A stretch of 29,482 bases of DNA from the IMG/VR virus record IMGVR_UViG_3300030118_001887, positions 1-29,482 of that record; one strand, 5' to 3'. Below, piece by piece: positions 1 through 29,482 of this stretch. The notes beneath the pieces were generated by a model that was given only the letters and a program-made list of their open reading frames with translations, was not told the DNA's origin and made no database searches. The DNA comes from a virus. Within the stretch, counting starts at the first letter, position 1, and every line of letters begins with the position of its first letter. The position numbers and the translations under genes were made by a program.

Positions 1-143
1 TATTTTATAACATTTCCTTGAAAAAAGGAAAGGTCGTTTTTAGAAATAAATTCATAAGGTTGAATAGGAAATTTAGTATAGTGATTTCCTCCTACCTGAG
101 TATATTGTGGAAACGCTTCATCTAATATATTTTTATCTGTCAT
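1..143 (-). CDS. DUF3310-type phage protein, N-terminal part (cut by window edge)
   Basis: The gene starts at the ATG at 143-141 and runs off the left edge, so only about 47 residues are visible. They read MTDKNILDEAFPQYTQVGG, then NHYTKFPIQPYEFISKND, then LSFFQGNVIK. The pattern NHY-x(5)-IQPxEFI-x(5)-L-x-F-x-GNxIK matches the DUF3310 family, small proteins widespread in tailed phages and sometimes labelled nucleotide kinase without strong proof. The start codon overlaps the stop of the upstream helicase (ATGA, 4 bases), so it is probably translationally coupled and part of the replication operon. Function is unproven; a role in nucleotide or DNA metabolism is inferred from position only. Confidence 0.75.
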   Translation of the reverse strand, partial: MTDKNILDEAFPQYTQVGGNHYTKFPIQPYEFISKNDLSFFQGNVIK

Positions 144-1582
144 ATCGGATACACCTTTCTTGTTTTGTTTTTTAGTTTAAATAAATAGAGATTGTTTTTT
201 GCACGTGTGTATGCAACATACCAAACTCTATGTTCTTCATCTGCTTTATCACTGCTTTGATTCATCGCTTTGATTATCTTGTTACCAAGATCTATACAGA
301 GAATTACGTTGTCTTGTTCACCACCTTTAATAGCGTGAATTGTAGAAGTCCATATTCTTGCCTCTCCATCTAAGTTTTCTTTGTTTTCAAATAGACGTAC
401 TAAATATTCTTTTTGTTCTTGTTCATCTTTATCTGCTAATACAAATGCATTAAACCAGTTTTCATTTTTACTCCATTTAATATTTCCAGTATATGTTTTA
501 ATGTCTTTTATTTGTTCTTCTGTTAGCTCTTCTCCTTTACGCCAACGTTCATAGTTCTTCACTGCTTTATACAAAGAAACTGTAATACTTTTTCCATTAT
601 TACTTTCATAGTAGAAACCTTTTTCAAAAAGTATTTCCTGTATTTTTAATAATTTTGAAACTGTTCTTGCAAGTATCAACCATTTACCTTTTGATAAATC
701 TATTTCATCTAAATTATATATCTCTTCACAAACACCTTCATGATTTCTAGGATAATATTTTTTATCTTTTTTAATTCCAGATATATTTCCAATAGCAATC
801 ATGGATTGTTCTTGTATAGTTTTAGATATTCTTTTTGAATAAATTAAAACTTTTTCTTTTGCAGGTTCTTTTATAAATCTACCTACATCCGCTCCGGCCC
901 ATGCAAAGATAGCTTGATCATCATCACCTGCAAGATACATATCTTTAGTTTTAGTTTTTAAAATATCAAATAGTTTCCATTGTAATGGTGATAAGTCTTG
1001 AGCCTCATCTATAAATATAACATCAAACTCTGGAATTTTTTCTGGTTCTTTTGTTAATTTATCTATCATGTCGTTGAATTCAAATATTTGTTTTTTATTT
1101 TTGTAGTTAATTAAATTTTTATTTATGTGATCTAGTGTTATCCAATTAACATCTTTTGGATCATGTTCTTCTAAATTAAATTCATCTTTAAGATCTATAC
1201 ATTTATTAAATGCTCTTTGTATGATTTGAAAGTATGGATTTTCAAAACCTAAATAAAAAGATTCATCTTTGTTGTACCTGTCGTAAAACTTTACCTGTAA
1301 GTTTAATTCTCTACCAAGTTCTTCATAATGATAAGGTTGCATTACATCTTCTTGAACCATATTTAAACACTCAAATGCAAGTGAATGAAGTGTTTTAAAA
1401 TATTTTAATTTTTTATTTTCAAAAGGCATTCTACCTTTTGCTTCATCAGCAGCTTTTTTAGTAAATGCAAAATAACCTATGCGGTGTAAAGGTATGTTAT
1501 ATTTTCTAACATATGCTCTTGCTCTATTAATCAATCTATATGTCTTACCTGTTCCAGGTGGACCATAGTATTTATACAACAT
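140..1582 (-). CDS. UvrD/Dda-like superfamily 1 DNA helicase
   Basis: A 480-aa ATP-dependent DNA helicase of the SF1 UvrD/Rep/Dda type, expected to unwind DNA during phage replication or recombination. Visible motifs in order: Walker A GPPGTGKT (7-14), motif Ia FAFTKKAADEAKGRM (38-52), Walker B IDEAQD (191-196), motif III GDDDQAIFAWAGAD (219-232), motif V HAIKGGE (416-422) and motif VI YVAYTRAK (455-462). All catalytic motifs are intact and the length suits a compact phage helicase; there is no nuclease domain. The start (MLYKYYGPPG) lies inside the end of the primase gene (11-base overlap), indicating coupled translation of primase and helicase. The family is clear; the precise job (replicative helper or recombination) is inference. 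Confidence 0.93.
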   Translation of the reverse strand: MLYKYYGPPGTGKTYRLINRARAYVRKYNIPLHRIGYFAFTKKAADEAKGRMPFENKKLKYFKTLHSLAFECLNMVQEDVMQPYHYEELGRELNLQVKFYDRYNKDESFYLGFENPYFQIIQRAFNKCIDLKDEFNLEEHDPKDVNWITLDHINKNLINYKNKKQIFEFNDMIDKLTKEPEKIPEFDVIFIDEAQDLSPLQWKLFDILKTKTKDMYLAGDDDQAIFAWAGADVGRFIKEPAKEKVLIYSKRISKTIQEQSMIAIGNISGIKKDKKYYPRNHEGVCEEIYNLDEIDLSKGKWLILARTVSKLLKIQEILFEKGFYYESNNGKSITVSLYKAVKNYERWRKGEELTEEQIKDIKTYTGNIKWSKNENWFNAFVLADKDEQEQKEYLVRLFENKENLDGEARIWTSTIHAIKGGEQDNVILCIDLGNKIIKAMNQSSDKADEEHRVWYVAYTRAKNNLYLFKLKNKTRKVYPI

Positions 1583-3206
1583 TATCTTCGCTCTCTATTT
1601 CAATTGTTTCTTCTACCTCTTCTGGTTTCTCAAAAAGAAATAAAGGAATTCTAGCTACTCTTATAGGTTTAAATGGTTTGTCATTATCATCTTTACCTGG
1701 ATATCTTTTTTGACGACCAAACAATACTCTTTTTTCTTCGTCCTCATCCTCATGATTATACAACTGTCTTTCAATCATGTAAGATGTTTTCTGTGGTTCG
1801 TACTTCCACTCTTCATTTTTTAATTTGTCATAAAATTTATCAAATACAAACCATGCAAATTTATCGTCAACATATGGTCTACCACTTGCAAAAGACATAA
1901 AGCTTGTTGCCTGAGCCCCGTATATGTGTTTCTCTAATAGTTTCTTCAATACTTCTATCGGACTTGTACCTGCTGCAGGTTCTATTATTTCTATTTTATC
2001 TTTACCACTTATTGATTTTAAAATTAAATCAAACTGTTCTTGTTTTATTGGTGGTGCTACAATCAAAGCTTGTTCAAACAATACTGTTTTAAATTCATGA
2101 ACTTGAGTTAGTTTATATGTATTTTTTAAATGTAGCTGCATATTCTCTCTTTCATCAGGATGTTCTACCGTAACTCTCCATTCTGGATTTGGTTGTAAAT
2201 TTATTTTTTGTAAATTACTTAACGTTGGGTAGTTTTCTTTTTCACCAGATAAAACACCATACTTTCTTTTAGTGCACAAAGCTTTCATACAATTTGGTTC
2301 TAGCAATGGATCACTACAAGTATAACCTTTCTTTTGCTTTTCCCAACTTTTAATTTTTGATTTAATATGATCGTCTGTCCAGTGTTCATCAAATGTAAAA
2401 TATTTTCTACCTGCTTGTACAATCATTTTTTGCCAAGTATCTGGATATTTCTTTTTAGCAAACACCATATAATTATATAAAAATCTATCTCTACCATCTG
2501 TAAATGTCATTTGTTCTTTAGTTAATTTTTGTAGACATGGTGGACCATCTTCAAATTCTTCACCCCCACCTTTTAATTCTGCGTAAATTAAATCTTCTTT
2601 TATCTTTTTAAAATTTTTTGAATCAATTAAATTTAAACCAATTGTCTGTACAAATTTTTGAAAAGACATAGTTGTTCCATCAACATCTAATGCTTTTCTA
2701 TCATTAGCGTTGTAAGGTAAATTTATAAAGTTACCATTTGATATTGTACCATCGCTTGATATTAGTTGTGTTTGCTTTGGAAATATTTCTGTTGCTGCCG
2801 GTAATTTAAAAACAAATAATAAATCTTCTAAAAAATTTCTTATCTCTTTTGCTTTAACCCACCTAGTGGTGAATACATATAAATGTAATCCACCACTTTT
2901 GGATAGGACAGGTATAATTGGCAGGTCTTTATCTTGGATGACATCAAGATAAAACTTTTTATCAATAGGATATTTATCTACATCTATCGCACCAAACCTT
3001 GCCATACCATCGTCAGTACAAGGTTGTATGCCTATTGATTTAATTCCTTTTATGTGATCTTCGTAGTCTTGATCGGTAACGGGAGTCTTAGCCCATTCAT
3101 GTTTCCATTTCTTTTTGCCTGTTACTTCGTCGATGTATCCATCATCAACTTTACAGACACCATAACTTCTTTGTAATCCTGTAAAATATTCTATGTACTC
3201 TTTCAT
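1572..3206 (-). CDS. AEP-family primase (TOTE-type), 544 aa
   Basis: Looks like an archaeo-eukaryotic-type primase of the TOTE-associated branch, which makes primers (or primes and polymerises) at phage forks. Visible: catalytic acidic pair in ARFGAIDVDKYP (D75, D77); the second AEP motif SKSGGLHLY (102-110, the usual SGGxHxY form); TEIFPKQTQL (139-148) in the third-motif region; then a PriCT-like helical part and a cysteine cluster C297, C306, C311 before a basic KRKYG, typical of this group and perhaps zinc-binding. The last ~230 residues are unassigned and end in an acidic tail. The ATG follows AACAGGATGACAT, a modest ribosome site. It sits between the 259-aa gene, with two hairpins in the gap, and the overlapping UvrD-like helicase. 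Confidence 0.85.
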   Translation of the reverse strand: MKEYIEYFTGLQRSYGVCKVDDGYIDEVTGKKKWKHEWAKTPVTDQDYEDHIKGIKSIGIQPCTDDGMARFGAIDVDKYPIDKKFYLDVIQDKDLPIIPVLSKSGGLHLYVFTTRWVKAKEIRNFLEDLLFVFKLPAATEIFPKQTQLISSDGTISNGNFINLPYNANDRKALDVDGTTMSFQKFVQTIGLNLIDSKNFKKIKEDLIYAELKGGGEEFEDGPPCLQKLTKEQMTFTDGRDRFLYNYMVFAKKKYPDTWQKMIVQAGRKYFTFDEHWTDDHIKSKIKSWEKQKKGYTCSDPLLEPNCMKALCTKRKYGVLSGEKENYPTLSNLQKINLQPNPEWRVTVEHPDERENMQLHLKNTYKLTQVHEFKTVLFEQALIVAPPIKQEQFDLILKSISGKDKIEIIEPAAGTSPIEVLKKLLEKHIYGAQATSFMSFASGRPYVDDKFAWFVFDKFYDKLKNEEWKYEPQKTSYMIERQLYNHEDEDEEKRVLFGRQKRYPGKDDNDKPFKPIRVARIPLFLFEKPEEVEETIEIESEDNVV

Positions 3207-3223
3207 ATGTCATCCTGTTATTT

Positions 3224-3255
3224 GAGGACGGCTTCAGTCTCCCTCTGCCGTCCTC
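3224..3255 (-). other. GC-rich stem-loop upstream of the primase gene
   Basis: A perfect 9-bp inverted repeat: gaggacggc at 3224-3232 and gccgtcctc at 3247-3255, with a 14-base loop. It is strikingly GC-rich against the AT-rich surroundings. It lies in the gap between the 259-aa gene and the primase start on the minus strand. There is no U-run after it (AAATAACAGG follows), so it is not a standard intrinsic terminator. An RNA-processing or stability element, or an attenuator, is possible. Confidence 0.55.
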
Positions 3256-3265
3256 TGTAGCTACT

Positions 3266-3283
3266 ATTGTTTCGTCAAACAAT
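3266..3283 (-). other. Small hairpin at the stop of the 259-aa gene
   Basis: attgttt (3266-3272), loop cgtc, aaacaat (3277-3283): a perfect 7-bp stem with a 4-base loop that begins in the TAA stop codon of the 259-aa gene. No U-run follows. Read on the minus strand the loop region contains TTGACG, like the TTGACA-bearing hairpins after two other genes, but no -10 box lies 17 bases further on. Confidence 0.45.
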
Positions 3284-4062
3284 TAGATAATTTCTTCTTT
3301 TTTAGTTTCATTACCTTTATCGTATTCAGGTTTTGTAACACCTGACGATACTTGTTTATGAAACTCTTGACCCATCATATAGATAGCAGCTTCCTTCTCA
3401 TTAGAGACATCTAGCATTTTAACTAAAGATGGTTTGTAGACGTGCCAAGTTTTATCTCCAGCACTTTTTTCTGCAGTCTGTAATTTAAACATTGCAGAGT
3501 ATGCTGCCGGTTGAAAAGAACCTTTATCATCTGTCATTCTAAGATTAGAAATAAGATCATTTAGTTTTCTTGCCGGTGTAAGATTCGACGATCTCATTGT
3601 GATCACCGCTTTTCTTGGCGCACCATCTACCATTACAATTACAAAGAAATACATAGTTTTCTCAATATAGTTACCATTTTGTAATCTATATTTAATACCA
3701 CGCATTTCTTCTTTTGCATTAGCAGGTGGAGTTAAATGTGTTCCAACAGGTGCTGATGGACTATCTCCCATCTCTTGCCACTCTGGCCATCTAGTCTGTG
3801 TATGTGCTACAATGACATCGATACCTTTTTCGCCGTCCATAGGTTGTCCAAAACTATTGGAATATATCATACCAGGTTCAGCTCCTTGTACATGCTTTGC
3901 ACTTCTAGAGTTACACTCTGGTGATAGTTGATGTAAGATTTTCAGAATCGGTGTTGATACGTCATCTGATTTGATTTCCTCTGCACCTTTACCAGAATCG
4001 GCTCTAAGGTTTACAGCGGCTAGTGCACCTGCACTATTCTTTTTTACGACTTGTTTGTCCAT
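3283..4062 (-). CDS. Phage replication-module protein, possible ssDNA-binding/recombination mediator
   Basis: 259 aa, soluble, no membrane segment. The core contains DVSTPILKILHQLSPE (about 34-49), a central beta-rich region with RWPEWQE and YFFVIVMVDGAPRKAVITMRSS, and an acidic/lysine tail ending KKEEII. I recognise this layout from conserved proteins in replication modules of marine and T7-like phages, but it carries no catalytic motif. Position directly upstream of the primase and downstream of the 182-aa gene, plus the charged C-terminal tail, makes single-strand DNA binding a reasonable guess; this is inference, not shown. The ATG is preceded by AAAGGAGTAAATAGT, a good ribosome site. Confidence 0.6.
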   Translation of the reverse strand: MDKQVVKKNSAGALAAVNLRADSGKGAEEIKSDDVSTPILKILHQLSPECNSRSAKHVQGAEPGMIYSNSFGQPMDGEKGIDVIVAHTQTRWPEWQEMGDSPSAPVGTHLTPPANAKEEMRGIKYRLQNGNYIEKTMYFFVIVMVDGAPRKAVITMRSSNLTPARKLNDLISNLRMTDDKGSFQPAAYSAMFKLQTAEKSAGDKTWHVYKPSLVKMLDVSNEKEAAIYMMGQEFHKQVSSGVTKPEYDKGNETKKEEII

Positions 4063-4099
4063 ACTATTTACTCCTTTATTAGTTTAGTATTTTAGTTGT

Positions 4100-4648
4100 T
4101 TATTTTTTATTAGTTACACTAGTTCTTTTACCTTCTAGTGTATTAAACAGATCAGCAGGAACTTCTTTGCCATTTGCTTTCCATTCCTTCATCACTGCTG
4201 AGAGTCGAGCGTGGTGAACCTTCTCTTGTTGAGTTGGCTCATAGCCACGCTCCCTCGCAAGGCCAGCGTATTCGACAGCCTTGTTATCTTCGCCTTGGCC
4301 AAATGTTACTGTAATATTATTATCTACAATATCACCTAAGCCATTTTCTCGAAGCCATTTGATACCTTCATCCTTTTTGTCTGCTTTGAATGAGGCAAAA
4401 AACCTATCACCTACAGATAGTTCAGAACCATCTTTTAGTTTTACAGTTTTTAAATTTTGTTTGTCCATAATTTCTGGAATTACAAATTCAGAAATATATT
4501 TTTCTTGAGCTTTAAACTCTTTTAGTTTTTGTTCTGTAGCTAATACTTGTGCGCTAACAGTTTTAAATTGTTCTATTGCTTCTGATAATTCATTGACATC
4601 AACGTTATCAGTTTGATCAGGTGCATCCTGTCTTAAATTTATATTCAT
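4100..4648 (-). CDS. Conserved phage protein with N-terminal coiled coil, unknown function
   Basis: 182 aa. Residues about 15-50 form a predicted coiled coil (NELSEAIEQFKTVSAQV, then LATEQKLKEFKAQEKYIS). The middle has VKLKDGSELSVGDRFFASF and GIKWLRENGLGDIVDNNITV; the C-terminal part holds HHARLSAVMKEWKANGKEVP and ends basic. I recognise the layout (coiled coil, short beta-hairpin, WLRENGLGDIV element, LKEW/P-DLF end) as a protein family common next to single-strand-binding and recombination genes in phages; no enzyme motif is seen. It is the first gene after the promoter at 4670-4697. Its ribosome site GAAAGG lies in the loop of a short hairpin 7 bases before the ATG. Confidence 0.6.
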   Translation of the reverse strand: MNINLRQDAPDQTDNVDVNELSEAIEQFKTVSAQVLATEQKLKEFKAQEKYISEFVIPEIMDKQNLKTVKLKDGSELSVGDRFFASFKADKKDEGIKWLRENGLGDIVDNNITVTFGQGEDNKAVEYAGLARERGYEPTQQEKVHHARLSAVMKEWKANGKEVPADLFNTLEGKRTSVTNKK

Positions 4649-4649
4649 A

Positions 4650-4668
4650 ATTTTACCTTTCGTAAAAT
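4650..4668 (-). promoter_or_regulatory. Leader hairpin presenting the ribosome site in its loop
   Basis: On the minus strand ATTTTAC (4668-4662), GAAAG loop, GTAAAAT (4656-4650) forms a perfect 7-bp stem. The ribosome site GAAAGG covers the loop and first stem base, 7 bases before the ATG at 4648. Exposing the site in a loop could help or tune initiation. Confidence 0.45.
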
Positions 4669-4669
4669 G

Positions 4670-4697
4670 TATATATAGGATAATTCTAGTTTGTCAA
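4670..4697 (-). promoter_or_regulatory. Sigma70-like promoter for the replication operon
   Basis: On the minus strand: TTGACA at 4697-4692 (perfect -35), 16-base spacer, TATATA at 4675-4670 (an 18-base spacer to TATACA also works). It lies immediately after the stop codon of the 112-aa gene and about 22 bases upstream of the 182-aa gene start. The expected transcript runs through the 182-aa, 259-aa, primase and helicase genes to DUF3310. The -35 sits in a small hairpin CTAGTT-GACA-AACTAG that begins in the stop codon. Confidence 0.65.
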
Positions 4698-5036
4698 CTA
4701 GTTCTGGAAAATATTTATTTCTATTGGGTAGTATGTTTTTTCCTGTCTGTCCCATTTTAACAATTTATATTTGCCGTTAGTCATATCAGAAACTATTGAA
4801 CATGTCACGCCAATAATCGCTGGATCACCAGACAATAATAAATAATCGTCTTCTGTAAAATTTTTTAATTTATCTCTTATCTGAAAAATTAAAGGACCAG
4901 GTGAAAAAATCATTTGAGCTCTTGCAGGAAGCATGACCGTAATCTCGCCATATTTTTGTGCACCCATTATATTATATTTGGGTTGACCGGTTTCTCTATC
5001 GACAGGTATGTCCTGGACTAAATACACTTTGGGCAT
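4698..5036 (-). CDS. Conserved small phage protein, unknown function
   Basis: 112 aa, beta-rich. It starts MPKVYLVQDIPVDRETGQPK and carries YGEITVMLPARAQMIFSPG, DYLLLSGDPAIIGVTCSIV and KYKLLKWDRQEKTYYPIEI. The pattern KVYLVQ ... YGE ... DYLLLxGDPxII ... LKWDRxxxxY is one I recognise from conserved small proteins of podoviruses and marine phages, usually placed at the edge of the replication region; no function is assigned. The ATG is preceded by AAAAGGAAAAAGTCA. Its start codon overlaps the -35 box of the divergent helicase promoter, and its stop touches the -35 of the replication-operon promoter. Confidence 0.6.
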   Translation of the reverse strand: MPKVYLVQDIPVDRETGQPKYNIMGAQKYGEITVMLPARAQMIFSPGPLIFQIRDKLKNFTEDDYLLLSGDPAIIGVTCSIVSDMTNGKYKLLKWDRQEKTYYPIEINIFQN

Positions 5037-5064
5037 TGACTTTTTCCTTTTGTAATAATATATA
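5036..5064 (+). promoter_or_regulatory. Divergent promoter for the SNF2-type helicase
   Basis: TTGACT (5036-5041), exact 17-base spacer, TATATA (5059-5064), close to the sigma70 consensus, 25 bases before the ATG at 5090. The minus strand has an overlapping -10-like TATATT (5062-5057) for the 112-aa gene, with no clear -35. The 53-base gap therefore probably serves both directions, with polymerases unable to occupy both at once. Confidence 0.6.
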
Positions 5065-5089
5065 CACTTTTAGAAAGAAAAAGCAAATT

Positions 5090-6523
5090 ATGAACTATAA
5101 ATTTAAAACTAAGCCATACGTACATCAATTAGATGCATTAGAGGCATCATGGGATAAAGAAAATTTTGCGTACTTCATGGAAATGGGTACAGGTAAATCA
5201 AAAGTTTTATTAGATAACGCAGCTATTTTATATGATAAAGGTCTAATAAATGGTCTGTTATTAATTGCTCCCAAAGGTGTGTATAAGAACTGGTATGATT
5301 CAGAAATACCTACACACCTTCCAGACCATATAAGTAAAAAAATTGTGTTATGGAAAACGTCTGACAAATCTAAAAAACAACAAGATATTTTAAATACATT
5401 ATTTAAATCAGAAACAGATCTACATATTTTAATAATGAATGTTGAAGCATTTTCATCTGGTAATGGAACACAGTTTGCTAAAAAATTTTTATCATGTCAC
5501 AAATCAATGATTGCAATTGATGAGTCAACTACAATTAAAACACCTACATCAAATAGAACTAAAAATATTTTATCTCTTAGAAAAGATTGTAAATATAGAA
5601 GAATATTAACAGGTTCTCCTGTAACTAAATCACCTTTAGATTTATTTAGTCAATGCCAGTTTTTAGATCCCTGGCTATTAGATCATCAATCGTATTACAC
5701 ATTTCGTGCTAGATATTCTATCTGTAAAAAGATTCAAGTAAATGGTCGTCAAGTAGAGATAGTTGTAGGTTATAGAAATCTTGGAGAGTTATCAGAAAAA
5801 ATAAAACCTTTTTCAAGAAGAATATTAAAAACAGATTGTTTAGATCTACCTTCTAAATCTTATGTCAAGCATTATGTTGAACTTACAAAAGAGCAAAAGA
5901 AAGTTTATCAACAGATGAAAAAAGAAGCAATAGCTTTCCTTGATGGTAAGATGCAATCATCAGCTACAGTCATGACTCAATTAATGAGACTACATCAAAT
6001 AACTTGTGGACATTTTACTGCAGATGATGGTACGATAAAAGATTTGCCTTGTAGTAGACTCGCCGAACTAATGAGTATATTAGAAAATGTTGAAGGTAAA
6101 AGTATTATCTGGTCTCACTATACTCATGATGTAAGAAGAATCATTGCAGAGATTAAAAGAGTCTATGGTGAAGATGCAGTTGTAGATTATTATGGTGCAA
6201 CAGATACTGATGCTAGATCTAAAAATATAAAAAAATTTCAAACAGATCCTAACTGTAGATTTTTTGTAGGTACCACACATACAGGTGGTTATGGTATTAC
6301 ATTAACTGCTGGTAGTAATATGATTTATTTTTCAAATGGTTATGATTTAGAAAAAAGACAACAATCAGAAGCACGTATTGATCGTATAGGTCAAACACAA
6401 AAAATGACTTACATAGATATAATGAGTCAAGACACAATTGATGAAAGAATTGTAAAAGCTTTACGTAATAAAGTTAATATTGCTAATACAATTATGGATG
6501 AAGACTTTAGAGAGTGGATCTAA
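5090..6523 (+). CDS. SNF2/DEAD-type superfamily 2 helicase
   Basis: 477 aa when started at the ATG at 5090 (MNYKFKTKPYVHQ). A longer open frame extends upstream to 4958 but crosses the divergent gene and the promoter, so I reject it. Motifs: Q-like YVHQLDAL (10-17), Walker A MGTGKSK (32-38), Ia LLLIAPKGVYKNW (56-68), II IDESTTIK (143-150, DEST in place of DEAH), III LTGSP (173-177), then motif V GTTHTGGYGITLTAG (394-408) and VI QQSEARIDRIGQ (424-435). The QxxxRxxRxGQ box is characteristic of SNF2-family translocases. Role: ATP-driven dsDNA translocation or remodelling in replication or recombination. It is transcribed away from the primase operon; its stop overlaps the stop of the small membrane gene on the other strand. 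Confidence 0.92.
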   Translation: MNYKFKTKPYVHQLDALEASWDKENFAYFMEMGTGKSKVLLDNAAILYDKGLINGLLLIAPKGVYKNWYDSEIPTHLPDHISKKIVLWKTSDKSKKQQDILNTLFKSETDLHILIMNVEAFSSGNGTQFAKKFLSCHKSMIAIDESTTIKTPTSNRTKNILSLRKDCKYRRILTGSPVTKSPLDLFSQCQFLDPWLLDHQSYYTFRARYSICKKIQVNGRQVEIVVGYRNLGELSEKIKPFSRRILKTDCLDLPSKSYVKHYVELTKEQKKVYQQMKKEAIAFLDGKMQSSATVMTQLMRLHQITCGHFTADDGTIKDLPCSRLAELMSILENVEGKSIIWSHYTHDVRRIIAEIKRVYGEDAVVDYYGATDTDARSKNIKKFQTDPNCRFFVGTTHTGGYGITLTAGSNMIYFSNGYDLEKRQQSEARIDRIGQTQKMTYIDIMSQDTIDERIVKALRNKVNIANTIMDEDFREWI

Positions 6524-6738
6524 AACCACCCTTTATCAAATAACATCTCCAATAATAAAAGTGCAACAGCCCCCACTGTTGCTAACAATGCCCAATAGAT
6601 CTTGTCTATCTTACCGCCCAAATCGTGAATACCGTCATGCATATGTTTCATATCTTTTTTGATACCAGTTATATATCCGTAAATAGCGAGTAAATGTTCT
6701 CTTGTATTTTTTGGTCTTAATTTATCACCGTTAGGCAT
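6520..6738 (-). CDS. Small one-TM membrane protein, holin/XhlA-like candidate
   Basis: 72 aa. A charged N-terminus and an amphipathic helix (HLLAIYGYITGIKKDMKHM and HDGIHDLGGKIDKI) are followed by one clear transmembrane segment (about 48-66, YWALLATVGAVALLLLEML) and a short charged tail. This layout resembles XhlA-type haemolysin-associated proteins and other small phage lysis proteins. There is no lysozyme next to it, so a lysis role is only a candidate; an inner-membrane ejection or accessory role is the alternative. Its ATG overlaps the stop of the giant internal protein (TAATG), giving coupled translation at the end of the virion operon. Its 3' end overlaps the convergent helicase stop by 4 bases. 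Confidence 0.6.
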   Translation of the reverse strand: MPNGDKLRPKNTREHLLAIYGYITGIKKDMKHMHDGIHDLGGKIDKIYWALLATVGAVALLLLEMLFDKGWF

Positions 6739-9700
6739 TATGCTAATCCTCTTTGTCTTAATCTAATTTGTTTTTCTTCTTCAGAGAATAATTCATTCTC
6801 TATAGGTGTTAAACCCTGATTCATGTTGCCTGTTGCCGGAAGCGCTGCTGTTTGTACCACGTTTATATTTGGCATAGGTTGTGGTGGTAATGACCCTAAT
6901 GTTGGATCTTTAAATTGTATTTCTTCATCTACTTCTTCTATTCCAAAGTCTGATGGTTTAAACTTCCATGATTCAGATAAATTAGCTCCAGAAAATTCTT
7001 GAATCATTTCTACAATTACAGGTAAAGCTTCTTGAAAAGGATCTTCGTATGCAGGGTTAGCTTCTCTAAACTCTTCTGCTTTTCTAGCAAATTTTTCTAC
7101 AATATTTTGTGAAGGTGTGTAAGGCCTAAAATCACCACCAAACAAAGCTCCATATTCTCTTTTAGATATACCCCTGTCTTCAAATACTGCTGCTAATTCA
7201 GAATCATCTACATCAAATTTATTTGCTGCTTTTAAATCTAAATGCATTTTTTGTTGTGAATTAAATAATGATCTGTTTGCTATAAAGAACTGTCTTATAA
7301 CTTCTTTTGCAGTGCTTGGTGAAGATAATAATCTTGTATCACCACCTGTAAATTCTCTTACACCGTTTCTAGAAGATTTATCCAATTCAGTAATTTTAAA
7401 ATTTAATCCTTTTATAGGATCTATTTTAATTAATCTCCATCCTAATAGACCAGGTAATTCTTTTTCTAAATCATATATTTCTCCTTTTGGATCAGGTAGT
7501 CCTCTTGCTGCATAGTATATTCTAGACAGCTGTGATTTAGAAAATGGAACTTGTGTTTCTAATAAGTGTTCCATAATTATTCTTGCTTTGTCTGGAACAG
7601 GTGTTTCTTTTGTGTATAATTTTTTACCTGTATCAGTTACACCACCTCTTGCAACAATATCTATAATAGCTTCAGGTGCAATAGACTCTGATGTAAATGG
7701 TTCTATTGCTCTACTAAATGCCTTAGATATACCTGTAATAAATCCATTTATAAGTTGATCATCAGTTTCAATGCCTTCTTGAACTGATCTTAACATTGTT
7801 CTAAATGGCTGTTCTAAATAATCATATGCATTGTTGTTACTCCAGTTTTGATAGTAATACGTTCTTTTACCATTTTCATCTTCTTCGTAAGAAATAAATT
7901 TCTTATCACCTTGTTCGTAAGGTGCAACCCATCTTTCAAGAGCTGCTTCTTGTGCATCTGTTGTACCATTTATAAATTTAAACGATGCACCTAAACCAAC
8001 TCCTATTGATCCAAACGCAGCTGCAGATCCCATTAATCTTTTAAACCCAATTCCATATAAAGGATTGTCATTTTTAACCAAACCTTTACCTATTTCAAAA
8101 ACAACTGGTGACATGTTTGACCCTCTTGTAGGTTTAGAGTGTCTCATTTCTTTTATTATTCTGCTACCTATACCAACTGCACTATTCATGATTGCAGTTG
8201 GAAAAGATGCGAAGTTACCAAAAGGTGTAGATCTTAAACCTTTTACTATATCAGATACGTATGCATAGTTTGGCACAGTGTTTCTTACAATGTTAGCTGC
8301 TTCCTCTTCTAATTGTTCATTAGTTTTTTTAATACCAGCTTTTAAATAAGCTTCACCTAATCTTTCTTTTTCTACCCAATAGTTATAAATTTTGTAAACA
8401 TCATCTTCAGCTGTATATAAATCTATCGCTGGTTTAGTTGCTCTAGATAATCTTTGTAGCATTCTTTTAAATGCATTAGTTGAAAAACCACCGTCAGGAT
8501 TTAATTCAATGTCTTTTAACAAAGCTTGATAGTCTCCCATTTTTGTTTGCGTGTTTACAACACCTAACTCTAATAGTCTTCTATATTCAGCCATTGCTTC
8601 TGGTGATCTAACACCCAACTGAACCGACTTACGTGCCTTATTCATTGCTTTTACAACTAATGCAGGATTTGTAAATAATGTTCCGTTAGCAACAGAGAAA
8701 GCAGACGCAGATAAAAAGTTTCTTATGTGTGTAGTTGGTGATAGAACTGTTTTTGCAATTTGTGCTCCAGCTTTTGGATATAAAAATATATACTTGTAAG
8801 CATCAGCTACTTTACCTTCTCGTATGAAAAAATTACTAAGTTTATTTACTGCTTCGAAAGAATCAGCTATCTCTTGTGTTGTATGTAATCCTTTTAGTCT
8901 GTTTACAAGAACTCCATTCTTGAACATACCCTCTAATGTTTCATCTAAAGATACAATTTTATTTAAACCACCGGCTCCAAGTTGTTTGATAGCTTCGTTT
9001 TTATCTGCATAAAAAAGTTTTCTAGTCCCTGTTTCCAGAGCCTTGTCGTTTGCTTCTAATACATCATCAATAAATTGTGATCTTCTTGCAAGGTTAGATA
9101 ACAATCCAATTCCACTATAAATAGATTCTCTTGCATCGTCTACTTCACCAAATAATTCCCTAAATGCTTTACTACCTTTACCTATAATCTCAGTAGCAGG
9201 GTCACCATTTTTATTTTTTTTACTTAACATTTGCACAAAGTTTTTTCTAACATCTGGTGTCTTTGCACCTATAGTTAGATCAGTCATTTTAAACGATGGT
9301 AGCTGTGTTTTAGGTGTAAATTTAATTGCACTGTCAAGTATTTCGTTTACTCTGTACGATAATTCATCATCAGATAGTTCTCTTCCGTGTTTTTGTCCGT
9401 GTCTTTTTAATATTTCTTTTACATTATTTATAGACTGATCAGTTGGTTTGTACCCTGTTAATGCATCTACGTATGGGTTTTGAAATATTTTATATGTGCC
9501 ACCTAACATAATTTTTAATCTGTCACCCATTAGACCAGATAGTTTTCTTACATCTTTTGGTAATGTAACAGCAGCTGTACTACCCTCTTTAATAGTTTCA
9601 ACTAAATTTACAAACTTTTGTCTAGAATTATAGATTGCATCAAAAACTCTTTGACGTGCTTTTACGTCTAAACCACCATTAGCCATTTTTCTTTGTAACT

Positions 9701-10760
9701 TTTTAGCAATAGCAGTGTCGCCTAATTTTTTAGACATATCTCCTTCAAACATTAAAGTTTTTAAATCTTTGTAAAATTCTGCTTGTTGTTTTTGATAATC
9801 TTCTCTTAGACCTTTGTTAAATAAAGTTTTAACACTTGGAAACATCTTACCGACTTCATTGTCTATTCTTTTTACTTGTTCCATTGCAAAGTTAGCGTCA
9901 GCAGCTTTTCTAGCATTCTCTTGATTTTTAGCTAAAAACATAGCTTCAGGTTTAGTTGAAGTAGGTCTTAAAGCTCCTGCTATTTGATCTATCCTTTTGT
10001 TTATTTTAGAAGAGCTAAAAGCTAGATCTTTTCCAAACTTACCAACCTTACCCACTAGTTTAGTTGCACCATATACAAATGGAAAATATAAAACTGAATC
10101 TGCACCAAACTTAACTCTGTTTAAAAGTTTTCTTGCTGCATCTTCTTTTGGATCAGCTGATTCTTCTGTATCTAATTGTGTTGGACCAATTTGAAATGCA
10201 TCACCAAACGTTCCTATTTTTTCTGCATCACCTACAAATACTTCACCAGCTGCACCACCAACCACTGCTGCTCCAAATCTTGCAGCTCTTGCTTTGTCAT
10301 TTAATTTATAAACTTGTTGCATACCTTTACGTACGTTTTTACCTTTTAAATTTACATACGTTCCAGCCTTTCTTGCTTGTAATGCTTTGGTTGCTAATTT
10401 AGATGCAACCTTTGCACCTATACCTGCAGGCACACCTATTTGTATTAATGCTTCTACAATTTTACCAGCAGCTTTTTGTTCTGCTATTTCTTCAAATGGA
10501 TTTATTTTATCAAAAAATTGTTCTACTTGTGCTGCTGCATTTTGTGATATACCTGTTGCATCCATTAACTCTGCACCTAACGATACAAAGCCTTCAGGTA
10601 TTTTTAATACACCTGATGCAACACCTGCAAGCCCAGCTTCTAGTTGTGATATCTCATTATCGTCTTCAGCTTCAGGAGTTAGATCAATATAATCTTCTAT
10701 TTCTCCTTTAGCTAGCTTCTTTTTGGTAGGGAAGTTTTTTGTTGGGTCGTATGTTGCCAT
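6738..10760 (-). CDS. Giant internal virion / ejection protein, 1340 aa
   Basis: The largest gene in the window. No catalytic domain can be recognised: I looked for lysozyme, transglycosylase and polymerase motifs and saw none. The N-terminal 180 residues mix acidic stretches with hydrophobic/Ala-Gly stretches (GLAGVASGVLKIPEGFVSL; ALIQIGVPAGIGAKVASKL). The middle is long, lysine-rich and helical. Around 660-700 lies SPTTHIRNFLSASAFSVANG, a motif I have seen in other very large phage proteins. Near 930 is another hydrophobic stretch (GSAAAFGSIGVGLGASF). Size, Ala-rich hydrophobic segments and a place beside other internal proteins suggest an ejected core protein like the large internal proteins of T7/P22-type phages (inference). 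GGAGGG sits 5 bases before the ATG. Confidence 0.6.
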   Translation of the reverse strand: MATYDPTKNFPTKKKLAKGEIEDYIDLTPEAEDDNEISQLEAGLAGVASGVLKIPEGFVSLGAELMDATGISQNAAAQVEQFFDKINPFEEIAEQKAAGKIVEALIQIGVPAGIGAKVASKLATKALQARKAGTYVNLKGKNVRKGMQQVYKLNDKARAARFGAAVVGGAAGEVFVGDAEKIGTFGDAFQIGPTQLDTEESADPKEDAARKLLNRVKFGADSVLYFPFVYGATKLVGKVGKFGKDLAFSSSKINKRIDQIAGALRPTSTKPEAMFLAKNQENARKAADANFAMEQVKRIDNEVGKMFPSVKTLFNKGLREDYQKQQAEFYKDLKTLMFEGDMSKKLGDTAIAKKLQRKMANGGLDVKARQRVFDAIYNSRQKFVNLVETIKEGSTAAVTLPKDVRKLSGLMGDRLKIMLGGTYKIFQNPYVDALTGYKPTDQSINNVKEILKRHGQKHGRELSDDELSYRVNEILDSAIKFTPKTQLPSFKMTDLTIGAKTPDVRKNFVQMLSKKNKNGDPATEIIGKGSKAFRELFGEVDDARESIYSGIGLLSNLARRSQFIDDVLEANDKALETGTRKLFYADKNEAIKQLGAGGLNKIVSLDETLEGMFKNGVLVNRLKGLHTTQEIADSFEAVNKLSNFFIREGKVADAYKYIFLYPKAGAQIAKTVLSPTTHIRNFLSASAFSVANGTLFTNPALVVKAMNKARKSVQLGVRSPEAMAEYRRLLELGVVNTQTKMGDYQALLKDIELNPDGGFSTNAFKRMLQRLSRATKPAIDLYTAEDDVYKIYNYWVEKERLGEAYLKAGIKKTNEQLEEEAANIVRNTVPNYAYVSDIVKGLRSTPFGNFASFPTAIMNSAVGIGSRIIKEMRHSKPTRGSNMSPVVFEIGKGLVKNDNPLYGIGFKRLMGSAAAFGSIGVGLGASFKFINGTTDAQEAALERWVAPYEQGDKKFISYEEDENGKRTYYYQNWSNNNAYDYLEQPFRTMLRSVQEGIETDDQLINGFITGISKAFSRAIEPFTSESIAPEAIIDIVARGGVTDTGKKLYTKETPVPDKARIIMEHLLETQVPFSKSQLSRIYYAARGLPDPKGEIYDLEKELPGLLGWRLIKIDPIKGLNFKITELDKSSRNGVREFTGGDTRLLSSPSTAKEVIRQFFIANRSLFNSQQKMHLDLKAANKFDVDDSELAAVFEDRGISKREYGALFGGDFRPYTPSQNIVEKFARKAEEFREANPAYEDPFQEALPVIVEMIQEFSGANLSESWKFKPSDFGIEEVDEEIQFKDPTLGSLPPQPMPNINVVQTAALPATGNMNQGLTPIENELFSEEEKQIRLRQRGLA

Positions 10761-10769
10761 TTAACCCTC

Positions 10770-11621
10770 CTATTCTAATGGTATTTCTCTTAATTTTTTA
10801 CCTGAGTATGGATCGTATTCAATTAATATGTTTTGTTCCGGATCTCTTTCATATAATCTTTTAGTGTCGGGTTTAAAGTAAATACCACCTGGAATCATTT
10901 CATCAAATCTATATTCTCTTGATTTACCTTTTTTCTGATTAGGTAAAACACCTATAAAACCACCTTTTAAATCATCATTTTGTCTAATTGATGGTCCAAT
11001 GTATGCAGCAAATTCTGCAAATGCTTCAGGATACTCTTGTTGAATTGTAGTAATATAACCAGCAGCTTTTGGATCAGTGTATTTTTGTAAAGTTTCAAAA
11101 TAAATTCTTTCAGGTGAATAATCTTTTTGTAAAGTAGATGTATCTGTTTGAGTATCTCTTTTTAATTGTCTATCCAATTCACTTTGACCTGCTTCAAAAG
11201 TTTGTTTTCTACCTAACATATCTAAATCAAAAGCTTGATCCTCTGCTCTTAATTTATCTTCTCGTTCTATAGCCTCTCTTCTTTTTTTCTCATCCATATC
11301 TATTTCTAAACCAGCTAATTCAGCTGATCTAGCGGCAGATCTTTGACCTTCCATAGTTTTAAATGCTTGACCTACTGCAGGTTCAAAAGCTCTTGCTAAA
11401 TTACCTAGTGTTCCGCCACCACCTGTTTCAGATAATCCTCTTAGGCCACCAGATATTAATAACTGTGCAATAGGATCAACAGCAGGTGTTGAATACTTTT
11501 TCATTATTTCATCAAACTGTTGTCTGTATGTACCGTTTTGAAAGTTTGATCTCATACCAGAAGTAATGCCGCCACCGACTTCACCTCCTCTTCTAAACAT
11601 AGGTCTTTTTAAAGTTTTCAC
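10770..11621 (-). CDS. Internal/structural virion protein, unknown function (GTG start)
   Basis: 283 aa. It begins at GTG (11621-11619), whose first base is the last base of the upstream TAG stop. A strong AGGAGGA lies 9 bases upstream, making GTG the convincing start; the next ATG (MFRRGGEV) has no comparable site. The N-terminus is KTLKRPMFRRGGEVGGGI, a basic Gly-rich segment I know from marine-phage structural proteins. Then come a Gly/Ala stretch, a highly charged helical region (about 95-145, MDEKKRREAIEREDKLRAED) likely to be coiled coil, and a mixed C-terminal domain. Position between the giant protein and the Gln-rich protein supports a virion role, probably internal; no enzymatic motif. 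Confidence 0.6.
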   Translation of the reverse strand: MKTLKRPMFRRGGEVGGGITSGMRSNFQNGTYRQQFDEIMKKYSTPAVDPIAQLLISGGLRGLSETGGGGTLGNLARAFEPAVGQAFKTMEGQRSAARSAELAGLEIDMDEKKRREAIEREDKLRAEDQAFDLDMLGRKQTFEAGQSELDRQLKRDTQTDTSTLQKDYSPERIYFETLQKYTDPKAAGYITTIQQEYPEAFAEFAAYIGPSIRQNDDLKGGFIGVLPNQKKGKSREYRFDEMIPGGIYFKPDTKRLYERDPEQNILIEYDPYSGKKLREIPLE

Positions 11622-12487
11622 TAAAACAATCCTCCTGTAGGGCCTTGTAATAATCTATAGATACCAGCTAATGTAGAACCTGCACTTAGTCCAGTCTGTA
11701 CTGCACCTGGTGTAGGCATTTCAGTTTGTCTAGTTTGACCAGGATATCCTGCAATTAAACTTGTAACTCCAGAACCATATTGTTGTGCAGCTGTTAAAGG
11801 TTGATTTAATTGTTGTTGAGCTAATTGTTGTTGTGCAGATCTAACTGCTTGAGCTTGTGCTTGATTTAATCCACCAAGAGTAGATAAAGCTCCAACATCT
11901 TGACCTAAAAATGCTTGTTGTGCACCACCTAATCTTAACTGATCAGAAGCTAATTCTCTTTGTTGACCAAAAGCTTGACTAGCTAATTGTTGTGCCTGTT
12001 GAAATCCTTGTTGTCTCAACTGTGCTTCTAACGCAGCTCTGTTTCTAGCTTGACCAGATAAAAATTCTGCTTCTTGTACACCTTGTCTTGCACCACCAAA
12101 CGCTCCTCTATTTATAGCTTGTGCTGCTATAGAAGGTATGCCTGCTTGTGTTTGTCTATCAAACTCTGCAAGAGTTGTGTCAATTACATCTTGTTGATAT
12201 GGAGAAGTAAATTGTTGATATGCAGTTGGACCTGTAAGCCCTGCTGCCTGTTGCTGTGCAGCTTGTGCTCCTTGTAAAAAAGGTTGATAGCCACCAATAC
12301 CTGAAAGAGCTAATGCTTCAGCTTGTTTTTGACGTATGTCTTGATCAGCTACAAATTGTGGACCAAATGCTTGAGATAAATCAGCAGCTTTAAATTGACC
12401 AACTGCTTTCTGTAAATCATCTAAATAAGTTTTACCTGCTGCCTCTATGAACGGCGCTGGTATTACTTGTGTTTGTTGAACTGCCAT
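11621..12487 (-). CDS. Gln/Ala-rich structural protein
   Basis: 288 aa with extreme composition: glutamine and alanine dominate throughout (for example AQAAQQQAAGLTGP, QQGFQQAQQLASQAFGQQ, AQAQAVRSAQQQLAQQQ). This predicts long helical, possibly coiled-coil, structure. A central AINRGAFGGARQGVQEAEFL element and GYPGQTRQTEMPTPGAVQTG near the C-terminus are the most distinctive parts. I recognise the type from uncultured marine phages, where it sits beside internal virion proteins; a structural or ejection role is likely but unproven. The ATG is preceded by GGAGGAAGAGTTTA and overlaps the stop of the upstream gene by one base. Confidence 0.6.
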   Translation of the reverse strand: MAVQQTQVIPAPFIEAAGKTYLDDLQKAVGQFKAADLSQAFGPQFVADQDIRQKQAEALALSGIGGYQPFLQGAQAAQQQAAGLTGPTAYQQFTSPYQQDVIDTTLAEFDRQTQAGIPSIAAQAINRGAFGGARQGVQEAEFLSGQARNRAALEAQLRQQGFQQAQQLASQAFGQQRELASDQLRLGGAQQAFLGQDVGALSTLGGLNQAQAQAVRSAQQQLAQQQLNQPLTAAQQYGSGVTSLIAGYPGQTRQTEMPTPGAVQTGLSAGSTLAGIYRLLQGPTGGLF

Positions 12488-13269
12488 TAAACTCTTCCTC
12501 CGTTTTCTAATGTTTTCATCATACTGTACATACGTTCTGCACCTTTGTTGACATCACCGTCACCCATTCCTCTTACAGCGTCCGCTGTAAATACAAATTC
12601 GTTATTTGACAACATTGCTGGAATGTCATCTGCCTTTTCTTTTACACCAACTGGAGGAATAAATCCACCTGTTTCTCTAAGGTCTAATTCAGTTATTCCT
12701 GCAGGGTTTTCATTTAATGGTAGACCCATGATGCCTGATGCTTGCATCGCGTTTCTTTCTGGATTATCCGGACCCATTGCAAAACCCATTCTACCACCTT
12801 CTGCTACATTTGCTCTTACAAATGCTTGTACTTCCTCATCAGAAGCATTTTGATTTAAATTTTTATAACCTCTTTCTAATAAAGCTGCTAGTTTATTTTT
12901 GTCCTGTCCAATTGCTTCTACTTCGTCTTCTTGAACACCTGCTGCCGCTAATACAGCTGGGACAGTTAATGAAAGTGCTTTACCAAACCCTGTTAAACCG
13001 GCTCCACCGCCTCCTGTTATACCAAGCTTACCTAATATTCCAGGAGTAGACATGGCAGTTCCACCACCAGATCCTATCAAAGCTGTTTTTAAACCAGCTA
13101 GACCACCCATATTACTAAAAACTCCTCCTAGTGTAGATGCTCCACCAGGTATTAATGCAGGTGCAAAGTATAATGCTGCAGCTTTACCTATAGGTGATTT
13201 AGCTATCTTCTTAACAGTCTTACCTATGGATTTAACTAGGCTTCCTAAGCCATATAATTGTCTGGGCAT
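12487..13269 (-). CDS. Virion-associated protein with EFV motif
   Basis: About 260 aa. I place the start at the ATG at 13269 (MPRQLYGLG) because CACGAGGACAA gives a ribosome site just before it; an upstream ATG at 13290 (MTISRGQ) has none. A basic N-terminus (VKSIGKTVKKIAKSPIGKAA) leads into a Gly/Ala-rich hydrophobic region (ALYFAPALIPGGASTLGG; GGGGAGLTGFGKALSLTVP) that could insert into membrane. The C-terminal segment DDIPAMLSNNEFVFTADAV then RGMGDGDVNKGAERMYSMM resembles the D-x-(V/I)PAxL-x-x-x-EFV-x-x-x-AV-x-x-x-G motif found in phage tape-measure and other structural proteins. An internal/ejection role fits; motif function is unknown. Confidence 0.6.
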   Translation of the reverse strand: MPRQLYGLGSLVKSIGKTVKKIAKSPIGKAAALYFAPALIPGGASTLGGVFSNMGGLAGLKTALIGSGGGTAMSTPGILGKLGITGGGGAGLTGFGKALSLTVPAVLAAAGVQEDEVEAIGQDKNKLAALLERGYKNLNQNASDEEVQAFVRANVAEGGRMGFAMGPDNPERNAMQASGIMGLPLNENPAGITELDLRETGGFIPPVGVKEKADDIPAMLSNNEFVFTADAVRGMGDGDVNKGAERMYSMMKTLENGGRV

Positions 13270-13340
13270 TTGTCCTCGTGATATTGTCATATATTAATTA
13301 AACTAGTTTAGGGCAGGTATATTTCCTGTAGTATCGCAGT

Positions 13341-14243
13341 TTATTTGATTTTTTCGCTATCGTCAACACGTTTTAAAGACTGTAATTCATCTAAGAAACG
13401 ACCACAATAAGAGTGCTCTCCAACATGTGTTATATAGTCAGACACATAAGCAAATACTTCACCACCCATATCTGTCCATCTTTGACAAAAACCAAAATCT
13501 TCACCATAATATCTTTTAGTTTTTGAGTCATGTAGAGTATCAAATAAATTATAAAAATTAGGTTTCTTTTCTTCTTTTCCATTTATCATAGTTGGTTGAT
13601 ATATTTCTAGTTCTGGATGTTTTTCTATCATCTTTGTAAGAACATGTCTTTTTATTAACATACATCCTGTAGGAACATGAGTTGCTTCCATAAGACCATT
13701 GTCTACTGTTATGTTATTTTTATCTTTTACTTTTAAAGGAAACATATATCCAGACTTTACAACATCACCTTTTTTTCTAATCATTTCATGTTTTTCTGTT
13801 AGTGTTCTCCATATTTTATTTTCATCAATTGTCTTCATTGGATATGGACATGCTATTACATCTTTATCTGTTTCAATCATTTTAATAATTGTTTTATATT
13901 CAAAATCAATATCTGAATCTATAAACAATAGATATTCATATTTGTGTTCATGACTAATAAAATCCGCTACACATAGGTTTCTACCTTGTGTAACTAATGA
14001 TGATTTCAATAATGTAAAACTAACTAATATATTATTTTGTAAACATTGTTGTTGAAACTTTAATACAGATTGAGTGTAGTGCATTGATACTTCAGAGTGA
14101 CATGGTGTGCATACCATTATTTTATATTTAGGTTTACTGTCTAAATTTATTTCAGTAACAACACTTCCTGTTTTTACAGTTTGATAAGTATCTTTATTTG
14201 ATTCTTCTTTTTTATCAAACCATATCGGTTCATTGTTTTGCAT
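13341..14243 (-). CDS. Glycosyltransferase, GT-A fold with DSD motif
   Basis: About 300 aa from the ATG at 14243 (MQNNEPIWFD), chosen because AAGGAG lies 6 bases upstream; a longer frame to 14276 would overlap the neighbour further. The core reads YKIMVCTPCHSEVSMHYTQS, then SSLVTQGRNLCVADFI and YEYLLFIDSDIDF. The RNxxVxxF and FIDSDIxF elements are those of GT-A transferases of the GT2/Anp1-like kind, where the DxD-type motif (D109-S-D111) binds metal and nucleotide sugar. It ends with charged residues and has no membrane segment, so it should be cytosolic. It overlaps the GT4-type gene upstream by 14 bases; the two probably act on the same glycan. Target (host surface glycan, virion protein or modified DNA base) is not readable. 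Confidence 0.78.
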   Translation of the reverse strand: MQNNEPIWFDKKEESNKDTYQTVKTGSVVTEINLDSKPKYKIMVCTPCHSEVSMHYTQSVLKFQQQCLQNNILVSFTLLKSSLVTQGRNLCVADFISHEHKYEYLLFIDSDIDFEYKTIIKMIETDKDVIACPYPMKTIDENKIWRTLTEKHEMIRKKGDVVKSGYMFPLKVKDKNNITVDNGLMEATHVPTGCMLIKRHVLTKMIEKHPELEIYQPTMINGKEEKKPNFYNLFDTLHDSKTKRYYGEDFGFCQRWTDMGGEVFAYVSDYITHVGEHSYCGRFLDELQSLKRVDDSEKIK

Positions 14244-15177
14244 CAATTGCTCCTTGTAAAAATCGTGTCCAGGCAAGACCTTGTTTGTTCCAGTTATAAT
14301 ATTTATTTGTATATTTAATTTGAAATTTTAAATGTTCATTTACTTCCTCACTATTCAATGATTCTGCAGCTGCATCTATAGCCTTAGCAAATTTATTGGA
14401 AAGTATTCTAAGATTATCTGTGTAAGGAATATAGATAGGAAACTCTGCACCTGTTTCAAACAATGCACCAAGATTTGTTGTTATAGAATACAAACCTGCA
14501 GCCATACATTCTAGTAAAGATATACACGATGTTTCTTCAAATGTACTAGGATATACATACATTCTATAATCTTTTAGATGTTCTCTTATATATTCATTTG
14601 GTTTGTATCCAATATAATTTACATTCGGTATTGCATCTGCTTGTTCGTAAAGTGTTTGATAATATCTATCATTCTGTTCGTAAAAATCTTTTCCATATAC
14701 TTCTGTTGATGAATATACATCTAGTGTAATCAAAGGATTTTTTACTAACTGCATTGCACCTAATAAAACATTTAACCCTCTCCATGGCGTGTTCTGATGT
14801 ATTATTTTAATTGCTTCTCCTTTTTTATATGTTGTTGCTACAGGTTCTATTTTTTCTACACCATTTTTTATAACAACACATTTTTCTGTAGGTAATTTAA
14901 AATACGTTCTAAATTTTTCATATGTCCAATGACTGTTAAATACATACCAATCATACTTGTGATGATTAGATTTATCTTGAAACCATGGTGCTAAATTTGG
15001 TTGATCATAAGAATTTTTTTGCCAAAGTATATTTACCTTAGTTGGATGCAATGGAATCTTTTCAGGTATTGATGTGCATATCTCTACTTGATTTAATACT
15101 GCAGGATCTACATGCTTACGTAAAAATTCAAATTGTAATTCTGTGCCACCTTTAGGTGTTTGATTTCTTATTATCAT
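14230..15177 (-). CDS. Glycosyltransferase family 4-like (GT-B)
   Basis: 315 aa. The N-terminal loop RNQTPKGGTELQFEFL contains the GGTE pattern common in GT4-type enzymes. KNGVE (about 104-108) marks the domain junction. The C-terminal half has TLDVYSS and, at 209-229, YPSTFEETSCISLLECMAAG, with an EX7E arrangement (E215/E223) that binds the donor nucleotide sugar in retaining GT-B enzymes. A cytosolic sugar transferase using an NDP-sugar is the expected activity; acceptor unknown. It overlaps the 62-aa gene upstream by 26 bases and the second glycosyltransferase downstream by 14 bases, so the pair is co-translated within the virion operon. Confidence 0.85.
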   Translation of the reverse strand: MIIRNQTPKGGTELQFEFLRKHVDPAVLNQVEICTSIPEKIPLHPTKVNILWQKNSYDQPNLAPWFQDKSNHHKYDWYVFNSHWTYEKFRTYFKLPTEKCVVIKNGVEKIEPVATTYKKGEAIKIIHQNTPWRGLNVLLGAMQLVKNPLITLDVYSSTEVYGKDFYEQNDRYYQTLYEQADAIPNVNYIGYKPNEYIREHLKDYRMYVYPSTFEETSCISLLECMAAGLYSITTNLGALFETGAEFPIYIPYTDNLRILSNKFAKAIDAAAESLNSEEVNEHLKFQIKYTNKYYNWNKQGLAWTRFLQGAIDAKQ

Positions 15178-15340
15178 TCATGACTTTCTGAAATACTTGT
15201 AGACCTTTGTTGGTAACTTGAACTGTAACATCTTGTACAATGTCGGGCCCTTCTACTTTTTCTTTATACACTTCTCCTGTCTTAGTATTTCTATAAGTTG
15301 TTATTGTTGTACACTCTATTTTCGGTATGTCTTTATCCAT
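15152..15340 (-). CDS. Small conserved phage protein, unknown function
   Basis: 62 aa. It contains TTITTYRNTKTGEVYKEK followed by DIVQDVTVQVTNKGLQVF. The YRNxKTGEVY plus IQQDVTV-type pattern is one I know from small hypothetical proteins in SAR11-type and other marine phages; no function is assigned. The start overlaps the stop of the 116-aa gene by 8 bases and the end overlaps the GT4 start by 26 bases. That tight coupling and the conserved motif support a real gene despite its size. Confidence 0.6.
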   Translation of the reverse strand: MDKDIPKIECTTITTYRNTKTGEVYKEKVEGPDIVQDVTVQVTNKGLQVFQKVMNDNKKSNT

Positions 15341-15683
15341 TTTCTTGCGATCTATCTATTAAAGCATAACTAATCAGACCTTGTATTGCATTACCGCCTG
15401 TAGCTGCTTGCACAGTTATAGCATCTCCTGCTTCTAAATTCAAGCCTTGAGGTGTGGCATTTACTTGTGTTTTAGCTGCTAGATCATCTCTAAAAAATTC
15501 ATACTCTGCACTTGAATCAGATGAGTCAACAAAATTCATATTTACTAAAATAGCTGATGACGCATCGTTGTTTGCACAATAAACACTTTTAACTATAGCA
15601 GTTGCATCAGTAGGACATGTAAACACTGTAGTTTTAGTTGTACCAGATTGTTTAAAACCCTGGTTTTTATATCTTATTGTCAT
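15333..15683 (-). CDS. Small beta-rich virion-type protein
   Basis: 116 aa, no charged tail or membrane segment. Alternating beta pattern: KTTVFTCPTDATAIVKSVYC, AILVNMNFVDSS, YEFFRDDLAAKTQ, LNLEAGDAITVQAATGG, IQGLISYALID. The composition (Ala/Thr/Asn/Ser-rich beta sandwich) resembles small capsid- or tail-decoration proteins and is broadly like the 92-aa protein at 28369-28647. Its ATG overlaps the stop of the 54-aa gene (ATGA). It is likely a virion component by context; the exact role is unknown. Confidence 0.55.
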   Translation of the reverse strand: MTIRYKNQGFKQSGTTKTTVFTCPTDATAIVKSVYCANNDASSAILVNMNFVDSSDSSAEYEFFRDDLAAKTQVNATPQGLNLEAGDAITVQAATGGNAIQGLISYALIDRSQENG

Positions 15684-15844
15684 GATAAAAAATAATTAAA
15701 AGCTTCTTGTTCGTTTTTTAATTCTTGTTGAAAAGAAAAATTTAATTCGTTTTTGATTGTATCAACTGCACGAAGAATCTGTCTTTGATTTTCAACATCG
15801 TATTCTTGTTTAGGTTCAGGTATGTATGAAGTTATTCTAGCCAT
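15680..15844 (-). CDS. 54-aa small phage protein, unknown function
   Basis: A short frame: ATG at 15844-15842, stop TGA at 15682-15680. The product starts MARITSYIPEPKQEYDVENQ and continues RQILRAVDTIKNELNFSF; it is charged and mostly helical. The start codon overlaps the TAA of the 335-aa gene (TAATG) and the stop overlaps the start of the 116-aa gene (ATGA). Without it there would be an unexplained 160-base gap in a fully packed operon, so I call it real. It could be a small chaperone-like or virion accessory protein; nothing identifies it. Confidence 0.65.
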   Translation of the reverse strand: MARITSYIPEPKQEYDVENQRQILRAVDTIKNELNFSFQQELKNEQEAFNYFLS

Positions 15845-16851
15845 TAACTTAACATTAATTCTTCTAATAATTCTTGTTCTCTTTTTCTCTTTTGCTCTTC
15901 TTTATCAAGAGCTTCATCAATCTTTAAATTTGGATTTAATAATTTTTCTAAAAGAGTTCTATTATCTATAACTGGTTTAGCGTCTGCCATAGCGCCTGTA
16001 AAAAATTTATCTTGTGATTGAGGCGTGTCTAACACTTCTATAAAACCTGTGTTTTCTGGTCCTACTCTGTTCCTAATTGATCCCAGTCCTTCATTAACTC
16101 CTGCCATATCATATGTTGAACTTGGCACAGTAAAATAATTAACTCCCGCCCTATCATATGTTGAACTTGGCACAGTAAAATAATTAACTCCCGCCCTATC
16201 ATATGATGAACCTGGTACAGTGGTGTCACCAAAATTTAAACTATTTATTCCTTCGTTTTGTGGAACGAAATCTGGAGCACCTTCTTCTAGATTACTAAAA
16301 TCAAGATCTGGTCTTAGATCAGCTGCAGTATTTGGAGTGATACCCATTTGTGATTTTAAAGCAGCAAGTCTTTCATCTAAATCAGTTTGACTATAATCTC
16401 CATCAGAATATTTTCTAGCTAAAGTATTTTCTATAGTTTTAATTCTATTAAGATTAATTCTGTTTTGTCTAGCTTGTTCGTATTCTGCTTGGGTCTCATA
16501 TCCTGTTAATCTTTTTCTTGTTTCTGGATTGTTTAACATTTGAAAATAAGAAAGAGGATTTAAAAAACTAAGTAATTTTTTTAAAGGATTTTGTTTAGAT
16601 CCACCTGTACTTACAACATCGTCTACAGTTTTCTTTTTCTTTGTAGGAGGTACAAAAGGAGTATCGTCATTTCGATTATCACGAACTGTAGGTGGACGAT
16701 TTAAAGTAGTTAGAGGTGTATCTCCAAGTGTAGCACTACCTGCACCAACATTTACTGTTTGTTGTAAATCAGCTGGCACTCCAAATTGTGACGCATCAGC
16801 TCCACCTTTAAGTCCTACACGTCCTTGTTTATATAAACCTTTATCTATCAT
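15844..16851 (-). CDS. Repeat-containing structural-type protein, unknown function
   Basis: 335 aa, acidic and polar, no enzyme motif. The N-terminus is MIDKGLYKQGRVGLKGGADA; a Pro/Lys-rich linker (PFVPPTKKKKTVDDVVS) precedes a helical part. Residues about 200-250 hold a 15-residue tandem repeat (core SSTYDRAGVNYFTVP), two copies identical at DNA level and flanked by diverged copies. The C-terminus is a charged helix (DEALDKEEQKRKREQELLEE). It is overlapped by one base at both ends by neighbours, just downstream of the gp10-like gene, and is probably a virion or assembly protein. The repeat may be a flexible linker or binding element. Confidence 0.5.
   Translation of the reverse strand: MIDKGLYKQGRVGLKGGADASQFGVPADLQQTVNVGAGSATLGDTPLTTLNRPPTVRDNRNDDTPFVPPTKKKKTVDDVVSTGGSKQNPLKKLLSFLNPLSYFQMLNNPETRKRLTGYETQAEYEQARQNRINLNRIKTIENTLARKYSDGDYSQTDLDERLAALKSQMGITPNTAADLRPDLDFSNLEEGAPDFVPQNEGINSLNFGDTTVPGSSYDRAGVNYFTVPSSTYDRAGVNYFTVPSSTYDMAGVNEGLGSIRNRVGPENTGFIEVLDTPQSQDKFFTGAMADAKPVIDNRTLLEKLLNPNLKIDEALDKEEQKRKREQELLEELMLS
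16107..16241. repeat. 45-bp in-frame tandem repeat, two identical units plus a diverged third
   Basis: Unit 1 at 16107-16151 and unit 2 at 16152-16196 are identical over all 45 bases. Unit 3 at 16197-16241 matches for about 15-25 bases with substitutions and then diverges. Each unit encodes the 15 residues SSTYDRAGVNYFTVP (cyclic permutation). Perfect identity implies recent duplication or ongoing copy-number change. Confidence 0.9.
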
Positions 16852-18821
16852 TATCTTCTACCATCCGGTTGTGCATCAAGTCTTAGAGTTCCGTATCTCC
16901 AAGTTTCACCTGTGCCATCGTTTTCTATTCTTAATGCTACAAGTCTTCCTCTTGCACGCGTATCTATTTTATCAGTAGAAGACGTGATTGTAAAGGGTCC
17001 TAGTGGTGAACTAGATGCTGTGTTGTTTGGATAATCATTTAGTAATAGTGTGATCTTAGTGTTACCTGTTTGTACAGCAAAATCAGGTATAAATCTTTTA
17101 ACAGACATAAAGAACTCACCATCTCCTTTGTAGTTTACCATTCCTGTAGCCTGACCCAATGCGCTTCTACTAGATGTAATATCGTAGTCACCAGATTTAA
17201 TAAATGCTGCAATCGCAGTTGTGCCTGAACTATTTACTTGATCAGTTCCTACTTCATGAGCATAGTAAGTTGATGCTCCAAATCTATTTGTAATACCTTG
17301 AATATCAGGAAATACTGGTGTTGCAGTTTTATTATATTCAGTTGCATATGGCACATCGAATACACCTGTATCCACATAACTTGTTCTTGCTAATGATCCT
17401 GTAGTCCAAACTTGTTCTCCATAATTATATGTAACAACTCTATCTATTTGCTCTGATCCTGATTTTGGATAGAACCAGTTTACTTCATTAAATAATGTAT
17501 TATGTTCTGCATAGACAATGTCAGTTGCATTAAAATTAATTCCTAAATTATCTGCATCAGTGCTGAATACAAAGTCTTCTACCAAACAAGGTAATGATTT
17601 AACTGTACCATCAAATGCAAAAAATCCACCTTCGCCTGACATCCAGAATACAATACCATCAGAATAACTTAAAGCATTCTGACCAATCAATCCACAGTTT
17701 GTACCAACTTGTTTTACAGAAAAAGTAAATGGTGGACCAACAAATTGAATTACATAGGCAGAGCTATCTGTTAAAACTAAAGTATAATCTTTACCGGATA
17801 CAGCACCTACAATTTTATTACCTTTATCTAATCTAAAACTACCTGCAGTGTTGGTGGCTGTCGGCGTGTATGTATTTAAATCTTCTTGATTTGAAAATCT
17901 TATAAACAATGGATCAACAGTTGTAGAATCACCAATAGTTGTTTCAGTTCCAAAATGAAACAAATGCCTATCTCTGTCTGACACTTGTGTTAATCTAGAT
18001 GACGTAGGATTGTTTGACGTAGAAAAATTTGTAGTTGTTGTTGACGCCCTAATTGACCGCGCGTTTGATGCACCTGCATTCCACGTAAATGTTTTACCAC
18101 CGGTGATAGTTGCAACTAATACTTCTCCAAAATTATCAAGACTCCAGAGGCCTGGTTCTAGAATTACGTCACTAGTTGTTCTTTCAGTTCCCCACGTCGA
18201 TGTGCTCCAAGTGTCTGTGCCCCAACCATAACCAGCTGTTTGAAATGTAGGACCAACTGATTCATAAGGATTAACTGTTGCAGAACCTGCAGTTGACATT
18301 CCTGATCCAGATTCTACTGACGCCATTGTAATTGTAAAACTGTTTGTGCTAGCTGTTACAACTTCATAAGGTGTGCCTGTGAAATCAGCTGTTGCATATC
18401 CTGTAGCACCACCTCCAGGTAGTGACACAGAAGTAAACGTAAAATATCGTCCAGCCGATAAACCATGAGATGTTTTATTTACAGTTACAGTTGCTGATCC
18501 ATTTGAAGATGTAAATGTGAATCCAGTTATAGCTGTAGCTAGTGGAGATATATCATAAAAGTCATTTCCATAATATAAGAATAACCCTTGTGATGTTCCT
18601 ATCGCTGCATATTTTTCACCTGCAATACTTGTCCAGCTATGCTGGGCACGTGCTGCTCCAGGTAATGTTAAACTAGCTGCAGTAAGTTGATTCCAACCAC
18701 CTATCTTTTCTGGTAATCCATATCTAAATCTAACAAAATCACCATCTACCCATTGAGACTCAGCTCCTGAGTCTGTAATCATCTTGTTAAAACCAGGCTT
18801 GAAATTTAATTTTTGTAGCAT
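16851..18821 (-). CDS. gp10-like tail / DNA-stabilisation protein, 656 aa
   Basis: Beta-rich 656-aa protein. The N-terminus MLQKLNFKPGFNKMITDSG and GDFVRFRYGLPEKIGGW are the strongest marks: I recognise the VRFRxGLPEKIGGW element from large phage structural proteins annotated as P22 gp10-like DNA-stabilising/tail proteins. Successive short blades (GTSQGLFLYYGNDFYDIS; KIVGAVSGKDYTLVLTDSS; IVFWMSGEGGFFAFDG) suggest a beta-propeller-like core, and an inserted Ser/Thr-rich segment (about 100-185) may be an added domain. Together with the gp4-like protein at 27637-28359 this supports a short, P22-type tail. It is longer than P22 gp10 (about 470 aa), so the orthology is not firm. Its start is 21 bases from the divergent cassette. 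Confidence 0.6.
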   Translation of the reverse strand: MLQKLNFKPGFNKMITDSGAESQWVDGDFVRFRYGLPEKIGGWNQLTAASLTLPGAARAQHSWTSIAGEKYAAIGTSQGLFLYYGNDFYDISPLATAITGFTFTSSNGSATVTVNKTSHGLSAGRYFTFTSVSLPGGGATGYATADFTGTPYEVVTASTNSFTITMASVESGSGMSTAGSATVNPYESVGPTFQTAGYGWGTDTWSTSTWGTERTTSDVILEPGLWSLDNFGEVLVATITGGKTFTWNAGASNARSIRASTTTTNFSTSNNPTSSRLTQVSDRDRHLFHFGTETTIGDSTTVDPLFIRFSNQEDLNTYTPTATNTAGSFRLDKGNKIVGAVSGKDYTLVLTDSSAYVIQFVGPPFTFSVKQVGTNCGLIGQNALSYSDGIVFWMSGEGGFFAFDGTVKSLPCLVEDFVFSTDADNLGINFNATDIVYAEHNTLFNEVNWFYPKSGSEQIDRVVTYNYGEQVWTTGSLARTSYVDTGVFDVPYATEYNKTATPVFPDIQGITNRFGASTYYAHEVGTDQVNSSGTTAIAAFIKSGDYDITSSRSALGQATGMVNYKGDGEFFMSVKRFIPDFAVQTGNTKITLLLNDYPNNTASSSPLGPFTITSSTDKIDTRARGRLVALRIENDGTGETWRYGTLRLDAQPDGRR

Positions 18822-18832
18822 ATAAAGTGTTA

Positions 18833-18838
18833 TATAAT
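18833..18838 (+). promoter_or_regulatory. TATAAT -10 box in front of the plus-strand enzyme cassette
   Basis: A perfect TATAAT in the 21-base divergent gap, with only a weak -35 17 bases upstream (TTTTTG). Predicted initiation (about 18845) falls at or just after the first ATG (18843). The message may therefore be leaderless, or translation may begin at the second ATG (18852). The surrounding TTATATAA is palindromic and could also seed minus-strand transcription of the gp10-like gene. Confidence 0.4.
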
Positions 18839-18842
18839 ACTT

Positions 18843-19172
18843 ATGAAAATAATGAAAGCGAGAATAATCTGGTTTCCCGAACGTCTATCCTACATAAATT
18901 TTGATACTTTACAAGATAAAATAGAGTGGGATCAAAATCACCTTAATACTGTCAGAGAGTTTATGAAAAAAGATGGCCTTATATTTCCTGCTGTTTTTAA
19001 AGACAAAGAAATACATTGTGGTCACTACAGATTTAAAATAGCAAAAGAAATGGGATATGATGGCATTGATGCTTATAAAGTAGATACATTTAAAGAGGCT
19101 TTAGATTTGACTAATTTTACTGAATTGTGTTATAAGCATTATAAAGAATTAAAAGAAAAAAAGTATGTCTAA
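18843..19172 (+). CDS. ParB/Srx-like fold protein (ParB N-terminal-type domain)
   Basis: 109 aa. The segment QNHLNTVREFMKKDGLIFPA (31-50) followed by HCGHYRFKIAKEMGYDGIDA (58-77) fits the ParB/sulfiredoxin-like nucleotide-binding fold: a helix, an xGLIxPxxV strand, then GHxR (G60-H61-Y62-R63) and AKxxGxxxI. No HTH DNA-binding domain follows, so it is a stand-alone domain. Such proteins can be CTPases, nucleases or partners of modification enzymes. First gene of the plus-strand cassette; its end overlaps the next gene by 8 bases. Neither possible start (18843 or 18852) has a clear ribosome site. The biochemical role here is unknown. Confidence 0.65.
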   Translation: MKIMKARIIWFPERLSYINFDTLQDKIEWDQNHLNTVREFMKKDGLIFPAVFKDKEIHCGHYRFKIAKEMGYDGIDAYKVDTFKEALDLTNFTELCYKHYKELKEKKYV

Positions 19173-19725
19173 TCAATTAATGATCGATGGTATAATTCAA
19201 ATTAAAAATATCTTTAATGATAATATTTCTAAATTAGTTAAAGAATTTGCAGATGAAAAAGCTAATAGAAAGATGGAGACCATAGGTAGAAAAGATTTTT
19301 TATCTCAAAGAAATGTTTGGGGCTATCATTTATTAAGGCATACTCCAACAGATATTTGGATGTATAATTTAATTCGTAAAGAAATAACTAGACTCTATCT
19401 TTACTATAAAGCAAAGTTTCCTCAAACAAATAACATATCAATACAACAAATAGATATTTTAAAATATACAAAAGGTGGTTTTTATAAAGCACATACAGAT
19501 GTTGGTTCAGTAATTCCAAGACAAGTCAGTATCATTATTAATTTAAATGATAACTTTGAAGGAGGTGAAGTATTTTTTTGGGACCAAAAACAAAAAAATA
19601 TTATTAAAGAAATAAAGCCTTTTAAAAATAGTGTAACATTTTTTCCAAGTAATTTTTTATATCCACATTCCGTAGAACCTGTAAAGAAAGGAGTTAGATA
19701 TAGTATCGTATCATGGCTAAATTAG
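19165..19725 (+). CDS. 2-oxoglutarate/Fe(II) dioxygenase, prolyl-4-hydroxylase-like
   Basis: 186 aa, a complete double-stranded beta-helix dioxygenase. Metal ligands: HTD at H110/D112 and distal H168 (FLYPHSVEPV); the 2-oxoglutarate-binding arginine is R178 in GVRYSIVSWL. The connecting strands VSIIINLNDNFEGGEVFF are typical of the prolyl-hydroxylase-like branch, which hydroxylates protein side chains or small molecules using O2 and 2-oxoglutarate, releasing succinate and CO2. No signal peptide: cytosolic. It overlaps the ParB-like gene by 8 bases and the next oxygenase by 13. Substrate unknown; a virion or host protein is as likely as any. Confidence 0.88.
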   Translation: MSNQLMIDGIIQIKNIFNDNISKLVKEFADEKANRKMETIGRKDFLSQRNVWGYHLLRHTPTDIWMYNLIRKEITRLYLYYKAKFPQTNNISIQQIDILKYTKGGFYKAHTDVGSVIPRQVSIIINLNDNFEGGEVFFWDQKQKNIIKEIKPFKNSVTFFPSNFLYPHSVEPVKKGVRYSIVSWLN

Positions 19726-20327
19726 ATTGGACTAAACAAGGTTATAAAATAATAAATAATTTTTTTACAAAAAAAGAATTAGAAATATTACAAGAATATT
19801 GTTTTAAACAATTAGAAAGTGGTGCTGGCGCTCAGTATGACGAACAGTCAGGAACGGGTGCTGCAGCATGGTATAAAGATACGATGGCTACTACTTTCTT
19901 ATCTTTAAAAAGACCATTAGTAGAAAAAGCTTCTGGATATGCATTGTTAGAAACTTACACATATTGGAGATATTATTGTTTTGGTAGCAAATTAACAAAA
20001 CATACAGACAGACCTGCTTGTCAAATAAGTGTAACAGCAAACATAAAAAGTTATGATGAGTGGCCCATAGTCGTTGAAGGTAATTCAATAAATTTAAAAG
20101 AAGGACAGGCTATATTATATTATGGCTGCCTTGCAAAACATTGGAGACCAGGTATATACAAAGGAGACGGTATGGCACAAGTATTTTTTCATTACGTTGA
20201 TGCAAATGGACCTTTTTATCATCACGAGCAAGATAAGTATTTACTTTCAACTGGTAACATAGCTTCAGAAAACGATGAAAAAATTGTTGAAGAAATGACA
20301 AAAAAATTTTATGAAGGAAGGAAATAA
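19713..20327 (+). CDS. Second 2-oxoglutarate/Fe(II) oxygenase-type protein
   Basis: 204 aa, clearly different from the gene before it. Visible: YYCFGSKLTKHTDRPACQIS with the HTD pair H97/D99, a beta-core SVTANIKSYDEWPIVVEG, LKEGQAILYYGCLAKHWRPG with the distal ligand H143, then MAQVFFHYVDANGP. This is the HxD...H pattern of 2OG-Fe(II) enzymes of a group common in T4-like cyanophages and other marine phages. The usual 2OG-binding arginine is not obvious (R145 is a candidate), so cosubstrate use is less certain than for the first enzyme. It is co-translated with the neighbours; function unknown. Confidence 0.8.
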   Translation: MAKLDWTKQGYKIINNFFTKKELEILQEYCFKQLESGAGAQYDEQSGTGAAAWYKDTMATTFLSLKRPLVEKASGYALLETYTYWRYYCFGSKLTKHTDRPACQISVTANIKSYDEWPIVVEGNSINLKEGQAILYYGCLAKHWRPGIYKGDGMAQVFFHYVDANGPFYHHEQDKYLLSTGNIASENDEKIVEEMTKKFYEGRK

Positions 20328-20330
20328 CAT

Positions 20331-20966
20331 ATGTACGAGTCATTAAAAGAAGCAGTTAAATTTCACGCAGCTAATCAAGAAAATTGGTGTGGAGAAGCTT
20401 TAGCTGAATATAAACACGAAGTTTTTAAAATTATAAAAGAACAGAATATTAAATCTGTTTTAGATTATGGATGTGGTAAAGCTAAATTTCACAGCATACT
20501 TTTTAATAATCCAAAAGTTCCAGGTTCTCCAACTGTAAGTATAGTTGGATATGATCCAGCGTTTGGACAATACTCTCAAAAACCAACTGGTGATTTTGAT
20601 TTAATTTTATGTGTAGATGTTATGGAACATGTTCAAGAAGATAAAGTAGATGAAGTCTTATCTGATATATTTAACAGTTACAGTGGTCATGTGTTTATGA
20701 GTATTACTTGTTATGAAGCAACTCAAGTTTTATTAAATGGTAAAAACGCTCACTACACTATTAAAGAACCTGATTGGTGGAAATCAAAATTACAAACATA
20801 TACTGATAGATGCACTGTTATTTTTCAAACCAAACCAGATAGATCTAAGATTACTATTAATAAAGAAGAATGGAAACCTAACAAAAAAACTTTAGATAAA
20901 TTAAAAGTTAATCATAAAACATTAGATGAATCTCAAAAAGAGAAAGCAAAACTTTTAAATGACTGA
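20331..20966 (+). CDS. Class I SAM-dependent methyltransferase
   Basis: 211 aa. Motif I VLDYGCGKAKF (43-53) binds S-adenosylmethionine, VGYDPAFG (72-79) gives the acidic ribose ligand D75, and DLILCVDVMEHV (90-101) is the motif IV/post-IV region typical of small-molecule or protein/lipid methyltransferases rather than the DPPY/NPPF of DNA N-methyltransferases or the PC loop of cytosine-C5 enzymes. The C-terminal part is lysine-rich. The start is well supported by AAGGAAGGAAATAAC just before the ATG. It lies between the second and third oxygenases and overlaps the third by 8 bases, suggesting joint action on one substrate (inference). Confidence 0.85.
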   Translation: MYESLKEAVKFHAANQENWCGEALAEYKHEVFKIIKEQNIKSVLDYGCGKAKFHSILFNNPKVPGSPTVSIVGYDPAFGQYSQKPTGDFDLILCVDVMEHVQEDKVDEVLSDIFNSYSGHVFMSITCYEATQVLLNGKNAHYTIKEPDWWKSKLQTYTDRCTVIFQTKPDRSKITINKEEWKPNKKTLDKLKVNHKTLDESQKEKAKLLND

Positions 20967-21561
20967 TTCAAAAAAATGTAGCATAGAAAATTTTGTAGGT
21001 GTATATGATGGGTATATACCAGAGCATGACTGTGATAAAGCAATACAATATTTTGAAAACGAAGCTGAATTAAAAAGGACTATAACCAGAATGGGTTCTG
21101 AAAAATCATCTCCGTATATTAAAAAAGATCAACAATTATTTTGCAATGCAGAAAATGTTATAGGTTGGTGGAAAGAATTAAGACCTTTCTTTTTTAATTT
21201 TGATATATGTCTAAAACATTATGTAGAACATAATGGAATACAAGGATTTTATGAACAAGGTTTACAGTATACTACTTTTAAAATACAAAAAACTTTACCC
21301 ACTGAAGGGTATCACATATGGCATATAGAACATGGCCCTGGATTTGATAATGAGCCTAGAGCTTTCGTTTATTCTGTTTATTTAAATGACGTTGAAGAAG
21401 GTGGAGAAACAGAATTTTTACATTTTTCAAAAAGAGTAAAACCTAAAAAAGGACGTGTTGTTATATGGCCTGCTGGATTTCCATATGTGCATAGAGGAAA
21501 TCCTCCTTTATCTGGAGAAAAATATATTTTAACTTCTTGGATGATGTCTAGAGAATATTAA
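20959..21561 (+). CDS. Third 2-oxoglutarate/Fe(II) oxygenase-type protein (HxE variant)
   Basis: 200 aa. EGYHIWHIEHGPGFDNEPRA holds the first ligands as H122-I-E124, with glutamate in place of the usual aspartate. Then FVYSVYLNDVEEGGETEFL is the family's strand pair with the GGE(T)EF signature; VVIWPAGFPYVHRGNPP contains the distal H178; and GEKYILTSWMM has lysine (K188) where arginine often binds 2-oxoglutarate. The fold is therefore clear but the active site is a variant. This WHxE/GEKYxLTSW form recurs in marine-phage oxygenases. It ends the plus-strand cassette and overlaps the convergent gene by 4 bases, with no terminator between. Confidence 0.82.
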   Translation: MTDSKKCSIENFVGVYDGYIPEHDCDKAIQYFENEAELKRTITRMGSEKSSPYIKKDQQLFCNAENVIGWWKELRPFFFNFDICLKHYVEHNGIQGFYEQGLQYTTFKIQKTLPTEGYHIWHIEHGPGFDNEPRAFVYSVYLNDVEEGGETEFLHFSKRVKPKKGRVVIWPAGFPYVHRGNPPLSGEKYILTSWMMSREY

Positions 21562-21980
21562 AGCGATGAATAAGAAGTAGGTCTTGCACCTAATCTTGAA
21601 ATTTTTTCCGCTTCTGTTTCTTCTCTAAAAACTGGTGGATCTTCACCCTCTGGATCTTCTACTGAAACATTATTGTTGTCCCAATCAGATTGAATTTTTG
21701 CTAACCATGCAGTATCAAATCTTGTTATGAATTCATTAAAACTTCCTAAAACAGAAGCATCATAACTTGAATGCTCACTTCCATCGTTATGTTCTACTTG
21801 GTCATTATCTAAATTATCATCAGTAAATTGTATTGCGTGAATATTTGAAAATTTTGATTGATTCCAAAAAGCATCGTCATCAACAACGATTGATTTTGGT
21901 TCGGTAGGTGAGGCATCAGATGTTTTTTTGTAGATCATTTTATCTTCAAAAACAACTGTCCAAATTCCATGTTTAGCCAT
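21558..21980 (-). CDS. Tail-fibre-associated small protein, unknown function
   Basis: 140 aa, strongly acidic, no membrane segment. The beta-rich start WTVVFEDKMIYKK is followed by AFWNQSKFSNIHAIQFTDD and FNEFITRFDTAWLAKIQSDW; the end EETEAEKISRLGARPTSYSS has the E-E-K-x-x-R-LGxRPxxYSxx pattern I associate with tail-fibre-associated or assembly proteins. AAGGAG sits close before the ATG. As the last gene after the three collar proteins it could be a fibre chaperone or a fibre-tip component; neither can be shown here. Confidence 0.5.
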   Translation of the reverse strand: MAKHGIWTVVFEDKMIYKKTSDASPTEPKSIVVDDDAFWNQSKFSNIHAIQFTDDNLDNDQVEHNDGSEHSSYDASVLGSFNEFITRFDTAWLAKIQSDWDNNNVSVEDPEGEDPPVFREETEAEKISRLGARPTSYSSL

Positions 21981-21989
21981 AATTTCTCC

Positions 21990-22574
21990 TTAAGTTTTAA
22001 TTATATATATCACAGTTAAATAAGGTTGCAACACAGAATTAGAGTCCCCTGTAAAATTAGCAGACAAATTGTGAGAATGTCCACCTCCGCCTCCAGCGTT
22101 ACTAATATTTCCAGTTGTACCATTAGCCACAATACTTTGGTTTGTACCATCAGGTCTTCCACCCGGTTTACTTGCTTGAGCTATTGATGGACTTTGTGGG
22201 TGCCTGTGAGAAGCTATTTGTGGTGTAGATAAAGTATGACTGGCTAAGTTACCTGCTATGTTACCTGTTCCCTGAACAGTATTAGCTCCTCCTGTGGATG
22301 CTAAAGCTTTATTTGGTGATTTTCCAATTGGAACGTCATCTTGTAAATCAGGGACATTAAAAGTTGTAGATCCGTTTCCTGCGCCATATGTTGTACCAAT
22401 TACTGCAAATAAATCTGAATAAGTTGATCTTGAAACAGCTGCGCCGTTGCATTCTAAATATCCTGATGGAATAGCATCATCTGCCCAAGGCATAATTAAA
22501 CCTGTATTTACAAGTTGTAAATCAGCTAAATTTCCACCGTCAAAATTATATTTAGTTGCTTCGTAATTTGCCAT
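21990..22574 (-). CDS. Tail collar-domain protein, copy 3 of 3 in transcription order
   Basis: 194 aa, one of three tandem paralogues. The N-terminal ~120 residues contain the phage tail-collar signature (PWADDAIPSGYLECNGAAVS, RSTYSDLFAVIGTTYGAGNG, STTFNVPDLQDDV). Then come IASHRHPQ, a unique variable stretch, and a conserved end GGGHSHNLSANFTGDSN and LQPYLTVIYIIKT. The HRH and HSH motifs resemble the metal-binding HxH elements of T4-type fibre tips. It probably sits at the distal tail or fibre and contacts the host. No ribosome site is evident before its ATG, unlike the other two copies, so translation may be coupled to the gene before. Confidence 0.85.
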   Translation of the reverse strand: MANYEATKYNFDGGNLADLQLVNTGLIMPWADDAIPSGYLECNGAAVSRSTYSDLFAVIGTTYGAGNGSTTFNVPDLQDDVPIGKSPNKALASTGGANTVQGTGNIAGNLASHTLSTPQIASHRHPQSPSIAQASKPGGRPDGTNQSIVANGTTGNISNAGGGGGHSHNLSANFTGDSNSVLQPYLTVIYIIKT

Positions 22575-22578
22575 AGTT

Positions 22579-23172
22579 TTAAGTTTTAATTATATATATT
22601 ACTGTTAAATAAGGTTGAAGAACTGAAGTTGCATCTCCCGAAAAGTTAGCAGAAGCACTGTGATCGTGAGAACCACCTCCTCCTTGATATCCTGTATATC
22701 CTGGTCCACCCCTTGCAAAACTTGGAGAACAGTTATTTCTAGTTGGTTGTGATCCAAAATAAGGATAATAAGTTCCACCTAATCCTGGTCCTGGAGGGTG
22801 ATCGTGAACTCCAATTTGTGAAGTTGATAAAGTTGTATTAGCTGAGTTACCAGATACGTTTCCAGTTTGTGCGACCGTATCTGCACCACCAGTAGATGCT
22901 AAAGCTTTACTTGGTGATTTTCCTACTACTACGTTATTTTGTAAATCAGGTAAATCAAATGTAGTTGATCCGTTACCAGCCCCATACGTTGTCCCAATAA
23001 TAGCGAACAAAGCAGAGTAAGTTGATCTTGAAACTGCTGAACCATTACATTCTAAAAAACCAGATGGCACACTTCCGTCACTCCAAGGAATAACTGAACC
23101 TGTAGAAACACCTACTAATCCTGTTATGCTTGCTCCTGAAAAGTCGTATTTAGTTGCTTCATAATTTGCCAT
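22579..23172 (-). CDS. Tail collar-domain protein, copy 2 of 3
   Basis: 197 aa. Same build as its neighbours: MANYEATKYDFSG start, collar core PSGFLECNGSAVSRSTYSAL and GNGSTTFDLPDLQNNV, variable central segment after GVHDHPPGP (rich in Gly, Tyr, Pro; GGTYYPYFGSQPTRNNC), and the conserved end GGGSHDHSASANFSGD then LQPYLTVIYIIKT. Histidine pairs HDH occur on both sides of the variable part. It differs from the other copies by point changes across the N-terminal part, so the duplication is not recent. AGGAAAAAA precedes the ATG. Likely a receptor-contacting or fibre-tip component. Confidence 0.85.
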   Translation of the reverse strand: MANYEATKYDFSGASITGLVGVSTGSVIPWSDGSVPSGFLECNGSAVSRSTYSALFAIIGTTYGAGNGSTTFDLPDLQNNVVVGKSPSKALASTGGADTVAQTGNVSGNSANTTLSTSQIGVHDHPPGPGLGGTYYPYFGSQPTRNNCSPSFARGGPGYTGYQGGGGSHDHSASANFSGDATSVLQPYLTVIYIIKT

Positions 23173-23181
23173 AATTTTTTC

Positions 23182-23769
23182 CTACGTTTTTATAATATAT
23201 AATAAAGTTAAGTACGGTTGTAAAACAGATGTTGAGTCTCCTGTAAAATTGGCACTCATTCCATGACTATGATTTGAGCCACCTGGACTATTTCCATAAT
23301 CTGCATTTGGTTGAGGATTAGCAGGACCTACTGCTCCTCCTGGAATGTTTCCTTGCACCGAACTAGGTGGAGTATTTTGAGCACCTGAAGTAGGGTGACT
23401 GTGAGAAGGCATCTCTGGTTCTGTCACAGTATGATTAGCTGAGTTACCGCTTACGTTTCCAGAAGATTGAACAGTGTTTGCACCACCTGTTGAAGCTAAA
23501 GCTTTGTTATTAGATTTGCTGACTGTAACGTCGTCTTGTAGGTCAGGTAAAGTAAAAGTTGTAGAACCATTTCCAGCACCATAAGTCGTTCCAATTACTG
23601 CAAATAAATCTGAGTAAGTTGATCTTGAGACAGCTGCACCGTTACATTCTAGAAAACCTGATGGCACTGAAGAATCAGTCCAAGGTATTATAAGACCAGT
23701 ATTGAGACCTTGTATTCCTGTGAGACTTTGACCATCAAAATCGTATCTAGTAGCTTCATAGTTAGCCAT
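23182..23769 (-). CDS. Tail collar-domain protein, copy 1 of 3
   Basis: 195 aa. MANYEATRYDFDGQSLTG start; collar core PSGFLECNGAAVSRSTYSDL and AGNGSTTFTLPDLQDD; SHSHP at the border, then a variable Pro/Gly/Asn-rich insert (PPSSVQGNIPGGAVGPANP), and the conserved end NHSHGMSANFTGDST and LQPYLTLLYIIKT. Its good ribosome site (AGGGAGAAATAATCC) makes it the best-initiated of the three. It follows directly on the fibre gene at 23773-24474, four bases apart, so fibre and collar proteins are co-expressed. Confidence 0.85.
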   Translation of the reverse strand: MANYEATRYDFDGQSLTGIQGLNTGLIIPWTDSSVPSGFLECNGAAVSRSTYSDLFAVIGTTYGAGNGSTTFTLPDLQDDVTVSKSNNKALASTGGANTVQSSGNVSGNSANHTVTEPEMPSHSHPTSGAQNTPPSSVQGNIPGGAVGPANPQPNADYGNSPGGSNHSHGMSANFTGDSTSVLQPYLTLLYIIKT

Positions 23770-23772
23770 GGA

Positions 23773-24474
23773 TTATTTCTCCCTATATGTCCAACCAGTA
23801 GTAGCGTCTCCTGAATAAACTAAGCTAAAACCAGCACCTTGTGTATTAACAACAAGGTCTGCTGCAGCGTTAGCAATGTTAGAACTATTTCTACCAACAG
23901 TTAGAGCGTTGGTATTAAAATCATATCCTTGGTCCATGAATGATACTTCATCTCCCGTAGCAGGTGAGGCTGGAAGCGTAATAGTTACTGCTCCACCACT
24001 TGTATTTACTAAACATTGTGCACCAGCTTGAACTGTTTCAGCTGCTGTAAATACTCTCCAATTTCTCTGCTCAGATAATTTTACAATATTTGTACCATCA
24101 GAATATAGTACATAATTATTTCCTTCACATAGAAGAACACCTGTTCCTCCTGCTGTTTTAAAAGTTAAAGTATAACCTCCATGGTTACATGCATTTTGAA
24201 CATGATAAACTTTTTCAATTCCATCTGGAATACTTACTGTTCTATTTGCTGCTAAAGTTCCTGTTAATTTAATAACATCATTTTTACCATTGGATACTGC
24301 ACCATTAGTAAATGTTAATGCTCTGTTAGCGTTAGTTAAGTTGAAAGTTGTAAAACCACCGATTGCTTGTTCTAAAATTAATAAGTTTGTATTTGTAATT
24401 TGTCCCCAAGTTCCTGAGTTTTCACCAGTTGCTTGGACTGTTAATTTTAAATTAGCTGATGTTGAGTTTGCCAT
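23773..24474 (-). CDS. Phage tail fibre-type protein
   Basis: 233 aa, beta-rich, Asn/Thr/Gly-rich. The N-terminus STSANLKLTVQATGENSGTW then GQITNTNLLILEQAIGG is a start I know from marine-phage tail fibres and likely forms the attachment segment. The remainder alternates short strands (ALTFTNGAVSNGKNDVIKLT; GGYTLTFKTAGGTGVLLCEG) and ends GAGFSLVYSGDATTGWTYRE, a common fibre-end motif. It lies between the terminator-bounded 536-aa gene and the three collar genes, consistent with a fibre shaft carrying the collar-domain tips. AATAAGGAATTTAAATT precedes the ATG. Confidence 0.75.
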   Translation of the reverse strand: MANSTSANLKLTVQATGENSGTWGQITNTNLLILEQAIGGFTTFNLTNANRALTFTNGAVSNGKNDVIKLTGTLAANRTVSIPDGIEKVYHVQNACNHGGYTLTFKTAGGTGVLLCEGNNYVLYSDGTNIVKLSEQRNWRVFTAAETVQAGAQCLVNTSGGAVTITLPASPATGDEVSFMDQGYDFNTNALTVGRNSSNIANAAADLVVNTQGAGFSLVYSGDATTGWTYREK

Positions 24475-24497
24475 AATTTAAATTCCTTATTCGTTTT

Positions 24498-24526
24498 AAT
24501 TTACTAAAAAATTGAGTTTGTGTCAA
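24498..24526 (-). promoter_or_regulatory. Candidate promoter nested in the terminator hairpin
   Basis: On the minus strand TTGACA (24526-24521) lies in the hairpin that ends the upstream transcript. Exactly 17 bases on is TAAATT (24503-24498), a 4/6 match to -10. It would restart transcription for the fibre and collar genes, with a short leader. Confidence 0.4.
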
Positions 24527-24531
24527 ACTCA
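24506..24531 (-). terminator. Intrinsic terminator after the 536-aa gene
   Basis: Minus strand: TGAGTTTG (24531-24524), loop ACA, CAAACTCA (24520-24513), then ATTTTTTAG. A perfect 8-bp stem with a T-run, directly after the TAA stop at 24534-24532. This is the clearest terminator in the window; it would separate the adaptor/decoration transcript from the fibre genes. Confidence 0.8.
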
Positions 24532-26142
24532 TTATGCAGCCCTTGTTGGCACTTCTACCCAACCTGGTGGATCTAAAGGCGCTGAACCTGTATTAACTTC
24601 GTTCCAGACTAGAGAATTAACAGAATTCAAGTTCATAGTCAACCCTATTCCTGTTAAAGATACAGTAGCAAATCCTTTAGTAGTTACACTACCTAAATTA
24701 GCCGTCATTGCTATTCCAGTAACATCAATTAAACTTTCAGCAAATAACGTACCTAATCCAAGACCTGCTGCAAATCCTGTTCCTGTAACCGTTACATCTG
24801 CACCACCTGCAATTACTGTACCAACAGCTAAAGTTCCACTAAATCCAATACCTGTAATATTTGCATCAGGGCCAGGATCAACATCTCCTTCTGCTGCAGT
24901 TATACTAATACCTGTTGGAACTACACTACCGTCTCCTGTAGCTGCTAATGTTCCAACGTTTGCAGACATTGCAATACCATTAACATTACCACTTGCAAAC
25001 TGACCTTCAACTCCCCATGCATTTACATTCCAACCTTGTCTACCCCAGCCCGTTTGGTTAAATGCATCAAGGGTTCCTAAAGCTGCAGTTGCACCAATTC
25101 CAGTTAGCATTGCATCAGGACCAGCATCTGCTGTTCCTAAGTTTGCTGTTGAAGCTATACCAGTTAATGTTATTTCAAATGATATTTCTACTGATTCATT
25201 ACCTTGTGATGCAGTCATTGCAATTCCTGTTAACGTAGGTGAAGCATCAATTGAAATACTTTCATTACCTAAAGCTGCAGTCGCAGCAATTCCTGTAACT
25301 CTTAAATCACCTGCAATATTCCAAGCGTTTTCACCCCAAGTTAATCTACCCCAACCAGTGTTTATTTCACCGGCTGTAGTTTCATCACCTAAAGCACTAG
25401 TCATTGCAATTCCAGTTGGAACAACATCTGAATCAGAAAAGGCAGTTTCATTTCCTAAAGTTAAAGTTAGAGCTTGGCCTGTTACTGATACATCTATATC
25501 TGTGAAAGCAGTTTCGTTACCTAGTGCAGCTGTAAATGCTATTCCAGTTAGCATTGCATCAGGTGAAGGATCAATAGAACCTGCAGATGCAGTCATTGCA
25601 ATACCCGAAGGATTTACAATTTGATCAGGATTACCCCAAGCTCTTTGTGACCAACCATCTCTACCCCAACCAAATTCTACAGTAGATGTTGATGTAACTG
25701 ACGCTAAAGAAAAAGAAGCACCTATACCAGTGACAGAAACAGTGTTGTTATCTTGATCGTTCCAATTTCCTATGCTCCAAGAAAGAGCACCAAAAGAATC
25801 TGATGTTACGTTTGATTGACCACCCATCGCAGGATGGTTTGTGCAATAATAATATAAAGGTGATGGAGCATTTGAAGCTACAGCAATTTCTGTATATGCA
25901 CCTCCTGAACCAGGTGTGCCTGCAGCAGTTACTCCCGTTGTGTACTCAGATCCTCCACCATGAGTTCCATCTGAAGTGATTGAAAATCTTAGTGGATGAG
26001 TAGCATTAGAAGAATCAGATTGATCGAAACGATAGGTTGCACCTCGGGCTAGAGCAACAGTCGCCTGTTGAACACCATCAATAAAATATTTATTACCACC
26101 ACCAGTGCTAACAACAGTAACTGTAAAAGTTCTAACCGCCAT
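24532..26142 (-). CDS. Cupredoxin-like tail protein with about 15 TGI repeats
   Basis: 536 aa in two parts. Residues 1-~110 look like a cupredoxin: beta strands (RTFTVTVVSTGGGNKYFIDG; GATYRFDQSDSSNATHPLRF) and a full type-1-copper-like ligand set H49, C100, H103, M106 (YYYCTNHPAMGG). I have seen this N-terminal type in cyanophage and other marine-phage structural proteins. Residues ~125-520 hold about 15 short repeats of form (V/L/P)TGIxxTAxxG, with three WGRxxW-x(3)-AW inserts (for example WGRDGWSQRAWG), probably a beta-fibrous shaft. It ends GWVEVPTRAA. A virion tail or fibre role is likely; copper binding is inferred from residues. Preceded by a GTAA-loop hairpin at its start codon; followed by the terminator. 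Confidence 0.75.
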   Translation of the reverse strand: MAVRTFTVTVVSTGGGNKYFIDGVQQATVALARGATYRFDQSDSSNATHPLRFSITSDGTHGGGSEYTTGVTAAGTPGSGGAYTEIAVASNAPSPLYYYCTNHPAMGGQSNVTSDSFGALSWSIGNWNDQDNNTVSVTGIGASFSLASVTSTSTVEFGWGRDGWSQRAWGNPDQIVNPSGIAMTASAGSIDPSPDAMLTGIAFTAALGNETAFTDIDVSVTGQALTLTLGNETAFSDSDVVPTGIAMTSALGDETTAGEINTGWGRLTWGENAWNIAGDLRVTGIAATAALGNESISIDASPTLTGIAMTASQGNESVEISFEITLTGIASTANLGTADAGPDAMLTGIGATAALGTLDAFNQTGWGRQGWNVNAWGVEGQFASGNVNGIAMSANVGTLAATGDGSVVPTGISITAAEGDVDPGPDANITGIGFSGTLAVGTVIAGGADVTVTGTGFAAGLGLGTLFAESLIDVTGIAMTANLGSVTTKGFATVSLTGIGLTMNLNSVNSLVWNEVNTGSAPLDPPGWVEVPTRAA

Positions 26143-26160
26143 AGGATGTTACCATCCTAT
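26141..26160 (-). promoter_or_regulatory. GNRA-type hairpin over the start codon of the 536-aa gene
   Basis: Minus strand: ATAGGATG (26160-26153), loop GTAA, CATCCTAT (26148-26141), a perfect 8-bp stem whose last two bases are the AT of the start ATG (26142-26140). The left arm holds the only ribosome-site-like sequence (AGGATGG) and begins at the last base of the upstream TAA stop. It probably couples translation to the upstream gene. Confidence 0.5.
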
Positions 26161-26612
26161 TAACCAGATATTCTAAGAATAGCCGCTGCTGTTGTAAAAG
26201 CTGGAAACTGTATTGTGAAAGTTCCTGATGTAGCTGTTTTATCTGCCCCAAAATCTAAAACGGCAACAGCTGCATTTGTAGTTGCAGATGAAGTGTTGTA
26301 GATTAAAGCTCCTCTAGCAGTTAACGTCACACCAGTAAATGATCTGTCAGCGAAGTCAACTATTGCAACGCCTTTACCAGACCCTGAACCTATTGAAGTT
26401 CCACCATTAACTAATGCGCCACCACCTGCTGAATACTGACCACTGTTACTTACTTCGTTAGTTGCAGAGTAAGCAGTTGTCGTTGAGTTTAGAGTAGCTG
26501 AGGAAGTATAAAGAGCGATCTTAAACTTGTCACCACCAGATGATTTAAAATTGTGATCACCTTCTAACAGTTGCTTTTTAAATGCATTTGCAAGTGCTTG
26601 TGTAATTGCCAT
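26160..26612 (-). CDS. Virion-type beta-rich protein, unknown function
   Basis: 150 aa, Ala/Thr/Ser/Gly-rich. The start AITQALANAFKKQLLEGDHN includes FKSSGGDKFKIALYTSSATL, a helix then strands; the rest is beta (KGVAIVDFADRSFTGVTLTA; VAVLDFGADKTATSGTFTIQ). The layout matches small structural proteins I know from marine phages between adaptor and fibre genes. AAGGAGATAAACT gives a good ribosome site. It ends immediately before the hairpin at the start codon of the 536-aa gene. A tail or decoration role is likely; no other clue. Confidence 0.55.
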   Translation of the reverse strand: MAITQALANAFKKQLLEGDHNFKSSGGDKFKIALYTSSATLNSTTTAYSATNEVSNSGQYSAGGGALVNGGTSIGSGSGKGVAIVDFADRSFTGVTLTARGALIYNTSSATTNAAVAVLDFGADKTATSGTFTIQFPAFTTAAAILRISG

Positions 26613-26628
26613 AGTTTATCTCCTTATT

Positions 26629-27282
26629 TTATTTTCCACCGACTCGAGGAACACCTGATTGATATTCATCTCGTCTTCGTCTTCCCATTTGTTCTATCGA
26701 GAAGCCTTCTACCACTTGTTTATACTTTCCTTCGTATAATTGCAAGAGATCATTTGGCCCTTTCAAGAAAGAAAATGCTTCAACTAAGCACGCATATAAT
26801 AAGCCATTGGGAAATTGTTGACTTAGATATGTAGTAGTATTTGTACTAGATAATCCATCTGGTTTCAAGATATAATTTACTTGGATTGTGTACGTAGCGT
26901 TAGGTGTCGGAGCCACGACTATTGTATTCTGATCCCAGTTGCTGTAATATTTTGGAACACCTGTTGACTCAGCAGGATTAAATTCAGACATAAAACTAGT
27001 ATCTCTGTATTGTAAAAAGTCTCTGTTATTAGAGGCACCCACTCCGTCAGAGTCTACAATTTGAGCAGATCTAATAACTAATAAATTATCAGGTGTATCA
27101 ATAAATCTAGTTCCTGATACTAAATTAGCAGTTACATATCTTTTATTATTATCTGAGTCCACATCTCTTAAAATTCTAAATTCTGCATTTTCAATAAATC
27201 CATTTACAATAGTGTCACTTAAAACTGTACTTGACACCTCTGTGTAATCTCTAATTTTTTGTACTAATTCTGCGTATGTCAT
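26629..27282 (-). CDS. Tail adaptor / connector-like protein
   Basis: 217 aa. MTYAELVQKIRDYTEVSSTV then GFIENAEFRILRDVDSDNNK form a helical start; the middle has FLQYRDTSFMSEFNP and a beta part with YSNWDQNTIVVAPTPNATY; the C-terminal helical QFPNGLLYACLVEAFSFLKG then PNDLLQLYEGKYKQVVEGF is the element I recognise from phage head-to-tail adaptor proteins. The very end is basic (GRRRRDEYQ). Position among the gp4-like adaptor and tail genes supports a connector or tail-tube role; the exact ring position is unknown. Its ATG overlaps the stop of the 120-aa gene by one base. Confidence 0.6.
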   Translation of the reverse strand: MTYAELVQKIRDYTEVSSTVLSDTIVNGFIENAEFRILRDVDSDNNKRYVTANLVSGTRFIDTPDNLLVIRSAQIVDSDGVGASNNRDFLQYRDTSFMSEFNPAESTGVPKYYSNWDQNTIVVAPTPNATYTIQVNYILKPDGLSSTNTTTYLSQQFPNGLLYACLVEAFSFLKGPNDLLQLYEGKYKQVVEGFSIEQMGRRRRDEYQSGVPRVGGK

Positions 27283-27644
27283 TATGTTGTTACCGTTACA
27301 CTTCCTAAAGATACTAACGCTTGTCTTTTATTGTTAGCAATAGATCCATCTTCTGGTACCATACCACTGTTTGATTCAAATGCAAAGTCTCCTGGTAAAG
27401 TTAAATCAACAGCAATGCCTCCACCACCTCCGGATGCAACTGTAAAGATTTGCGGTCTTGCATTTCTTAAACCTTGTCCATCAGCCGTAGTTGGTTTAGG
27501 CTCCAACTGTGGATGTTTTGATTCAAACTCTGAAACATGTACTCTTGATCCATTCCATTCTATAACCATTTCTGAATACGGAAATGCTTGACCAGAACGA
27601 TCAGATATAAATTGTGCGTATTTTCCTCTAGATAAATTAGACAT
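27282..27644 (-). CDS. Small structural protein, ISDRSGQ-type
   Basis: 120 aa. SRGKYAQFISDRSGQAFPYS and MVIEWNGSRVHVSEFESKHP then QLEPKP fit a small conserved protein family of marine phages (pattern GKYAxxISDRSGxxxPxxE-x-x-x-EWNGxxVxxxEFExKHPQLEP) that often sits beside adaptor genes. The C-terminal half is Gly-rich and beta (TVASGGGGGIAVDLTLPGDF). No function is assigned. It overlaps the gp4-like gene by 8 bases and the adaptor-like gene by one. It is likely a minor virion or assembly component. Confidence 0.6.
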   Translation of the reverse strand: MSNLSRGKYAQFISDRSGQAFPYSEMVIEWNGSRVHVSEFESKHPQLEPKPTTADGQGLRNARPQIFTVASGGGGGIAVDLTLPGDFAFESNSGMVPEDGSIANNKRQALVSLGSVTVTT

Positions 27645-28359
27645 TTGGATAATAAGTTTTTGGTGTTATGAAAGAACTTGAAGCAGAACCATCTTCTTCT
27701 AGTGCTCTCTTTAATTCATCTTCATACAACAGTTTCATTTGTTGTGTAAGTTGTGGATTTATTTTTTGTGATAAATAATAAGCTAGACCTGCAACCATAC
27801 AAGGCACAAATCTATATGGTACATCTGCTTCGTTAGTATAGTTACCAGCATCTTGTATTCTACTCACATAATAATAATTTAAAAAATTACCTGCTTCACT
27901 TGCACCAGGTGTTAGGTATAAAGTAATTGTAACTTTATCTATAAATCTTTGAACGTAATATTGTGTAGGTACACCTGTTTGAGTTTTGTTTGACAAACCT
28001 TGATATGCAGATCTATTTATTTTTGTAAGAGGAAAATCAACTGAAGAAGAATTTCTATAAACAGCTTCTAATATATCATCTACGCCGTAAACTGCAGTTG
28101 TGCTTGAAGTACCATCAGATGTTGATCTAAACATTGTGTAAACTGATTGACCACTAACTAATGTAATTGAATTATTTTTTACTTGCCAATAGTGTAAACC
28201 TCTGTTTGCCCATTCTTGAAACATAATGTTTAAAGAACGTCTTGCAGATCTTAAATCGTTTCCAGAATAATCAAAACGACCTAATCTTTCATACGCTTCA
28301 GTAATAATATCATCAATACTAAATGTAGATTCAAATGTTGTTGTACCAGAAGTTGCCAT
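27637..28359 (-). CDS. P22 gp4-like tail accessory / head-completion protein
   Basis: 240 aa. The N-terminal FSIDDIITEAYERLGRFDYS then LRSARRSLNIMFQEWANRGL then HYWQVKNNSITLVSGQSVYT matches the tail accessory factor of P22-type (and T7 gp11-like) phages: EAYERxG, ARRSLNxxxxEWxNRGxxxW, then a beta-domain with Y. It forms the ring that closes the head-to-tail joint after DNA packaging in those phages. The C-terminal part (RFVPCMVAGLAYYLSQKINP; LYEDELKRALEEDG) is the usual helical end. AAGAGGTTTAA precedes the ATG. This is the best evidence for a short P22-like tail. Confidence 0.72.
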   Translation of the reverse strand: MATSGTTTFESTFSIDDIITEAYERLGRFDYSGNDLRSARRSLNIMFQEWANRGLHYWQVKNNSITLVSGQSVYTMFRSTSDGTSSTTAVYGVDDILEAVYRNSSSVDFPLTKINRSAYQGLSNKTQTGVPTQYYVQRFIDKVTITLYLTPGASEAGNFLNYYYVSRIQDAGNYTNEADVPYRFVPCMVAGLAYYLSQKINPQLTQQMKLLYEDELKRALEEDGSASSSFITPKTYYPNV

Positions 28360-28368
28360 TTAAACCTC

Positions 28369-28647
28369 TTACTTATCAATCAATAGTGTTGCGCCTACTA
28401 AATTAGCAATTGCAGAAACTTTCATTCCACCTTCAAATAAAATTCCATCTTCAGGTATGTTAAATGAAAAAACATCACCTTCAGGACAATCTCCTTGAAA
28501 TAAAGTTGCACTACTTGTGTTGTCTTGCAAAGTTATTGATCCAGCTCCAGATCCATCAGAAGCTAAAATCATTCCTCTCAATCTAGTTCTGCCAGCAAAA
28601 ACTGCACCAGTGCCTGAAACTCTAACTGCTTTTACGTCACCCTTCAT
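28369..28647 (-). CDS. Small beta-sandwich virion-type protein
   Basis: 92 aa. GTGAVFAGRTRLRGMILASD, SITLQDNTSSATLFQGDCPE and VFSFNIPEDGILFEGGMKVS then LVGATLLID: an all-beta layout like capsid or tail decoration proteins; similar in style to the 116-aa protein at 15333-15683. AATAGGAGAACAAAAAT precedes the ATG. Between it and the upstream 178-aa gene lies a strong GC-rich hairpin, so its expression may be lower than that gene. A structural role is inferred from fold pattern and place. Confidence 0.55.
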   Translation of the reverse strand: MKGDVKAVRVSGTGAVFAGRTRLRGMILASDGSGAGSITLQDNTSSATLFQGDCPEGDVFSFNIPEDGILFEGGMKVSAIANLVGATLLIDK

Positions 28648-28672
28648 ATTTTTGTTCTCCTATTAAAATTTA

Positions 28673-28692
28673 TGTGGGCCCTAAGGCCCACA
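28673..28692 (-). terminator. GC-rich hairpin between decoration-type and 92-aa genes (possible attenuator)
   Basis: tgtgggcc (28673-28680), loop ctaa, ggcccaca (28685-28692): a perfect 8-bp GC-rich stem. On the minus strand it is followed by TAAATTTTAAT, a poor T-run. It could be a leaky terminator or an RNA-stability hairpin that protects the upstream 178-aa message. Confidence 0.55.
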
Positions 28693-28703
28693 CTAATTAT
28701 TTA

Positions 28704-29240
28704 TTAACTTACTGCCGCACTAAACGGTGTTGCTGGTGTACCAGTACAACCAGACTCTACATCAACTTTCCATTGAGTAGAACTAATTGCAGTACACGTA
28801 ATTTTTGAAAAAGTTACACCACCTGTATCAGTACCATTTAAAGTAATAGTATCAGATGCTGCTGCAGTTTCAAAACCAACCATGTTATCAGAAGTGTCAT
28901 CAATAAATTTTGCACCTCCAACCATAACATCGTTAGCATTAGCAACTTGTACGACTAAGTCTCCAGTCTTAGTAATTGATGCAAAAATTTCAAAAGTTGC
29001 ACCTATGTTACTTAGATTATTTGGATCAGCTCCTGGTCCTGCACTTGCAGAATCAGAGTTAGCATTAATCGCTGGTAATGTGTAAGTCACTGCACCTGCT
29101 GCATTATTGTGTACAATTCTACCCGCATGAGTAGCAACTGTTAACGCAACACTTGCGTCAGCGTCTACAACATTAGCCGGACCTGTAGTAATAAATCCAC
29201 TTTTAGATATTACCGGTCCTTGAAACGTAGTATTTGCCAT
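28704..29240 (-). CDS. Probable capsid decoration / head-fibre-type protein
   Basis: 178 aa, Ala/Thr/Asn/Asp-rich, no charged helix. FQGPVISKSGFITTGPANVV start; then GRIVHNNAAGAVTYTLPAIN, FEIFASITKTGDLVVQVANA, and ITCTAISSTQWKVDVESGCT near the end. The strand-rich composition and GPVxSxxGF start are common in phage head-decoration or head-fibre proteins. It has the best ribosome site in the window (AGGAGGA 7 bases before the ATG), its own promoter candidate and a hairpin both before and after, which together suggest very high expression, as for an abundant capsid-surface protein (inference). Confidence 0.55.
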   Translation of the reverse strand: MANTTFQGPVISKSGFITTGPANVVDADASVALTVATHAGRIVHNNAAGAVTYTLPAINANSDSASAGPGADPNNLSNIGATFEIFASITKTGDLVVQVANANDVMVGGAKFIDDTSDNMVGFETAAASDTITLNGTDTGGVTFSKITCTAISSTQWKVDVESGCTGTPATPFSAAVS

Positions 29241-29261
29241 AGTGTTATCCTCCTAGTTTCC

Positions 29262-29306
29262 GTTTACATAGTCTCTAGGCCGTCGACTGTACGCGTCTAT
29301 GTAAAC
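29262..29306 (-). repeat. 10-bp inverted repeat in the leader of the decoration-type gene
   Basis: gtttacatag (29262-29271) and ctatgtaaac (29297-29306), perfect, with a 25-base loop unusually rich in G and C (containing gtcgac and acgcgt). It lies between the promoter and the ribosome site on the minus strand. It could be a message-stabilising 5' hairpin or a protein-binding operator; no T-run follows. Confidence 0.6.
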
Positions 29307-29328
29307 TAATTAATTATACAGTGAGTTT

Positions 29329-29357
29329 TTTATATACTAGTTTTTAGTAGAGTGCAA
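29329..29357 (-). promoter_or_regulatory. Sigma70-like promoter of the virion operon
   Basis: Minus strand: TTGCAC (29357-29352), exact 17-base spacer, TATAAA (29334-29329). A second -10, TATAAT (29318-29313), lies a little further downstream with a weak -35. It is in the 165-base gap (29241-29405) between the edge gene and the decoration-type gene; apart from this, the inverted repeat and the ribosome site I see nothing else in that gap. Confidence 0.6.
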
Positions 29358-29405
29358 GAGAGCCTGTAATGTGGAGTGGATTTTTTCCAACGATGTAGCT
29401 TTTTA

Positions 29406-29482
29406 TTAAGTTGCTACAGAAACTTGTGGAGCAATGGCATCAACTTTATTTCTAAGGTGAGCTTCTTTAGCCTCTGCCTTTT
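29406..29482 (-). CDS. C-terminal end of a gene cut by the right window edge
   Basis: Only the last 24 residues are inside the window: KAEAKEAHLRNKVDAIAPQV then SVAT, stop TAA at 29408-29406 followed by a second in-frame TAA. A charged helix followed by a short hydrophobic end. In this place, upstream of a decoration-type gene, a major capsid protein or scaffold end would be usual, but the fragment is too short to decide. No intrinsic terminator with a real T-run follows; only a short TGGA-AAAAA-TCCA element does. Confidence 0.45.
   Translation of the reverse strand, partial: KAEAKEAHLRNKVDAIAPQVSVAT

Follow-up and report, generated by a model that had tools for sequence, protein, structure and literature searches.

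Organization of the cassette

The window, that is, the whole 29,482-nt stretch of viral DNA analysed here (IMG/VR record IMGVR_UViG_3300030118_001887, positions 1 to 29,482), carries a cassette of five plus-strand genes, designated A to E, among minus-strand virion genes. The cassette and its surroundings comprise the following features.

16851..18821, minus strand: gene for a conserved 'stabilization protein' that bounds the slot on the left (relatives found by tblastn carry the annotation 'phage stabilization protein')
18822..18842, plus strand: divergent intergenic region of 21 bp, with the stabilization gene on one side and the cassette on the other; TATAAT lies at 18833-18838
18843-21561, plus strand: five-gene cassette (A, B, C, D, E)
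18843..19172, plus strand: A, small stand-alone protein, weakly ParB/Srx-like, partner of D (ParB_N, E 0.007)
19165..19725, plus strand: B, putative 2OG-Fe(II) oxygenase, partner of C (PF13640, 2OG-FeII_Oxy_3, 9e-19, above the Pfam cut-off)
19713..20327, plus strand: C, putative 2OG-Fe(II)-type oxygenase with the database label 'ferrochelatase' (PHROG 2954, 6e-42)
20331..20966, plus strand: D, class I SAM methyltransferase, partner of A (Methyltransf_23, 5.1e-9; PHROG 24759, 2.5e-26)
20959..21561, plus strand: E, core putative 2OG-Fe(II) oxygenase, prolyl-4-hydroxylase-like (PF13640, 1.2e-10, above the Pfam cut-off)
21558..21980, minus strand: f, 140 aa, convergent with E, with a nearly invariant C-terminal RLG[A/P]RPTSYSS; candidate substrate or docking partner
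21990..23769, minus strand: three tandem tail-collar paralogues, adhesin-like (PF07484, Collar, 4e-23 to 4e-22), co-exchanged with the cassette
23773..24474, minus strand: conserved tail gene that bounds the exchange block on the right (PHROG 31104, 1e-52)

An earlier note on this DNA had described five overlapping or abutting genes in reversed orientation, and all five ORFs are present, encoding 109 (A), 186 (B), 204 (C), 211 (D) and 200 (E) amino acids. Overlaps amount to 8 nt for A/B, 13 nt for B/C and 8 nt for D/E, a 3-nt gap separates C from D, and E overlaps the convergent f by 4 nt. The TATAAT box said to lead the cassette, 4 nt from the ATG of A, is real and conserved, occurring at the cassette head in 102 of 146 relatives where shuffled sequences predict about 22, but a sigma-70 scan of the window found no sigma-70-like site above the level of shuffled sequence. 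Searches for tRNAs and Rfam families returned nothing specific.

Three oxygenases and their partner genes

As the earlier note had proposed, B, C and E are probably three mutually divergent 2OG/Fe(II)-type oxygenases with intact metal triads. The triad of B (H110xD112...H168), together with R178, is kept in 97-100% of 101 homologues; R178 (99%) is the basic residue about 10 positions after the distal histidine, where 2OG binding is expected. In C the triad (H97xD99...H143) is invariant among 69 homologues, with R145 the sole basic residue close to the distal histidine, and in E (H122xE124...H178) it is invariant among 154, a lysine being the candidate 2OG-binding residue of E. PF13640 assigns B and E a putative double-stranded beta-helix (DSBH) fold. 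Against the PDB, B matched prolyl 3-hydroxylase 1 (2e-4), and residues 98-196 of E matched prolyl 4-hydroxylase (3itq / 5hv0, 2e-7). B also has a weak match to the cyclophane-peptide oxygenase YhhC (1.7e-4). C has no Pfam match at all and no NCBIfam ferrochelatase match. Its AlphaFold2 model (pLDDT 93.8) is predicted to be a prolyl-hydroxylase-like, DSBH-type oxygenase: the best 50 PDB matches by Foldseek are all 2OG-type oxygenases, led by PKHD-type, PHD and prolyl-4-hydroxylase structures. The label 'ferrochelatase' is ruled out by the HxD...H triad and the fold, none of these 50 matches being a ferrochelatase. The viral collagen prolyl hydroxylase vCPH (PDB 5c5t) is matched by C in structure and by E in sequence. 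A lack of metal binding in the second and third oxygenases would have undone the earlier note's idea of a modification pathway; with invariant triads and the predicted fold of C, it did not fail on that ground.

It is very improbable indeed that the oxygenases and methyltransferase serve in modification or repair of phage DNA or nucleotides. 2OG enzymes are able to modify or repair DNA, and a repair role was once suggested for cyanophage 2OG genes (cited in PMC3037559). However, B, C and E have protein hydroxylases, not TET/JBP or AlkB enzymes, as their best relatives, and the genes are placed among tail genes; PADLOC, run on the five ORFs, gave generic 2OG and methyltransferase matches alone, with no defence-system architecture and no restriction-evasion family.

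D bears the glycine-rich SAM motif LDYGCG and scores 36.5 bits with Methyltransf_23 against a cut-off of 27, which bears out the class I methyltransferase that had been reported. The stand-alone ParB-like gene is likewise in the operon, but A appears only weakly ParB-like, its ParB_N score of 16.8 bits lying below the curated cut-off of 26.3. In its motif G60-H-Y-R63-F-K-x-A67, which is GxxRxxxA-like, G60, R63 and A67 are invariant; the AlphaFold2 model of A was poor (pLDDT 61) and was set aside as unusable. In phage HTVC008M a distant homologue of A adjoins a 2OG gene and a methyltransferase. A GTDB scan for bacterial A yielded just two contigs, both from a single Maricaulis MAG; one of them (L242) agrees with a viral contig (L225) in length and in match coordinates, and the scan thus gave no cellular source. 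Modification as a general function, as first suggested, is supported.

A hypervariable slot in related phages

The relatives of this virus are HTVC023P-type Pelagibacter podoviruses, including the isolate HTVC027P, in which gp73 corresponds to E, gp71 to f and gp70 to a collar protein; the host bacteria of these marine phages are the commonest in the ocean. In the relatives the cassette occupies one slot, with the stabilization gene on one side and tail-collar genes on the other, and its recurrence in more than 100 of them is confirmed to be far beyond chance. Among 135 complete cassettes we counted 86 gene orders, in loci that are mostly metagenomic contigs, where chimeric joins are possible at a hypervariable island. 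The 129 reverse-strand cassettes span 0.6-5.3 kb and hold 1-10 genes, 1-8 of them oxygenases; in some, the cargo further includes methyltransferases, carbamoyltransferases, sulfotransferases or a flavin halogenase. The slot is a hypervariable cargo bay for small tailoring enzymes. Similar clusters adjoin tail-fibre or baseplate genes in the unrelated pelagimyophages Mosig and HTVC008M, the oxygenase cluster of Mosig lying between tail-fibre genes on one side and neck genes on the other.

The genes of the window fall into three separable modules: E, which is near-universal (50 of 51 unbiased reverse-strand cassettes), B with C, and A with D. The last two are always paired, A being found in all 66 D-seeded loci that extend to the stabilization gene. 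The slot may hold E alone (8 of the complete cassettes), B+C+E, A+D+E or many other mixtures, and given this variety and the number of gene orders the three modules were therefore gained independently. A single dedicated pathway taken up whole, as the earlier note had envisaged, here with five steps, would account for the exact order A-B-C-D-E, which recurs in four complete cassettes, the window included; set against the independence of the modules and the many other orders, this proposal has next to no probability left. The genes do occur singly, as had been considered damaging to the pathway idea, but they are not scattered, since they always lie in the same slot.

Exchange of the cassette with the tail collars

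In sequence, E, C and D track the collar and f genes: partial Mantel tests link their distances to those of the collars (r 0.44, 0.56 and 0.69, respectively; p 0.001) and not to those of the stabilization gene. This holds for D even though the stabilization gene is 344 bp away and the collars are about 2 kb distant. The distances of A, 22 bp from the stabilization gene, follow that gene instead, and B correlates weakly with the collars (r 0.17). Distances of the tail gene beyond the collars (23773..24474) agree with those of the stabilization gene (rank r 0.62). One pair of loci, L011 and L054, shows the cassette, the collars and f exchanged as a single block: identity is mostly 69-85% in the stabilization gene, 80-98% (mostly >88%) across the cassette, the three collars and f, and about 77% in the tail gene beyond. 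Accessory-gene content has barely any link to the sequences of the collars or of f (partial r about 0.1), and the numbers of collar and cassette genes are not significantly linked (rho 0.24, p 0.12).

The slot might be a permissive insertion hotspot, in which auxiliary metabolic genes with nothing in common (for 2OG, nitrogen, iron or other metabolism of the host) settle between divergent and convergent transcription units and linkage to the collars reflects neighbourhood. Such genes have been published as auxiliary metabolic genes (PMC9599517, PMC3037559), and the weak tie of accessory content to collar or f sequence would fit. However, a single enzyme superfamily dominates the cargo overwhelmingly, joined by group-transfer or halogenating enzymes rather than by a random assortment, E is almost never missing, and D follows the distant collars over its near neighbour; we regard a mere hotspot as quite unlikely. 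Somewhat less unlikely, though still improbable in our judgement, is that the cassette alters surface glycans or outer-membrane proteins of SAR11, for example to exclude competitor phages, with joint selection of receptor use and masking keeping it linked to the collars. Co-exchange with receptor-binding genes would be expected here too, carbamoyl-, sulfo- and glycosyltransferase-like cargo is often sugar-directed, and glycosyltransferases of the pelagimyophage host recognition cluster have been interpreted in this way (PMC7029224). On the other hand, E is closer to protein prolyl hydroxylases than to lipid-A hydroxylases, and a host-surface target does not predict the strict pairing of E with f or the invariant C-terminus of f described below.

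Pairing of E with f

Of the fully seen loci, 48 carry E together with f and 10 lack the two genes, and neither occurs without the other; E is also found in all 80 f-seeded loci. On the stabilization-gene tree the two change jointly in three of three independent pairs, a number too small for significance, and physical linkage accounts for part of the association. We assume from gene position that f is a virion protein; it has no family match. Its large N-terminal part is conserved, but conservation is highest in the almost invariant C-terminal peptide RLGARPTSYSS, which a linker of varying length precedes. Synonymous codons vary there, placing the conservation at the protein level.

A constant peptide behind a variable linker could also mean that f is a ribosomally made precursor, its C-terminal peptide matured by the variable enzymes into a secreted or virion-borne modified peptide. 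The weak match of B to YhhC and a cargo that resembles natural-product tailoring enzymes, halogenase included, would agree with this. Yet f is 140 aa long with a large conserved N-terminal part, neither protease nor transporter was seen in the slot, and peptide natural products mostly have a variable core whereas the peptide of f is constant, which makes a precursor role very unlikely.

A proposed tailoring module for the adhesion apparatus

As to catalysis, substrate and adaptive role, we infer that the cassette enzymes most likely modify the phage's own adhesion apparatus post-translationally. The slot would then be an enzyme cargo site that forms part of the receptor-binding (tail collar) module in HTVC023P-type Pelagibacter podoviruses. 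Its near-constant member, the putative prolyl-hydroxylase-like oxygenase E, would act on f (perhaps on the proline of the C-terminal RPTSYSS), on the collar proteins, or on both. B+C and A+D would be optional, coming and going like the further oxygenases, the methyl-, carbamoyl- and sulfotransferases and the halogenases of the relatives, and would add variable chemistry, so that the tail tip is decorated differently in each phage lineage. We give an even chance to this reading, in which a module of tailoring enzymes acts on receptor-binding proteins of the phage itself, E on f and/or the collars. More tentatively, and with the balance of probability against it, adhesins may be diversified combinatorially in chemistry as well as in sequence: E would read a constant C-terminal tag on f, a changeable set of enzymes that hydroxylate, methylate, carbamoylate, sulfate and halogenate would decorate the tail tip, and the whole block would be swapped among phage backbones.

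Co-located 2OG genes of eight types are known from HTVC023P-type pelagiphages, where a 'ferrochelatase' is often near 2OG genes and always has an adjacent oxygenase (Wittmers et al., 2022; PMC9599517). That phage group is the same and the gene families are partly shared with the cassette in the window, but the genes were there taken to serve host metabolism and their partner to be a heme enzyme, whereas here the 'ferrochelatase' itself appears oxygenase-like. The slot, its modules, the halogenase, carbamoyl- and sulfotransferase cargo and the linkage to f and the collars are added here; the main text of that paper makes no mention of tail collars, halogenase, carbamoyl- or sulfotransferases. 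The pelagimyophage host recognition cluster (PMC7029224) is also a hypervariable island in the structural region, with tail fibres and potentially surface-altering enzymes, and the slot likewise combines a variable island with receptor-binding genes between conserved structural flanks. That cluster, however, averages 44.6 kb, belongs to T4-like phages and is discussed for glycosyltransferases and host O-chains, while the slot is compact, on the reverse strand, podoviral and dominated by oxygenases. Cyanomyoviruses carry the same kinds of enzymes in marine phages (2OG oxygenases, the prnA halogenase and carbamoyltransferases), but as sporadic host-like genes interpreted as influencing 2OG levels or repairing DNA (Sullivan et al., 2010; PMC3037559); their E-like genes adjoin the tail-completion gene gp3. 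Like the enzymes proposed here, vCPH of Paramecium bursaria chlorella virus 1 is a virus-encoded 2OG protein hydroxylase, but it is a single gene of a eukaryotic algal virus, acts on collagen-like substrates and lacks an adhesin-tied variable cassette. In the literature searched we found no paper linking phage 2OG enzymes to tail modification, and within it the slot logic, the linkage to f and the collars and the relabelling of the 'ferrochelatase' appear to be new.

Recent papers class the 2OG genes and 'ferrochelatases' as metabolic, with seasonal enrichment (PMC11561400). If the genes modify tail adhesins instead, that metabolic reading changes, 'ferrochelatases' cease to be a class of their own, and a question of long standing would become directly testable on cultured HTVC027P with a named substrate candidate and peptide. 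Our results suggest that these phages chemically customise their host-binding parts, swapping enzymes and adhesins together.

Results

The window corresponds to an IMG/VR record in full (29,482 bp). As the earlier note described, five plus-strand ORFs, abutting or overlapping one another, lie amid minus-strand virion genes. We refer to these ORFs as A-E and to the site that they occupy as the slot.

13341-15177, minus strand: two genes of the virion region that resemble glycosyltransferases (GT2, GT1)
16851-18821, minus strand: stabilization gene
18820-18860: leader containing TATAAT and, downstream of it, a AATGAAAG element
18843-21561, plus strand: A (ParB/Srx-like), B and C (oxygenase-type), D (methyltransferase), E (oxygenase-type)
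21558-21980, minus strand: f, 140-aa protein, convergent with E
21990-23769, minus strand: three tail-collar paralogues in tandem, whose central His-rich/Gly-rich loops vary
23773-24474, minus strand: tail gene

Three oxygenase-type genes are indeed present; B (H110xD112...H168), C (H97xD99...H143) and E (H122xE124...H178) each carry a metal triad conserved across the homologues gathered. B and E exceed the Pfam cut-off for 2OG-FeII_Oxy_3, and their nearest PDB relatives are prolyl 3-hydroxylase 1 (2e-4) and bacterial prolyl 4-hydroxylases (2e-7), respectively. C matched no Pfam profile and belongs to PHROG 2954, a family labelled 'ferrochelatase'. The 50 best PDB fold matches of its AlphaFold2 model (57 homologues, pLDDT 93.8) are 2OG-type oxygenases, among them PKHD-type, hypoxia-sensing and Pseudomonas prolyl hydroxylases, PiuC, small-molecule oxygenases and the chlorella-virus collagen prolyl hydroxylase. 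D was correctly called a methyltransferase (Methyltransf_23, above the Pfam cut-off), while the ParB-like assignment of A holds only as a weak likeness. The leader is common to cassettes with differing first genes; where A comes first it overlaps A's first codons, making the start position of A uncertain. The labels 'ferrochelatase' and 'DNA endonuclease (V)' are applied to 2OG-oxygenase-like proteins in PHROG 2954, 3531, 274 and 2297, and metagenome statistics published on those labels carry over the mislabelling.

Pelagibacter phages HTVC027P (73%) and HTVC023P (59%), together with phage 023Pt_psg01 (48%), carry the best named relatives of the stabilization gene; remoter relatives are annotated 'phage stabilization protein'. 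HTVC027P has its own three-gene cassette in the same slot and on the same reversed strand (gp74, gp73, gp72), in which gp73 corresponds to E (63% identity) and gp74 and gp72 likewise match a 2OG-oxygenase family. HTVC023P and 023Pt_psg01 have oxygenase genes close to tail genes, yet on the virion strand. GT2 and GT1 have counterparts in HTVC027P and HTVC023P; both occur in 29 of 52 loci examined and neither in 14, and the enzymes that they encode could act on hydroxylated residues.

Viral contigs were scanned with three queries: the stabilization protein, E and A. Of the 237 loci recovered, 180 were non-redundant, and in 135 both flanks of the slot could be seen. Because seeding with E or A biases gene frequencies, the unbiased figures are those of the stabilization-seeded set, in which E was present in 50 of 51 cassettes and A and D were jointly present or jointly absent in all 51. 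In the larger set, A and D occurred together in 45 cassettes and D without A in one; A accompanied D in 66/66 D-seeded loci extending to the stabilization gene. C directly followed B in 47 of the 49 cassettes holding both, and A led in 42 of 45. The 129 reverse-strand cassettes held 1-10 genes, 1-8 of them oxygenase-type, and the 135 loci showed 86 distinct gene orders. Such varied contents indicate that the window's operon consists of three modules, E, B+C and A+D, each separable from the others and lodged in a cargo bay, rather than of one fixed pathway taken up as a unit, as had been suggested. Nor are the five genes generally conserved in this order, A-B-C-D-E being found in just four cassettes, including the window's own.

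Further cargo includes many more families of oxygenases, in most of which an HxD/E...H or HxH...H motif is conserved, a carbamoyltransferase (Carbam_trans_C, 6e-56), a flavin halogenase (Trp_halogenase, 1.6e-90), a sulfotransferase-like family (2e-4, at cut-off), additional methyltransferases and a JmjC/cupin-like family. The halogenase, of the tryptophan-halogenase family, lies in the slot of pelagiphage relatives (L022, 4771-6189; L097, 3173-4594) beside sulfotransferase-like and oxygenase genes. Oxygenase family ox9 (L076, L117) fuses DUF6817 (HD-like) to a 2OG domain.

Similar clusters occur in other phages. In pelagimyophage Mosig, the stretch that separates tail-fibre from neck genes contains four 2OG genes, an 'endonuclease V' gene and a gene homologous to C (35% identity). 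Among the baseplate genes of HTVC008M, an unrelated pelagimyophage, an A homologue is grouped with a 2OG gene (annotated endonuclease V), a methyltransferase gene and another ParB-like gene; the two small ParB-like proteins flank the 2OG and methyltransferase genes (L247, 7998-9723), and an outer-membrane porin gene follows. E-like genes appear in 443 phage records, mostly cyanophages, and adjoin gp3 in both records examined.

Right of the slot lie f and then one to three tail-collar genes (copy number in relatives, one or three). In the 58 loci that could be seen in full, E and f always went together: 48 had both and 10 had neither. Collar presence agreed everywhere except in L079, which has divergent collars but lacks f and E. 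E was found in 80/80 f-seeded loci. On the tree built from the stabilization protein, changes of state in E and f coincide in 3/3 independent pairs, a consistent result but from too few pairs for significance.

For E (n=93), C (n=38) and D (n=34), sequence distances track those of the collars (partial Mantel r 0.44, 0.56 and 0.69; p 0.001) and do not follow the stabilization gene. D lies 344 bp from the stabilization gene and ~2 kb from the collars, yet tracks the collars; A, 22 bp from the stabilization gene, tracks that gene (r 0.46). The stabilization gene and the tail gene, one on each flank, are in mutual agreement (0.62). The set of accessory genes present shows only a weak relation to the sequence of the collars or of f (r about 0.1), and physical linkage is a partial confounder.

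Possible chimeric contigs are a weakness of the whole analysis. One pair of loci points to block exchange: L011 and L054 have stabilization proteins 78% identical, but E is 96% and f 97% identical and cassette order is shared. At the DNA level the two match at 69-85% in the stabilization gene as far as its start region, at 80-98% (mostly >88%) over the block of cassette, collars and f, and at about 77% in the tail gene. Conversely, L065 and L216 have stabilization proteins 99% identical and cassettes 'E' versus 'A D B C ox22 E ox9', with E at 66%. Between L184 and L175, 94% identity lasts through A and D and divergence follows, so breakpoints can fall there too.

Discussion

Prolyl hydroxylases target short motifs in flexible regions, which makes the tail of f the obvious candidate substrate of E, as we infer. 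f matched no family (Pfam and other protein-family profiles). Conservation over nine residues is highest in its almost invariant C-terminus, RLG[A/P]RPTSYSS (mean 0.93 vs. 0.73 overall), where the proline is invariant; a linker of mostly 15 residues (range 0 to 67) precedes this peptide. Its codons vary synonymously, which places the constraint on the protein, and the motif did not turn up in any other ORF of these loci. A docking or assembly signal is an equally possible role for the peptide.

Eight 2OG types near 'ferrochelatases' have been described as auxiliary metabolic genes in HTVC023P-type phages (Wittmers et al., 2022; PMC9599517), and both classes are enriched in seasonal phages (PMC11561400). 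A hypervariable host recognition cluster is known in pelagimyophages (PMC7029224), and 2OG, prnA halogenase and carbamoyltransferase genes were listed for cyanophages (Sullivan et al., 2010; PMC3037559). No papers tying these genes to tail-collar exchange were found in the literature searched, which stopped short of most subscription journals.

The idea of a modification cassette is supported. The main rival, that the cassette modifies the host surface, seems less likely than tailoring of the phage itself. The most likely mechanism, to which we give about an even chance, is that the cassette enzymes would tailor the phage's own receptor-binding proteins, with f as a putative substrate.
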